From assembly GCA_026396415.1 (NCBI GenBank), contig JAPLWX010000004.1, forward strand, positions 1-63,176: a stretch of 63,176 bases of DNA, given 5' to 3'. How positions within the stretch are numbered: position 1 is the stretch's first letter; every line of letters begins with the position of its first letter. This stretch comes from Microcaldota archaeon. GTDB lineage: Archaea; Micrarchaeota; Micrarchaeia; Anstonellales; Anstonellaceae. This document shows positions 1 to 63,176 of this stretch, piece after piece. The notes beneath the pieces are model-generated. The model saw only the letters and a program-made list of their open reading frames with translations. It had not been told where the DNA came from and did not search any database. The position numbers and the translations under genes are program-made.

Positions 1-209
1 AAGTTTGCCTCAGAGCCTTCAGACACATCGTCACCGACGTGCCACCTACAATCTTGGCTATTGAATAAGGCTGGGTTACATCACCTCAATTCAAGCTGGA
101 CTTTAACCAGCTGGATTCATGACCTGCTGGGCGTGCCGACGAAGAAACGCAACTTTTATACCCCCTAAAAAACGCGGGGCTTTTGACCTGCACAATGTCG
201 CGCCCGATT

Positions 210-1311
210 TCAGGAAGTCGCGGCAATTCCGATTTTTGGCTGCGCGAGCATGTTTTCGATTTCTTTTTCCACCTCGTGGCGCAGCCTGTATGTGTCCCCC
301 ATCATCGCATATCCCTGCCAGCCAGAGTTTGAGAGGAGTATCCTGCTTTGCTCGATTTCTCCTCGCGCGTATTTTGACCTGAAAAGCGCAAGCCTGCCAA
401 AAACCCTGCGCACGTTGCTTTTCTTCAGGATGCGGAAATGGTAGAATGCCCTGAAGCCGAGAAGCTGCACACCTGAATCAAGCGGAATTATTTTCGTCTT
501 GTCAGGATGGAGTTCTATCTTGAGGCTTTCGCGCAGGAAGGCGTCAATCTGCATTTGCCACTCTTCCAATTGCTTCCTGCTACGATGCAGTATTATGAAA
601 TCGTCAACATAGCGCAGATAATATTTTGCGCGCAGCTTGTGCTTCACAAAATAATCAAGCTCGGAAAGATAGACGTTTGCAAAAAATTGGCTTGTCAAAT
701 TCCCCAATGGCATTCCTTTGCCGGGCGTATCCGTTTTGTGATTTTCGAGGATGCGCGAGATGAGCCAGAGCAAGTCCTCGTCCTTTATCCTCCTGCGCAG
801 GATGGAAAGGAGAACTCTGTGGTCAACAGTTTCGAAATAATGCCGGATATCGGCTTTGAGCGCAAAGCCGACAATCGGATTTTGACTCTCTCTCTCTCTC
901 TCTGCTTATTGTCCTTCCATTTCCAGTCACTCTTCGCGTGAAGCAGCCGAATCTCTTCAAGGCGGCAAGCGTGCCCTTTCCCCTCCTGTTTGCGAAAGTG
1001 TCGCTGATGAAACGACATTCGAAGATTGGCGAGATTACGTTGCAGACTGCGTGATGGATTACCCTGTCGCGGAAGTGCGAGGCTGAGATTTTCCTTGTCT
1101 TCGGGTCGCGGATGGTGAAGGTTGTCAGCGGGTGCGGCTTGTAGGTGCGTGTGAGAAGTTCCCATTGGAGGGCGTAAAGGTTGTTGTTGAGGTTCTTTTC
1201 AAACTCGATGACATATTCCTTCTTTGTTTTGCCCGAGCTGGCGTTAAGGAAGGCATCGTAGAGATTGTCATAGTCGCAGACTTTGGCGAAGAGATTGCGG
1301 TAGGTTTTCAT
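210..1311 (-). CDS. DGR-type reverse transcriptase; reading frame interrupted at an (AG)9 tract (fragments 823..1479 frame and 210..773 frame)
   Basis: N-terminal part MKTYRNLFAKVCDYDNLYDAF...SHFRDRVIHHAVCNVISPIFE...ANRRGKGTLAALKRF; C-terminal part ALKADIRHYFETVDHRVLLS...GMPLGNLTSQFFANVYLSELDYFVK...YYLRYVDDFIILH (YVDD catalytic box). The two parts are in different frames, joined at AGAGAGAGAGAGAGAGAG. Confidence 0.88.
886..903. repeat. (CT)9 / (AG)9 dinucleotide microsatellite inside the RT gene
   Basis: Direct reading: gattttgaCTCTCTCTCTCTCTCTCTgctt. Confidence 0.95.
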
Positions 1312-1345
1312 GAGTGGAAATGCCCTGAAGCCACCAAGAGTCATT

Positions 1346-1448
1346 CCAAAACGGTTAGGCCTGTTGTTGTCGTTGACGTTGCCGAAGTTGACGTCGAACC
1401 TGTTGTTGTAGTTGCCGAGATCGTTGTTGTCGCCGCGGACGGCAGGAC
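1346..1448 (-). repeat. DGR template repeat (TR)
   Basis: AAC-rich on the minus strand (GDNNDLGNYNNRFDVNFGNVNDNNRPNRFG if translated). Near-identical to 1854..1959 except at TR adenines and two in-frame indels; located just 5' of the RT start. Confidence 0.92.
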
Positions 1449-1560
1449 GGACCGTAGCCCACTCACGCAAAACTTCCACTGCGGCTTCAAACGTTCAGCC
1501 TGCGGGCAGCAGGCTTACCAGCTGTCGCCGCTGCATTTCATGGCCGGATAGAACCGCCCA

Positions 1561-1613
1561 CTTTTTGCTTGCGGCAAAAAGGGGCCCCTTTTTCGCCATG
1601 CGAAAAAGAGGGG
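1561..1613. repeat. pair of hairpins between DGR target gene and TR
   Basis: CTTTTTGC-ttgcg-GCAAAAAG (1561-1581) and CCCCTTTTTCGC-cat-GCGAAAAAGAGGGG (1585-1613). Confidence 0.8.
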
Positions 1614-1678
1614 CACTATGAGGGGGCGTGTGGCTCTGAAGTTGCCTTCAGGGCATGCGCTTATCCGCAGGAGGTGCT

Positions 1679-2560
1679 TTAAAGGCTTTTGGCAAGCTCG
1701 TTAATTTCGGCAACCTTCAGCTTCAGTTGGGCATCGGTCAGGTTGGGCAAGTCAACAAGCAGCTCGTTTATTTTTGCCTCTACATCTGCCTTGGTAACTT
1801 TTGCGCCAATCGCACTGGCTTCCCGCACAGGTGCGCCGTTTTCAGTTAACACCCCAAAACGGTAAGGCCTGACGTCGTCGAGGACGCCGAAGAGGACGTC
1901 GAACCTGACCCCGACGCTGAAGTAGCCGAGAACGTCGCCGACGCCGCGGACGGCAGGACCTGGCTTGTAGTAGTAAAGGCGACGTGTTTTTGTGGCATCA
2001 AAGGAACCTGCAATTTCCCCAAGAGGAGCGTTGAACTCCTGCTCAACATACCTCAGCTGACCGCTTTCGTACCTGCCATAGAAGAGGCGCAGGTTGGGAA
2101 GCGCGTTTTCAGGCACATGAATAGCATAGCTGTCTTTGCTTTTATCAACGATATTGTAGCCGTCCTCTATGACCGCGAAGGCGGGCTTTGTGAGGTCAAT
2201 TCCCATTTGCTTTGCCTGCGCTTCGGTAAAGAGGTAGAACCTGGTTGTTTCGCCCCTGAACTCTCCCTCCACATAGAACACGCCATTTTCTTTCTGGAGT
2301 TCGCCAAGAGGCACTATTTCCCCTTTGTGCATTGAGTTGGCGCCCATCAATCTTGACATGACCGGGTAAATTTCCCTCAGCACGTCTCTGTATTTTTGCC
2401 TTGTTTGCGGGTCAGTATAGACGAAATCGAGGTCCTTGTGCCTGATTATGTCCTTGTATTTCTGGAATGCGCCAGGCACGCGGATGCCACCCTGATTGTA
2501 GGACTCCCTGACCGTGAAGCTCTTGTTATTGGCTATGATAGTGCTACCGATAGTTGCCAT
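1679..2560 (-). CDS. DGR target protein with internal variable region
   Basis: ATG at 2560 (MATIGSTIIANNKSFTVRESYNQGG...) to TAA at 1679. Contains VR GPAVRGVGDVLGYFSVGVRFDVLFGVLDDVRPYRFG followed by about 55 further residues. Confidence 0.85.
   Translation of the reverse strand: MATIGSTIIANNKSFTVRESYNQGGIRVPGAFQKYKDIIRHKDLDFVYTDPQTRQKYRDVLREIYPVMSRLMGANSMHKGEIVPLGELQKENGVFYVEGEFRGETTRFYLFTEAQAKQMGIDLTKPAFAVIEDGYNIVDKSKDSYAIHVPENALPNLRLFYGRYESGQLRYVEQEFNAPLGEIAGSFDATKTRRLYYYKPGPAVRGVGDVLGYFSVGVRFDVLFGVLDDVRPYRFGVLTENGAPVREASAIGAKVTKADVEAKINELLVDLPNLTDAQLKLKVAEINELAKSL
1854..1959 (-). repeat. DGR variable region (VR)
   Basis: Manual alignment to TR: 18 substitutions, all at TR adenines (coding strand), plus one 2-codon insertion and one 1-codon deletion. 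Confidence 0.92.
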
Positions 2561-2749
2561 GATTACACCTCTTGGAAGAGTATCTGTAGCAAAGGGTTTA
2601 TAAAGGTTGTGGCAAGAAGAGGCGAGATGTGAGTGAGGCGTTGGCTTGCCAGCACCATTGCGCCTCAACACCCTGATTTTTGGAATGTGGTTCGTTGTTA
2701 CCGAATTCTGCATGAGCCATAATAAGACCCAGGACGGAATAATTATGGC

Positions 2750-2926
2750 ATGGAGGAAAGGAATGCCGCGTTTGATTTCCGCCTTGCCTGCCTGAGGGAC
2801 GCCATATTGGAAAATTGGATAGACCTGGAAGCCTTTGAGGCTGATGGAACACTCGTTATTCGGCTTAAGGATGGCATTACGGTAATCGAGCCGCAGAAAG
2901 AAAGAGAGTCCAAAAAACAGGAGTGA
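2750..2926 (+). CDS. small hypothetical protein (58 aa)
   Basis: MEERNAAFDFRLACLRDAILENWIDLEAFEADGTLVIRLKDGITVIEPQKERESKKQE; open frame with ATG and TGA. Confidence 0.4.
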   Translation: MEERNAAFDFRLACLRDAILENWIDLEAFEADGTLVIRLKDGITVIEPQKERESKKQE

Positions 2927-2936
2927 GCGCGCTCTT

Positions 2937-4214
2937 TCATTGTTCGCCCTTGAGCCTCCGCTGGGTCTGGCGAACCGTGATGTCTGCCAGCTTCCGCGCG
3001 AGGCTATCCATCTCCTTTTTCTGGGCTTCCTGCTTCTTTCCCATCTTCTCAATCTCGCTCTCCAGTTCCCCTATCCGCGTAATCTGCCTGTCGCTATCCA
3101 GCGGCTGCCCGCATTTTCCGCAGTAGTCAAGCCCCAATGGATTCTCAGCCTTGCACGCGCGGCACACGCGGTGCGTTTCTATTTTCTTCAGGGGCTCATC
3201 CTTGGCTTTCCCATGCACGTTGAGAATGGCGCGCTTCACCTGCTCGTCTGTAAGGTGAAGATAGGTACGAGGCATGTCGCTGCCGATTTCCCAGCCAAAA
3301 TACCTGCACAGTATCTGCTCAGTCATGCCTGGCTCGCCGCCAAGCTCGCTGGCGCGCGAATGCCGGAAGTTGTGCGGGTTGATTGGCTTGGTAAATTTTG
3401 GCAGGCCGTTCTTCTTGCGATGCTCGTTCAGGGCATCGCGGGCCTTGATTATCCGGTTGACAAACGATTGCCCGTCCATGGGCCTGCCGTTTGAAGGCCT
3501 TGCCCACAGGAGCGCGTCTTGTTTCTTGATTGGGTGCTCGTCAAGCCATCGCGCAAGGTACGTCTTGGCTTCAATGACAGTGATTCGGCGCTCCCCAGTC
3601 TTTCCGGCAGGGACTTTGATATCCACGCCCTCAGCAGTAAATGTCAGGTCGCCTTTCGTGAGCTGCCGCAATTCGCCCATCCTCATTCCAGAATCGAAAA
3701 GCGTGCAGATTACCGCCTTGTCAAGCGTATTGCCGAATTTGAGAAGCTCGCGCATCTCCGGGCGGGTTATCACTGGCTTTGCCACGCGCTTGTCCTTCAT
3801 GCTCGCCCCAAGCGCCATCATGTCCCTGATTTCCCAGGGTGCGCGCGCCATCGAGCCGTTTTTGAAGTGCTGGAAGCAATACGCGGAACCGAGCGTGCGG
3901 AGGCAGTCCTCCTTGCTTATGTGGGTGTAGTCATTGGCGTTTTTTATAGCCTGGACGGCCTCTTGCAGGGCTTTCTTGCTGCTAATCATCCCCAACAGGC
4001 TTTTCTTTGTGATGTTGTTTGCTATGCAGAGGTCGGTGCGGTATTTCTCCACCCTGCGGTCGCCAACCTTTACCCTCTTCTGGTATTGCGCCCATTTCGC
4101 AAACCTCAGGAAAAGCGCCTTGTCCTCGTTGGTCATCCACTTGCTTTTCCCTATCCGGCTTTTCCACTTCCCGGCATAGTTGTCCTCGGCAGTAATGAAC
4201 ATGCCATCACCCAT
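2937..4214 (-). CDS. tyrosine recombinase/integrase (XerC/D-like) with C-terminal zinc ribbon
   Basis: FDSGMRMGELRQLTKGDL, NPHNFRHSRASEL, RYFGWEIGSDMPRTYLHL motifs of phage-type integrases; C-terminal CRACKAENPLGLDYCGKCGQPL. Confidence 0.88.
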   Translation of the reverse strand: MGDGMFITAEDNYAGKWKSRIGKSKWMTNEDKALFLRFAKWAQYQKRVKVGDRRVEKYRTDLCIANNITKKSLLGMISSKKALQEAVQAIKNANDYTHISKEDCLRTLGSAYCFQHFKNGSMARAPWEIRDMMALGASMKDKRVAKPVITRPEMRELLKFGNTLDKAVICTLFDSGMRMGELRQLTKGDLTFTAEGVDIKVPAGKTGERRITVIEAKTYLARWLDEHPIKKQDALLWARPSNGRPMDGQSFVNRIIKARDALNEHRKKNGLPKFTKPINPHNFRHSRASELGGEPGMTEQILCRYFGWEIGSDMPRTYLHLTDEQVKRAILNVHGKAKDEPLKKIETHRVCRACKAENPLGLDYCGKCGQPLDSDRQITRIGELESEIEKMGKKQEAQKKEMDSLARKLADITVRQTQRRLKGEQ

Positions 4215-4289
4215 GCTTTATTGAAGATTAACTATAAAAAGTAGAGCGTTTGACGCCGTAGGCTCTCCAAAGTTATAAAAAAAAGAAAA

Positions 4290-4377
4290 CGCCGGGGGGG
4301 AGATTTGAACTCCCGAGTAGGTTTCCCCACAACAGGTTAGCAACCTGCCGCACTGGACCGGGCTATGCGACCCCAGC
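4290..4377 (-). tRNA. tRNA-Ser(GCU)
   Basis: Minus strand GCTGGGG...GCAGG-TTGCTAA-CCTGT (anticodon GCT), long variable arm, T-arm GGGAGTTCAAATCTCCC, acceptor CCCCGGC pairs with GCTGGGG. Confidence 0.9.
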
Positions 4378-4382
4378 ACGAT

Positions 4383-4460
4383 CAAATCTCCGCAGAGATT
4401 TGGTCGGTATTTGTGAGCGAAGCTCACAAATCTGATGGCAAAGCCCGCGCACGGGCTTTG
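4383..4460. repeat. array of three perfect hairpins
   Basis: CAAATCTC-cgca-GAGATTTG; ATTTGTGAGC-gaa-GCTCACAAAT; CAAAGCCCG-cgca-CGGGCTTTG. Confidence 0.85.
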
Positions 4461-4542
4461 GCAACCCCTTTTAGGATGAAAGCAGGCTTTTATTCCTTTG
4501 CCGGATAATACCAAAAAGACGGCAGAAGCAAAAGGTGTGAAA

Positions 4543-4677
4543 ATGTACAACAACTACCTCTCATGCGAAGTTTGCGGCGCCGAGCTGACGCAGCTCAACC
4601 AGAAGCAGAAGCTCGACGGCGCAGGCTATACGCACAGCTATTGCGCGAAGTGCTATTCCGAAAAGTACCCCAAGTAA
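4543..4677 (+). CDS. small zinc-ribbon protein (44 aa)
   Basis: MYNNYLSCEVCGAELTQLNQKQKLDGAGYTHSYCAKCYSEKYPK; CxxC...CxxC. Confidence 0.6.
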   Translation: MYNNYLSCEVCGAELTQLNQKQKLDGAGYTHSYCAKCYSEKYPK

Positions 4678-4690
4678 AGGCAGGCTTCAC

Positions 4691-5485
4691 ATGGGAAAAA
4701 AGTCAAAATCTCAAATTGCCGCCCCAGCTGCCCCAAAAAGCGTTGGCGGATGGATGGGGAGGATTTACGGCTTTGCCGAAAAATTCGAACATGCCGTGGA
4801 TGCCGCATCTGCGCCATTGCCATCCCAGGGAATCAAGCTCTGGCTCGCCGGCTTTTTCCGCCCGGAGGAGACCTATGAAAAGGTGGAGAAAACCGCCACA
4901 TTGGCCGGGCTTGCGGGAAACCTCCTTATCTTTTACTTCGCATATTCCCTCATATTCTTCCTTTTCATGCTAGTGCTTACCTCGTCGCTTTCAGAAGGGG
5001 ACTTGCTTTCCATGGGGCTCCAGAAAAGCCCTGACCTGGCGCAAGCCGCGCTGGGCTCGCTGGTCATAGGCCCGATTGCAAGCGCGCTTTCCGCACTGTT
5101 CGCGTTCGCATTGGTCTTCATATCTGCGCGCGTTTTGGGAGGAGACGGGACCTATGCCAAGCAGGCAAATTCAATGTCGCTTGTGCTCTGCGGCAGCAAC
5201 ATACTCCTCCTGGCATTCATGTGCGTGGCATTTGCCATTTTCATTCCATCGTTCCTATTGCGAGACTCTGCATTCGTAGGATCAATCGTTTCGATTGCGA
5301 CTCTGCTTGCAAGCTTGCCTTTGTTTTTGATGTGCCTGGCGATACTCGTATACACGATATATGCATATTACCTCGTGGCAAGGAAGGCGCACAATATTTC
5401 ATCATGGCGCGCGGCAGGCGCGATTGTGATTGCTGCTGCGCTCGTTGTGCTGCTGGATATTGCGCTCAACGCTGTTTTAGCCTGA
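4691..5485 (+). CDS. polytopic membrane protein, Yip1-like
   Basis: About five hydrophobic segments with Yip1-type layout; N-terminal soluble segment. Confidence 0.6.
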   Translation: MGKKSKSQIAAPAAPKSVGGWMGRIYGFAEKFEHAVDAASAPLPSQGIKLWLAGFFRPEETYEKVEKTATLAGLAGNLLIFYFAYSLIFFLFMLVLTSSLSEGDLLSMGLQKSPDLAQAALGSLVIGPIASALSALFAFALVFISARVLGGDGTYAKQANSMSLVLCGSNILLLAFMCVAFAIFIPSFLLRDSAFVGSIVSIATLLASLPLFLMCLAILVYTIYAYYLVARKAHNISSWRAAGAIVIAAALVVLLDIALNAVLA

Positions 5486-5592
5486 GAAAACCGGTTTTTA
5501 CTTTCCTGCAAGAAAAGCATGCAGAAAAAATAAGCAAAACGTGGCACCGCACTGTCTGGTGAACCCGGCGCAGGGGCACCGGGCGTGCCATA

Positions 5593-5886
5593 ATGATAGG
5601 ATAAGGGCGCAGCCAGAAATTGTGGCAGGATTTCCGGCGGGCCTTGGGGGGAACGCACAGTATCCGCACCGCTGCTCAGTCTTGTATCTTCCCAGCACGG
5701 GACAGAATGCGTAGGGCTGCTCCTTCCGGCCTGACCCGATTGGCACTATGAACCGTCCGGAAAGGCAAAACGTCGACGCTTAAGGCACGGGCTTATCCGC
5801 TCCCGTCCAAAACATCTCCGGACATTCGGCTTCGCCAAAGGGGATTTGCGATGAGGGAGGCCCCTACTCTCCCAGCCTATCCTGCC
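5593..5886 (-). ncRNA. signal recognition particle RNA (7S)
   Basis: Domain IV signature GGTCAGGCCGGAAGGAGCAGCC on the minus strand; ends can pair (AGGATA...TATCCT). Overlapping minus ORFs look spurious. Confidence 0.83.
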
Positions 5887-5923
5887 GCTTGTTTTCCTGT
5901 AAGAAGTGGTATATAAGAGTACC

Positions 5924-5949
5924 TGTATTGAGAACCTTGCTCAGAAAGT
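5924..5949. repeat. 26-bp direct repeat, left copy
   Basis: TGTATTGAGAACCTTGCTCAGAAAGT. Confidence 0.9.
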
Positions 5950-5999
5950 AGTCGGTTTAAGCGACATTATGAGCAGACGACTTACTTTCTGAGCAGAAA

Positions 6000-6224
6000 T
6001 TAAATAAGCCACCACGGCGGCATTTTTTCTTGACGCAGGTGATAGAAATAATGTATGACAGCACTTATCCAAAAGATAAACGATATTGACTGAAGAAATG
6101 GGGGGAAAAACTCTTGAAAGTTTGCGGGAGTTATAAAACTAGCTGCGAGAAGTCCGAATGCAATTGTAGCTGCAAATCCCGCACGGTTTAGTTCGTGGGC
6201 TGCCACCTGTTCGTCGTTCATCAT
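6000..6224 (-). CDS. small membrane protein, hypothetical
   Basis: 74-aa ORF with two hydrophobic stretches. Confidence 0.35.
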   Translation of the reverse strand: MMNDEQVAAHELNRAGFAATIAFGLLAASFITPANFQEFFPPFLQSISFIFWISAVIHYFYHLRQEKMPPWWLI

Positions 6225-6286
6225 CCTTTTTTTAAGAAGGCAAAGCTTTTACAGCTTCTTGCCACCATTAGTGAAACGGTATTCAT

Positions 6287-6709
6287 ATGCACAAACCCAA
6301 ACCTCCTTCGTTCAAAATGCAGCATAGACGATATTGGGAACTTATGAAACTAAAGAAATGGCAATTATGGAAAGTTTATGAGAGTGGGTTATCTTTTGAT
6401 GAATCCGAACTGGAAAGCAAACTAAGGAAGGAAAATATGGCGGAATTTTTCGCCAAATATCTCTTAGACGAAGAGATTTCTATGCTAAGAAAAGCATTCA
6501 AAAAATATCCTCGAAAGTTAAAATGTTATCTTCACTCCGAGTTCAAAGCTCTCGTGACGAACCTCGGCCTGAAGGCCGAGGCTTCTGGAACAGAAGGGGG
6601 AGCCACGCGCCTCGGTGCTCCTCCACTGCCTGAAGGCAAGTGGCTCCCGCACCGAGGTTCGTCAGTGGATAAGAACGACAATATTGTGGGCTATGAACTT
6701 ACACAATAG
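6287..6709 (+). CDS. hypothetical protein whose 3' part runs through a palindromic insertion
   Basis: MHKPKPPSFKMQHRRYWELMKLKKWQLWKVYESGLSFDESELESKL...; C-terminal third is encoded by the hairpin block at 6555-6664. Confidence 0.45.
   Translation: MHKPKPPSFKMQHRRYWELMKLKKWQLWKVYESGLSFDESELESKLRKENMAEFFAKYLLDEEISMLRKAFKKYPRKLKCYLHSEFKALVTNLGLKAEASGTEGGATRLGAPPLPEGKWLPHRGSSVDKNDNIVGYELTQ
6555..6664. repeat. 110-bp nested palindrome / MITE-like hairpin block
   Basis: Outer TGACGAACCTCGG...CCGAGGTTCGTCA; inner CCTCGGCC-tgaa-GGCCGAGG, CTTCTG-gaa-CAGAAG, GGGAGCCAC...GTGGCTCCC. Confidence 0.85.
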
Positions 6710-7063
6710 CTCATTCTCCCTTGCCACCGCATTCCTGCTCCTCACCTTGTCCCCAAACTTGGCTTTTACCATGCTGTTCGTGCTTTCCACGTTGCTTCTC
6801 TTGTGGTAGTGCTGGTAAAACTCATCCTGATTTAGCTGGAAATACAGGAACATCTTGCGCCATATCCCCGTCCCTTTACTCTTTCCTGTGGCGTTGGACT
6901 TGAAAGGGATAAACGCCCGTCCTCCCACGTCCTTGACGACTTGGTAATTGTCCCTGCTTGAATATGCCTTGTCTGCGCTGACCTCCACCATATTGAAGCC
7001 TCCTTGTGCCGTTGCAGCCACCAATGGAGCGAATTGTGGGCTGTTCTTAGAACGCCGTATATA
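6662..7063 (-). pseudogene. 5'-truncated DDE transposase remnant
   Basis: SPQFAPLVAATAQGGFNMVEVSADKAYSSRDNYQVVKDVGGRAFIPFKSN...FYQHYHKRSNVESTNSMVKAKFGDKVRSRN; catalytic-core C-terminus only. Confidence 0.75.
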
Positions 7064-7081
7064 CTGAAACAGTGGGAATAA

Positions 7082-7279
7082 TCTATACGGGGCTGCTCAC
7101 GAGAAAGGATAGGAGATGAAGAGCTGCTTGAGACAATCATCCCGATACCAGATAAGAAAATACAGGAAAAGATAATCTCAATTGCTGTTTCTAGCTCACA
7201 GAAAGCAAAAGGATTGATGAAAGAAAGCGAAGAATTAAAAGAAAAAGCAAAAGCCGTATTTTTACAAGAATTAACGTGA
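7082..7279 (+). pseudogene. C-terminal fragment of a type I restriction HsdS subunit
   Basis: SRERIGDEELLETIIPIPDKKIQEKIISIAVSSSQKAKGLMKESEELKEKAKAVFLQELT, typical HsdS C-terminal sequence; no start codon. Confidence 0.55.
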
Positions 7280-7296
7280 GGCTATAAGCAACCGTT

Positions 7297-7629
7297 TTAC
7301 GCCTTTCGCCCTTTCCCTCCTCCAAACCACACATTAGGGAAGTTATCGCTTATCGTTTTGATTGGGCGCTGCTTGCGGATTTTCTCCCTCATTTTGCAAT
7401 CGGCAGCCGCAAACCTCATTATCTTCTTGCATAGGGCTTTACTGAGTTTAAGCTGTTTTAGCTCCCTGCCAAGCTGCTTTAGGTCTGCTGGCAGCTTCAC
7501 AACCACGTATGGGTCGCCTTTTGCCTTCCTTCTTTGTTCAAGCAAACGATGCTTCTCTGTCGGATTGCCAAGCGAGGTAAGAGCCGTTTTTGGCACTGAG
7601 ATATAGCGAAATTTAAACTTCGTTGCCAT
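7297..7629 (-). CDS. hypothetical protein (110 aa)
   Basis: Intact basic ORF. Confidence 0.4.
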   Translation of the reverse strand: MATKFKFRYISVPKTALTSLGNPTEKHRLLEQRRKAKGDPYVVVKLPADLKQLGRELKQLKLSKALCKKIMRFAAADCKMREKIRKQRPIKTISDNFPNVWFGGGKGRKA

Positions 7630-7792
7630 TCAGACCACCAGAGCTTACTTGGATAACCATGTTATAATATATTTCTGACAGAAATATTCGCAATGGAATA
7701 AATAGGCTGTTTTGGCAGATTAAGAGGTGTTTTTGGAACTTTCTGAGCAAGCCCCCGACTTTATGAGCAAAACCGACTTCCTGAGCAAGGCT

Positions 7793-7818
7793 TGTATTGA
7801 GAACCTTGCTCAGAAAGT
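7793..7818. repeat. 26-bp direct repeat, right copy
   Basis: Identical to 5924-5949. Confidence 0.9.
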
Positions 7819-7820
7819 CG

Positions 7821-8129
7821 CTATTTTTCCTCGTAAGCGAGTTTCGCCTGGCTCATTTTGTTTGCCTTTGCCTTTTCTTGTGCTTCTTCAATAATGTAAT
7901 CGTCATGGTCGGGAAAGGTTGAGAGATACAAAACCGCGCTTTTTAAACTCCCAATCTGCTTTAGAAGAGCCCTCTCAAAATGAGGAAGTTTTTTGCATTT
8001 ACTACACTCATAAGACGTAGTTCCATCACTACTCTCCTTTTTCCACGTTTTTAATTCATTTTCCTCGACTTCGAGATGACATAAATCACATGTCGGTTTA
8101 TTTTCCTCAATTTCTTCCTCCGATACTTC
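7821..8129 (-). pseudogene. zinc-finger protein lacking a recognisable start
   Basis: ...CDLCHLEVEENELKTWKKESSDGTTSYECSKCKKLPHFERALLKQIGSLKSAVLYLSTFPDHDDYIIEEAQEKAKANKMSQAKLAYEEK; open frame but no ATG/GTG/TTG in frame near the N-terminus. Confidence 0.4.
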
Positions 8130-8295
8130 TCACCATTTAAAAATATGGAAAAGGAGCTTTTTACAGGTTTAGGAATAGTCCATAAACCTTTATACAATTT
8201 TATGTATTTCTCCTCGAAGAACCAAAGAGGCTTCCTCTTACTTCGATATTATCTCGATAAAAAACAGACTTCTTACACCTTTTTGTTCGCTTTCG

Positions 8296-11037
8296 CTACC
8301 TGTATCTCAGGAAAGCCCCTATCCCATAAAAACTGCCAAGGAACTGCGCGCCCTCCGCGGTGTCGGGCGAGACCACGAAGATGTCGATGCCCTGCCTGTC
8401 TGCAAGTGAGATTAAATCGTCCACCAATGAGACTTCAGACTCCACCTTCACCGTGCCGCCGATTGCCTTTATTTTTTCTGCCAGGTCAAAGGGGGTTTTC
8501 GAGGTGACATACTGCGCCTCGAGAGTGGTGGTGTCCACAAGCTTTGCGCGCTTGTAGGCGACGCCTTCGGAAATCAGAAGCTCCTTTGCCTGCTTGGACT
8601 CGAGCGCTTTCCTTACTTCAGCCTCGCCGTATGTGGCAAGCCCGCCTGCCACCACTTCTTTTATGAACCTCTCGACAATCACGCGCTCGCGTATGGCCTG
8701 CTGCTCCGAGAGGATGTCGGTGGACTTTGCCATCACTTCCCGCACGCCGTATTCGTCTGTGTAGCCCGTGTCCACCACGCCCAGCACCTTTATCTGGTAG
8801 TTGAAAGGCGACATCTTGAAAAAATCGTCCTTTGCAGGCCCTGGCCCGCCGATTATCACGCCCTTCACGCTGTTGACAAAGTACTTGTCCATGTATTCGC
8901 CGATGCGCTTGTAGTAAAGCTCGATGGATTCCTCTATCAGCCGCTCGTACCTGCGCGCGCTGTTGTGCACGATGAAGCCGTTTGCCACGAAGTTGAATGC
9001 GTTTGGCACCGTCAAATCCACGTATTCGCGCTCGCCGGTGATTGGTATTTTTTCCGCCACGCGCGCAACCCCGATGTCGTTTGAGAGCCACTTTGCAAGC
9101 ACCTTTCGGGCAATCCCCTCTTTGCCAAGCGTGCGTGCGCGGGAAAGCAGCACGCCTTCGATATTCTTCCTGAATGCCGCCCGCCCGAGCGGTTTTTTGT
9201 TCCTGAAGAAATTGCTTGCCGCGTGGAAGTCGCTTGTGGAAAGCCCGAGCGAACGGGCAAATGCAAACACTTCCCTGCCGTCAACCGGCACCTGCTCCAC
9301 AAACTGCATCTTCACTTCCCTGTGCATGATATCCTGCAAAGCATCCGACTTGTCTTTCCTTGAAAAGCCTATTTCCGATGAAAAGATGGCCAATGAGGCG
9401 GAATCTGAAATGCTTGTGCACCACTGCGGGTTGCCAGCCACCGTCTTTTGCGAAAATGATGCGCGGATGCCGAAGCGCAGGAGAATGGACTGAACCTGGC
9501 GCATCATCTTTTCCGAGCGCATTGCGATTTCCACGCGCTTCCCGTGTAGGTAGCCCTCAGCATCGTAAAGCCCCGAGAGGAAGGCGGCCTGGACCTGGAG
9601 AGGGGAGCACTGTATCTGCACAGGCACGCATCTTTCGTCTGATGCCGCGAGGATTTGCGGCACTTCGCCTGCCACGAAATCCGCAAACTCCTTGCTGTAA
9701 ATGCGCAGTTCGTAATAGGGCTTCTTTGCAAACGAGCCTTTCTGCCCTGTCTTGTCCACCTTGCGGCAGACCGCAATTATCCCGACCGCGTCCAGCACCG
9801 CCCGGGAATATTTTTCAACCATCTGGTTGTAGCTTTCGTAAATTATTACCCTGTTCCCATCCAGCGTGCCGTCACCCGCTATTACTCCGAGAAGATAGGC
9901 AAGCCGCGGCGTGTAGGTGGCGGGAAGCTTAAGCGCAGGCGCTGCAAACTTCTTTTCGTCGAGCTTGAGGCCATAAAGTGCATACATCTGCCTGATCTTT
10001 CCAGCAGAAAGTGGAATTTCCCCCCGCTCCATCCTGCAGATTGCCATCTGCGTGATGCCGAGTTTTTTTGCCACTTTTGACTGCGGCCAGCCAAGCTCGC
10101 TTCTGCGGAAGCGCAGGCTTTCATATTCCCCCTCGTCAAGCGAAATTCTCGTTTCAGGCTTGTACCTGATTTCCACGTCTTTGCCATCGTGGTGGATTTT
10201 TTTGGCAACCAGCACCCTGTCGCCAATTTTCAGGTCTTTTGCATATGTTTCCCGCACGCCATTTTCCCCGATTGTGAAAAACCTGTGCCACGCCGTTGCA
10301 ACTATTTCCATTTTCGGCGCATGTGCCACTATTTTGTAGGCACTTTTGGAGCGAGTTTCAAACCGGTCTGAGCATTGCCAGTCGCCTATCGAAAATTCCG
10401 AGAGATCCGCTCCTTTCAGGTGCGAACCAGCGGCGACATCGCCCACTCTCGCAAGCGTGCCGTCTGACATCTGCACCATAGTATCGGGAGCAAGGCACTG
10501 CCCGCCTTTTCGTATTTTTGCATGCGCGGTGGAATTCAGGCGATGAAGTATGCGCGTGTTGGTGCCGCGAAGCTCGGCAAGCGTGCATTCGCGCCCGTCA
10601 AGGACTACGAGCCCGTATGAGTCCGTTACCTCCAATGTGCGCTCAAGGGGCTCCAGGAAAAAGCGCGAGTCGCATCGGTAAATCTGCACCATGATCGGCT
10701 CGGGAGGATAGATGGTGAAAAGCTCGATGACCACCTTTGCCGGGTTGTCAGATACATTGCCGCAGAAAATTGCAACTCCTGAGTGCGGAGCGACATTTCC
10801 GTAGCTTTTAAGATGATGCAAAATCCTCTCAAGCGCATCCACCACGTTCTTTCTCGTGCCTTTGCTTTTGATGTTGGTCGCCTGGCCTGCCTCGCCGCGC
10901 AGCTTGTTTGAGGTCTCATGTATTGCTTGCTCTGACGGAATGTACACTGAAATAAGCTCGGTGCCTGAGCCTTTCATTGCCTTGAGGTGCGCAAGCTGCT
11001 TTTTCAGCTCGTACTTGAGTTTTGTCTTTTCTTCCAT
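8296..11037 (-). CDS. prf1: archaeal peptide chain release factor aRF1 containing an intein
   Basis: N-extein ...IVSVYIPSE-like (ELISVYIPSEQ), TNIKSKGTRKNVVDAL, ending AHAKIRKGGQ; C-extein SARRYERLIEESIELYYKRIGEYMD...VIIGGPGPAKDDFF. Confidence 0.93.
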   Translation of the reverse strand: MEEKTKLKYELKKQLAHLKAMKGSGTELISVYIPSEQAIHETSNKLRGEAGQATNIKSKGTRKNVVDALERILHHLKSYGNVAPHSGVAIFCGNVSDNPAKVVIELFTIYPPEPIMVQIYRCDSRFFLEPLERTLEVTDSYGLVVLDGRECTLAELRGTNTRILHRLNSTAHAKIRKGGQCLAPDTMVQMSDGTLARVGDVAAGSHLKGADLSEFSIGDWQCSDRFETRSKSAYKIVAHAPKMEIVATAWHRFFTIGENGVRETYAKDLKIGDRVLVAKKIHHDGKDVEIRYKPETRISLDEGEYESLRFRRSELGWPQSKVAKKLGITQMAICRMERGEIPLSAGKIRQMYALYGLKLDEKKFAAPALKLPATYTPRLAYLLGVIAGDGTLDGNRVIIYESYNQMVEKYSRAVLDAVGIIAVCRKVDKTGQKGSFAKKPYYELRIYSKEFADFVAGEVPQILAASDERCVPVQIQCSPLQVQAAFLSGLYDAEGYLHGKRVEIAMRSEKMMRQVQSILLRFGIRASFSQKTVAGNPQWCTSISDSASLAIFSSEIGFSRKDKSDALQDIMHREVKMQFVEQVPVDGREVFAFARSLGLSTSDFHAASNFFRNKKPLGRAAFRKNIEGVLLSRARTLGKEGIARKVLAKWLSNDIGVARVAEKIPITGEREYVDLTVPNAFNFVANGFIVHNSARRYERLIEESIELYYKRIGEYMDKYFVNSVKGVIIGGPGPAKDDFFKMSPFNYQIKVLGVVDTGYTDEYGVREVMAKSTDILSEQQAIRERVIVERFIKEVVAGGLATYGEAEVRKALESKQAKELLISEGVAYKRAKLVDTTTLEAQYVTSKTPFDLAEKIKAIGGTVKVESEVSLVDDLISLADRQGIDIFVVSPDTAEGAQFLGSFYGIGAFLRYR
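8962..10497 (-). mobile_element. intein (512 aa) with LAGLIDADG endonuclease, inserted directly after aRF1 GGQ
   Basis: Starts CLAPDTMVQMSDGTLARVGDV, ends NFVANGFIVHN followed by Ser+1; DOD motifs LAYLLGVIAGDGTL and FLSGLYDAEGYL; extra HTH-like segment. Confidence 0.92.
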
Positions 11038-11115
11038 GAGAATGACCTTCAGGGATTAAGCTAGAATCGAGGGGGAATAAAAAAGGGGCTGGTTGGGAAA
11101 CGCGCCCCGGGCAGG

Positions 11116-12339
11116 CTATGCAAGGCGCTTGCCATCCTTGTCCATGGGCACGAGCGAGACTTCGAATTCCTTGATGAAATAGCCCATGAGCGGATCGTTC
11201 ATTATGCGCTCCTGCATCTTCTCGGCCTCCTTCAGGTCCCTGCCCATCACAATCCAGGTGCGAAGGCCCAGGTGCTTCACCCCGTAGAAAAAGCCGGCGT
11301 TCTTGTACGGGCCGAACGTCTTGAAGTAATCCGGGACGTTCATGCTCCCGATTGCAAACACCTGCCCGACGTGGTATTGGTCCATGCCGAGGTAGTATTT
11401 TACCGCCAGCGCACGCGCCTGCTGTATTTCGGAATGGTAGAACATCCCTAAGGACGGGTTTTGCTTCTGGGTGTGCGAGTCGTCCTGCACCTGCCCGCTC
11501 TTTCTGACCCTGTCGTACACGAGGTCGAGGAAGGTGTTCAGGTGGGTGTTGCCGTCCACCCTGTAGTATTCGTTCGTGTGGTAATTCTTCACGCCCGCCG
11601 TCATCGTTATCTTGAGGTTCTCGAAAGTCGGGTCGGAATCGAGCGACCCTCGCAGCACCTTTTTCTGCTCGTATGCATGGGTGCAGAGGTTCACTATGCT
11701 TTTCACCCAGTTGCCCGCGATTGTCCCGTTGTGGCCGTAAGCCTGCTTCATCAATTTCTCGACATCCTCCTCGGTCTCGATTCTAAGCTGGTGGCGCTTG
11801 CCCCGCAGGCCGTATTCGAGCACTGCCCGCTTGGAAAGCAGCATGCCCTCCATTTCCAGCGCGACTTCCTGCGCGTGGAGCATGCCGCAGTTGAACGGCG
11901 CGTCTTCCACTTCGATGTCATGGTAGCTCCTTGTAGAGTGGAGACGGCCCTTTTTCAGCATCACGTTGCCGTGCGCGGTCAGGTGCACGAAAATGTCGAT
12001 GGGAATCCCTGATTTGTAATACGGGAAATACTCGCGCATCTTGTCCTGGATGTGGGCCTTTATCTCGTCTATGATGCCCGGGGTCACAAAGGTGCCGGCG
12101 ACAGACATCCTCTGGAAGTCGACCAGCGTCCCCTCTTTCAGCTCCGCCTCGCGCTGCTCGTCGAGCGCGGTATAGAATGCTTCGGACACGTCCCTTGCGT
12201 CCGCGCAGCCCACCACTATGTGGAGCTCTATCTTCTTGATGTTGCCCGGGGGCTTTTTGATGCCGCCCTCGGCTTGCGCTGCGTTGTTTTCCATCAGCTC
12301 ACCTTTTTCCCAATCCGCCTGCCCACACAGATATGCCAT
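11116..12339 (-). CDS. conserved protein with CxDxR motif, beta-carbonic-anhydrase-like (paralog A)
   Basis: IELHIVVGCADARDVSEAF...SVAGTF...IDIFVHLTAHGN...YHDIEVEDAPFNCGM; paralogous to 19733..20992. Start could be 12294. Confidence 0.55.
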   Translation of the reverse strand: MAYLCGQADWEKGELMENNAAQAEGGIKKPPGNIKKIELHIVVGCADARDVSEAFYTALDEQREAELKEGTLVDFQRMSVAGTFVTPGIIDEIKAHIQDKMREYFPYYKSGIPIDIFVHLTAHGNVMLKKGRLHSTRSYHDIEVEDAPFNCGMLHAQEVALEMEGMLLSKRAVLEYGLRGKRHQLRIETEEDVEKLMKQAYGHNGTIAGNWVKSIVNLCTHAYEQKKVLRGSLDSDPTFENLKITMTAGVKNYHTNEYYRVDGNTHLNTFLDLVYDRVRKSGQVQDDSHTQKQNPSLGMFYHSEIQQARALAVKYYLGMDQYHVGQVFAIGSMNVPDYFKTFGPYKNAGFFYGVKHLGLRTWIVMGRDLKEAEKMQERIMNDPLMGYFIKEFEVSLVPMDKDGKRLA

Positions 12340-12395
12340 TTATCCCTGAAAAGGATTAAAAATGAAGCGCGCACCAGTCCATCAGCATGGCACCA

Positions 12396-12403
12396 TTTAT
12401 ATA
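12396..12403 (+). promoter_or_regulatory. candidate archaeal TATA box for the Ehr/Hyf-like operon
   Basis: accatTTTATATAgttt upstream of start at 12456. Confidence 0.45.
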
Positions 12404-12455
12404 GTTTTCTTTAATGATGTTAATCACTCAAACCTTAGAACATACGGTGGCGAAT

Positions 12456-14435
12456 ATGACATTGGAAATTATTTCCTTAAATGCGCTGCCAATTTCCATC
12501 GCTTTTTTCCTGTTCGGTGCGCTCCTGCCGCTCGCCTTTTCAGCAAAACCCAAGTTAAGCTCGAAGCTTGGCTTTGGCTTTGCGATATTGGGCAGCCTCT
12601 TCGCACTGGCGGCAGGGGTCATGGCCATTTTAGGGGCAGGCACAGGGGCCTTCACCCTGGCATCGTTTGAATATGTCGGCTCGCTCTCGATAAGCATGGA
12701 CGCGCTCTCGGGATTTTTCGTCTCTTTCATCGCCTTTGTCGGCATTGCAGTTTCCATCTACTCGCTGAGCTACACCGCGGAGTATATCAAGAAAGGATAC
12801 AGCATTGCGCGCTTCGGATTTTTCTATAACATTTTTCTCCTGTCCATGATCCTGGTGGTATCTGCGCAAAATGCGCTCCTCTTCCTAATCATCTGGGAAA
12901 TCATGGCGATAAGCTCATACTTCCTGGTGACTTATGAGCACAAGGAGGAAAGCGTGCAGTCTGCCGGTTTTATCTATCTTCTTATTGCCCACATAGGCGC
13001 TGCTGCACTGGCAGTCATGTTCCTGGCGCTAGCGTCAGGGTCAGGCTCCATGGACTTTGCCTCGTTCCACCAGGCATCCTATCCGCCCTTCCTTGCAAGC
13101 GCAATTTTCATGCTTGCGCTTTTCGGGTTTGGCTCCAAGTGCGGAATAATCCCGCTGCATGTCTGGCTGCCCCTCGCGCATCCGCAGGCGCCAAGCAACA
13201 TTTCGGCACTGATGTCCGGGGTGATGCTCAAGACCGCCATATACGGGCTTGTGCGCGTCCTTTTTGATTTCCTGGGCGTTGCCAATGGCGCCGAGCTTTG
13301 GTGGGGCTTGCTGATTCTTGCGCTTGGGATGATTTCCTCAATATTCGGAGTGCTTTACTCCCTCCTGGAGCACGACATCAAGCGGTTGCTTGCGTACCAC
13401 AGCATAGAGAACATAGGGATCATATTCATCGGCATTGGCGCCGCGTTGCTTTTCTCATGGGCGCACCAGCCGGCACTTGCCGCGCTTGCGCTTTTTGCAG
13501 CGCTTTACCATACCCTTAACCATGCGCTTTTCAAGAGCCTGCTATTCCTGGGGGCAGGAAGCATCATCCACGCAACGCATGAGAGGAACATAGATGAGAT
13601 GGGGGGCCTTGCCAAATACATGCCATTCACGGCAGTGTTGTTTTTCCTGGGCGCGGCATCCATTGCGGCGATTCCGCCGTTAAACGGGTTCGCAAGCGAA
13701 GTGCTGACTTTCCAGGCGCTCCTCGCTGGCATTGAGCCAGGGGTGCAAACTTTCAATTTCACCTCGCTCGTGCTCGCAATTGCCGTTCTTGCCCTTGCCC
13801 TGACAAGCGCGCTGGCGGTAGGCGCATTCGTCAAGGCATTCGGGATACCGTTCCTCGGGCAACCACGCTCAAAACACGCCGAACACCCTCACGAGGCGCC
13901 CAAAACCATGCTCCTGGGCATGGCACTTCTCGCAGTTGGCTGCATCGCGGCGGGAATCTTCCCATCGCTTCTCGCGCAGGCGTCATCAGGCATGCTGGAA
14001 AGCCTGCATTTCGCCGGGGCGTCAAACGCCATTGTCCCATCAGCTGAGGCGCTGCCCAATGCCGTGGTCCTGCTCTTGCTCCTGGCAGGCTCGGCCCTGA
14101 TTATCTGGCTCCTAACGCTTTCCTCAAAGAAAAAGCACAACCATGTTGGCGAGACATGGGGATGCGGCTTCCCAAACGGCACGCCGCACATGCAGTATTC
14201 CGCAGCGGGATTTGCCATGCCGGTCACCAAGGCGCTTGACGCGTGGCTTAACCCGCTGGAAAGCGCATCTGCTTACGGCCCTGCCCTGTTTGACAAGTAT
14301 ATATACGCCCCGATTTCGAATGCATTCCAGTTCGTTGCGCCGCACTCGGCGATATTCAATACAGGCAGGCTGAATGATTACCTGATGTACCTGATATTGA
14401 CGCTTGCCATAGTATTGGCATATGCAATTTTGTGA
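12456..14435 (+). CDS. HyfB/NuoL-type proton-conducting membrane subunit
   Basis: MTLEIISLNALPISIAFFLFGALLPLAFS...GFGSKCGIIPLHVWLPLAHPQAPSNISALMSGVMLKTAIYG...HDIKRLLAYHSIENIGII; the tracked ORF begins at 12414. Confidence 0.9.
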   Translation: MTLEIISLNALPISIAFFLFGALLPLAFSAKPKLSSKLGFGFAILGSLFALAAGVMAILGAGTGAFTLASFEYVGSLSISMDALSGFFVSFIAFVGIAVSIYSLSYTAEYIKKGYSIARFGFFYNIFLLSMILVVSAQNALLFLIIWEIMAISSYFLVTYEHKEESVQSAGFIYLLIAHIGAAALAVMFLALASGSGSMDFASFHQASYPPFLASAIFMLALFGFGSKCGIIPLHVWLPLAHPQAPSNISALMSGVMLKTAIYGLVRVLFDFLGVANGAELWWGLLILALGMISSIFGVLYSLLEHDIKRLLAYHSIENIGIIFIGIGAALLFSWAHQPALAALALFAALYHTLNHALFKSLLFLGAGSIIHATHERNIDEMGGLAKYMPFTAVLFFLGAASIAAIPPLNGFASEVLTFQALLAGIEPGVQTFNFTSLVLAIAVLALALTSALAVGAFVKAFGIPFLGQPRSKHAEHPHEAPKTMLLGMALLAVGCIAAGIFPSLLAQASSGMLESLHFAGASNAIVPSAEALPNAVVLLLLLAGSALIIWLLTLSSKKKHNHVGETWGCGFPNGTPHMQYSAAGFAMPVTKALDAWLNPLESASAYGPALFDKYIYAPISNAFQFVAPHSAIFNTGRLNDYLMYLILTLAIVLAYAIL

Positions 14436-16081
14436 TTGATATGCTTGAAATTCTTTTCACCCTTATCCTGGCAATAGCGCAGGTTGCATTCGTTCTCTTG
14501 GCAGCCCCGCTTTTGATCGGCATCATGCGCAAGGTCAAGGCGCGCTTCCAGGGGAGGGTTGGAAGCCCCCTCATCCAGCCGTACATTGACCTTCAGAAGC
14601 TGTTCTCCAAAGGCACCGCCAAAAGCGCAGTGACTTCGTTCATATTTGCAATCGCCCCGGTGGTTGGCTTCGTGTCGATCGCCATAGCCGCATTGATGCT
14701 TCCAATCCTCTCCTCATCGCCGTTATTGACCGGAGGCATCATCGTTTTCATTTATCTTTTTTCAATCGGCAGGTTCCTGACCGCGCTTTCGGGCCTCGAT
14801 GCCGGCAGCGCATTTGGAGGCATGGGCTCAAGCCGAGAGATGCTGTATTCCATTTTCATCGAGCCTGCGCTGTTTTGCATTATCCTTCTCATAGCCACAT
14901 CAGGCAGCTTAAGCATTGCCCCCCTCGCGCCAGACACGGCATCCTGGCAGGCCTCGATCTCCACCCCGGCCTACTGGCTCATCGCCATCGCATTGTTCAT
15001 AGCGATACTTGCCGAAACAGGAAGGCTTCCGTTCGACAATCCGGCAACGCATTTGGAACTGACCATGGTCCATGAAGCGATGATACTTGAAAATTCCGGG
15101 CCAAATCTTGCGCTTATAGAGTGGGCAAATGCAATCAAGATATTCCTGTTCTTCTCCCTTATGGGCATCCTTCTGATGCCAGGGGACATCCAAGCAAGCC
15201 TGCTCTGGCCGGCAATCCTCCTGGCGTTTTGCGTGGCGTTGGGAATATTTGTGGCGGCAGTCGAGAGCATCAGCGTCAAGGTGCGGCTGTTCAAGGTCTC
15301 CGAGCTTCTTATATTTTCCATCCTGCTTGCGCTCCTGGCATTCCTGACGCGCATCTTCGCTGTCAAGCCTGAGAGCGGGATGCAATCAGTCCTGGCGCTT
15401 GCCATGCTCCTCGCCGCAATCTATTCCATATTCAGCCTCACCTTCCGTGACCGCATCAAGCTTTACATAATACAGAGCATTTGCCTTGTCCTCATCCTTC
15501 TCCAAATTACCCTCATTGACGGCGCAGAAGGCATGAACTACCTGTTCCTGCTGACCATTGCCATCTTCAAGATTGCCGTCATCCCGTTTGTCCTGTACAA
15601 CAGCATGTCGTATGGCATGCAGCTCATGCCGCTGCAGTTTTATCTCCGGTTCGGGAAAGCCAGGAAAAAATTCAAATTGGACCTGGAAGCCGACCCTCTT
15701 TTCATGACCGCGCCAATGACGACTTCCCGCGCGCTTGTCTATGCAGGCGTCCTAGTCGCGCTGTCTTTCGCAGTCTCGTCGGTCCTGGGCGGCACCACAA
15801 TCATGCTGCCCATGGCAGTCTCGCTCATCCTCATCGGCATGCTCATCATCGCATCCAAGACCCACCTGCTCCTGCAGCTGCTTGGCTTCCTGATGATGGA
15901 AAACGGGGTCGTGCTCCTCCCATATGCCCTGCACATCAACATGCCATTCATTGGCGAATTGGTCACCCTGTTCGACCTGGTGATCCTGGTGAGGATCACA
16001 TTGCTCCTGTCATTCAAGATGAAGGAAACCCATGGCACGCTGGACACCAAGAAGCTCGTCGAACTGGTGGAAAAAAGGTGA
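14432..16081 (+). CDS. HyfC (NuoH-like) fused to a HyfE-like (NuoK-type) C-terminal domain
   Basis: N-terminal KARFQGRVGSPLIQPYIDLQKLFSK...AETGRLPFDNPATHLELTMVHEAMILE; C-terminal HyfE-like IAIFKIAVIPFVLYNSM...GFLMMENGVVLLPYAL. Confidence 0.88.
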   Translation: MIDMLEILFTLILAIAQVAFVLLAAPLLIGIMRKVKARFQGRVGSPLIQPYIDLQKLFSKGTAKSAVTSFIFAIAPVVGFVSIAIAALMLPILSSSPLLTGGIIVFIYLFSIGRFLTALSGLDAGSAFGGMGSSREMLYSIFIEPALFCIILLIATSGSLSIAPLAPDTASWQASISTPAYWLIAIALFIAILAETGRLPFDNPATHLELTMVHEAMILENSGPNLALIEWANAIKIFLFFSLMGILLMPGDIQASLLWPAILLAFCVALGIFVAAVESISVKVRLFKVSELLIFSILLALLAFLTRIFAVKPESGMQSVLALAMLLAAIYSIFSLTFRDRIKLYIIQSICLVLILLQITLIDGAEGMNYLFLLTIAIFKIAVIPFVLYNSMSYGMQLMPLQFYLRFGKARKKFKLDLEADPLFMTAPMTTSRALVYAGVLVALSFAVSSVLGGTTIMLPMAVSLILIGMLIIASKTHLLLQLLGFLMMENGVVLLPYALHINMPFIGELVTLFDLVILVRITLLLSFKMKETHGTLDTKKLVELVEKR

Positions 16082-16085
16082 AAAT

Positions 16086-17549
16086 ATGCTTGAACTTATC
16101 ATCCTCCCTCCGCTTATAGCCGGGGTTCTTGCATTTGTATTCCACCGCAGCCCGCGCCAGGTCGAAGCCATTGCAGTCGCCGGCGCAATCCTTGCAGCCT
16201 TCTTCGCATTGCTTTCGGTAAATGCCTTCCTCGGGCCGGAAGTCGGCTTCCGCGATTTCTATGGGGTATTCTATATGGATGCTGTCTCCGGGCTTTTCAC
16301 AGTGCTTACCGCAGTGGTCGCCTGCTTTATCTTCCTTTATTCAGTCGGCTACATCCGCCACGAAGTGAAGGAGAACATTGTGGAGAGGGACCAGATCGGG
16401 CTTTATTACGGGCTGCTCTCCTTCTTTTTGGCAGCCATGCTTGCCGCCACGCTGGCAACCCATCCGGTTGTGATGTGGGCCGCCATAGAGGCGACCACGC
16501 TGGCGTCGGTGTTCCTGATAAGCTTCTACCAGAACTCAAGCGCAATCGAAGCCGCCTGGAAATTCTTCATCATCAATTCGGTGGGAATCCTTCTGGCGCT
16601 TGCCGGCATACTGTTCCTTCTGTTTGCCCTTCTTCCGGCCGGCTCTACATCGGGCGGGGATTGGGACAGCCTTATGATAGTCAAGGAAGGGGCCAACCTG
16701 CTCTTCCTCAAAATAGCATTCGCATTCATCCTCGTCGGCTTCGGGACCAAGGTCGGCCTGGTCCCGCTCCACGTCTGGCTCCCAGATGCGCACAGCCAGG
16801 CGCCCACGCCGGTCAGCGCCATCCTCTCGGGCCTGCTGCTCAATATCGCATTCTATGGGATTGTGAGGACATACCAGGTCGTGGCGCCTTATGACTCCAT
16901 GGTCTCGTTTGCATCCGGCCTCCTAATCGGCTTTGGCCTCCTGTCGCTTGCCATTGGCTCGCTCCGCATCTATTTCCAGCACAACATCAAGCGCATGCTT
17001 GCGTATTCCAGCGTGGAAAACATGGGAATTGTCACGCTCGCATTTGGCCTGGGCGGCCCGCTCGGAATCGCCGCCGCCCTGTTCCACATGGTCAGCCATT
17101 CCCTTGCCAAGCCTTTGGCATTTTTTGGAAGCGGAATAATCGCATTTGCATTCAAGACCAAGGAAATGCCATTCATCCGGGGCGCGGCGCAAATCATTCC
17201 GCTGGTTGCCATCCCGTTTGTTTTCATTGCCGCGGGCCTGGCAGGCAGCCCACCGTTCGGAACCTTCCTCTCGGAATTAGGAGTGCTGGCAGTTTCCCTG
17301 TCAACCAGCCAGATGCTGATTGCCGCCCTATTCATAATTTTCACCACCATTGCATTCGCCAGCCTGCTCTACCGCGTTTCCGCCATGAGCTTTGGCTCCA
17401 CGCCGGAAGGCATATCCGCTTTTTCGCCTTCCCTCACCATGATGGTTTCATTTGTGGCATTGCTGGCACTCACGGTGTACATGGGCATACTGCCCCCTCC
17501 CCAATTCATGCATCTCTTGGAACTGGCAGTGCACGCTATCATAGGTTGA
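16086..17549 (+). CDS. HyfF/NuoN-M-type proton-conducting membrane subunit
   Basis: GLYYGLLSFFLAAMLAATLATHPVVMWAAIEATTLASVFLISFY...GFGTKVGLVPLHVWLPDAHSQAPTPVSAILSG. Confidence 0.9.
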   Translation: MLELIILPPLIAGVLAFVFHRSPRQVEAIAVAGAILAAFFALLSVNAFLGPEVGFRDFYGVFYMDAVSGLFTVLTAVVACFIFLYSVGYIRHEVKENIVERDQIGLYYGLLSFFLAAMLAATLATHPVVMWAAIEATTLASVFLISFYQNSSAIEAAWKFFIINSVGILLALAGILFLLFALLPAGSTSGGDWDSLMIVKEGANLLFLKIAFAFILVGFGTKVGLVPLHVWLPDAHSQAPTPVSAILSGLLLNIAFYGIVRTYQVVAPYDSMVSFASGLLIGFGLLSLAIGSLRIYFQHNIKRMLAYSSVENMGIVTLAFGLGGPLGIAAALFHMVSHSLAKPLAFFGSGIIAFAFKTKEMPFIRGAAQIIPLVAIPFVFIAAGLAGSPPFGTFLSELGVLAVSLSTSQMLIAALFIIFTTIAFASLLYRVSAMSFGSTPEGISAFSPSLTMMVSFVALLALTVYMGILPPPQFMHLLELAVHAIIG

Positions 17550-17553
17550 TGAT

Positions 17554-19131
17554 ATGGACGGACAAACAAAACAATTCATCCGCGCCCTCGAATCTTCAGT
17601 CAGGGCCGGGAGCTTGAATGACTCGTCTGAGAAAGGAGGCTGCCTTTTCTTTCGCGTGCTTCCAAAATACCTGATCCCGGTTTGCCGCGCCTGCATGTCA
17701 AATGGGGCGGTTTTTGATTCTGCATTTGTCTCGTCAGCCGACCAGGGCAGGGGGGAGTTCAATGTTTACTATCTCTTCCAGGTTGCAGCCATCCACCGCA
17801 TGGTTGCAGTCACGTCCAGGGGCAGCGCGTTTGACGCCCTTTCCGAAACGGTCAATGCGGCATTATGGGACGAGCGAAAAATCCAGGACCTTACAGGCTT
17901 GCGCCTGGCAGGCATCCCGGATTCCCGCCCCCTCCTGTTCCACCCTGAAAGCGGCTTCCCTGCAACCCACCCCATTGGCGGGATGCCATTCAAGCGCCCC
18001 AAAAACAATGCATACCCCATGATAGGCACCGGCGTGGAGGGGGAATTCGAGGTCGCAGTGGGCCCGGTGCACGCAGGCATAATCGAGCCAGGGCACTTCA
18101 GGTTCCACGTCTTGGGGGAAAAAATAAACAAGATGGAAGTGAGGATGTTTTACCTGCATCGCGGCATTGAAAAGGCGGCAGAAGGCAAGCAGGCAGATGG
18201 CATACTGCCTTTAATAGAGCAGATTTCCGGCGATGAAGCAATCGCCAACTCAGTCGCCTACTGCTCTGCAGTGGAGCAAGCCCTTAAAATACAGGTCCCG
18301 AAGCGCGCAGAGGCCATCCGCGCAATCTGCATGGAGCTGGAGCGCATTTACAGCCATCTTGCAGACCTGGGGGGCATGGCGACCGATGTCGGTTTCACTT
18401 TGCCTGCCTCACGCTTCGCGGTTTTGCGGGAAGACGCCATGAGGCTCAATGCAGAGGTTTCCAAAAGCCGCTTCCTGCACAATCAATGCATCGTGGGAGG
18501 CGTGAGAGCTGACCTTGATTCAGTCAAGACGGCAAAAATCGCAGGCACGCTTGGGCAGATGCTTTATGCGCTTGAGGAGCTGGAGCGCATGGTGTTCACC
18601 TCTTCAACTTTCCTGGACAGGGCATTCCAGGCAGGCACTGTGTCTCGGGGAATTGCCAGGGACCTGTCGCTTGTCGGCCCGCCTGCCCGCGCATGCGGCA
18701 TCCACTCTGACCTGCGGAGAGTGCTTCCGTATTCCGCTTATGCCCAAACCGCAATCAACGAGTCGATTGAAAAGGAAGGAGGGGACGTCCTATCCCGCTT
18801 TCGGGTCAAGCTTGCAGAAATCAATGAGTCTGCCAGGCTGATTTTGCTGCTTGTTTCCAATATGCCACCCGGTACCCTGTGCGATAAGCCATCCGCGCCA
18901 AAGAAGCGCACGGAAGCGGCAGTTGGTGTCGGCTGGGCAGAATCCCCGCGCGGCAGCTGCACCATCCTTGTGGAAATATCCCAAAATGGAGCCATCAAGC
19001 GCCTTGCCTGCCGCTCGGCGTCATTTAGGAACTGGCGTGCGCTTGAAAAAGCAGTGGAAGGCAACATAGTCCCGGATTTCCCTCTCATCAACAAGAGTTT
19101 CAACCTGTCCTATGCAGGGACTGACATGTGA
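17554..19131 (+). CDS. HyfG/EhrL-like (NuoCD-type) large subunit lacking NiFe cysteine motifs
   Basis: GPVHAGIIEPGHFRFHVLGEKINKMEVRMFYLHRGIEKAAEG...EQISGDEAIANSVAYCSAVEQALKIQVPKRAEAIR; C-terminus DFPLINKSFNLSYAGTDM. Confidence 0.87.
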   Translation: MDGQTKQFIRALESSVRAGSLNDSSEKGGCLFFRVLPKYLIPVCRACMSNGAVFDSAFVSSADQGRGEFNVYYLFQVAAIHRMVAVTSRGSAFDALSETVNAALWDERKIQDLTGLRLAGIPDSRPLLFHPESGFPATHPIGGMPFKRPKNNAYPMIGTGVEGEFEVAVGPVHAGIIEPGHFRFHVLGEKINKMEVRMFYLHRGIEKAAEGKQADGILPLIEQISGDEAIANSVAYCSAVEQALKIQVPKRAEAIRAICMELERIYSHLADLGGMATDVGFTLPASRFAVLREDAMRLNAEVSKSRFLHNQCIVGGVRADLDSVKTAKIAGTLGQMLYALEELERMVFTSSTFLDRAFQAGTVSRGIARDLSLVGPPARACGIHSDLRRVLPYSAYAQTAINESIEKEGGDVLSRFRVKLAEINESARLILLLVSNMPPGTLCDKPSAPKKRTEAAVGVGWAESPRGSCTILVEISQNGAIKRLACRSASFRNWRALEKAVEGNIVPDFPLINKSFNLSYAGTDM

Positions 19132-19140
19132 GGAATTGAT

Positions 19141-19692
19141 ATGCTGCTTGAAAACCTTCGTTTCATATTCGACCGCCGCTATACAGACACGTTGTCCTCA
19201 AAATCGGACGACCCTGCGGTGCGGGAAGTCGTGCAACTTCTCAAGCAGAGGGGGCGCTCGCCCTTCGCGCGCTCCATCCATGTCCGCATGGTGGACGCGG
19301 GCTCGCCAAACGACGTGGAACTTGAGGAAGGGCTCATGATGTCGCCCCGCGTGGACGCCGAGCGTTTCGGGGTGCATTTTGTCGCGTCCCCAAGGCACGC
19401 AGACGTTCTTTTGGTGACAGGGCCCGTTGCAAAAAACATGCACATTGCGCTTATCAAAACATACGAGGCAATGGCAGAGCCGCGCGCGGTTGTTGCCGCA
19501 GGCGACGGCGCCTGCCTTGGCTGGGAGGGAAAGGCAAACTACGCGCTTGCGGAAGGAACGGGCAAAGTGCAGGACGTGCTCCATGTTGACGTGGCGGTGC
19601 CTGGCAATCCGCCCACGCCATACCAGCTGCTGGCAGGCATGCTAAAGGCAGGCGCGGCGCTTGCGAAAAAGAGCGAGGAGCACAGAAAGTAG
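19141..19692 (+). CDS. HyfI/EhrS-like (NuoB-type) small subunit lacking nearly all cluster-ligating cysteines
   Basis: VDAGSPNDVELEE...DAERFGVHFVASPRHADVLLVTGPVAKNM...AAGDGACLGWEG...VPGNPPTPYQLLAGML. Confidence 0.85.
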   Translation: MLLENLRFIFDRRYTDTLSSKSDDPAVREVVQLLKQRGRSPFARSIHVRMVDAGSPNDVELEEGLMMSPRVDAERFGVHFVASPRHADVLLVTGPVAKNMHIALIKTYEAMAEPRAVVAAGDGACLGWEGKANYALAEGTGKVQDVLHVDVAVPGNPPTPYQLLAGMLKAGAALAKKSEEHRK

Positions 19693-19732
19693 AAGGCTTC
19701 TTGGAAGAACTGAGTTAGCGCCTGACACCACT

Positions 19733-20992
19733 CTACTTAATGATATGTTTGTTGGTGTCTTTTATACCATTCTGCAGCCTTGCCATGCCAGCCGCGTTGC
19801 GCAGGTGCGCCGGGGCGATAAGAGCGCCGTTTTCGTCTTTGTAAGAGAGCGGCAACTTGATGTCAAACCATTTGGTGAAGCGGTTGCCCAATGGATCACT
19901 CATTATCCTCGTGTGAGCCATGTCTGCCTGGCGCGCTGTATTGCACATGATTGGCCAGAAATCCAGCCCTAGGTGCTTTATTCCGTAATAATATGCCCCC
20001 ACCTGGTATGCGCCAAGCGGCCGCCTGTGCTGGTCAAGTGAGGCGCTTCCGACTGCAAAGACCTGGTTTGCGGCGTATTGGTCGCCTATGTAATATTCAG
20101 CTGCGGATTTCCTTGCATCCGGAAAATCGGTCATATGGAAACAGCCTATGAGCGGGCTCTGCTTGGCAATCCGGTGTTCATCATCCCTGGGCTTGCCATT
20201 TCCCCTGATTGTTTCATAAACTTCATCCAAGAGGGTGCGGTACTTGTTCCCGTCCACCCTGAGGTATTCGTTGGTGGCGTAATTCTGGATGCCCGCGGTG
20301 ATATGTATGCCCAGATGGCGCAGGACAGGATCGCAGTCGAATGCTGTCCGAAGTTTTTCCTTCTGGTTGTGGGCGTGTATGCTCAAGTCGTAAATGGGCT
20401 TTATCCAGTCCACGATCGAGCCTTCCCTGAAGTTGTAGAAAATCGCCAGGAATTGCTTTATCTTTTCCGGAGAGTTGATCCGGATGCTCTCGCGCACCGA
20501 ATTCTTGAGCGTGAGCAGGGGCTTCCGTTCAAGAAGCTCTTGCTCGATTTCCTTTGCCACAATGTGCGCGCTCATCATGCCGCAATTGATGATCGAATTT
20601 GGGACGACCTCGATGTCGTGCATGCTGTGCCTGCCGCGGTTGGCTTCGTCCTTCAGATGCGCATCGCCATGGGTGTTGACATGGATAAAAAACTCGATTT
20701 TCACTCCTTTCTTGTCGTATTCGTAAAACTGGTTGAGCTTCTGGAAAATTTTCGACTTGATTTCGGCAACGGTGCTTCTTGTCGCAAACGTTCCGGCGAC
20801 TGACAGGCGCTCGACTTCCACGATGATTCCTTTTGCGCGGTAATCCTTCGTCGCCTTATCCATTGCATTGAAGTATGCTTCGGAAATGTCCCGCGCATCG
20901 GAACAGCCAAGGATTATGTGGATCTGGATTTCCCGCACATCTTTCTCGACCGTGGAAATGTTGGAGGCTTGTGACTTTGGTTCATCCATCAT
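19733..20992 (-). CDS. conserved protein with CxDxR motif, beta-carbonic-anhydrase-like (paralog B)
   Basis: IQIHIILGCSDARDISEAY...SVAGTFAT...IEFFIHVNTHGDAHL...HDIEVVPNSIINCGM. Confidence 0.55.
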   Translation of the reverse strand: MMDEPKSQASNISTVEKDVREIQIHIILGCSDARDISEAYFNAMDKATKDYRAKGIIVEVERLSVAGTFATRSTVAEIKSKIFQKLNQFYEYDKKGVKIEFFIHVNTHGDAHLKDEANRGRHSMHDIEVVPNSIINCGMMSAHIVAKEIEQELLERKPLLTLKNSVRESIRINSPEKIKQFLAIFYNFREGSIVDWIKPIYDLSIHAHNQKEKLRTAFDCDPVLRHLGIHITAGIQNYATNEYLRVDGNKYRTLLDEVYETIRGNGKPRDDEHRIAKQSPLIGCFHMTDFPDARKSAAEYYIGDQYAANQVFAVGSASLDQHRRPLGAYQVGAYYYGIKHLGLDFWPIMCNTARQADMAHTRIMSDPLGNRFTKWFDIKLPLSYKDENGALIAPAHLRNAAGMARLQNGIKDTNKHIIK

Positions 20993-21100
20993 ATCCGCAC
21001 CCCTATCGTTTTTTCTAAGCGCGTATCTTTTTTATCTGTTGTATTTAATTAACAAAAGGGTATTTAAAGCCAGCAGTTTACCTCGATGAGATTCATTGCC

Positions 21101-22873
21101 CTACCAGTCTTCCGCCTTGTTTCTACCCATCCTCTGAAACACCACGAGCGCAAGCATGAGCACGCACCCCAGGAGCGTGAGGCTTGCCATTGCCTGCTGG
21201 TAAGGGACGATGTCCTCGATTGGAATGGCGCCCTGGGAGTATGCCTTGCTATCCTTTGCAACAATGCCTGTTTTCCCATTGGCAAATGCCGCATCTATCT
21301 CGCGCGAGGAGGCGTCAAGCGCTGAAGAGTAGGAAAGTATGCGGTATGCGTCCGACGCTGATGCGAGCTTCTCCTTTGACGCCGCGTCCAGGTAAACCCC
21401 CTGGCCGAAATATATCCTGCCCCAAAGCGAGGTGCGCGTGCCGTTTGCGAGCGCGATGTTTGCGCTTGTGAAGTTCTTGCCGCCCTCCTCGTCCGCGGCC
21501 GCCTGCATGGACCTCGCATATGTCGCCTCGTATATGGCGGCACCGTATGCGCCCTGGTCAAAAGCGCCATGCCCTTTCTGGAGGTGGTCGAGCGAATCGG
21601 CATTCAGGAAAGAGGATGAGTTGATCGCGCCTTCGGCCTCCGACAGGCGCTTGTCCGCGAGCCCCTCAAGCGCAGGCTCGTCTATGGGCGTGCCGCCAAT
21701 GTCGCCAGCCTGCGCCGCAAGCTCGCGGGAGATGCCGCACCAGCCATATGCCAAAAGCAAGTCGCGCAGGGTGGAATATGCTTCCCTGTCGGAGCGCGCG
21801 GATACTGTGTCATTGAGCTTGCTTTGCGCCCAGAGCCTGCGCAGGTCGGCCCCGATTGCCCAGTGGATATTTTCATTGGTCTTTGCCGGGATGGGAAGGG
21901 TGGCAAGGCAGCCTGAGACATCCTCGATGCTGCCGTTTATGTCCACTTCCTTCCCGCCAATCGAGAGGAATTCCGCATCCACTGAAAGGAGGAACGCCGA
22001 GTTTGCGGCCGTGAACGGGTAGCCCATCGATATCTGCCTGCGGTACTTTGACAGCTCGCTTGAGAAATATTCCGCCGATGCGTTGGCAGGGGCGCCCAGC
22101 CCGCCAGATTCCGCAAGCGCACCCGCCACCTTGCTGCCAAGCGCATCCACCAGGCGGGTGGCAACCATGGAAAATCGCGCGGTGCCGGCATCATATTGCA
22201 GGCTTGGCAGGCCGGAGGGCATTGCGTCGCTTTTGGGGGTGAAATCAAACGTGAAGTTTTCGGAATGCGGGGAATACAAAATGCGCTCAGCCTCGGAGAA
22301 GTTCGTCACTTCGATGGCGCGAAAGCCGCCCTTCGAGGAAACAGAGGAGAGCAGCAGGGCCTCGCTGAATTGCATTTTGGGCACGAGGATGTATTTCGCG
22401 CCGCTGTCCTTGGCAGCAAGCGCCTTCTCGATGATGCCGCCCACCTCGCCGACATCCCCTGCCTGGGAGATGGTGCCTGTCATCACCACGTCGTCCCTTA
22501 TCGTCCTGTTGGTAAGCGCCGCCTTTACCGCAATGGACATCGCCCCGCCGGCTGATGGGCCGTCTATCCTGTCGCCCCCGAAGTCGCCGCGCATGGAAAA
22601 GAAGACGTCGCAGCCATTGCGCGGCACATCCGACTGGGAGAATGCGTAATCGGCCGCAGCCTGCTCCGACTCCTGCGTGGAAAAGCCTATCCTCGGGTTT
22701 ATCGAGGTGTATATGGTGCCGTTGCCGGGCCTTGTCTCCACGTGCAATGTGAATATTCCCCCCTGGTTCTCGCTCACCACCGCAGCCATGGAAATCTCGC
22801 GGGATTCCGAGGGGCAGATGGCAAATGCTAGGGAAGAGAGTATAATGAAGGCAATCAAGGCACGGCGGAACAT
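21101..22873 (-). CDS. exported/membrane-anchored Lon-type (S16) protease without AAA domain
   Basis: Signal peptide MFRRALIAFIILSSLAFA; catalytic DGPSAGGAMSIAVKAALTNR...TGTISQAGDVGEVGGIIEKALAA; C-terminal TM segment. Confidence 0.82.
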   Translation of the reverse strand: MFRRALIAFIILSSLAFAICPSESREISMAAVVSENQGGIFTLHVETRPGNGTIYTSINPRIGFSTQESEQAAADYAFSQSDVPRNGCDVFFSMRGDFGGDRIDGPSAGGAMSIAVKAALTNRTIRDDVVMTGTISQAGDVGEVGGIIEKALAAKDSGAKYILVPKMQFSEALLLSSVSSKGGFRAIEVTNFSEAERILYSPHSENFTFDFTPKSDAMPSGLPSLQYDAGTARFSMVATRLVDALGSKVAGALAESGGLGAPANASAEYFSSELSKYRRQISMGYPFTAANSAFLLSVDAEFLSIGGKEVDINGSIEDVSGCLATLPIPAKTNENIHWAIGADLRRLWAQSKLNDTVSARSDREAYSTLRDLLLAYGWCGISRELAAQAGDIGGTPIDEPALEGLADKRLSEAEGAINSSSFLNADSLDHLQKGHGAFDQGAYGAAIYEATYARSMQAAADEEGGKNFTSANIALANGTRTSLWGRIYFGQGVYLDAASKEKLASASDAYRILSYSSALDASSREIDAAFANGKTGIVAKDSKAYSQGAIPIEDIVPYQQAMASLTLLGCVLMLALVVFQRMGRNKAEDW

Positions 22874-22919
22874 AGCATCACGACGTATGAAATCCCAAGG
22901 GAAAGCCTATAAAAGCAGC

Positions 22920-23978
22920 CTATACCTGGCCCAGTAGCTCCTTGTGTGCCTCGAAGTATTTTCGCGAGGGCGCAAGCATTTCCGCAAGCGCGGATGCCGT
23001 TGCGTTCTTCAGGTCCATGGGGTGCAGCCTGCCAGCCACGTATGCGTCGCGAAGCTCGGCATACGCCGCGAACTCCGTATCGCCGCCGAACTTTGCAGGG
23101 CGCGTTATTTTCAGGGGCGCACCATTGCGCATGAGGAACACTTCGCACATCTCAAGCACAGGGTTGCTCTCCGCAGCCTTCTCAGGGCAGTAGGCGGATT
23201 TAACCTTGCGCGCGATTTCCGCCTCGGAATCATGTATGAATATGCACGAGTCGGGCTTGCTCTTGCTCATTTTTGACGAGATTGCAAGGTCGTCCGCGGC
23301 GTTCTCCTCGAAGCCCATCTTCTGCGGCCCCTGCAGGCCCATGAGGAGCGAGTGGTGCAGCGCCACTGCCTTCTTTCTCTTGTGCTTTTCCGCAGCCTCG
23401 CGCGCGAGCATGTGGACCTTGCGCTGGTCCATGCCTGCGTGCGCAATGTCGACGTCGAGCATGAAAATGTCAGCCACCTGCATGGCAGGGTAGAGAACGG
23501 ACGCGCAGTCCATCGCCTCCTTCTGAGTCCTGCCCATTATCGTCGTGCAGCGCAGCATCCTCTGCATGGTGGTGTCCTTTGAAATGCGCAGCACGTCGCG
23601 CCAATAATCCGCGCCGTACGCCTCGCTTGCAAGGACATAGTTCACCTTGTCCTCAGTGAGGCCAAGGGAGAGGAACGCGCTCTTGAAGTACCCGCGCGCG
23701 ACAGACTGTATCTTTTCCAGGTCGCCGCCAAGCTTTCCGTTTATCCAGGCATGGTAGTCTGCAAGGAAAATGGTGGGCTTGATGCCTGCAGAGATGAAAT
23801 CCTTGAGCAAAAGCGAGGTGAGCAGCCCGCTCCCGAGGTGCACTTTTCCGGATATCTCAAACCCGATGTAGTGCTTTGGGTGCTCGTTTGTCTCGAATAG
23901 CGACTTCAGCTCATCGCGCGTCACCACTTCGGCAATCGGCGCGCGGCAGACAAGGTCGATTTTGCTGTCTATGTCCAT
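22920..23978 (-). CDS. tyrS: tyrosyl-tRNA synthetase
   Basis: YIGFEISGKVHLGSGLLT, LADYHAWINGKLGG, YPAMQVADIFMLDVDIAHAGMDQRKVHMLAREAA, SSKMSKSKPDS. Confidence 0.93.
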   Translation of the reverse strand: MDIDSKIDLVCRAPIAEVVTRDELKSLFETNEHPKHYIGFEISGKVHLGSGLLTSLLLKDFISAGIKPTIFLADYHAWINGKLGGDLEKIQSVARGYFKSAFLSLGLTEDKVNYVLASEAYGADYWRDVLRISKDTTMQRMLRCTTIMGRTQKEAMDCASVLYPAMQVADIFMLDVDIAHAGMDQRKVHMLAREAAEKHKRKKAVALHHSLLMGLQGPQKMGFEENAADDLAISSKMSKSKPDSCIFIHDSEAEIARKVKSAYCPEKAAESNPVLEMCEVFLMRNGAPLKITRPAKFGGDTEFAAYAELRDAYVAGRLHPMDLKNATASALAEMLAPSRKYFEAHKELLGQV

Positions 23979-24028
23979 GGCAGAGATGGGCGGAAGAAGG
24001 ATTAAAACGGTTTGTCTCGAAAGGCGCG

Positions 24029-26107
24029 CTAGCGCAGGTTGGGCTTGGAACCGCATTCCTCTGACTTTTGCAGCGCTTCTTGCGCCTTGCCCTTATCATG
24101 CCTTTCCTTGTGGATATCGGCAGCCATCTTGTAATTGACAGATGCATGCACAAACTTGCCCATGGCGGCATAGGTTTCCGCCCGCTGGAAATACGCATCT
24201 GCGTTCTTGGAGCTGCAAGCGATTGCAGCCGAGAAGTCCGCCAATGCTGCGCCATATTGCTTTAGGGAATATTGGGCAAGCCCGCGCCCATAATATGCCT
24301 CCGGATTGCCAGGAGCCTCCTTTATTGCCATGGAAAAATTATTCTTCGCTGGCTTGAAGTCCTTCGTCCCAATCAGCGCAAAGCCGCAGCCAATGCAAGC
24401 CTCGGCGTACTGGGCTGCTGAGATGTTCTTATAGGAGTCAGACTGGGGGTCTTTGTAGTCCATGGTAACCTGCGAATATGCACGGTGTGCCTCTTTGTAG
24501 TTCTTTTGCAGGTAATAGCATTTGCCAGCCATCATGGCGGCTTCAATGTTCTCATACATTGCTGCGCTGAAATGCTTCGCAGCGAGGTCGTATCTTTTCA
24601 TCTGGTAAAGCGCGCGCCCGCAGCCCACCTGCGCCTTGGCATTGTAATTCTCGGCATCCAGCGCCTTGAGGTAATAGATTGCAGCCTTGGCGGGCCTGCC
24701 CGCTGACATGAACATCTCCGCGCACTTGATGTATTCATCTACCGCGCGGGTGGAGTATCTTTCTTTGGCAACCTTTTCATAGTCCGCGGCAGCCAAGTCA
24801 TATTTTTTAAGCGCGGCATACGCATCGGCCCTGCTTTCATAGATGGAGTAAATGAGGAAGTTGTCCTTGTCAGCCGCCAATGCCTTGGTAAAATCGCCTA
24901 TCGCTTCGTTGTATTTCCCGATTTTGGCTAGTTCTTTCCCCCGGTTCTCAAACAGTGCGCTGGTAAAGCCTGCGGAATTGGACTTGCCTGCCTCAGCCAG
25001 CTTGATTGCGGCGTTGAAATATTCGATTGCCAGGTCGTGCTTGTTTTGCCTTGAGTACAGGTATGCAAAATCCGACTTGACGCCAATGTTGTTTAGGCTG
25101 AGCTTGTCCGCCCTATGGTAGTCAGCTATGGCAAGGTCGTAGTTCCCAAGGCCCCCATACGCTTCCCCGCGCGAAAGATACACGTCCCATACATTGGGAT
25201 AAGCCTCTATGAACTTGCCAAACTCCTCGACTGCCAGGTTATATTTTTTGTCTGTGGAATACGCTTTTCCGCTGAAAAGATAGGCGATTTTCGGGGAAAA
25301 TGGCAGAAGCACGCCAGCCGTCTTGTATTTATCCTCCACAGCAAAGGATTCGTAATATACAGTGGTGGAGACCTCCATTGTGCGCACGTCCCCGGTTGTT
25401 TCTATGTAGAGGGAGTGCGTCCCGACATTGAGAATTGCGTGCCCTGGAAGATAGACTATGTTAGTCTCGATGCCTAATTTTGCCAGCACATCCGCAATTG
25501 CATACGCGCTGGTATCGCAGTCAATGAACCTGCCGGTGCCCACTGCCTTTATCTCCCCGTCCTTGATGAAGACATCGTAGGAAACGCCAGCGCCCTTCTT
25601 CTTCACATGCCCACCTGCCTTGATGGCCGCAAGGTCGGCAGATGAGAGCTCAAAGATTTTCGTTTCATCAGACATGAACTTGCTGGCTTGCGAAGGGATG
25701 TTGAAGCGGAATTCGGCCTTCCTGTCCTTGTCAAAGGCCTCTGATAAGAATACGGTCTCAGAATAGGTGCAGTTGCTCCAAAAGCAGGATGAGACGTCTT
25801 TCCATATGCTGAGAAAGTCGCGGTTGTCATAATCAGGCGACATGCCAAGCCGGCGCCAATCATCTTTCATTCGCACCAATTTGTTATCGTGGACCAGCGC
25901 GTTATAGCAAGTGCTTACAAAATCCTGGTAATGCCGCTTTATCTCGTTGATTTTTGCCTGCGGAAGCCCGCGCGCCTTGCCTTCTATCTCAATCATTTCG
26001 CAGCCGGCCCATCCGTGCCGCTCAGCCATGAAGCCGCCCTTGCGATGCTGCTCGGGCGCCCCTGTTTGCGCGGGTTGGTAGGCTTGCTTCACCTGGAAAA
26101 GAAGCAT
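24029..26107 (-). CDS. transglutaminase-like domain plus TPR repeat protein
   Basis: GRFIDCDTSAYAIADVLAKLGIETNIVYLPGHAILNVG followed by many TPR units (e.g. AYGGLGNYDLAIADYHRADKLSLNN). Confidence 0.72.
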   Translation of the reverse strand: MLLFQVKQAYQPAQTGAPEQHRKGGFMAERHGWAGCEMIEIEGKARGLPQAKINEIKRHYQDFVSTCYNALVHDNKLVRMKDDWRRLGMSPDYDNRDFLSIWKDVSSCFWSNCTYSETVFLSEAFDKDRKAEFRFNIPSQASKFMSDETKIFELSSADLAAIKAGGHVKKKGAGVSYDVFIKDGEIKAVGTGRFIDCDTSAYAIADVLAKLGIETNIVYLPGHAILNVGTHSLYIETTGDVRTMEVSTTVYYESFAVEDKYKTAGVLLPFSPKIAYLFSGKAYSTDKKYNLAVEEFGKFIEAYPNVWDVYLSRGEAYGGLGNYDLAIADYHRADKLSLNNIGVKSDFAYLYSRQNKHDLAIEYFNAAIKLAEAGKSNSAGFTSALFENRGKELAKIGKYNEAIGDFTKALAADKDNFLIYSIYESRADAYAALKKYDLAAADYEKVAKERYSTRAVDEYIKCAEMFMSAGRPAKAAIYYLKALDAENYNAKAQVGCGRALYQMKRYDLAAKHFSAAMYENIEAAMMAGKCYYLQKNYKEAHRAYSQVTMDYKDPQSDSYKNISAAQYAEACIGCGFALIGTKDFKPAKNNFSMAIKEAPGNPEAYYGRGLAQYSLKQYGAALADFSAAIACSSKNADAYFQRAETYAAMGKFVHASVNYKMAADIHKERHDKGKAQEALQKSEECGSKPNLR

Positions 26108-26115
26108 AAGCCCGC

Positions 26116-26727
26116 CTATCCCAGCCTGCAGCTCTGGTTGAAGCTTTCGTCAATCGTTATTTCCGCGTGGTTCTGGAAGAACTTCGTGGAGGGCGCGCCT
26201 GCGCGCACAATGATGTAGGGCGTTCCGCCAAGCTTTTTTTGCACAGTGTCATATGTGAGGATGCTGCTTCCGTTGGACGCGGAATTCGCGGATATGCAGC
26301 CGTTGTCGTCGCACGCGTACGTTGTGATTGTTTTTGGGCCGAACAGCCTGCCGCCCGCAATGTCCACCCCGCACTGGAACACCAGCCTTGATTGCTCCTG
26401 GGCAGTTCCGCGTGCATCCATGAATATCGAGACGTTGCCTGCGCCAAGCACACGCCCGACAAACGTGTCCATGTCGGATGGCGCGTCGGGAGGGGGCATG
26501 AAGAAAACGACGTATGCCGCAAGCGCGACTGCCGCAGCCGCAAGCAGGGCAAAGCCGGCCTGCCGTTCGCGCTCGGCGAGCTTGATGGAAGGGAAGCCCC
26601 CCGTGCCGGAAGCTGCAGGCAAATCCTTCTTTTCGCCCTTGCCTGATGCAGCTGGGGCGGGCTTGCCAGCCAGCGCCTCTCTTTCAGCCTTGCCGGGGAG
26701 GATGGTTTTCTTGTTTTCCTTTTTCAT
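26116..26727 (-). CDS. membrane-anchored hypothetical protein
   Basis: One TM segment (FALLAAAAVALAAYVVFF) and extracytoplasmic domain. Confidence 0.55.
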   Translation of the reverse strand: MKKENKKTILPGKAEREALAGKPAPAASGKGEKKDLPAASGTGGFPSIKLAERERQAGFALLAAAAVALAAYVVFFMPPPDAPSDMDTFVGRVLGAGNVSIFMDARGTAQEQSRLVFQCGVDIAGGRLFGPKTITTYACDDNGCISANSASNGSSILTYDTVQKKLGGTPYIIVRAGAPSTKFFQNHAEITIDESFNQSCRLG

Positions 26728-26742
26728 TTGAAACCCTCATTT

Positions 26743-28848
26743 TCAGCCAAGCACGTTCGCTATGTCACACATGGGCTTTTCGCCGTAATAGGCTTCGTTG
26801 CCCTTCACTATCGCCTGTTTCGTCACCACGGTCGTGAATGCTGGCACGGCGTTCTCCGCTGCATACTGCAGGTCGAACACCGGAACATCGGGGATGCTGT
26901 CAAGGCATGCCGAGGAGGAAAGGCCGGTCGTCACGGAGTAGGCGGTGTTTGTGGAATTTGCCGTGGAATTCACCGGAAGGAACCGCGTGCATGAATTCCC
27001 GTTTATGTAGTACTTCGCCGATGCCTTGTTGAGCGCCTTGGCCTGCATTGCCACCTGGTCTGCGCAGGCGCGCATGCCGGTGATTGCCGAGCTTGAGGCT
27101 CCGCTCTCCTCCACGATTATTGCCACCCTGCCGGATGCCTGGACGGTTCCCATGAAATCGGTGAATGATGCGAACTTCTCAGTGCTCATCACGATTGAAT
27201 AGAAGCCCACCGAGCCAACGAGAAGCAGGAAGGTGAAGCCAAGCAGCGTGAGCACCCAGCCTGAAATCAGCAGCTTGCTTCGGAAAAAGTGCCTGAAGTG
27301 GTAGAAAACCGCGGCGAAGATTATCACAGCGATTGCAAGGATGGAGAGGTCGACTGCAGCCACCACGAGGGGCGGCACGAACTTTGCAAAGCTCTGCCTC
27401 GTCTTGAAGGAGACAGGCATTATGCTGCTTGCAAGGGACATTGCCCCGTCCACCGTGGCGCGCGAGAATGCGTTCCCAAAGCCAAATACCGATTCCTGCG
27501 CGCTTGCCGAGGCATCGGCATATGTTTTTGCCTGGGATGAGAGGTTGTCGAACTTGCCTGCAAGCGCAATGTACTGCGCCGAAGTCATCGGGGGCGTGAG
27601 CTGCGCCTCGAGCTTGTTCTCCTGCCCGGCAAGCGCGTTGTACGAGTCGATGGATGTCTTTGAAAGCCTGTTCACGCGCCACTGCGCGATGAGCACATTG
27701 TCCCCTGCGCTGTCCTCGGAGTTCTCCGCTTTCATATATGCCGACGTGGAATTGTTCAGCATCCCCGCAAGCGCCCTGCCGGATGTCGCGTATGATGAGA
27801 GCGCCGTGTCGAAGCCCGTGAAGTTGCGCTTGGAAAGCTGCATCTCAAGCTCGTCGCCCCTGGCAATGAAATTGTCGGCGACCGAGACAAAATTTGCGTC
27901 GGAAACAAGCGCCTTTGCCTCCACCGCCTGCGCCTTCAGCCCCCCGTATTGCGCCTTTGCCGCGTCGTACTTGGGGGCGAGCACCAATGCCTGCTCCTCC
28001 CCGGCAAGGTAAGCCGTCCTCTCCTGCGTTGAAATCGCGAGCTTGTCTATCGTGGTGCCAAGCAGGACCAGCGGCGCCACCTTTTCCTCAAGCGCGGCGA
28101 CCTTTGCCCTGCCGGATGTGAGGGATGCATAGTCGAAGTGCGCCTCCGGGCAGATGCCCAGGCAATCGCTGCACGAAGTCGTCTCAGGGAAGCGCAGCTT
28201 GCTCTTCATCACCTCGTCGGCGCCGGCTTTCATGGCAACGAAAGCGTCGTCAATCGAGCCAAGCGAGGCTGCGGCTGTCGATGCCGAGAAAGCGGAGTAT
28301 GCTGCCGAGAACTTTGCATACGCATCGTTGAGCTTGTCTATGCTTTTCTTGTAGGCAAGGATGTCCGTGCCAAGAATGTCGATCATGCAGCCGTCCGAGC
28401 CGGTTATGGTGCAGACAAGCTGGGCGGTCTGCATGCAGGTGGAGAGGTCGTTGCATGGCTTGTAGGAAAGGAAGGTGCCGCCGGTGTAGCACGTCTTTTC
28501 CACAGGCCCGTATCTTGACTTGTAGTTCCTGCTTGCATTGAACGCGTCGGCATACCCCTTGAGCGCCGCCATGTCCGAGGCTGACGGGTAATAGGTGTCC
28601 GTGTAGTATTTTGTGAGAATGGAGCTTATCTGCCCCTTGTCCGAGACTATCAGGTCGTTTTGCACCAGGAGGGTTTCCACGCCGTTGACCTTGACAAGCT
28701 TTGCGGTGCCATTCGCCGATGCAAAGCTCGCGATGGCGACCCCCGACGCGTTCTCGCCCGGGTAAAGGTAGGGCGCCATGGAAAACTCGGCGAACGAGTA
28801 TGAGCAGAGCAGCGCCAGAACGGCAAGCATAACGGAAATGAACCTCAT
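26743..28848 (-). CDS. large secreted/membrane protein, hypothetical
   Basis: Signal peptide MRFISVMLAVLALLCSYSFA; Cys-rich segment CSDCLGICPEAH; C-terminal TM segments. Confidence 0.6.
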   Translation of the reverse strand: MRFISVMLAVLALLCSYSFAEFSMAPYLYPGENASGVAIASFASANGTAKLVKVNGVETLLVQNDLIVSDKGQISSILTKYYTDTYYPSASDMAALKGYADAFNASRNYKSRYGPVEKTCYTGGTFLSYKPCNDLSTCMQTAQLVCTITGSDGCMIDILGTDILAYKKSIDKLNDAYAKFSAAYSAFSASTAAASLGSIDDAFVAMKAGADEVMKSKLRFPETTSCSDCLGICPEAHFDYASLTSGRAKVAALEEKVAPLVLLGTTIDKLAISTQERTAYLAGEEQALVLAPKYDAAKAQYGGLKAQAVEAKALVSDANFVSVADNFIARGDELEMQLSKRNFTGFDTALSSYATSGRALAGMLNNSTSAYMKAENSEDSAGDNVLIAQWRVNRLSKTSIDSYNALAGQENKLEAQLTPPMTSAQYIALAGKFDNLSSQAKTYADASASAQESVFGFGNAFSRATVDGAMSLASSIMPVSFKTRQSFAKFVPPLVVAAVDLSILAIAVIIFAAVFYHFRHFFRSKLLISGWVLTLLGFTFLLLVGSVGFYSIVMSTEKFASFTDFMGTVQASGRVAIIVEESGASSSAITGMRACADQVAMQAKALNKASAKYYINGNSCTRFLPVNSTANSTNTAYSVTTGLSSSACLDSIPDVPVFDLQYAAENAVPAFTTVVTKQAIVKGNEAYYGEKPMCDIANVLG

Positions 28849-29009
28849 CGCAATTACCCCCTTTGCGCGCATTTTGCGGCAGCCCTTTGCGGCTGCCTTG
28901 GTCGCTGTCATGCGCGGCATTCCATTCTGCCCGCCACAGTTTATATATGTTATAGCAACTTGCACGACGCCAAAGGCGGGCCTTGGGCTAATAGGGTTTG
29001 CGCTGCAAG

Positions 29010-29130
29010 GACAAATTTCCAGAGAAATTTGTCTGCATTTGTAAATTATCAAATTTACAAATATAAGGACAAAGCTTCGCAAAGCTTTGTCCGCATTGTA
29101 AATGACATGCCCGCAGGCATAGAATTTACA
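29010..29130. repeat. array of four hairpins
   Basis: GACAAATTTC-caga-GAAATTTGTC; ATTTGTAAATT-atca-AATTTACAAAT; GGACAAAGCTT-cgca-AAGCTTTGTCC; TGTAAATgacATGCC-cgca-GGCATagaATTTACA. Confidence 0.9.
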
Positions 29131-29169
29131 TTACTATAAAAAAGGGAAAGAAAAAATATCGGGGACTGG

Positions 29170-29820
29170 CTATTGGGACCTTGTGATGCTCACGATCGAC
29201 TCATAGGGAATCAGCACAATGCCGCCCATTTCCATTGAGTTCAGCTTGATTCCGCCCGTGTCCTTGTCCCCTATCTCAAGTATCTTGCCCCCGACCGAGA
29301 TGTTCTTGCCTTTCTCATCCGGTGTGACAATGGTCACGGTCATCCCAACGTAAACCTTCACCATGGCGCTTACCTTGTCATCGGTTTCCCCGCCTTTGAA
29401 AGTGAATACTGCCTTGTCAAACGTGCTCTCCACATTCTTCACTATCCTTGGCTTCACGCTGCCGTCTTCGTAAAACACGACGACTTGGTCCCCCTTCACT
29501 ATTTTTTGATTGACTTGTATGTTTTTCATATCCCTGCCGTGGTTTCCAAGCACTTTTAGCCCGCCTTTCTTCGGAACAATCTTGAGCGTGGAGTCCCGCG
29601 GCAATTCGGTGAGTATTGGAAGCCTGGCGTTCGTGCTCGGCTGGAAACTTATTTCCACGCCAGCAGGAATGGTGATATTGGTTTTTGAATAAGTCTTCTG
29701 CGACACAGCCACTATGATGCCGACTGCAAGGGGCGCCAGCCCAAGCACTTTCCAAGGCCTGGCCCGGTTATTCTTGTTTAATACGATGGACTTGACGGCT
29801 TTATTCATATAATACCCCAT
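29170..29820 (-). CDS. membrane-anchored hypothetical protein
   Basis: One TM (VLGLAPLAVGIIVAVS) plus beta-rich domain. Confidence 0.5.
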   Translation of the reverse strand: MGYYMNKAVKSIVLNKNNRARPWKVLGLAPLAVGIIVAVSQKTYSKTNITIPAGVEISFQPSTNARLPILTELPRDSTLKIVPKKGGLKVLGNHGRDMKNIQVNQKIVKGDQVVVFYEDGSVKPRIVKNVESTFDKAVFTFKGGETDDKVSAMVKVYVGMTVTIVTPDEKGKNISVGGKILEIGDKDTGGIKLNSMEMGGIVLIPYESIVSITRSQ

Positions 29821-29927
29821 ACATCATTTCTTATAACATCTATTTTTAAACCTTCTGTTTGGCTTCCGCTAAGGAGAGCGAATGGCGGGCGCAACAACGC
29901 TCGCGCTAGGAAAATAAAATCCTGAAA

Positions 29928-29996
29928 TGCGGCTGTTTTGCAGCCGCACCCAGTTAAAAAGAAAAAAGGGGGGACGGGAGCGCAAATGCGCTCCCG
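29928..29996. terminator. two hairpins 3' of the S-layer gene
   Basis: TGCGGCTG-ttttg-CAGCCGCA and CGGGAGCG-caaatg-CGCTCCCG. Confidence 0.6.
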
Positions 29997-30007
29997 GATT
30001 GATTGGC

Positions 30008-32776
30008 TTACTGCCTCTTCACACCAGCGATGAACTGGTCTGCTGCAGTCATTGTGTCCTGCGCGGTCTGCCCGGCAACCACTATCTTGTTGCCGATTTC
30101 CTTGACCACCACGTTGTCAACGTTGAAGTCAACGTTGGCGTCCTTGAGCGCCTCGGCGGTCACTGTGTTGACCACTGGGCCTCCGACTGTGATGGCCACT
30201 CCGCTCACCGCCTCGCTGTCAAGCATGACCATGCTTGATGTCAGCGTGTAGGGCTGGGACACCTGGACCGATGCTGCGTTGGCAGGGCTGATCACCGCGT
30301 TCACGCCAGTGGAGTCCACTGTGCATGCCGGAGTTCCGCCAATGCCAAGCACTGAGCAGCTTCCAGTTGTTGCGTCGATTGCAGCGACCTTGACGGTCAC
30401 GCCGCCGAACACCTTGCTCTCGCCCACGCCCATCACATACTGGTCAGCTGATGCTGATGCCGAGGATGTGTCTGCGTATGCGAACTGGAAGGTTGGCTCC
30501 GCCACCATCTTCGCCACCATGAGGCTTGCGTCAGATGTTCCCACTGAGAGAACCTTGCTGCCGCGCTCAGTCACGAGGGTTGGCTCGTAGGACGTAATCA
30601 CCCTCATCGGGTAGTCTGCACCGCCGTCAAGTCCCTTGTACCAGACCTGCTGCGTGGATGAGTCCTCTGCCTTGAACCTCACGGACTGGTACGAGGCGTT
30701 CTGGATGAACGGAACGTACGTGTAGACCGCGGTGTTGCTGCTCGTGTCGAGCTTGCCTGCGTCTTCTGCAAGCACGATGTTTCCCTGGGCCGTCCCAAGG
30801 GTAGCCGGCGGGGCTGCTGTCGTGAAGAAGATTCTGCCCTGCGCCGCGCTGTTCGCACCGGCTGTGTCAAACTTTATGTAGCTGGTGTCTGCTGCAGCGT
30901 ACGTAAGCACGTTCCAGTTCCAGCAGTTCCTTCCAGACACCTGGTAGAATACCACTGGGGCGTTCGTTTGGGAGAAGTTCTGGACGAGAGTTGCAACAGA
31001 CTTGTTGGCTAGGGTGCCAATAAATGTGCCAAAAAGCCCAGTGCTTAAGTTGTATGCATTGCTCGGGTCCACTCTTATCTTCTCCAGAAGGTAGCCGTCA
31101 AGCCCGCCGCCTGTGCCTCCGAGGAGCTGCTGGCCGCTCGTCTTTATCTCGATGAGCTTGCCAGTGAAGTACGCGTCCCCGTCGGACGAGTCAGAGCATG
31201 CCTTGTCGCCTGCAGTCGTTGCAATCCTCATTGAGTCGGATGACAGGCCGCTGTATGTCAGGGGCACATAGTCATCGCTCGTGAGGCCAACGCCCTGGTA
31301 GGTCACCTTGAAAGTCGGGGTGCTCTGGAGGAAGTTCACAACGTCCCCGGCCTTTGTCTTGTCTGAGAAGCCGTCGACATTGTAGACCACGATTTCGCGC
31401 AGCGAGTCTGCCTTGGTGGATGATGTGCCACCGCTGTAGTCCTTGTTCTTCCACAGGAGGTCTACCTTGAAGTACTGGTCAACGTCAGTGCCAGACACGA
31501 GGTTGTACCTTGAGCCGCTCTTGAGGGTTATCTCGTCGGTGAACACCGCCATCTCGGCCCACTTTGCATTGAGGGTGAAACCGGGCGCTGTGTTGTAGAC
31601 GTGAATCTTCACCTGGTTGGATGTTCCGCTCTGGGTGAAGGTGTACGTCGTTCCGACTGACACCTGGACTTGGCCGACCACCGCATCATTGGCATCGAGG
31701 ATGTCCAAGATTGCAGGGTGCGTGTTTTCACCACCGGTTGCGACTGAAATGTCCGACAGCCTTACCTTGAAGGTGCCTGCGTCAAGCTCGCCTCCGACAT
31801 TGATGATGCCGTACTTGGCTTCCTTGGCAAGCTTTATCTGTCCGCCTTCAACCACGCTCACGGAACTTGCGTCTGTGGCGGATGGGTCCTTCATTTCGCT
31901 GATGACCCATTCCGAGCCCATGAACTTAATCTTGACGCGGTGCCTGTCGGTCATGTCGTTGCCAGTGCTAGAGCAAGACGTCCAGTCATCAGATGTGTTG
32001 GATGCGAGGCCGCCTGTGCAGACCGGGATGCCGTAGTCATTGCCCGTGAACTTCACGCTGTAGGCCATGGCGCTGTACTTGTTGACGTCTATGCCCCTCA
32101 CGCTCGAAGACGAGTCGTACTGGACTGCGTTCTTGTTTGAGCCTACCCAGAAGCTCTGCTCTTCAGTGTATGAAGAGGATGTCGCCTGGTCGTCGGTCAC
32201 AGCGTAGTCCGCAAACCCGGTGAACTGGCCTGAGCCTATCCTGTAAAGGAGCCTGCCCTTGTCGCCGGTGTCAACAATGCGCAGTGGCGAGGTTGTCACG
32301 CCGCTCGTGTCTGTTGACGCAAATGTCGAGTTGTACATGTCCTCGGACTTGCTGTAGTTGCGGTTTTCAAGCGTCCTGTCGATTGTGTCCGTGATGAGCG
32401 TCTTGAAGGTGTGCGTTCCCGAAACCGTTCCCGGAAGGGTGACTTCGAGGGTTACCTTCTTGCTGCTCTCCACTATCGAGCATGCGCCTGCGCCGCTCAC
32501 GCCGGACCCAACTGTGCAGGTCGGCGTCCCGCTCACTGATGCAGTGAGCGTCGAGCTCTTGTAGGCCTCGTTTGCTATCTTCGCGGCGATGTTGGCTGCT
32601 GCCACACCGTCGGAGATCATAGCCTTTGTGCCGACATAAATCTTCACTGTCGGCTGTCCGCTCTGGTCCACAAGCTGCGTGCTGCCATATGTCACTTCTG
32701 CGGCAACCGCTGCTGCGCCAAAGAGGACAGCTGCGCCGGCAAAGGCCGCTATCTTCTTCACGTTTATTCCTTTCAT
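30008..32776 (-). CDS. S-layer-type surface protein
   Basis: MKGINVKKIAAFAGAAVLFGAAAVAAEVTYGSTQLV...VKIYVGTKAMISDGVAAANIAAKIAN; repeated at the C-terminus as NKIVVAGQTAQDTMTAADQFIAGV. Confidence 0.8.
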   Translation of the reverse strand: MKGINVKKIAAFAGAAVLFGAAAVAAEVTYGSTQLVDQSGQPTVKIYVGTKAMISDGVAAANIAAKIANEAYKSSTLTASVSGTPTCTVGSGVSGAGACSIVESSKKVTLEVTLPGTVSGTHTFKTLITDTIDRTLENRNYSKSEDMYNSTFASTDTSGVTTSPLRIVDTGDKGRLLYRIGSGQFTGFADYAVTDDQATSSSYTEEQSFWVGSNKNAVQYDSSSSVRGIDVNKYSAMAYSVKFTGNDYGIPVCTGGLASNTSDDWTSCSSTGNDMTDRHRVKIKFMGSEWVISEMKDPSATDASSVSVVEGGQIKLAKEAKYGIINVGGELDAGTFKVRLSDISVATGGENTHPAILDILDANDAVVGQVQVSVGTTYTFTQSGTSNQVKIHVYNTAPGFTLNAKWAEMAVFTDEITLKSGSRYNLVSGTDVDQYFKVDLLWKNKDYSGGTSSTKADSLREIVVYNVDGFSDKTKAGDVVNFLQSTPTFKVTYQGVGLTSDDYVPLTYSGLSSDSMRIATTAGDKACSDSSDGDAYFTGKLIEIKTSGQQLLGGTGGGLDGYLLEKIRVDPSNAYNLSTGLFGTFIGTLANKSVATLVQNFSQTNAPVVFYQVSGRNCWNWNVLTYAAADTSYIKFDTAGANSAAQGRIFFTTAAPPATLGTAQGNIVLAEDAGKLDTSSNTAVYTYVPFIQNASYQSVRFKAEDSSTQQVWYKGLDGGADYPMRVITSYEPTLVTERGSKVLSVGTSDASLMVAKMVAEPTFQFAYADTSSASASADQYVMGVGESKVFGGVTVKVAAIDATTGSCSVLGIGGTPACTVDSTGVNAVISPANAASVQVSQPYTLTSSMVMLDSEAVSGVAITVGGPVVNTVTAEALKDANVDFNVDNVVVKEIGNKIVVAGQTAQDTMTAADQFIAGVKRQ

Positions 32777-33207
32777 TTTTTCACCTCAAATGTCGTCTTT
32801 CAGGGCATGGTACGATATTTATCGACGACATTGAATTTTTTGCCCTGTACAATTCATTTTTCATACCCTACCCTCATGGCGCGGGTCAGGCGCCCTTCAC
32901 AGGGAGACGGTATTGGTCTCTTTAGCTAGGTTTATAAATTCTTCTCAGTTCCTTAAAAAAGTTTTTATAAAAAAAATGTTAAGCTTCGTCAATACACGTT
33001 TAAATCAACATCTAACTGACGAAGTTTGGTTGTTCAAAAAGGAAGTATACGATATATCTCCCTTTCCTGCAAGTTCAAACGCACTGAAACAACTTTCCAA
33101 TGCAATGGACTGGAAACCAATTGCTAAAGGCTGCAGACAACAGGTATTCTGCAGAATTTATAATAGCTTGCCCGTCAGGCGATGCACGCCTGAATGCGAA
33201 TAAGAAC

Positions 33208-34193
33208 ATCTATTCAAACGCTTTTTTCAAAAGCGGATCGGTGATTTCGTAATCCTTCGCCTTGTCGATGAATTCGACCGAAGGCGCCCCGCTGCAAGCA
33301 GCGGGGTATCATCGCCATTCGGTCGAAATATTGCCAACTTCGCTCCGCTGCAAGCAGCGGAGTATCGCTCAGTTGGCAATGAACTCGTGGCTGGAAAGCG
33401 TGTTGAGGTAATCGGCGAGCTGGCTGTCAGACACCTTAAACCCGAGCTTGCGCTCAAGCGCGGCTTTTACCTGCGACCACGAGCGCGCGCCGGTGGCAAT
33501 TGCATTCATTATAGCGGCGTATTTCTTTTTTGCCTTTTTTGACGAAAGGAAACGTTCAACTTCACTGCGCGTGAGAAGGACACCTTGGCGCACAGCCTCG
33601 GCCAGCGCTTTTTGGTGCGCCATGCCGCGCCTTTGCCAGCCATAGAGAGTGAGCCAGCCTATTATCCCGCCAAGATTGCCGATTGCATCGGATATTTCTT
33701 CATCGGTTATGCGGGCGCCTGCGCCTTTGGCTCCAAGCCTGAGGAAACTTCGCCCCTCCCTCGGATTAGGCGTGTTGTCCGGACCGTTTCAATCGCGCGC
33801 CCGAAAAGAGGGCTGTCTGCATCGTCCCTGCCAAGGAACCTATGCAAAAGCCCTTGCCTCCGAGCCTGAAACAAGGAGCTTGATGCCCTTCTCGTTGTCG
33901 TAGAGATAGGCGAGGAAGCCGGCAAGCCCGAACTGGGAAAGCGCCTGTGCCTCGCCTATCGCCAAAATGAAGTGCTTGCCCTTCAATTGCGATGTGATTT
34001 CATCCTGGCTTCCAAACTCAAGCCGCGCGCCAAGCTCCACCGCCGAAAGCTTCACCCCGCCAAGCGCGCCTGATGCCCCTATGGAAAGTTTTTTGAAAAA
34101 ATCTGCCTTCCCCTCCACCGCCCTGCAAACATATTCCATCAGGTGCAAGCGCAAGCTACTTCCTCTCTCCATATTCCTGCGTGAAGGAAACAT
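33208..34193 (-). pseudogene. archaeal AAA ATPase, truncated, frameshifted and interrupted by a twin-hairpin insertion
   Basis: FILAIGEAQALSQFGLAGFLAYLYDNEKGIKLLVSGSEA... / LHRFLGRDDADSPLFGRAIETVRTTRL... / MAHQKALAEAVRQG...LADYLNTLSSHEFIAN, then after hairpins SVEFIDKAKDYEITDPLLKKAFE stop. Confidence 0.7.
33268..33382. repeat. two adjacent hairpins with shared core CCGCTGCAAGCAGCGG
   Basis: ATTCGACCGAA...CCCCGCTGCAAGCAGCGGGGTATC...TTCGGTCGAAAT and ATTGCCAACT...CTCCGCTGCAAGCAGCGGAGTATCGCTC...AGTTGGCAAT. Confidence 0.88.
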
Positions 34194-37100
34194 ACTCCTT
34201 CAGGTCCTTGCCTGTGATGGAGGGCCGCCTGGTGCCAACCACATCAAGCACCGAGTCCGTTGTCACATCGGTTGGCTTGCCCTTCAGCTTTTGGCGGACC
34301 AGCTCCATTTTCACTTCCTGGCAGATGGAGGCGATGTCCGCGCCTGAGAAGCCGTCGGTTGCCGCTGCAAGCCTGTCCAGGTTCACGTTCTTGAGGAACT
34401 TGGCAAGCCCGAGCGCAAACACCTGCTTCCTTGCAGGGACGTCGGGCGGGGGTATGTATAATATCTTGTCAAACCTGCCAGGGCGCAGGATTGCCGCGTC
34501 AAGCGCAAATGGCTTGTTCGTGGCGCCCACTATCATCACATTCTTCAGCTCCTTCACTCCGTCCAGTTCCTGGAGGAGCTCGGTGAGTATGCCGCCGCGG
34601 TACTCGTCGCGGCTGGGGGCAAGCGCCTCTATCTCGTCAATGAATACAAGGGCAGGCGCGCTCTCCCGCGCGCGGTTGAAGACCTCCTTCACGTAGGCGG
34701 ATGGCGTCTTGTCGCGGCTTTTCATGAGCTCGGAGCCGGAAATGGTAAGGAAATTGGCATTGAGCTCGTTTGCAGCCGCCTTCACTATCATGGTCTTTCC
34801 GCAGCCAGGCGGGCCATAAAGCAGCAGCCCCTTGCTTGGCTTGACATCCATCTCTTTCATGAGGTCCTCATGCAGGAGCGGGATTTCAATGGACTCGAGA
34901 AGCACGCGGCGAACCTCGGAAAGCCCTGCCACATCCTCCCAGCGCACGCCCTTTTCCTCGGGTTTTTTCTCCACTGCATCGCTCCTCCGCTCGAAGTCCA
35001 TGCGGAAGCGCTCGTAGTTCTCAAGGGAATCGAGCGAGTTTGACGGCTTGACGCGCTTTATTATGTTTGTAAGGTGCGCCATGGAGATTTTGACCACCGT
35101 TTGCGCACTCATTGCCTCGCGCGCAGCGAGCCGCGACGCCTCGGTCACGATGTTTTTTATGTCCGCGCCAGAATAGCGCTCCGTGATTGCGGCAAGCCTG
35201 CCATAGTCTATGTCATCGGAAGAGGGCAGTTTCCTGAGGTTGACCTTGAAAATCGCCGCTCGCGCATCCTTGTCCGGCAGGTGCATGTATATTATCTTGT
35301 CAAACCTGCCCGGGCGCATGAGCGCAGGGTCGAGCTGGTCGGGCAGGTTGGTGGCGCCCACGAATATCACTGGCTTTTTCGAATTGGGGGTAAACCCGTC
35401 CAGCTCCTGCAGGAGCACGCTCATCACGCGCGGGGCAACATCATCGCTTGTGTAGGAATCGCGCTTCTTGCCGATTGAGTCTATTTCATCGAAGAACAGC
35501 AGGAAGGGCGCGCCCTTGCGGGCGATTGAGAATACCTCGGACAGGTTCTTTTCCGAGTTGTGCGCGAAAATCCCGCCAAAGCCGCCTGCGAAATTTTGGC
35601 ACGGCTCGACTGAAATGTCAAAGACGAATTCCTCATCCGCAACGCGCGTTATCCCCTCCACACGGTCCCAATGGAGGTCGTTTGAAACTGCTGAATATGC
35701 GGCATCGTCGCCGGCTTCGGCGGCAAGCGAGGAGAGCATGCCTGCCCCTATTGTGGCGCAGTTGCAATGGTTTGGCGCATGCTGGGAAACAAAGCCCCCC
35801 ATTGCGCCGCTTATCGGTATCTGCCTGCCGCGGTGCCAGTTGCCGCGCGAGGCGCATCTCTCAAGCCGCCCCTGTTTTTCAGCGAATGTGAAGCCTATGC
35901 GGCATGCAAATGCACGCAGTTGCTCGCCTGCCATGCATATCCTGTGCGCGGGCAGCCCGTGCTTTTCAGTCTTGCTATACACGGTGGCGACGATTCCGAA
36001 TCGCAGCAGAAGGTAAAGGAGCTGGTCCGCAAGCTGCCCACTCACCGTGCCGGCCTCAATGGTGCCAAAGCCCTTCTGGTTGGCATAAATACTTCCGTCG
36101 CCGGAGAAATAGCCGCGCAGGAAAGAGGAAAGGTTGCGCTCGGACAGGTTGAATGCGATTGCAGGCGCTTTCTTCTTCACAGCGCCATCATCCAGCCCGA
36201 GGCAGTGGCGCATCAGCACATAAAGCGCACGCGAGCCTATGTAGATGTCGCGGCCATGGCACTCCTTGGCGCTTGCGCTGCCACCGGCATCAGAGCTGCC
36301 ATCGGAGCCCGCGCTGCCATTTGTGCCGGCGCTGTTTTTCTTTTTGTAGATTGTGGCGCTGCCGAAAAGCCTTTGGCAGAGTTGCGACACCTGTGCAACC
36401 TCTTTGTCGGAAGTGCTTATCCTGACGGTGTGCCCTGCGTTGTAGCTTCCCTCGGCAACCCAAAGGCCTAGGAAAAGCGCAAAATCCTCATTTATTGCAA
36501 TTTCCCCGGCAAGCCCGTTCTTCCCGGCAAAAACCTCCACGCCTGCCGCATCAAACTCCACGCCAGCCTCTTCCATAAGGCGGAGGAAGCGGCCCGCGCG
36601 CACGCCTATGTTTTGCCGCAGCACCTGCTTGAGGTACGCAGTGCGCCTGATGCCAAGGATTGCGCATGCTTTCTTTTCTCCCAGCGCAGCCACCGCATTT
36701 TCAAGAAGCAGCCGCGCACCCCTCACCTTCAGCCTGAAATCATTTTCGCGCAGCAGGCGCAGGAACTCCAGCTTTTCCACAGGCAATGAGGGCGCGGGAA
36801 TTCTGGATGGGATTGCGATATGCGAAACGCCTGCGACAAGCTCGGACGTCTTCACGCTTTTCACGGTGTAGCCGTCCAGCGTGAAAAGCGAGTGGTAGCC
36901 TGTGACTCTGATGCGCCTGCCGGTGCGCGTGCGCACCTCGTAAATTGGGGAGGTGCATTTGTGCTTCATGTGCCCGCAGATATCCGCAAACACCGCCTTG
37001 CCATTTGCGTCAAACGAAAGCACTTTCGCGCGCATTTTCCCTTCCACCACCTTTCCGATTTCCTCAAGCCGGATGCGCCCCCCTTCCATGATGGTTATTT

Positions 37101-38439
37101 TTTCATCGTAGGGAAGGCTTTCCCCATACCATTGGGACAGCAGGTCCGAGCATTTCACATAGCGGAAACCGATGTCAAGCTCGTTTGCAAGCGCGCGCAT
37201 GAGCATGGTCTTTCCGGTTCCAGGCGGGCCGAAGAGAAGCACGCCCTTGGGCGGCTTGATGTTGTAGGCATAGGCGAACTCCGGCTTTTTCAGGGGGGTG
37301 ACGATGGCTTCGCGCAGCTCCCCCTTGACATCCTCATAGCCGCCCACCTGCTCAAGCGTGTCAGTGCCCGCATCCGAAAGCGAGGCGTCGCCGAACTTGG
37401 AAAATGCCTTCTGCTTCTGGCCCCGCTCCACTATCTTCTCGCGGGAAAGAGAAATGCCGTAGTGCTCCATTGCCGCGATGGCGCCGACCGATATTGCGCA
37501 GTAGACAAAGCCCATGGGCTCGACAGGATTCTTGAATGCCGGGGCAAGCAGGAAGTTCGTTATTGGCACGAGGAAAAGCGCGGATGATGCAATTGTCTGC
37601 TTGTACTTGTGGTTTATCTGCGCGGGAATCATGGCAACTGCAAAAAGCGCAACCGCCCATACCACTAGCTGGGCGAGCGCAAAGTCGGAGGCCAATAGCT
37701 TGATTGCATCGCCTGCAATCTTTTCAAGCGCCGGGGAGACAGGGCCAATTGACTTGCTAAAATCGAAAAGGGAAGCGAGCGAGCCTGCCGCGGCAGGCAC
37801 AATCTCCCCGATTTCCGCAGCGGGCTGCGCATTGTTCTGAAGCTCTGCCATGGCAGGCCCGTAGATGGCCTCGTAGTCATTCGAGATTGTGATGAACGAT
37901 GAGGTGGGGAGCAGCCAGATTGCCGAGAGCAGCAGGACAATGAAAATCGCAGGCAGGGAGACTGTGAAGCTGCTGCGGGAGCCGAAGCGCAGGGCGGCAA
38001 CGGCAAGCAGCAGGAACAGGAAGCCCGACACCATGGAGAATGGGAAGGGCGCGAAAGGGGCGAGCATGGCGATTTCAAGGAAGGAAATCACGCTCCAGTG
38101 CTCGAACGCCTCGAAAAGCGTGATTGCGATTGCAAGCGTGAACACCCAGGCGAGCACAGGCGCCTGGTAGGCAACTGCAGGGAGCGCGAAGAACATGCCG
38201 GCTATGGTTCCTCCGGGAGGGAACTTGTATGCAATCGCGCCCGAGAGCGCGGCAAGCGCGAATGATATGTATATCGGGTAGAACGGGAACGGGAGGAGGA
38301 GGAAAAGCGTGCCCAATGCGACAAGGAGCGCGTCGCCTATGTTGTCGTCCGTGCGCAGCATCTGCACCATGGCAAGCATGCGCTGCTTGCCCATGCTGCC
38401 TGTTGCAACAGACTGCTGCCCTGGAACTGCCCCGCCCAT
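34156..38439 (-). CDS. polytopic-membrane Cdc48/p97-like double AAA+ ATPase containing an intein
   Basis: Several N-terminal TM segments; LLFGPPGTGKTMLMRALANE and LLLYGPPGCGKTMIVKAAANE Walker A; FFDEIDSIGKKR and FIDEIEALAPSR Walker B. Confidence 0.9.
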   Translation of the reverse strand: MGGAVPGQQSVATGSMGKQRMLAMVQMLRTDDNIGDALLVALGTLFLLLPFPFYPIYISFALAALSGAIAYKFPPGGTIAGMFFALPAVAYQAPVLAWVFTLAIAITLFEAFEHWSVISFLEIAMLAPFAPFPFSMVSGFLFLLLAVAALRFGSRSSFTVSLPAIFIVLLLSAIWLLPTSSFITISNDYEAIYGPAMAELQNNAQPAAEIGEIVPAAAGSLASLFDFSKSIGPVSPALEKIAGDAIKLLASDFALAQLVVWAVALFAVAMIPAQINHKYKQTIASSALFLVPITNFLLAPAFKNPVEPMGFVYCAISVGAIAAMEHYGISLSREKIVERGQKQKAFSKFGDASLSDAGTDTLEQVGGYEDVKGELREAIVTPLKKPEFAYAYNIKPPKGVLLFGPPGTGKTMLMRALANELDIGFRYVKCSDLLSQWYGESLPYDEKITIMEGGRIRLEEIGKVVEGKMRAKVLSFDANGKAVFADICGHMKHKCTSPIYEVRTRTGRRIRVTGYHSLFTLDGYTVKSVKTSELVAGVSHIAIPSRIPAPSLPVEKLEFLRLLRENDFRLKVRGARLLLENAVAALGEKKACAILGIRRTAYLKQVLRQNIGVRAGRFLRLMEEAGVEFDAAGVEVFAGKNGLAGEIAINEDFALFLGLWVAEGSYNAGHTVRISTSDKEVAQVSQLCQRLFGSATIYKKKNSAGTNGSAGSDGSSDAGGSASAKECHGRDIYIGSRALYVLMRHCLGLDDGAVKKKAPAIAFNLSERNLSSFLRGYFSGDGSIYANQKGFGTIEAGTVSGQLADQLLYLLLRFGIVATVYSKTEKHGLPAHRICMAGEQLRAFACRIGFTFAEKQGRLERCASRGNWHRGRQIPISGAMGGFVSQHAPNHCNCATIGAGMLSSLAAEAGDDAAYSAVSNDLHWDRVEGITRVADEEFVFDISVEPCQNFAGGFGGIFAHNSEKNLSEVFSIARKGAPFLLFFDEIDSIGKKRDSYTSDDVAPRVMSVLLQELDGFTPNSKKPVIFVGATNLPDQLDPALMRPGRFDKIIYMHLPDKDARAAIFKVNLRKLPSSDDIDYGRLAAITERYSGADIKNIVTEASRLAAREAMSAQTVVKISMAHLTNIIKRVKPSNSLDSLENYERFRMDFERRSDAVEKKPEEKGVRWEDVAGLSEVRRVLLESIEIPLLHEDLMKEMDVKPSKGLLLYGPPGCGKTMIVKAAANELNANFLTISGSELMKSRDKTPSAYVKEVFNRARESAPALVFIDEIEALAPSRDEYRGGILTELLQELDGVKELKNVMIVGATNKPFALDAAILRPGRFDKILYIPPPDVPARKQVFALGLAKFLKNVNLDRLAAATDGFSGADIASICQEVKMELVRQKLKGKPTDVTTDSVLDVVGTRRPSITGKDLKEYVSFTQEYGERK
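35557..37119 (-). mobile_element. intein (521 aa) in AAA domain 1 (QWYGE/intein/SEKNL)
   Basis: Begins SLPYDEKITIMEGGRIRLEEIGKVVEG, ends GGIFAHN+S; LAGLIDADG-type motifs LFLGLWVAEGSY and FLRGYFSGDGSI. Confidence 0.9.
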
Positions 38440-38567
38440 GCGCCATAAATCGGGAAAGAGAATTATATATGTATATGAATGTAGGCACCCGAAACTGAGT
38501 TATTAGTGGTCTAGAATGTTACCTAATGGTTTATAAACTGTTGCATCAACATAGAGAACGTGATAGA

Positions 38568-39599
38568 ATGAAACATAAAACGGTTATAACCTCTGACACA
38601 GGCCAAGTCGTAAAAGAGAGAGAGAAATTCACCGCATTTACGCTCATGGGTCAGAATATTTGCGATGTGTTCAGGAATAAGGATAAGATGCTTATTGTTG
38701 CCACTTCAAAAGGGGACACTGAGAAAATCAAAAGGGCGCTCAAAAAAGGCGCCGACCATGAAGCGACAATAGAACGTCAAAAATTTGTAATCAAGAAGAT
38801 TCCATGGAACCTCACGTATAAAACTCCATTAGAGGTGGCTGTTGAAAATGGCCAACTTCAAACCATGAAGATTCTAATTGAAGCAGGCGCTAATGTTAAT
38901 AGTGCGCGGCAGAATACTCCGCTAACTCTGGCTATGGCACAAAATAATCTGGATGCAGTGAAGCTCTTGATTGAATCTGGCGCAGGGGTTGACAGTAGAG
39001 ACACTTCGCGACGGACTGCTCTAATGTTTGCAGCACAGAAGGGAAATCAAGATGCCGTCAGATATCTGATTGATAATGGTGCCGACGTTAACGCGAAAGA
39101 CGACACTGGGCCTGTTCTATTATATGCCAATGCCGAAATCACGAAGATTTTGATAGAAGCTGGCGCTGACGTTAATGCGGGGGATTGGAGAGACCAGCGA
39201 ACAATACTTATTCATGCTGCATATGACAGAGATGTTGAGAAAATGAGGCTTTTGATTGCTGCCGGGGCGAATGTTAATGCCATGAGCACAAGTGGTGAAA
39301 CTGCACTGTCACGGGCTGTGAGTTATCATCAAGATAGCCCTGTTGAAGTTGTAAAGCTCCTGATTGCCAACGGGGCTGGATTGGAGATACGTGATAAGAA
39401 CGGAATTACTGCTTTGATGTATGCTGGTATGAATGGCCAGATAGATTCTGTAAAGCTGTTGATTGAAGCTGGCGCAGACGTTAATGCGAAAGACAGCTAC
39501 GGTCAAACAGTGATAAAGGTCATTAGAGAATATGCTGGGATGTTATTTGGCGACCCGAGGGAAATCATTGCGCTTCTCAGGCAAAACGGAGCAGAATAG
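38568..39599 (+). CDS. ankyrin-repeat protein
   Basis: Repeated ...LLIEAGADVNAKD/TALMYAAxxG... units. Confidence 0.9.
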   Translation: MKHKTVITSDTGQVVKEREKFTAFTLMGQNICDVFRNKDKMLIVATSKGDTEKIKRALKKGADHEATIERQKFVIKKIPWNLTYKTPLEVAVENGQLQTMKILIEAGANVNSARQNTPLTLAMAQNNLDAVKLLIESGAGVDSRDTSRRTALMFAAQKGNQDAVRYLIDNGADVNAKDDTGPVLLYANAEITKILIEAGADVNAGDWRDQRTILIHAAYDRDVEKMRLLIAAGANVNAMSTSGETALSRAVSYHQDSPVEVVKLLIANGAGLEIRDKNGITALMYAGMNGQIDSVKLLIEAGADVNAKDSYGQTVIKVIREYAGMLFGDPREIIALLRQNGAE

Positions 39600-39626
39600 T
39601 AAGGATTGTCAAGTTATCCGCGGCAA

Positions 39627-42320
39627 TCAGCGCGCTATCTCCTTCAGGTACGCGCTTACCGCCTCCTTGATGGGCAGGAGCAGTATGTTCCTGTTGTTCA
39701 CCTCCATCTTGAGCGCGACCGCCAGCTTGGAGGGCGAGTTGAGCGCGAGGCGGAAGTCCTCCGCCTCCTCGGGCGTCTTGAACACGATTATGGTGTGCCC
39801 CCGAGGCACGGTGGCAAGCGCGCGGTGGGTGACGCGCTCGCGCGGCTCCTCCATTATGTGGAAGTAGATGTCCTCATTGCCCGATACCGCCTTCACGTCG
39901 CATTCTGGCATGGCGTCGATTTTTGAGAATTTCACCGCATTGTTAACGAACACGTTGCGGAGTATCCTGTATATCATGAGGTAGCGGGTGGAATGCCCGC
40001 TCTCCTTTTCCCACGCCGTCTTGCCCCAGTAGTCAAGCTCGTCCTTGACAGAGCCCTCCTCGCGGAGCTTGGAAAGCACGCGCTCCAGGTTGAAGTCGCC
40101 AATCAATATCGGCTTGCCGTTGTAGGTGAGCTTCCGAAAGCCGCCTTTCAGCTCCTCCGCGCGAAGCGGCATCCACTTCCACGAGTAGCCTGCGTTGATA
40201 TTGTCGAAAATCTCAAGCACGGTCTCGCGCTTGACGGGTATCTTCACCGTATTTAACGGGGGGAAGTCCGGGATGTCAAGCCCGTAGCGCAGCACCTCGG
40301 GGCGGCGAAGGACCGTTCCCACGCCGAAAACCAGGAGCGAAAGCACGCCGAGGAACACCACAGTAGGATTGTCCCAGAGGTTCTTGCGCGCAAAGTATTC
40401 AGCCTCAAAGTCCTTGCTCCACCTTCCTGCCGAGAAGGTGAATTTGTGCTTGCCAGCGGCAATCTTCCCGGCATAGGAATAAGTGAGCTGCGTGTCGCTT
40501 CCGCTCCGGGCAAGCGTTGGCGGCGAGTACTGCCGCTCGCCGGCCTTGTCCATTGCCACCGACAGGGATTGCGGGCTGACCGGCCTGCCGCCTGCCGAGA
40601 TCGTGAAATTGAATTTCCCGTTCACCCAGTCCGCCCATGGGAGGCTGATATCAAGGTCCGTCACGGTGAGCATGGTGGCGGCATAAACCTTGCCCTGCGG
40701 GTCGATTATCTCGAGCACATAGTTCCCGGGCTCTGCATCCACCTGGAAATCCACGGATTTTTCTATTGTGGGGTTGGTAAGCCCAAGCTCGAACTCGGAG
40801 CGCTGGAGCTCCACCCCGTCCTTGTACATGCCCACAAAGAGCTTGACGGGCGTAGGGTCGGATTCCTTGAGGGCAAGGTTGAGGCGCGTCTTCACCCCCG
40901 AAAGGTAGAACGGCACTGTTTGCGGGTCGCGGGGGTAGATCTCCCCTTTTTGGGCCTTGTCGATTTGGAAGACCGAGAATGTGCGCAACGGCACGCCATT
41001 CGCATCCGTAGCTTTCGTGGAAAGGCGCACAAATGCGGAATCATCCGGGAAAGACGAGGTGTAAAGCGAGACCGGCTCCTTTTCCGAAGTGGAATTTGTG
41101 CTGGCCTCTGCAGAGGCGATTGGGCTGAGCCAGCGCTCCTCGTAAATGAGCCTTGAGACATCTGCAACTGCTTTCTCATAGCCTTGCGAGTCGGAATCGG
41201 TCACCCACCCTCCGTCCAGGAACTGCGGGATGAAAAGCATGGTGCCCTTGCCCAGGCGCACGGTTGAGACAGAGCCATAGAGCATGCCCTGGGAGGACAT
41301 GTTGGACGCGCCCCTGCCAGGGGTTGCCGTGTACTGCGCATCATAAAGCATGAAGCCATCGCTTGATTCCAGGCTGCCTTTCACGAATGAGATGCCGCTG
41401 TTTTCCACCTTCACAGTGCTTCCCGATTTGTCAAGCGCAAGCGTGTCAAACGGCATGCCTATGTAGGCGATGCCCACTCCCCGTGACAGCAGGGATTTGA
41501 AGTTTGAGCCCTCATCGCCGGCAAGGAGCTCAAGCGGGAAGTAGCCGGTTGGCACGACCAAAAGCGCTCCGTCCGGAAGGGATGGGAGCGACTCCAGCCC
41601 GATTTCATTCACGGATATGCCCTGGCTGGAAAGCTGCTCAGCAAGCCCGGTGCGGAAAAGGGGGTAAGTATCCGCGCTTTCCCGCGCGTGGTCGAGCAGG
41701 AACACCTGGGTGAGCGGCATTTCGCGGAAAAGATTGGCTGAAAAGTTCGCCCTGGTGACATTTTCCGATTCAAAGCTGATGAGAAAATATGCAAGGCGGG
41801 AAGGATTCCCGGCCTGCCCTACCGAGAGGATGCTGCTCTGCTGAAGCGAAGAGGAATACGTGCCGATGAAGCCGGGCGGGGCGGCGGATGCCGGGACGCC
41901 GCCTTGCGGGCCGCCGTACATGACCATGAGAACCGCTATGCTGAGGAAGAAAAGCAGGAAGAGCGCAACTGTGATTTTCACCGCGATGCCAAGCGAGCCT
42001 GAAGGCTTGGCAGGTGATGCGGATGGCTGCCCGGGAGCCATCGATGGCTGGCCAGCAGGGGCGGGCGCAGATGAAGCGCCGCCGGCCTCCGAACCCCCTG
42101 CTAGCGGCTTTCTTGCCTTGAGGAATGATTGGATGCCGTCCCTTATGCCCTCTGCCGGGGTCTCGGCTTTTTTCTTCACCGCAAAGCTCCTTGTTGCGGC
42201 GAATTTTTTTCTCACGTCGAAGACGTACGCTTTTTTTGAGATTTTGAGCTTGAGGCTGCGCTCGGGGGCATTTGATGCGGGCGCGCCAATGCTGCCTGAT
42301 GCACCCTTGTTTTCTGCCAT
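39627..42320 (-). CDS. large single-pass or few-pass membrane protein, hypothetical
   Basis: N-terminal cytoplasmic Pro/Ala-rich region, TM VKITVALFLLFFLSIAVLMVMY, large ectodomain, second TM, cytoplasmic tail. Confidence 0.6.
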   Translation of the reverse strand: MAENKGASGSIGAPASNAPERSLKLKISKKAYVFDVRKKFAATRSFAVKKKAETPAEGIRDGIQSFLKARKPLAGGSEAGGASSAPAPAGQPSMAPGQPSASPAKPSGSLGIAVKITVALFLLFFLSIAVLMVMYGGPQGGVPASAAPPGFIGTYSSSLQQSSILSVGQAGNPSRLAYFLISFESENVTRANFSANLFREMPLTQVFLLDHARESADTYPLFRTGLAEQLSSQGISVNEIGLESLPSLPDGALLVVPTGYFPLELLAGDEGSNFKSLLSRGVGIAYIGMPFDTLALDKSGSTVKVENSGISFVKGSLESSDGFMLYDAQYTATPGRGASNMSSQGMLYGSVSTVRLGKGTMLFIPQFLDGGWVTDSDSQGYEKAVADVSRLIYEERWLSPIASAEASTNSTSEKEPVSLYTSSFPDDSAFVRLSTKATDANGVPLRTFSVFQIDKAQKGEIYPRDPQTVPFYLSGVKTRLNLALKESDPTPVKLFVGMYKDGVELQRSEFELGLTNPTIEKSVDFQVDAEPGNYVLEIIDPQGKVYAATMLTVTDLDISLPWADWVNGKFNFTISAGGRPVSPQSLSVAMDKAGERQYSPPTLARSGSDTQLTYSYAGKIAAGKHKFTFSAGRWSKDFEAEYFARKNLWDNPTVVFLGVLSLLVFGVGTVLRRPEVLRYGLDIPDFPPLNTVKIPVKRETVLEIFDNINAGYSWKWMPLRAEELKGGFRKLTYNGKPILIGDFNLERVLSKLREEGSVKDELDYWGKTAWEKESGHSTRYLMIYRILRNVFVNNAVKFSKIDAMPECDVKAVSGNEDIYFHIMEEPRERVTHRALATVPRGHTIIVFKTPEEAEDFRLALNSPSKLAVALKMEVNNRNILLLPIKEAVSAYLKEIAR

Positions 42321-42344
42321 GTAGATACCTTTGCCGAAAAAGGG

Positions 42345-43127
42345 CTACCCTTTCGATTCTATGTAGCCCTCTGTCACGAGCTTGTTCAGCATCTGCTCCA
42401 CGCGGTTCTCCGGGACGTTGTAGACCTTCGAGAAGTCCGCGATGTTTATCTCGCCCTTGTGCTCCGAGAGCCACTCCTGTATCTTGAGCGCAAGCACGGG
42501 GTCGGAGAACGTCTCAAGCGAGCGGAGCTTGAGCGTGAGCTCGTCGTTCTTGTTTTTCAGCTCGAAGTTCTCCTTGGAAAGCGACGTGCTTTTGTCGTTT
42601 GCATCGCGCAGTTTTTTCTGCATGGACGCTGATTCGGATTTTTGGCTGTCATACATCCCAAAGAGCTTGTCATACTCGACAGACGAGTACTCGGTCATGT
42701 CGGAAACCGCAGCCTCGAGAAGCTGGTAGATGTCCTGCATTTTCACGGCATAGCAGTCTTCGGTGATTGTGAGCAGGTTGAGGAAATGGCGCAGCACCTC
42801 GATTCTCCGCCTTTTCGGGCTGGTGTTCGGCATGCAGGTGTATTTTGCCTCGATGGAGCCTGGAAGGAAGGAGACCACGGAGAACAGGAACGGGTTTTTC
42901 TGGATGTCGCGGGACTCCACATTGAGGACGAGCAGCGCATCCTTGTCCGTGCTCATCTCAAGAAAGGAAAGCTCTGACAGGCGCTGGGAAATGTCGGCAG
43001 GCGTTTTCACCCTTTTTGCCGCAATGCGAAAGCCGCTCACAGTGGGCACGGTGGGCATTGACGCGGCTGCTGGCGATGAGGGCGTGGCGCCCCGTGAAGT
43101 GGTTTGCGGAGTGTTCGGCAATGCCAT
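42345..43127 (-). CDS. coiled-coil protein with C-terminal winged helix, hypothetical
   Basis: Coiled coil DANDKSTSLSKENFELKNKNDELTLKLRSLE; wHTH ADFSKVYNVPENRVEQMLNKLVTEGYIESKG. Confidence 0.55.
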   Translation of the reverse strand: MALPNTPQTTSRGATPSSPAAASMPTVPTVSGFRIAAKRVKTPADISQRLSELSFLEMSTDKDALLVLNVESRDIQKNPFLFSVVSFLPGSIEAKYTCMPNTSPKRRRIEVLRHFLNLLTITEDCYAVKMQDIYQLLEAAVSDMTEYSSVEYDKLFGMYDSQKSESASMQKKLRDANDKSTSLSKENFELKNKNDELTLKLRSLETFSDPVLALKIQEWLSEHKGEINIADFSKVYNVPENRVEQMLNKLVTEGYIESKG

Positions 43128-43141
43128 GGCAAAACCCTAAC

Positions 43142-43675
43142 TCACTTTTTTTTCTTCCCAGGATTCGGCTTTTTCATCGCTTTTTTGCCTGCCGCTTTTT
43201 TCCATCTCTTCCTTATCCTGTGGAAAGCGTTGCCCACATTCCTCTCAATCTTGTCAAGCTTCTGCATCTTTGACGGCTTGGAGGGCACGGTAGCGGAAGC
43301 AGCCTTTGCCGCCCCTGCCTCAAGCGCGGGCGTGTGAGATGTGAGGACGGGCATGAACACCAGGATGGCGGCAAAAAGCAGGCCCACCAGCACGGCATAG
43401 GCGGAAAAGCCCGTTGTGAACACAGGCAGGAAGACCAGGAGGACCAGCACAATGCCCGCAACCACCATGTACACCGCAAGGTTGCGCTCATACGCCTGCC
43501 TTTTCTTCCTGTGGGCTTCCAGGTCATTTTCACAGACCACAAGCTCGTTGTTCTTCGCAATGCGGAGATACCGCTTGGCCCGCCTTATGGAGCGTATGAC
43601 CGCGTCGTCGGCAACCGCATGCCCCTGCTTCACTTCCTGACTGCATATTATGCAAACCTTCGCCATTTTTACCAC
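43142..43675 (-). CDS. zinc-ribbon plus two-TM membrane protein
   Basis: VCIICSQEVKQGHAV...VVCENDLEAH; YMVVAGIVLVLLVFLPVF, YAVLVGLLFAAILVFMPV. Confidence 0.5.
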   Translation of the reverse strand: MVKMAKVCIICSQEVKQGHAVADDAVIRSIRRAKRYLRIAKNNELVVCENDLEAHRKKRQAYERNLAVYMVVAGIVLVLLVFLPVFTTGFSAYAVLVGLLFAAILVFMPVLTSHTPALEAGAAKAASATVPSKPSKMQKLDKIERNVGNAFHRIRKRWKKAAGKKAMKKPNPGKKKK

Positions 43676-43682
43676 CTTTTGA

Positions 43683-44027
43683 CTATGCCAGCACCACCTG
43701 CGTTATCTCACGGTTGCTCACCCCCAGGCGGGTGAAATCGGCCTTGGAAAAAACATTGATGAGCGTGCTTTCGTCCACGCCGATGTCATGGAGGAACGCG
43801 GAAACCTCCGCCCTCTGCACGCCGTAGCGCTCAAGCATTATCACGAAGGAAATGACGTCTATGTGCCTGTTGTTCTTGTCGAACACCGATGTGATGTCAG
43901 CCACGCGGAGCTCATCCAGCCTGAATGCGCGCAGCCGGCGCCTCAGTTCGTCTTTCGGGAAGAAAAGTGTCCGTGCCATGCCAATCCATCCTTTCATTGC
44001 CCGGGATTGCCGCCCGGGCGATTGCAT
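43683..44027 (-). CDS. stand-alone homolog of the VirB4-like protein C-terminal domain
   Basis: FPKDELRRRLRAFRLDELRVADITSVFDKNNRHIDVISFVIMLERYGVQRAEVSAFLHDIGVDESTLINVFSKAD matches 44028..45653 tail FEKDELKKKLRAYGMNEEQSDEVVALFSKKGRRMEIASFVVLLTRYGIARGNIGNFLKELGLEDSTVVNVLAKAD. Confidence 0.7.
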   Translation of the reverse strand: MQSPGRQSRAMKGWIGMARTLFFPKDELRRRLRAFRLDELRVADITSVFDKNNRHIDVISFVIMLERYGVQRAEVSAFLHDIGVDESTLINVFSKADFTRLGVSNREITQVVLA

Positions 44028-45653
44028 TCATCCGCTCTCTGGGTTGATGTTGCCCTTCTGAGAGGGCGCCTGCGCGTTTGATATGAATTCCGTTATGTCG
44101 TCGTCGCCAAGCTCCATCTCAAGCTCGTCCGCCTTGGCAAGCACATTGACGACCGTGCTGTCCTCGAGCCCGAGCTCCTTGAGGAAATTGCCGATGTTGC
44201 CCCTTGCAATGCCATAGCGCGTGAGGAGCACCACGAACGAGGCGATTTCCATGCGCCTGCCCTTCTTGGAGAAAAGCGCGACCACCTCGTCGGACTGCTC
44301 CTCGTTCATGCCATATGCGCGCAGCTTCTTCTTCAGCTCGTCCTTCTCGAACGAAGTCGAGCGCGCCACGCCCTCCATGGACATTTCCTCGCGGGTGAGC
44401 ACCCCTTCCATGTCGAGGAAGAACTCCTGCATGGGCTCCTCGCCCTCTATCTTGTCCAGCATGAAAGTCTCCGAGAAGTCCGCGGTGGTCTGGAACGCCA
44501 TGTTGACCGCTGCCTGCCCCACGCCAAGCTTTGCAATCTCGGCGCGCATGTAGTTCGAGAAGTTCAGCGTGGACTGCAGGTAGTCCAGGTAGCGCTCGAA
44601 CTTGACGCGCAGTATGAACGTGGTGCCCACGTTGGAGAAGATAGCCTCGGAAATGTCCGTCGGGTTCTGGGACGCGACGATGAGGCCGAACTGGTATTTC
44701 CTGCCCTCGCGCACAATCATGACGGCGTCCGAGTTGTCGTCCTTGGCTATCTTCCACGCCTCGTCCAGCACCACCAGGAGCTTGAGGCCCTTGGTGGAGG
44801 ACCAGCCCTCCTCGCGCATCTTCTCCTTGAGGAACTGCAGCATGGAAAGCGCGGCGAGGCCTCGGAATGTTTCATCCGGCAATCCTGACAGGTCAAGGTC
44901 CACCATTCCCGCGCGCGTGAGCTTCTCCAGGTCGATTGTGGACTGCTGGGCGAAGAAGTCCTCGCCCTCGCGCGTGAACTGCCTGAGGCGGTAAATCGCA
45001 TTCTCAAGCTCCGCGGGGAACTCGTAGGAGCCTGCCTCGCTCATCTCCTCCAAAAGCTTCTGCACGTCCTTGAGCGTGGGCGGCATGAGTGCCTTTCCCA
45101 GCCCGTCCACCTGGAGCTTGGAGTTGAGCTTGAATTTCGCGTTCACATACGACTTTTCAATCGCAAGCTCGGTGAGCCTGCGCTGCTCGGGGTAGCGGCT
45201 GATGTCGGTGAGGATGTCAAGCGTGCGCATTATCTGCTTTATCCTGTCGTTGGGCTTCATGCCCGCGACGTCAAGGAGGTTGATGGAGGAGCCCTTGCCA
45301 AGCGAGATGACCTTGCCGCCTGTCTGCTTCACCCAGTCCTTGTATTCCCCTGCCCAGTCGATGATGAACGAGTTGGTGCCCCAGACGAACGACGCGCGCG
45401 TGAGGAACGTCTTGACAAAATACGACTTTCCAGAGCCTGTAATCCCCACTATCGCGATGTGCGGGTTGGTGGTTTTCTGGAATGTCCAGTAGAACGGGAC
45501 GTGGAAGATTTTCGTCCTGCCTATGAAGATTGCGTTCGTGGGGTCTGCCATGAGCACCTCCTCGGGCGGCTCAGGGGGGCGCACGAAGAAGTTCCTTCTC
45601 GCCAGGTCGGTGTTGTCAAGCCCTGATATTTGCAGTCTTCCCATGGAAATCAC
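44028..45653 (-). CDS. VirB4/HerA-like ATPase
   Basis: IAIVGITGSGKSYFVKTFL (Walker A), LKLLVVLDEAWKIAKDD (Walker B), GLIVASQNPTDISEAIFSNVGTTFILR. Confidence 0.85.
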   Translation of the reverse strand: MISMGRLQISGLDNTDLARRNFFVRPPEPPEEVLMADPTNAIFIGRTKIFHVPFYWTFQKTTNPHIAIVGITGSGKSYFVKTFLTRASFVWGTNSFIIDWAGEYKDWVKQTGGKVISLGKGSSINLLDVAGMKPNDRIKQIMRTLDILTDISRYPEQRRLTELAIEKSYVNAKFKLNSKLQVDGLGKALMPPTLKDVQKLLEEMSEAGSYEFPAELENAIYRLRQFTREGEDFFAQQSTIDLEKLTRAGMVDLDLSGLPDETFRGLAALSMLQFLKEKMREEGWSSTKGLKLLVVLDEAWKIAKDDNSDAVMIVREGRKYQFGLIVASQNPTDISEAIFSNVGTTFILRVKFERYLDYLQSTLNFSNYMRAEIAKLGVGQAAVNMAFQTTADFSETFMLDKIEGEEPMQEFFLDMEGVLTREEMSMEGVARSTSFEKDELKKKLRAYGMNEEQSDEVVALFSKKGRRMEIASFVVLLTRYGIARGNIGNFLKELGLEDSTVVNVLAKADELEMELGDDDITEFISNAQAPSQKGNINPESG

Positions 45654-45709
45654 TTACCCAAGCCGCGCCAAGATAGCGCGGCTGCACGCTGCATCGCCAT
45701 CGCCTGCTG

Positions 45710-45822
45710 CCATGCGCAATCAGGCGCCTTCTCCGCCTGCCGCCATGCGCCAAATCACCATGCGCAATCAGGCGCCGTCTCCGCCCGCTGCCATGCGCAA
45801 TCAGGCGCGTTCCCCATTGCCA
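45710..45822. repeat. about 33-bp tandem repeat, intergenic
   Basis: CCATGCGCAATCAGGCGCCTTCTCCGCCTGCCG-type unit, three near-copies plus one partial. Confidence 0.85.
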
Positions 45823-45825
45823 CTT

Positions 45826-46635
45826 CTAAATCACAGACTGCACAAGCTCGGAGGGGGTGGGCGGAATCATCACTTCCCATTGGAAGCACCGCAGCATCTC
45901 ATCGCCGTTGAGCAGGTCGACTTGGACGTTGAGCGCGTTTGAGATAGTGGCGCGAAGCTCGTTTGCCTGCGAAGAGGCCGCTGCGGCGGCGGCTTCCTTG
46001 CTCACGCCCACGGCGGTCGTCATGATGTAGGAGACCAGCCCCATGGGCTTGATGCCGCGCGTGAGCTTGTTTATCTGGTTTTCCCACATCGCGACTTCCT
46101 TCTCATACCTGTCCATCCTGAGCACGTCCGGGTCTGGCTTGTCGCGCTCGCGCGCAAGCCGCAATTGCGCCTCGGCGTGCTTGGTCTCTATCCTGCTCCT
46201 GTGGTCCGAGATATCCTTTATGTACACCATGATTGCGAATTTCGTGACGTATTTCACCGATGATATCGCGCGCTCGAAGTATTCCGAATAGACGATGTTT
46301 TCCTCCGTCGATTTTTCGGCAGCCGACTCGTAAATCCTCACGCCCAAGTACTTTGACGCATAATACACGCCGCCCACGTTCTTCAGGACCACGTCGTTCG
46401 ACGCCGGCACCTCGAAACCGCCCTCCATGAGCTGGACGACATTGGCGCGCTGGAGCATGAGTGGCACCAGCACGTAGCCGTACTTGTAGAATGCCACCGC
46501 GCCTATTGCCCCGACAAGGCAGAGCACGCCGGAAATTATCGCGATTATGCCGTTTGACGCGCCCACGAAGGAGCCCATCGCGCCCACAAGCGCCATTGCC
46601 GCCGCCCCGTATGAAAAATATTTTACATCCACCAT
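45826..46635 (-). CDS. two-TM protein with possible VirB3/PrgI plus VirB4 N-terminal-like domain
   Basis: N-terminal two hydrophobic segments; soluble part INKLTRGIKPMGL...ELRATISNALNVQVDLLNGDEMLRCF; adjacent to VirB4-like gene. Confidence 0.5.
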   Translation of the reverse strand: MVDVKYFSYGAAAMALVGAMGSFVGASNGIIAIISGVLCLVGAIGAVAFYKYGYVLVPLMLQRANVVQLMEGGFEVPASNDVVLKNVGGVYYASKYLGVRIYESAAEKSTEENIVYSEYFERAISSVKYVTKFAIMVYIKDISDHRSRIETKHAEAQLRLARERDKPDPDVLRMDRYEKEVAMWENQINKLTRGIKPMGLVSYIMTTAVGVSKEAAAAAASSQANELRATISNALNVQVDLLNGDEMLRCFQWEVMIPPTPSELVQSVI

Positions 46636-46794
46636 GCACTCACGCGCTTAATTCTCCAAGCTTCCTTATAAGGCTTGCGAAAGGCTCCGAGGGCTATCCG
46701 AGGAGCGGTTTGCAAAAGAGGGCAGGCGCGCAGCGAGGGCTGGCAAAAATGGCTTCTGCATCAAAGAGGCACTTTCGCGCGCCAGGCAAGCCCC

Positions 46795-47373
46795 TTAGGC
46801 TTGCGCGCGCTTTGCGCGCATCTTTTCAAGAACTTCGGGCGTTAGCTTGGAGAGATCTGCTGGAAAATCCACACCGAAGCACCTGTATATGATGATGAGA
46901 ATGTCTCTTCTAAAGAAGAAGTTGTCTCTCGCAGCATCTGTTTCGCGCTGCCCATTGGTTAACCTTCGGTCAATTTCTGCCATATACTTGTAGCCCTTTT
47001 TCCCATGCATCTTTACCTCAGACTCAAATATCTCGGTCGCCGAGATGTGCCACGTTCTCCCGCTCTCGTTCATCCCAAACGCCCACCTTAGTTCCAGCTC
47101 ATTGCACTCTTTTGTGAAATCCAGGACAGCAACAATCGCGTTGTCCTTTGCCTTTGACAAATCGCAGGGCAATGTTATTGAGAGCTGGTGTTCCTTTGCT
47201 TTTCTTTCAATGTGCTCGAGCAGCGGGACGAGGAATAACGCCGTTGCCAATAAAGGCCTGCCTTCCCTGACAAGCTTGCGGAACTCTCCCGGATTTTCAA
47301 TGAGTTTTTGCCCTGGCCGTTCGGCAACCTGAGGCTGCGCTGGCAGCCTTTTCGTGAGCGAGAGTAAACGCAT
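46795..47373 (-). CDS. hypothetical protein
   Basis: Intact 192-aa ORF. Confidence 0.5.
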   Translation of the reverse strand: MRLLSLTKRLPAQPQVAERPGQKLIENPGEFRKLVREGRPLLATALFLVPLLEHIERKAKEHQLSITLPCDLSKAKDNAIVAVLDFTKECNELELRWAFGMNESGRTWHISATEIFESEVKMHGKKGYKYMAEIDRRLTNGQRETDAARDNFFFRRDILIIIYRCFGVDFPADLSKLTPEVLEKMRAKRAQA

Positions 47374-47406
47374 GATGATAAACAGCCGGAAAAAGAATAA
47401 AATACC

Positions 47407-48543
47407 CTACTCCAGCAGCCGCCTGTAAAGCCCCACCAGCCGCTCTGTGAGGCGCGGGATGGAATGCTCAAGCGCGGTCCGACGCGCGCCGGCTGCGAGC
47501 CACTTTTTCTCATCAATGCACATGAGCAGCTTTTCCGCGCAGTCCTCCTCGTCCTCGAAAAAGAGATGGCCGTTCTTCCCCTCGCGCACCAGCTCCTCCA
47601 TTGCGGTGCCTTCCAGCACTGCAGCAGGCTTGCCGCACGCGAACGCCTCCAGGAGGGTGAGGCCCTGCGTCTCGAACTTTGAGGTGAAAACGAACGCGTC
47701 GGCGGCATTGTAGTAGTCGATGAGCTTTTCCTTTGCAAGGATGAATCCCGTGAAGTGGAACTTGCGCGCAACATCCATGCGCGCAGCCTCGAGCTTGAGA
47801 TGGTCAAGGTAAGGCCCCTTGCCCACGATGAGGAATTTCACGCGCGGGTCGCGCACCTTTTTTGCCGCGCGCAATATGAAATCATAGTTTTTCTCCTTCA
47901 CCACCCTGCCCACTGAAAGCACCAGCTTGTCCGCCTTGCCATACCCAAGCTCGCGCCTCACTTGCGCTCCGCCTGATGGCTTTGGCTTGAAGCGGAGGGT
48001 ATCCACAGGCGAGGGCAGTACCTCGGACTCAATGCCATGGCGCGCCAGGCGCGCTTTTGTGTGCCGGGATGGCGCAGTCACCAGGTCATAGTGCGAGTAC
48101 AGCCATTTCAGGTACGACCAGGCAATGTCCTTGCCAAACGCCTGCACCTGCCTGTTCTTGGAGAGATAGTGCACGCCGTCAGGCACCATGGTCTCCATGG
48201 ACGCCATGCATGGCAGGCGGCAGCGCCGTGCAAAGCTGTATGCAGCCACGCCCATGGACATCATTGCCTTGGAGTGCACCAGCTGTATCTTGTGCCTCTG
48301 CGCAGTCTTTGCGGAGATGGAGTATGGGAAAAGCACGGCGCGGTACTCGGGGTAGGGGGGGAATTTCACGGCTGAAAACCTGAGGACCTCGTCGCCGGGC
48401 GCGTCCTTGTAGCCTGGCGCGTCAGGCGCGAACACCGCCCACTTGTGTCCCGCGGCCTCAAGCCCGCGCCTGTAGGCGAGAATGGAGCTGACCACGCCGT
48501 CGGTGTTTGGCAGGTAGCTGTCCGTGAAGAGCGCGGCTTTCAT
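47407..48543 (-). CDS. GT4-family glycosyltransferase
   Basis: FTDSYLPNTDGVVSSI, VHSKAMMSMGVAAYSFARR, LSVGRVVKEKNYDFILRA, FVFTSKFETQGLTLLEAFACGKPAAVL. Confidence 0.9.
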   Translation of the reverse strand: MKAALFTDSYLPNTDGVVSSILAYRRGLEAAGHKWAVFAPDAPGYKDAPGDEVLRFSAVKFPPYPEYRAVLFPYSISAKTAQRHKIQLVHSKAMMSMGVAAYSFARRCRLPCMASMETMVPDGVHYLSKNRQVQAFGKDIAWSYLKWLYSHYDLVTAPSRHTKARLARHGIESEVLPSPVDTLRFKPKPSGGAQVRRELGYGKADKLVLSVGRVVKEKNYDFILRAAKKVRDPRVKFLIVGKGPYLDHLKLEAARMDVARKFHFTGFILAKEKLIDYYNAADAFVFTSKFETQGLTLLEAFACGKPAAVLEGTAMEELVREGKNGHLFFEDEEDCAEKLLMCIDEKKWLAAGARRTALEHSIPRLTERLVGLYRRLLE

Positions 48544-48664
48544 AAGTGATAAAAACGCATCTGCCTCTTAAAAACCGTTGCCCTGCCGGGAAGGATGGCG
48601 GGTAGTAGACATAAACATACATTTTTAAACACTTATCCCAATAATGCATACATAAGATGATCAA

Positions 48665-49645
48665 ATGAACATGATTCAGCCAAACCAGCTTAGCCGCATT
48701 GCAATCGGAAAGGGAGGGGACCTCATAGTGGCAGGCATTGCCAAAATCACCCAGAAACACCCTTTATATGACAGGCTCGCAACGCCGCATTACCTGAATG
48801 AGAAGGCTCTTGCCAGCGCGGAGCTTTTTGATTCCAGGTTCGGGGCAGACCCCAGGTACGGGGAATTATTCACTGAAAAATATGCAGTCGCGGTTGAAAA
48901 GGCGGCACTCAAGATATGGGAAAGATTCCCAAGCATTACACCGGGCATGGGGATGAATTCTGCCATCCTGGACACGATTCGCGACTGGTTCGGCACAGGC
49001 ACAGAAAACCTGTGGAAAAACAGGAACCTGGAATATCTTGCGCTGTTCGACGTCTATTCGCGCCTGGGGGCAACGCCAACGCTTTCATTGGGCCGGAATT
49101 TCGACCTGCAGCTGGAAGTTGGCGGCAATGAATATGCCTATGATGACGATAAGGCGGCGTATGAGGGCAAACCGCGCGAGAAGCGCGCTTCGGCCAAGAC
49201 CCCTGCGCAGGCATGCAGCCTGGTGCACCTGATTTTGGGGGACGAGGCGGAGGGACGGGCAAAAGAGGGGGATAAGAAATATGAGCCCCGGGTCTGGAAA
49301 GGGGCGATGGCAGACGCAATCAAGCATTACGAGGAAGCGGTGGCGTTGGACATCGGAAGCGCGCTTGCAATCGACTGCCTTTCGGACGCATATGCCAAAA
49401 CGAGGCAGTTTTGCAAGGCATCGGACCTTTGGATGAGGGCATTTGAGGCTGCGCAAAACATATCTACCAAGGATGCATATGCCCTGGTATGGTCTGACAT
49501 CGCAATCCACTCGAATGATGCCAAGAGGATGATTGGCGCGCTTCGCGCAATCGAGGAATTTTGTTCATCCAGCAAGCAGTGCGAGAATGCCGGGAAGGCC
49601 GCAGGCGAGCTTCGCGCGGCTTTAGCAGATGCGCTCGGATCGTGA
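48665..49645 (+). CDS. hypothetical TPR-like protein
   Basis: Helical repeats with EAVALDIGSALAIDCLSDAYAKTRQF. Confidence 0.5.
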   Translation: MNMIQPNQLSRIAIGKGGDLIVAGIAKITQKHPLYDRLATPHYLNEKALASAELFDSRFGADPRYGELFTEKYAVAVEKAALKIWERFPSITPGMGMNSAILDTIRDWFGTGTENLWKNRNLEYLALFDVYSRLGATPTLSLGRNFDLQLEVGGNEYAYDDDKAAYEGKPREKRASAKTPAQACSLVHLILGDEAEGRAKEGDKKYEPRVWKGAMADAIKHYEEAVALDIGSALAIDCLSDAYAKTRQFCKASDLWMRAFEAAQNISTKDAYALVWSDIAIHSNDAKRMIGALRAIEEFCSSSKQCENAGKAAGELRAALADALGS

Positions 49646-49687
49646 GGCGGGAAGGAAGACTTAAAAACCGTTCGCTTTATACAAAAG

Positions 49688-49806
49688 CCTGTCAGCGGTC
49701 ATAGGAGAGGGGAAACACCCGAACCCATTCCGAACTCGGAAGTTAAGCCCTCTTACGATGTTGCCTGTACTGCGCTATGCGCGGGAACGCGCATTGCTGC
49801 TGACAC
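49688..49806 (+). rRNA. 5S ribosomal RNA
   Basis: GCGGTCATAGGAGAGGGGAAACACCCGAACCCATTCCGAACTCGGAAGTTAAGCCCTC; ends pair TGTCAGC/GCTGACA. Confidence 0.93.
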
Positions 49807-49810
49807 AACA

Positions 49811-49916
49811 AACAAATCTCAGCGAGAGCTGGATTTGTTTGGCAGCGCAAGAGCGCTCAATCTACAAATCCGAGCGCAAGCGAGGATTTGGAGAGCAGCG
49901 TGCGAGGACGCACGCT
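49811..49916. repeat. hairpin array downstream of 5S rRNA
   Basis: ACAAATCtCAGC-gaga-GCTGGATTTGT; AGCGC-aaga-GCGCT; CAAATCC...GGATTTG; GCGTGCG-agga-CGCACGC. Confidence 0.75.
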
Positions 49917-50052
49917 CAACTCATAAAAATTAGCGGAAGCGCCGTCCCAGCAAGCAGGATGGGAGCGCTTCGCGCATTTTCCCGGAGCAAGCGCCGGGCG
50001 CATGTGGCGTGCGCCAACTACAATTATAAATTTGACAACCGATTTCCCAGCC

Positions 50053-51633
50053 ATGAACATTGGCGACATCGTGACCGCTGGCGCAAGCAGGCTCAAGCCA
50101 AAGGACGAGGTCTGGAAGTACAAGAAGTACATCTGCCGCGCGAAAATCCTCGACCTCACCGCAGGCGGGAAAATCGTGGTGCTGAACGAGCAGGAAGCGC
50201 ACGAGAACGACTTGTACGCGTCGCACCGCGTGGTGCTTTCCTGCGGGAAGAAACAGGAGGTCGCAATCATCGACCTCTCGCACGATTTGGTCTCGCGCGG
50301 GGAGATAATGCTTTTTTCCGAGGTCCTCTCGGAGTTTGACGCAAAGGAGGGCGACCAGATAGAGATAATGCACATGCAGCGCCCGGCATCCATCGAATAC
50401 ATAAAGAAGAAGATGGACGGCGGGGAGCTGGCGGAGAAGGAAATGGACATCGTGATGACGGAGCTCATGCAGAACCGCCTGTCCGAGGCCGAGCTTTCAT
50501 CCTTCATAACCTCCATGTACATCCGCGGCCTCACGCAGGACGAGGTGGTGGGCCTGACAAACAGCGTGGTGGCGTCAGGCCAGACGCTGCAGCTCGGGCG
50601 CTCGCCAATCTGCGACAAGCACTGCGTCGGGGGCGTGGCAGGCAACAGGACGACCATGGTGGTGGTGCCCATAATCGCAGCCTCAGGGCTTTACATCCCG
50701 AAAACGTCAAGCCGCTCGATTACATCCGCAGCGGGGACTGCGGACACCATGGAGACGCTGTGCTCTGTCTCGCTGCCTATTGACGACATGCGCGAAGTGG
50801 TCCAGAAATCAAAAGGCTGCGTGGTCTGGGGAGGGGCGCTCCGCCTCGCATCCGCGGACGACAAGCTCATAAAAATCCGGAACCCCCTCTCGCTCGACCC
50901 CGAAGGCGTCATGCTCGCATCCATACTTGCGAAGAAGAAAAGCGTGGGCGCGGAGTACGTGGTGATAGACATCCCGATTGGCAGGGGCGTGAAGCTTGCG
51001 AACCAGGCTGAAGCGAAAAAACTTGCAGACCAGTTCATATCAATAGGCAAGCGCCTCGGCATGAAAATCGAGGTGCTCATAACGGACGGGAGCGAGCCCA
51101 TCGGCGTGGGCATCGGCCCGGCCCTTGAGTGCGCTGATGTCATATCCGTCCTGAACAACACAGGCCCGACAGACCTGCGCGAAAAGTCCTGCAGGCTGGC
51201 AGGCGAGATACTCGAGATGACGGGCAAGGTGAAGAAGGGCAGCGGCTTTGACACCGCCGAAAGCGTGCTGAATTCCGGGAAGGCGATTGCCAAGTTCCAG
51301 GAAATCGTGGAGCTGCAGGGCGGGAAGAAAGGAATCAAGCTGTCGGACGTCCCGGTGGCAAAGCAAAGGCACATTGTGGTTGCCGAGGCAGATGGGCGCG
51401 TGTTCCACATCGACAACAGGATGCTTTCCAAGATAGCGCGCGCGGCAGGCGCGCCCAACGACAAGGTTGCGGGAGTCAAGCTGCTTTGCGAGAGGGGCGA
51501 CAAGGTGAGGAAGGGCGACCCGCTGTTTGAGATACACTCCGATTCCGAGACCAAGCTCGACTTTGCCGTCAAGGCGCTTGAGGGATGGGAGGGCGTGGAG
51601 CTGGAGAAGAGCGTGCTTTCCAGGGTCGGCTGA
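50053..51633 (+). CDS. deoA: AMP phosphorylase
   Basis: LGRSPICDKHCVGGVAGNRTTMVVVPIIAASGLYIPKTSSRSITSAAGTADTMETL thymidine-phosphorylase-family core with N-terminal archaeal extension. Confidence 0.92.
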   Translation: MNIGDIVTAGASRLKPKDEVWKYKKYICRAKILDLTAGGKIVVLNEQEAHENDLYASHRVVLSCGKKQEVAIIDLSHDLVSRGEIMLFSEVLSEFDAKEGDQIEIMHMQRPASIEYIKKKMDGGELAEKEMDIVMTELMQNRLSEAELSSFITSMYIRGLTQDEVVGLTNSVVASGQTLQLGRSPICDKHCVGGVAGNRTTMVVVPIIAASGLYIPKTSSRSITSAAGTADTMETLCSVSLPIDDMREVVQKSKGCVVWGGALRLASADDKLIKIRNPLSLDPEGVMLASILAKKKSVGAEYVVIDIPIGRGVKLANQAEAKKLADQFISIGKRLGMKIEVLITDGSEPIGVGIGPALECADVISVLNNTGPTDLREKSCRLAGEILEMTGKVKKGSGFDTAESVLNSGKAIAKFQEIVELQGGKKGIKLSDVPVAKQRHIVVAEADGRVFHIDNRMLSKIARAAGAPNDKVAGVKLLCERGDKVRKGDPLFEIHSDSETKLDFAVKALEGWEGVELEKSVLSRVG

Positions 51634-51734
51634 CCTGTGCGCTGCGAACGCCTGGCAGGCGTTTCTTAGTGTGATAGAAAGAGTAAAGATAGGTTTAAAT
51701 ACCCTTCTATCCATATTATGGCAAATGTGGCAAA

Positions 51735-52134
51735 ATGACGATGCAAAAACCAATAGACATCATATCAACTCAAAAGAAGAATAACGCTATCGTTGAGGTT
51801 AATGGCCAGCGCTATCTGGTCGGCATGCTGAATGGCAAATACACTGGTTACGACGGCTACCCGGGCACGCCCATCTACAAGGTAAGGGAAGCCGCAGGTT
51901 ATTCCAAAATATTTCAAAAAAAGATAAACGAACGGGAAACGCTATTGTTTGTTAGAAGGAACGATGAAAGGATAGAGAGAGAGCCAGGCAACCGACAAGG
52001 CCCGCCCATGACACCTATGCAATCTGCGAAATGGTGCCTGCCATCTTCAAGCAGAAGATTCTGGATAAGGCGAACATGAATAAATCGCTGCCCGAATCAG
52101 CCAAGAACGTGCAGGAAGAGCCTCCGATGCAGTA
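51735..52134 (+). pseudogene. hypothetical ORF with apparent frameshift near (AG)5
   Basis: Frame 1 ...GYSKIFQKKINERETLLFVRRNDERIERE; frame 3 continues HDTYAICEMVPAIFKQKILDKANMNKSLPESAKNVQEEPPMQ stop. Confidence 0.4.
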
Positions 52135-52341
52135 GCCCTTTTTTTCTTTATGCTCTCCTGGCGGAAGCGCCTGCGCGCGGGCAAAGCGCAAAAAACCGCG
52201 GGCATGGGCAGCGCTTTTATAAAACTTTTCCACCCTAACGCCGTTGCCAAAAACAAGGTTAGCGCGCGCGAGGGCGGCACTGCATCAGTAATATAATCCT
52301 GCGTCTGCTAATTTTGGCAAGGCATCCTGGACGGTAATCAT

Positions 52342-53448
52342 ATGGGGCTTGACAACATCGAGGCGCACATCCCCGAGGGGATAATCGTTTCTCCTGAGGA
52401 CGCGGAGCTTTTGAAATTCATCGAGCAGTCACGGCCGAAAATCTACGTGGTGGGCGCCGGCGGATCGGGCTGCAACACCATGAGCAGGATGCACGATGTC
52501 CGCATCGAGGGCATCAAGCTTGTTGCCATGAACACCGACGTGCAGCACCTTGTGAAGATGGGCGCGGACAAGAAGATATTGCTTGGCAAGAAGACCACGC
52601 GCGGCATGGGCGCAGGCTCGAACCCTTCGGTGGGCGAGGCGGCGGCAAAGGAGTCGGCCGAGGAGATAAAGGCGTCGATTGCGGACGCCATGATGGTATT
52701 CATCACATGCGGGCTTGGAGGGGGCACAGGGACGGGAAGCGCACCCATCATCGCAGAGCAGGCAAAGGCGGCAGGGGCGCTCACCATCGCGGTTGTCACG
52801 CTCCCGTTCGCATCCGAGGGGAAGGTAAGGATGCAAAACGCGCTTGAAGGCCTGAACAAGCTCCGCAAGCACGCGGACACAGTCATTGTCATCCCGAACG
52901 ACAAGCTCCTCTCAATCGTGCCCGACCTGCCCCTCAACACGGCATTCAAGGTAAGCGACGAGGTGCTTGCCGGAGCAGTGAAGGGAATTGCCGAGCTTGT
53001 GACAAAGGCTGGCTTGGTCAACTTGGACTTTGCCGACCTTAGGACCATCCTGTCAAGCGCAGGCTGCGCGGTGGTCGGCATAGGCGAGGCATCTGTGGAG
53101 GCGAAGCCCGACCAGCGCGCGCTGATTGCAGTGGATACGGCGATGAACTCGCCGCTTTTGGACGTGGACATTTCAACCGCGAACCGCGCGCTCATCAACG
53201 TGGTGGGCGGGGAGGACATGACATTGCGCGAGGCCGAGCTTATCGTTTCCGAGGTTTCAAAGCGGATCGACCCGTCCTCGCACATCATCTGGGGCGCGCG
53301 CGTGGAGAAGAATGCAAAGAAGAGCTCGGTGCGCGTGCTTTGCGTGCTTGCAGGCGCAAAGTTCCCGCAGTACGAATTGGCAAGCGCGGCGATGAACGCA
53401 GGCGCGAGGGCGGAGGATGCCGAGCTTGACTTGGACCTGCTCGGATAA
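52342..53448 (+). CDS. ftsZ: cell division protein FtsZ
   Basis: GAGGSGCNTMSRM, CGLGGGTGTGSAP, NTDVQHL. Confidence 0.96.
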   Translation: MGLDNIEAHIPEGIIVSPEDAELLKFIEQSRPKIYVVGAGGSGCNTMSRMHDVRIEGIKLVAMNTDVQHLVKMGADKKILLGKKTTRGMGAGSNPSVGEAAAKESAEEIKASIADAMMVFITCGLGGGTGTGSAPIIAEQAKAAGALTIAVVTLPFASEGKVRMQNALEGLNKLRKHADTVIVIPNDKLLSIVPDLPLNTAFKVSDEVLAGAVKGIAELVTKAGLVNLDFADLRTILSSAGCAVVGIGEASVEAKPDQRALIAVDTAMNSPLLDVDISTANRALINVVGGEDMTLREAELIVSEVSKRIDPSSHIIWGARVEKNAKKSSVRVLCVLAGAKFPQYELASAAMNAGARAEDAELDLDLLG

Positions 53449-53477
53449 ATGTCGCTGATGCGGAAAAGGTGGATATT

Positions 53478-53642
53478 ATGTTTGACATTGCAGGATGGGT
53501 GAAGCAGGCGATGCGCGTGATGAATGTTGCCACGCGCCCGAGGCAGAAGGAGTTCGAGAGGATAATCAAAGTCACAGGCATTGGCATGATAGCCGTGGGC
53601 CTCATTGGCGTGATACTTTCGTTCGTGGTGAACCTGGTCTAG
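53478..53642 (+). CDS. secE: protein translocase SecE/Sec61-gamma
   Basis: MFDIAGWVKQAMRVMNVATRPRQKEFERIIKVTGIGMIAVGLIGVILSFVVNLV between ftsZ and nusG. Confidence 0.9.
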   Translation: MFDIAGWVKQAMRVMNVATRPRQKEFERIIKVTGIGMIAVGLIGVILSFVVNLV

Positions 53643-53676
53643 CGTTTGCAACTGAAAGGAATGGTTGGGTGGAAAA

Positions 53677-54138
53677 ATGATATATGTTTACAAGATAACG
53701 GTCGGCCAGGAGAAAATCGTGCTTGACATGCTCTACAAGAAGATAAAGAAGGAAGGGCTGAAGATTCCCGCCATTGCCTATTTCGAGGACCTCAAGGGCT
53801 ACCTGATTGTGGAGGGGGAGGACGAGGTCTCTGTCCGCCAGGCAGGATTGCGCATCCCGCACATAAAAGGCGTGCTTGACCGCCCCATGGGAATCAAGGA
53901 CATCGAGGGCATGATAGAGGCCGCGAAGCCGGCGGTGCTTTCCATTTCCAAAGGCGACGTGGTGGAGCTGGTCTCAGGCCCGTTCAAGGGCGAGAAGGCG
54001 CGCGTGATAAGGATAGACACCAACAAGGACGAGGTGACCGTGGAGCTCACCGAGGTCGCGGTGCCAATCCCGGTCACCATCAAGGCGAACACCATCAAGG
54101 TGTTCCAGAAGGCGTCTGACGCAGCCAATGCGTCGTGA
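53677..54138 (+). CDS. transcription elongation factor Spt5/NusG
   Basis: GQEKIVLDMLYKKI...LKGYLIVEGEDEVSVRQA...KGDVVELVSGPFKGEKARVIRID (KOW). Confidence 0.92.
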   Translation: MIYVYKITVGQEKIVLDMLYKKIKKEGLKIPAIAYFEDLKGYLIVEGEDEVSVRQAGLRIPHIKGVLDRPMGIKDIEGMIEAAKPAVLSISKGDVVELVSGPFKGEKARVIRIDTNKDEVTVELTEVAVPIPVTIKANTIKVFQKASDAANAS

Positions 54139-54697
54139 TGGCATGCCAAAAAAAGTTTTGCCAAATGTTGACGTTAGATTTGTCGAGGTGGTCCAACCTT
54201 CGCACCTTAGAGGCTTCACTGCGCAAGATTTCATGGACTTCATCAACCCTTTTGCAGGCGAGAAAGCATACATCCGAATAAGGAAGAAGAAGACCATTGC
54301 CCAGGAAAGGAAATGGCTCGCTGGAATAAAGGCAGATATAAAGAAAGGGAACCATGTGCGCGTGCTGCTCGTGGCAGGGGGCCGCCTGGCAGGCGTGTGC
54401 GACGCGAATAGGAAGAGTACGGAATGCGAATCAGGCAACGTGCATTTCGGGCTTGCAGTGTCGAAAAAATACCGCGGGCGCGGGCTTGGCGAGCTTCTTT
54501 TGAGGAAGTGCATAGCGCTTGCGAGGAAAAAACTCAAGCCGCACCGCATGTGGATAGAGTACGTTGATGGAAATAAGCCTGCTGCTAGGCTCTACCGCAA
54601 GCTCGGGTTTGCGAAATGTGGCAGGCGGAATGAATACGTAAACCATTATGGCAAGTGGCACGACGATGTGCTGATGGTGTATAAGGGAAAAAAATAG
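54128..54697 (+). CDS. GNAT-family acetyltransferase
   Basis: FGLAVSKKYRGRGLGELLLRKCIALARKKL...NKPAARLYRKLGF. Confidence 0.85.
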   Translation: MRRDGMPKKVLPNVDVRFVEVVQPSHLRGFTAQDFMDFINPFAGEKAYIRIRKKKTIAQERKWLAGIKADIKKGNHVRVLLVAGGRLAGVCDANRKSTECESGNVHFGLAVSKKYRGRGLGELLLRKCIALARKKLKPHRMWIEYVDGNKPAARLYRKLGFAKCGRRNEYVNHYGKWHDDVLMVYKGKK

Positions 54698-56320
54698 CTA
54701 CTTCTTCTTCGCAACGAACTTCCTGTAAGCGAAAAACCCGAGCGCGCAGAGCGCCACAAGCGCGAGAATGGGAATAAGGAAGTTGTCCCCGCCCGTGCCT
54801 ATGATTACGAATGGGACGGGCTCGTAGCCGGGCTTTTCTATCGAGATCGGCACGCTGCCGCTTTTGCCAAGCACCACGGAGAACGGGCTGTCGCCATCCT
54901 CCTTCACGCCCCCGACCGAAAGCGCCACGCCGGTAAGCTCCACGCCCCGGCTGTCGCGCGCGGATATCGTGATTGTCTCGTTAATGCCTGCCTCGGAGGG
55001 GGCCAGGACGGACATTTTCTGGAGGGGCACGGACTGCCCCTTCACAAGCGTGATGGAGGAATAATCGGCTGATTGCTGCTTCCCGGACAAGTCGGTGACA
55101 CGGCATTCCACGCGGTATGCGCCGAAAGGCTGGCCTGTGAAATCCACCTTTGCACGCCAGTCTTCCAAGCCGTTCGCAGGCTGCCAGTTCCCGCCCTCAA
55201 GGCGGACCTCCACATCCTGCACGCCGGAATCGGAATATGCCGTACCATCAACGTCGATTGGCCAGTCGCCCACTGACGCGCCGTTCCTGGGCCAGGAAAA
55301 GCTGCACATGGGGGACGGGGAAAGGGAATAGAATTTGCCCATGCTTGTGCCAAAGAAAAGATTGTCGCCCTTCCCGGCTGCGCTTCCAGGCCTGCCGCCT
55401 GCTGAAAATGACCAGACAATCTCCCCGCTGATGGCATCAAGCCCGTAGATGTTCCCGTCGTTTGAGCCGAATGACACCTGCTGCCCGCCCTTGCCTGAAA
55501 AGAGCACAGGCTCGGACCAAATCCCCTCGCCAGTCTTGTACTTGAAGCGCAGCTTGCCGGAGTCGGTTATAGAATAAAAGTAACCGTCGTTTGAGCCAAA
55601 GAATATCGAATCGCCAAAGCGCACGGGAGTGGACTGCACCCAGCCGCCGGTCTGGAAATACCAGCGCTGGCGGCCCGAAACCGCGTCAAACGAGTAAAGC
55701 CTGCCATCCGTGGCGCCAAAATAGATGCTGCCTTCGTATTCCAGGGGCATCGAGAGGAATGAATCCTCGGCAGGCACGGCAAAATTCTGCGCGCCGTTCT
55801 TCGCGGCAATGGAGTAAAGCAGCCTGCCCGATGTGAAATAGACCGTGTCGCCGAATGCGCCTATCGGCCCGGCCGGCCCTGGAAGCGAGACGTTCCAGAC
55901 GGAAACGCCTGCCTGCGAGTATGCCCGGACGCCGTCGGGCAGTGAAACGTAAACATTGCCCGAATCGCCTGCGAGGTAAAGCGGGGCTGACGGGAGATGC
56001 ACCACCGCACCTTCCTTGCCGGTTGCGGAAAGGAATGAGAGCCTTCCGCTTTGGCTTGCCACTGCGATTGTATCCGGGGAAACCTTCACCGCAGGCACGG
56101 ATATGCGCTCGTCGGCATCGTATGCCCAGGAAATGGATCCTCGGTCTGCCGAGAATTCATATGCTTTCCCCTCATATGTGGAAAAGACGACCTTGTCGGA
56201 AACCAGGAGCGGCTTGCCGATTATTGCGCCCTGCGCAGTATAGCTCCACTGCACCGATGCAAATGAAACTGAAGAGAGAATGAGAAAAAGAAGGAAAATA
56301 GCTGGTGCAGTGCTCTTCAT
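54698..56320 (-). CDS. exported PQQ-like beta-propeller repeat protein
   Basis: Signal peptide; repeats YFGATDGRLYSFDAVSGRQRWYFQTG / FGSNDGNIYGLDAISGEIVWSFSAGG; C-terminal TM. Confidence 0.85.
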   Translation of the reverse strand: MKSTAPAIFLLFLILSSVSFASVQWSYTAQGAIIGKPLLVSDKVVFSTYEGKAYEFSADRGSISWAYDADERISVPAVKVSPDTIAVASQSGRLSFLSATGKEGAVVHLPSAPLYLAGDSGNVYVSLPDGVRAYSQAGVSVWNVSLPGPAGPIGAFGDTVYFTSGRLLYSIAAKNGAQNFAVPAEDSFLSMPLEYEGSIYFGATDGRLYSFDAVSGRQRWYFQTGGWVQSTPVRFGDSIFFGSNDGYFYSITDSGKLRFKYKTGEGIWSEPVLFSGKGGQQVSFGSNDGNIYGLDAISGEIVWSFSAGGRPGSAAGKGDNLFFGTSMGKFYSLSPSPMCSFSWPRNGASVGDWPIDVDGTAYSDSGVQDVEVRLEGGNWQPANGLEDWRAKVDFTGQPFGAYRVECRVTDLSGKQQSADYSSITLVKGQSVPLQKMSVLAPSEAGINETITISARDSRGVELTGVALSVGGVKEDGDSPFSVVLGKSGSVPISIEKPGYEPVPFVIIGTGGDNFLIPILALVALCALGFFAYRKFVAKKK

Positions 56321-56431
56321 TTGATTACCGCACCTGACTGCGCGAAAAGAATATTTAAACGAGTGCCCCATCAGGGGTTTAGGGCGCAAGCGGGAAATGA
56401 GAATCAGCCGATTCGAGCCGATGCTCCGACT

Positions 56432-56920
56432 CTAGCCTGCGAGCTGGGAATCGTGCTTCCCGGCCTTGACTTCCTCGATGACCTTGCGCGCGTCTTGCCC
56501 CTCGACGGTTATCCCGAGCGAGACGCACGTGCCAAGCACCTCGTTCACGCCGTTCTTGAGGTTCCTGACAAGCGAGCCGTTGGTCTTCATCCTGGCGACT
56601 TTGACCGCCTGCTCGAACTGGAGGTTGCCGACCACTTTGGGGTCGTCCGCTCCGCCCTTCTTTCCCTTTTCCACGCCGGCCTCCTTCTTGAGGAGCTCGC
56701 CTGTGGACGGGCTGCCCACTTCTATGACGAACGTCTTGGCGTTCTTGTCCACCACCACTTTCACAGGCACCTTAAGGCCTGCAAACGGGGCGGTTTTCTT
56801 GTTTATCTCGTCGATTATCCCGTTTATGTTCACGCCCAGGGGGCCCAATGCCGGGCCCAGCGGCGGGCCTGCGTTCGCGCGCCCTCCTTCGACTATGGCA
56901 GGAATTGTAACTTTCGTCAT
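56432..56920 (-). CDS. rpl11: ribosomal protein uL11
   Basis: GGRANAGPPLGPALGPLGVNINGIIDEIN...GTCVSLGITVEG. Confidence 0.95.
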   Translation of the reverse strand: MTKVTIPAIVEGGRANAGPPLGPALGPLGVNINGIIDEINKKTAPFAGLKVPVKVVVDKNAKTFVIEVGSPSTGELLKKEAGVEKGKKGGADDPKVVGNLQFEQAVKVARMKTNGSLVRNLKNGVNEVLGTCVSLGITVEGQDARKVIEEVKAGKHDSQLAG

Positions 56921-57009
56921 ACAGTATCACCTTTAAGCGTCATTCGCGAAGGCGATATGAGGGCACATTATTTTAAATGGTTGCCTTGGGGCGTTTTTTG
57001 CGCTGCGCC

Positions 57010-58188
57010 TCACTTTGCGCCCTGCACATAGATGCCAATTATGTTCATCAGCTTGGCATACATGTTGCCGCTCGTGTCAGCCATCGAGTTTACGATGTCG
57101 GATGCCTGCTTGTCCGTTATCGTTGTTTTTGCAGTGGCTGTTGATGGCGACGGGTTTTCCACAGATGTGCCCGGCGCGGTTGCGGTTGGAACTGGCTTGG
57201 TTCCGGTGCTGGCGGTTGTTGCCGAGACAGGCTTGGTTCCTACAGCGCCAGGCAGCACGGCAATTGGCGGGGTGATTGCCACTGGCTTGGTCTCGCTGGC
57301 GGCAGGCGGCGCGGTTGTTGTTTGCTGCACCGCGGTGATTGCTGGCGTGATTGCCACTATTTTAGTAGTCGCTGGAGCCGTCCTGTTCGTGGTGTTGGTG
57401 CTGATGGCTGCGCCGTCGGGGCGCGCGGTTGTCTTGTTCGTGGTGTTGGTGCTGATGGCTGCGCCGGCGGGGCGCATTGTGGACCTGTTCGTGTTGTGCT
57501 TTGCCGCCGTCCTGTTCGTGGTGTTGGTGCTGATGGCTGCGCCGGCGGGGCGCATTGTGGACCTGTTCGTGTTGTTTGTTGAATTGTAGGCCGGCAGGGC
57601 GGAGGGCTTTGCCGCCGTCCTGTTCGTGGTGTTGGTGCTGATGGCTGCGCCGGCGGGGCGCGCGGTTGTCTTGTTCGTGGTGTTGGTGCTGATGGCTGCG
57701 CCGGCGGGGCGCGCGGTTGTCTTGTTCGTGACGTTGGTGTAATTATATCGAATCGCGCCCGGCATGTAGATGCCCAGGGTGTTCATCACCTCGGCATACA
57801 TGTTGCCGCTCGTATCGGCCATCGAGCTCAAGGTGTCGGATGCCTGGCCCGGAGCCATTGCGGGGGCAGCCATCTTGCTTGTGCTGTTGGAGCTGCCGCC
57901 CTGGCTGGCGCACGCGCCGTTGGAGCAGGAGAATACGCAGACTGCGTTGAGGCTGGAGATGCAGCTGCCTGAGCCGTTCATGCTTTGCGCGCACAGGTAT
58001 TCCGTCAGGTTCCTGCCAGTGCAAAAGTCCGTCCGCGAAACGGTCGCATTCGAGCCGCACATGGTGCCAGTGGCTGTCCCGCGGGCAAAAATGTTCACGC
58101 CCCCGTCGCTGTCATTGCAGAAGGCGGCCAGTGGCGAAAGCGCCATTGCCAGAATCATTGCCATGCCAAGCCACTTCATCCAAACCAC
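57010..58188 (-). CDS. secreted sequon-rich repeat protein with duplicated terminal modules
   Basis: Signal peptide; SDTLSSMADTSGNMYAEVMNTLGIYMPGAI and SDIVNSMADTSGNMYAKLMNIIGIYVQGAK flank TNTTNKTTARPAGAAIS-type repeats. Confidence 0.7.
   Translation of the reverse strand: MVWMKWLGMAMILAMALSPLAAFCNDSDGGVNIFARGTATGTMCGSNATVSRTDFCTGRNLTEYLCAQSMNGSGSCISSLNAVCVFSCSNGACASQGGSSNSTSKMAAPAMAPGQASDTLSSMADTSGNMYAEVMNTLGIYMPGAIRYNYTNVTNKTTARPAGAAISTNTTNKTTARPAGAAISTNTTNRTAAKPSALPAYNSTNNTNRSTMRPAGAAISTNTTNRTAAKHNTNRSTMRPAGAAISTNTTNKTTARPDGAAISTNTTNRTAPATTKIVAITPAITAVQQTTTAPPAASETKPVAITPPIAVLPGAVGTKPVSATTASTGTKPVPTATAPGTSVENPSPSTATAKTTITDKQASDIVNSMADTSGNMYAKLMNIIGIYVQGAK
57380..57745. repeat. about 51-bp coding minisatellite (TNTTNKTTARPAGAAIS)
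   Basis: gtgttggtgctgatggctgcgccggcggggcgc... repeated about six times with variants. Confidence 0.85.
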
Positions 58189-58219
58189 CCCTATTCAATT
58201 CCCTCTTCATTTTTTTGTT

Positions 58220-58286
58220 GCATTGTAATTTCGATGCCTGCGGGCATCTCATTACAATGCTGAAAAAGTTGTCTGCAACTTTTTCA
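58220..58286. repeat. two hairpins between the repeat-protein gene and the TrmI-like gene
   Basis: GCATTGTAATttcGATGCC-tgcg-GGCATCtcATTACAATGC and TGAAAAAGTTG-tctg-CAACTTTTTCA. Confidence 0.88.
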
Positions 58287-58851
58287 TTGCATAAACTATA
58301 TAAGCGGTGTGCGTCAGGCCCGTGTTTTCCGGCCGCACGCCGGATGCGCGCACCAGGTAGTCGCGCACCATTGCCTCCGTCATCTGCGGCTGCCCGAACC
58401 CGGCAGCCTCGCACGCTTCGAAAAAGCGGCGCGCCTGCTCGACATGGGGAAGATAGCCGAAAACCATGCCGCCGGCGCGCAGCGCGGCATGCGCGTGCGC
58501 CACCGCCTTGTCAGAGTCGGCCAAATCAAGGGTTACCAAGTCCACCTCGCGCTCCTCGATTCCCTCAAGCACGTTTGCGCGCTTAATCGTTAGCGTTCCC
58601 TCCACGCCCGCCCGCTTCGCATTCTTTTCCGCAAGCTCCGCAAATTCTTCGCGCCACTCGTAGCTCGTGACTTTTTTCGCGACGTTCGCAAGCGAGATGG
58701 CAAGCCAGCCCGAGCCTGCGCCCGCATCAACCACGACTGAGTTTTTGCCGACGCCCGAATAGGCGAGTATGACGCCAATGTCCTTGGGAAGCACGACCTG
58801 CGGGCCGCGCTTGCACCTCTTCAATATTTCCGGAAAATGCACAAAAACCAC
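58252..58851 (-). CDS. tRNA (m1A) methyltransferase, TrmI-like
   Basis: KRGPQVVLPKDIGVILAYSGVGKNSVVVDAGAGSGWLAISLA. Confidence 0.85.
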   Translation of the reverse strand: MVFVHFPEILKRCKRGPQVVLPKDIGVILAYSGVGKNSVVVDAGAGSGWLAISLANVAKKVTSYEWREEFAELAEKNAKRAGVEGTLTIKRANVLEGIEEREVDLVTLDLADSDKAVAHAHAALRAGGMVFGYLPHVEQARRFFEACEAAGFGQPQMTEAMVRDYLVRASGVRPENTGLTHTAYIVYAMKKLQTTFSAL

Positions 58852-58857
58852 AACTCC

Positions 58858-59277
58858 TTATTTGTTCAGTTTCGAGGCAAGCTTTGCGTCGGAAATGGCA
58901 AGTATGCGCGCGGCAAGGATTGCCGCGTTCTTGCCATTGCCAATCCCTACTGTGGCAACCGGCACGCCCGCCGGCATCTGCATCATTGAGAGAAGCGCGT
59001 CCAGCCCGGAAAGCGCAACATCCACCGGGACGCCGATTACCGGCTTTTTCGTCTTGCTTGCGATAACGCCTGGAAGCGCGGCAGACAAGCCTGCGATGCC
59101 AATGAACACTTTTGCATCGCTCCCCTTGATTATCTTGTCAAGCAAGCCAGGCTGCCTGTGCGCGGAAGCCACCTTTATCTCGTGGCTTACGCCAAGCTCA
59201 GTAAGCGCATCAGCTGCCTTTTTCGCAACTTGCATGTCGGATTCGCTTCCTACCAATATTAGCACGTCCGCCATCAT
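58858..59277 (-). CDS. purE: 5-(carboxyamino)imidazole ribonucleotide mutase
   Basis: [40 protein letters not shown]...[24 protein letters not shown]. Confidence 0.93.
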
Positions 59278-59289
59278 ATCACCTTGTGT

Positions 59290-59538
59290 TCAATCGTAAA
59301 CATCTTTCCTGTGGCCGATTTTCGCTATCAGCACTTCATTTTGGACAATCGAATAAATGACCCTGAATTTGCCAACGTGGACCCGTTTCTTGTTTTTCAG
59401 TAGGTTGGAGAGCGACTCGCCCAGTTCTGGATGCTGACCTAGTTTTTCTATTCTCTTGAGAAGCGGAACTTGGACAGATTTGTCAAGTTTCCTTATGAAA
59501 TCCTTTGCGTCCTCCGAATATGATATTTTACAGCTCAT
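59290..59538 (-). CDS. RelE-family toxin
   Basis: MSCKISYSEDAKDFIRKLDKSVQVPLLKRIEKLGQ...VGKFRVIYSIVQNEVLIAKIGHRKDVYD. Confidence 0.85.
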   Translation of the reverse strand: MSCKISYSEDAKDFIRKLDKSVQVPLLKRIEKLGQHPELGESLSNLLKNKKRVHVGKFRVIYSIVQNEVLIAKIGHRKDVYD

Positions 59539-59758
59539 TTTCAAGCCCCAGTTCCTTGATAAGCTGCCTGTGCGATGTTGTCCTTCCTTTCTTGTGCTCC
59601 TTTTCCGCTTTTGAAATGGCACGCAGGTCGTCGAGGAACTCGGCTTCATCTATTTTCTGCTCTATTGCCTTGCGCGCTATTTCACTCCATTTGTATTCGG
59701 AGTGCTCCTGCATCCTCGCATGCAGGATTTCTGGGATGGAAAGCGTTATGTTTGCCAT
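59528..59758 (-). CDS. antitoxin, ribbon-helix-helix type
   Basis: MANITLSIPEILHARMQEHSEYKWSEIARKAIEQKIDEAEFLDDL, overlapping the toxin gene. Confidence 0.8.
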   Translation of the reverse strand: MANITLSIPEILHARMQEHSEYKWSEIARKAIEQKIDEAEFLDDLRAISKAEKEHKKGRTTSHRQLIKELGLENEL

Positions 59759-59810
59759 TTTCTCACCTATTTGCATTGTGTGGGCGCACATATTTATTTG
59801 TTTGCACGAG

Positions 59811-60689
59811 CTAGTAAGGGAATTTCTTCCCTGTCAGCCTTTCATAGCATTCCACGTATTTTTCGGTTGTTTTCTTCATCACTTCGGCCGGAAGGCGGGG
59901 CGCAGGCGGCATTTTGTCCCAGCCCGTGGTTTCCAGGTAGTCGCGCACGAACTGCTTGTCATACGAGGGAGGGGAAACTCCCTCCCTGTAGGAATCGGCA
60001 GGCCAGTAGCGGCTGGAGTCAGGAGTGAGCACCTCGTCCGCGAGTATTATTTTGCCATCGGCATCCGCGCCAAACTCGAATTTTGTGTCTGCGAGGATTA
60101 TGCCGCGCGCCTTTGCATAATCTGCCGCCGCGGAATAGATGCGCAACGACAGGCCGCGCACTGCATGGTATGTTTCCTTGCCGACAAGCGCCGCGCCTTC
60201 CTTCTCTCCGATGTTTTCGTCGTGCCCCTTTTCCGCCTTTGTGGAGGGCGTGAATATGGGCTGCGGGAGCCTGGAGGCGTTTTTCAGGCCAGCGGGCAGC
60301 GGCATGCCGCAGATTGCGCCTGTTTTCTGGTAGTCCTTCCAGCCCGAGCCTGCCATGTAGCCGCGCACCACGCACTCAAGCGGGATTATCCTCACTTTCT
60401 TCACCGTCATGCACCTGCCTTCCAGGTAGGATGGCAGGCCGTCCGGCACTGACGTGGAGATAAGATGGTTGTCCACTATCCCTTTCAGGCGCCCGAACCA
60501 GAAAAGGGACATTTGCGTAAGCACGCGCCCTTTCTTTTCAATCCCGTCCGGGAAAACAACGTCGAATGCTGAAAGCCTGTCCGACGCAACCATGAAAAGG
60601 CTGCCATCCGGAAGCTCGTACGTGTCGCGCACTTTCCCTCGCGAAAAGGGCTTCAGCTTCAAGTCTGTTTTAGTGATAACTTCATCCAT
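59811..60689 (-). CDS. purC: SAICAR synthetase
   Basis: KPFSRGKVRDTYELPDGSLFMVASDRLSAFDVVFPDGIEKKG...LADTKFEFG...DEVLTPDSSRYW. Confidence 0.95.
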   Translation of the reverse strand: MDEVITKTDLKLKPFSRGKVRDTYELPDGSLFMVASDRLSAFDVVFPDGIEKKGRVLTQMSLFWFGRLKGIVDNHLISTSVPDGLPSYLEGRCMTVKKVRIIPLECVVRGYMAGSGWKDYQKTGAICGMPLPAGLKNASRLPQPIFTPSTKAEKGHDENIGEKEGAALVGKETYHAVRGLSLRIYSAAADYAKARGIILADTKFEFGADADGKIILADEVLTPDSSRYWPADSYREGVSPPSYDKQFVRDYLETTGWDKMPPAPRLPAEVMKKTTEKYVECYERLTGKKFPY

Positions 60690-60740
60690 TCTTCCACCAA
60701 AATGGATTGGGAATGGAGATTTATAAAAGCAATGCGAAAC

Positions 60741-62042
60741 TCACTGCTGCGGAACCATTGGCGGCGCGAGCGGCGGAGGGGGGATTTCGCCTCCCTTTTT
60801 CTTGTTGAAATAATAGATTGCCGCAAAGGCAGACACTGCAAGCACCGCTATGCCCACAAATATGCCCTCGTTGGGAATGGAAGGCATGGAAGGCATCGAT
60901 GCCCCTGGCGAGCTTGTGTTTGCAGCACCAGGCGCGCCCCCGCCAAGCGAAACCACATAGTCGCCATGCCCAACAGCGGTGTTGCCTTCCTTGTCAGAGA
61001 CGCTGATTGTGTACTTCACAAGGGTGCCGGCTGGCTGTGCCGGGATTTTTGCCTCGAAGCTGTTGTAGCCTATTGCATAGACTGAAAGCGCGTTTTGCAC
61101 CCCTGCAACCTCATACGAGACAGAAACCGCGTCAATCCCGCTAGCCTCCGGCCCGACATCCTCCACGAAGAAGCGTATCATGCCTACCCCGGATGACGAA
61201 AGCGCGGAGTATTGGTCTTTTATTGATGGCTTGCTGAGGTCAAAAGTGACTTCCAAGGAGGGGCTGGCCTGCAGGTTTGGCTGTACGCGTTTTATGCCCT
61301 GCCCGTATGTCACTATGACCTGCGGGGAGTTGATGGTGATGTTCTCAAAATGAGCCATCCCGTCGCTGTCTGTTTCGGAGCCAGCGCCATTCACTTCCAC
61401 ATTTGCGGATAGCGGGTGGCGCCTGTCATCCTGCACATGGACATCGAGTTTGTAGTAACTGAGCATGACGTCAATCGATTGGTCGCCTGTCGAATTGGCA
61501 ATCGCGAGCGGGATGTTTTTCACCAGGTCGTTCCGCTCCACCTTGAGGGCGTAGTTGCCCGGGGGAAGGGCAAAAAATGTGCTGCCGGACGAGTCAGTCG
61601 GCTTTGTTGCCCTGCCCACCGTTGCGTTTGCCTGCAGCGGATGGCCATTTTGGTCAAACACGCGCACGAGTGCAATGTACGACTCGACTTGCATCGTGTA
61701 TATCCTGTTCTCCCCATCCACGGCAATGAGCGAAGCCGAGTCCAGCTGGTCCCCATATTTCACATACAGCGTGTATGAATATTCAGTTTCGCTGTCAATT
61801 GATTCATAGTTGGTGAATAGCATGCCTGCGTACCCATGCGAATCGGTAAGCTTTGGCTTGGTCTCGATATTTCCTTTCACGGAGTTTAACTCGTAATCAA
61901 CATAGACCTGCGCGCCCTCGACCGGGCGAAGGAAATTGTCAAAGACCTGGACAGTGAGGTTTTCAGTGTATTTTGCCCAGGGAGCGCCTGTTAGCACCAG
62001 CACTCCCGCGGCAAGCAAAAGGAAAAACGCTGAAAGCCTCAT
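60741..62042 (-). CDS. exported Ig/carboxypeptidase-regulatory-like domain protein with C-terminal TM
   Basis: Signal peptide; QVFDNFLRPVEGAQVYVDYELNSVKGN...RVFDQNGHPLQANATVGR; C-terminal IFVGIAVLAVSAFAAIYYFNKKK. Confidence 0.72.
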   Translation of the reverse strand: MRLSAFFLLLAAGVLVLTGAPWAKYTENLTVQVFDNFLRPVEGAQVYVDYELNSVKGNIETKPKLTDSHGYAGMLFTNYESIDSETEYSYTLYVKYGDQLDSASLIAVDGENRIYTMQVESYIALVRVFDQNGHPLQANATVGRATKPTDSSGSTFFALPPGNYALKVERNDLVKNIPLAIANSTGDQSIDVMLSYYKLDVHVQDDRRHPLSANVEVNGAGSETDSDGMAHFENITINSPQVIVTYGQGIKRVQPNLQASPSLEVTFDLSKPSIKDQYSALSSSGVGMIRFFVEDVGPEASGIDAVSVSYEVAGVQNALSVYAIGYNSFEAKIPAQPAGTLVKYTISVSDKEGNTAVGHGDYVVSLGGGAPGAANTSSPGASMPSMPSIPNEGIFVGIAVLAVSAFAAIYYFNKKKGGEIPPPPLAPPMVPQQ

Positions 62043-62140
62043 GGCTGCATTTGGCAAACAAAGATTTTTATAGCTCGCATGTTAAAATGGGCATGCCATG
62101 TGTCAAGGCAGCCAAAAGCAGATGGCAATCGGGGGTTTTT

Positions 62141-62653
62141 ATGACGTTTGCAAACAAGGGGCAAGGCGCTACACAGTCGAATCGCGATTCGACTTATCGC
62201 ACTTGCCGCGGGCAAGGTGCGACCGAATACCTGGTCCTTCTCGCGGTTGTGCTGATCATCGCGCTCGTGGCAATCATGCTCCTGGGGTACTTCCCGGGAA
62301 TGGCAACTGACGCAAAAATCACGCAGAGCCAGGCATACTGGAGGGGCCAGGCAACCCCGTTTGCAATCACGGAGAGCGAGATAAACTCGACCGGCTATGG
62401 GAGCTTCATGCTGCAGAACATGGAGGCGGCGGGGCCGTTCACAGTCACCTCGTTCCAGGTGGGCAACTACTACAACAACTCAACCAACGCATCGTTTTCT
62501 GCAGGAGAAAGCAAGGCTTTGGTAGTATCAGGCATGGGCAGCCACCCGGGCGGAAGCGTCTATGATTTGAACGTGACGATTTCCTACACCAAGCCAAGCG
62601 GGGCCCCGGACACGCAGTACGGGACCAAGAACATCGTGGGCAAATACGCCTGA
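62141..62653 (+). CDS. class III signal peptide prepilin with duplicated GQGAT and hairpin insertion
   Basis: MTFANKGQGATQSNRDSTYRTCRGQGATEYLVLLAVVLIIALVAIMLLGYFPGMATDAKITQSQAYWRGQ. Confidence 0.82.
   Translation: MTFANKGQGATQSNRDSTYRTCRGQGATEYLVLLAVVLIIALVAIMLLGYFPGMATDAKITQSQAYWRGQATPFAITESEINSTGYGSFMLQNMEAAGPFTVTSFQVGNYYNNSTNASFSAGESKALVVSGMGSHPGGSVYDLNVTISYTKPSGAPDTQYGTKNIVGKYA
62176..62220. repeat. two hairpins inside the prepilin signal-peptide coding sequence
   Basis: GTCGAAT-cgcg-ATTCGAC and GCACTTGCC-gcg-GGCAAgGTGC. Confidence 0.85.
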
Positions 62654-62782
62654 TTGCCATTTTTTGATTTTTTCTCAAGCTTTAACTGGAGCTGGCTGGG
62701 AATATTTATATAATCATGCTGGGAATTAAAGTGTCTGCACAGGAAACAGATGTTGGATGCATGTTCCTATCGGAGCGGTTTT

Positions 62783-63139
62783 ATGGGATGGATTCATGGG
62801 CAGGGCGCAACAGAGTATCTTGTTCTCCTAGCGGTTGTATTGATTGTTGCGCTGGTATCGGTTGCGCTTCTCGGGTTCTTCCCGGGGATGGCATCTGATG
62901 CCAGGATTACGCAGAGCCAGACGTACTGGAGAGGCCAGGCAAAGCCGTTTGCGATAATGGACGCATCCGTGGGTGCAAATACGACGACCCTGAGCGTGCA
63001 CAACCGGGAAGCAACCGGGCCATACAACATGACAGGCATAACCATAAACGGCGTGGCAGGCACAATAACGGGCACAAGCGTGCTCTTTGCGGCAGGCCAG
63101 GCACAGACCTGTCTTTCCTTAAAGTTGGGTAGCAGGTAA
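62783..63139 (+). CDS. class III signal peptide prepilin, paralog, possibly C-terminally truncated
   Basis: MGWIHGQGATEYLVLLAVVLIVALVSVALLGFFPGMASDARITQSQTYWRGQAKPFAIM. Confidence 0.8.
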   Translation: MGWIHGQGATEYLVLLAVVLIVALVSVALLGFFPGMASDARITQSQTYWRGQAKPFAIMDASVGANTTTLSVHNREATGPYNMTGITINGVAGTITGTSVLFAAGQAQTCLSLKLGSR

Positions 63140-63176
63140 GCAACAGTCTGCTCCGACGGCAGACAAGATTTTCTCC

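Follow-up and report, generated by a model that had tools for sequence, protein, structure and literature searches.

A canonical class 1 intein at the GGQ codon of the archaeal release factor aRF1

What interrupts the gene for peptide chain release factor 1 (aRF1) of a Microcaldota archaeon directly after the codons for the catalytic GGQ motif, and does this position tie the ending of translation to protein splicing? The gene lies in the window, meaning the whole 63,176-nucleotide stretch analyzed here (contig JAPLWX010000004.1), and forms a single open frame on the minus strand. Its match to TIGR03676 (aRF1_eRF1) of NCBIfam, at 383 bits (cut-off 234.7), is split into two parts by an insert. 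With the insert set aside, the three domains of aRF1, the NIKS motif, and the GGQ motif are all found by Pfam, NCBIfam, and reading of the sequence. The N-extein ends with ...AHAKIRKGGQ, the insert runs from CLAPDTMVQ to FVANGFIVHN, and the C-extein starts with SARRYERLIEE. The original prediction of an intein exactly at the GGQ of aRF1, with the junctions ...KIRKGGQ/C and HN/SARRYERL, is confirmed from the ORF, TIGR03676, and Pfam. The span given there applies to the whole gene, whereas the intein itself is shorter, as seen in the following features.

8296..11037, minus strand: aRF1 precursor gene, 913 amino acids, interrupted by the intein (ORF; TIGR03676; Pfam eRF1_1, eRF1_2, and eRF1_3)
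10498..11037, minus strand: N-extein, residues 1 to 180, with GGQ at its end (sequence)
10498..10506, minus strand: codons of the GGQ catalytic motif, residues 178 to 180, adjoining the intein (sequence)
8962..10497, minus strand: intein, residues 181 to 692, 512 amino acids, from Cys1 to His511-Asn512 (Pfam, sequence, AlphaFold, Foldseek)
10279..10296, minus strand: block B motif TAWHRF, with intein Thr68 and His71 (sequence, alignment)
9973..10116, minus strand: Cro/CI-type helix-turn-helix (HTH) (Pfam HTH_3, model helices, PDB sequence matches)
9868..9903, minus strand: first LAGLIDADG motif, LAYLLGVIAGDG, with catalytic Asp209 (Pfam, sequence, alignment)
9553..9582, minus strand: second LAGLIDADG motif, FLSGLYDAEG, with catalytic Glu314 (Pfam, sequence, alignment)
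8962..9024, minus strand: intein C-terminal blocks F and G, YVDLTVPNAFNFVANGFIVHN (TIGR01443 intein_Cterm, 23.9 bits against a cut-off of 15.6)
8296..8961, minus strand: C-extein from Ser693 (SARRYERL) and stop codon (ORF, sequence)

Within the insert, Pfam identifies Intein_splicing at precursor residues 203 to 692 (58.7 bits, cut-off 35.8), HTH_3 at 311 to 361 (E value, 7.1e-6), and LAGLIDADG_3 at 482 to 557 (79 bits, cut-off 22.5). All residues required for splicing are in place, namely Cys1, Thr68-x-x-His71, His511-Asn512, and the +1 serine, Ser693, which is part of the host protein. The endonuclease domain carries two LAGLIDADG motifs (GVIAGDG and GLYDAEG) with both catalytic acids, and the Cro/CI-type HTH, for which the PDB sequence matches are MBF and the P22 C2 repressor, separates the splicing domain from the endonuclease. 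Alignment of 34 aRF1 inteins shows no variation at Cys1, His71, Glu314, His511, and Asn512; Asp209 is kept in 32 of 34, and block B has its histidine in all 34, with threonine or serine at its first position. The +1 residue is serine at all 65 complete junctions read, although the search pattern itself demanded serine. A histidine is often found in block F of inteins; the corresponding position in the window is Phe501, which varies among relatives, and this histidine is not treated here as defining an intein. The insert is in frame, lies in a conserved host, and is missing from close relatives; it has a nucleophile at position 1, a C-terminal asparagine, a +1 serine, a block B TxxH motif, and a Hint fold. 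These features identify it as a canonical class 1 (Cys1) intein that is predicted to splice. It cannot be a product of chance or mis-assembly, because intein-free relatives read KIRKGGQSARRYERL unbroken and many independent assemblies carry the insert at the same codon.

AlphaFold models of the intein alone (pLDDT, 93.6; pTM, 0.91) and of the precursor (pLDDT, 86.8) point to a fold of the VMA type. The sole segment of the precursor model below 50 is a loop (residues 173 to 176) just N-terminal of the junction. Among solved structures, Foldseek ranks the Tli VMA intein first (7qss; E value, 2.5e-27), and profile matches in the PDB are 1dq3 and 7qsu. The VMA-type LAGLIDADG inteins (Tli/Pho VMA, 7qss, 7qsu, and 7qst; PI-PfuI, 1dq3; PI-SceI, 1vde) likewise consist of a Hint domain with an inserted two-motif LAGLIDADG endonuclease, and VMA inteins, too, are inserted at a host catalytic site (PMC2814812). 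The aRF1 intein differs from them in its low identity (12 to 19%), in the additional HTH, and in its host, which is a translation release factor rather than an ATPase or replication protein. Bacterial intein-like domains are found in non-conserved parts of variable proteins (PMC2814812), a placement unlike that of the aRF1 insert at the catalytic GGQ. Inteins favor conserved sites, often the catalytic center (PMC2814812), and the GGQ location is therefore the expected one for an intein.

Following established intein chemistry, from which the splicing steps are inferred, a 913-residue precursor would be made first. The Hint domain would activate the Gln180-Cys181 bond for an N-S acyl shift by Cys1, the chain would then be transferred to Ser693, and cyclization of Asn692 would yield a 401-residue aRF1 with a continuous GGQ-S loop. 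With some 500 residues sitting on the loop that has to enter the peptidyl transferase center, precursor that has not been spliced should not support peptide release. That splicing is required before termination is a sound inference from this anatomy, and the reaction most likely proceeds fast and constitutively. The genome also encodes a candidate aRF1 glutamine methyltransferase (TIGR00537, an archaeal HemK-related family taken here as such; 149.5 bits, cut-off 87), of which Gln180 would be the target, presumably after splicing.

The dependence of the host on this gene was assessed in its genome assembly (1.74 Mb in 52 contigs, 92% complete). A second, intein-free prf1, looked for as the finding that would speak against the original prediction, was not found in this 92% complete genome by profile search with TIGR03676. 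The remaining matches of the profile, on contig C13, were rejected as a second aRF1, being two weak stretches in one pelota-like frame of 350 residues. About eight inteins are present in the genome, including a second one in the window (about 35557 to 37077), which lies soon after the first Walker A region of a CDC48-family AAA ATPase gene (34156 to 38439, minus strand). Apart from the aRF1 and CDC48 inteins, they are located on contigs C27, C24, C49, C41, and C22 (L039 to L043). Hosts other than aRF1 are GyrA, GyrB, RNAP A'', Top6A, CDC48, the 2-oxoacid oxidoreductase beta subunit, and one further protein; the names were assigned from reading of the sequences, except for CDC48, which came from NCBIfam. 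These archaeal inteins are elements of the same kind with other hosts and insertion sites.

The distribution of the insert was determined by searching whole genomes with TIGR03676 and reading those matches that break at position 174 (GGQ). The insert is present in 10 of 84 genomes of the order to which the window belongs, in 17 of the 262 Micrarchaeota genomes with an aRF1 match, and in 24 of 140 Aenigmatarchaeota genomes. The intein profile, run against a single genome for each species, retrieved about 30 more loci at the same codon, mostly in DPANN archaea, from Iainarchaeota/Diapherotrites, Woesearchaeota, Pacearchaeota, Nanoarchaeota, and Nitrososphaerota (Nitrososphaerales). A few loci annotated as bacterial are probably mis-binned archaeal contigs. 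In total, roughly 70 other archaeal genomes carry an intein at this aRF1 codon, among them the complete genome of the more distant relative “Candidatus Fermentimicrarchaeum limneticum” Sv326 (CP058998.1). Presence is sporadic, even inside a genus, and close relatives include intein-free alleles. One apparent split intein (G011), with halves on two contigs, was dismissed as an assembly break, since both frames reach the contig end; this genome is counted among the 17 Micrarchaeota.

Most aRF1 inteins retain an intact endonuclease and the HTH. Eight mini-inteins of 134 to 157 residues (G097, G295, G337, G354, G376, G415, G430, and G432) lack the endonuclease, and the HTH is absent from these as well as from L067, L084, and G055. 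The G055 intein has also lost both LAGLIDADG acids (GGG and DARG) and keeps its splice residues, a sequence that shows decay under way.

Trees of inteins and exteins conflict across 43 pairs. The Aenigmatarchaeota exteins form one group, and their inteins fall into two distant clades; the host L084 belongs to Iainarchaeota, and its intein belongs to the Woesearchaeota/Nanoarchaeota clade. A single clade of Aenigmatarchaeota inteins is rejected (p-AU, 3.4e-4), as are the joining of the L084 intein to those of other Iainarchaeota (p-AU, 0.03) and of its extein to Woesearchaeota/Nanoarchaeota (p-AU, 7e-7), these values being indicative, as the groups were partly defined post hoc with the trees already seen. 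On the Aenigmatarchaeota aRF1 tree, the presence or absence of the intein requires at least 15 changes. In the pair nearest to the window, vertical descent is compatible with the extein tree (p-AU, 0.19), and sideways transfer into L048 (G063), a member of the clade of the window, is only suggested. The disagreement between intein and host trees shows that the element has spread horizontally and indicates that it moves by homing. A viral origin was set aside, as viral contigs gave only remote matches to the intein profile, whose identity over long stretches did not exceed 30%. The codon for the +1 serine (on the 8937-8961 side of the window) is AGC in the window and TCN in all eight members of the family without an intein that were compared at first. 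Among relatives, AGN is used by 6 of 9 that carry the intein and by 8 of 31 that lack it, an association too weak (p = 0.04, in a comparison picked post hoc) to keep co-conversion of the flank as an explanation.

Sporadic presence, an endonuclease, tree conflict, and endonuclease-less relics together make the pattern expected of a homing intein. Colonization of the codon after GGQ by a canonical class 1 homing intein is very probably the explanation of the locus: the LAGLIDADG domain, probably aided by the HTH, would cut intein-free aRF1 genes, into which the element would then be copied. The horizontal spread supports such cutting indirectly. The replacement of the block F histidine, together with the decay known at this site from G055, could instead be read as signs of a decayed domain that does not splice or of a bacterial-intein-like one, the gene being dead or giving two cleaved pieces. 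This is highly improbable, given that the frame is open, that the splicing nucleophiles are all intact and conserved, with the splice residues kept even in G055, and that the gene, whose function is essential, is the sole aRF1 detected at 92% genome completeness.

The insertion of the intein into the catalytic loop, in a gene that is apparently single-copy, lends some appeal to another reading, in which it has been retained as a conditional switch: stress (redox via Cys1, temperature, or metal) would delay splicing, and termination capacity would follow. Other inteins are known to splice conditionally (PMC5874633), including that of mycobacterial DnaB (PMC6195587), and the persistence of the eight mini-inteins implies that an intein can outlast the homing drive at this site. 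Yet these mini-inteins are equally explained by the difficulty of removing an insertion from a catalytic motif (PMC2814812), the intact endonuclease of most members suffices to account for presence, and sporadic occurrence even inside a genus suggests that no lineage relies on the intein. We consider such a switch improbable in the window. The same low likelihood attaches to its extension to DPANN archaea at large, in which slow or condition-dependent splicing would govern how much active release factor is available, and thereby the extent of proteome-wide stop-codon readthrough, the mini-inteins being domesticated switches. The idea of a special regulatory device in the original prediction is not borne out by an element that is widespread at the site and has the pattern of a homing intein. 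Wide occurrence of inteins at this site had been named as a finding that would speak against the original prediction, and the sequence data show it, although it seems to have gone unreported.

The survey also brought to light variation in the motif next to the insertion site. GGQ has been described as universally conserved (PMC7708063), and it is present in every aRF1 read outside Aenigmatarchaeota. Among the first 55 Aenigmatarchaeota genes tabulated, the motif is GGQ in 19, GGW (TGG codon) in 27, and GGM (ATG codon) in 9, so that 36 of 55 are non-GGQ, both with and without an intein; G337 adds one more GGM. Examples are KGGMSQKRY (L118), KGGWSQARY (L120), KGGMSQRRY (L103), and a GGW that precedes an intein (L089). 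The NIKS-type stop-recognition motif is retained in almost all Aenigmatarchaeota aRF1 proteins checked, and a second full aRF1 was not found in any of the Aenigmatarchaeota genomes examined. TIGR00537 scores above its cut-off in 15 of 19 genomes with GGQ versus 0 of 36 with GGW or GGM (Fisher p = 3e-10), an association confined to a handful of lineages by the few independent changes on the tree (just one to three phylogenetically independent pairs).

The host part of the window protein has the three domains and the NIKS and GGQ motifs of the aRF1/eRF1 release factors, and no intein in this family was found in the open-access papers searched. This agrees with the original prediction that no aRF1 GGQ intein had been characterized, and aRF1 appears to be an undescribed host and insertion site for a known kind of element. 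A survey that counts DPANN archaea separately included only two DPANN genomes, with one intein (PMC10643990). With this element, a translation release factor joins the list of intein hosts, and the fidelity of splicing at one codon would decide the ability to end translation. With full-size, decaying, and mini forms of the intein at that codon, the roughly 70 genomes are well suited to tests of homing and domestication, and surveying them has brought out a natural departure from the GGQ rule in Aenigmatarchaeota.
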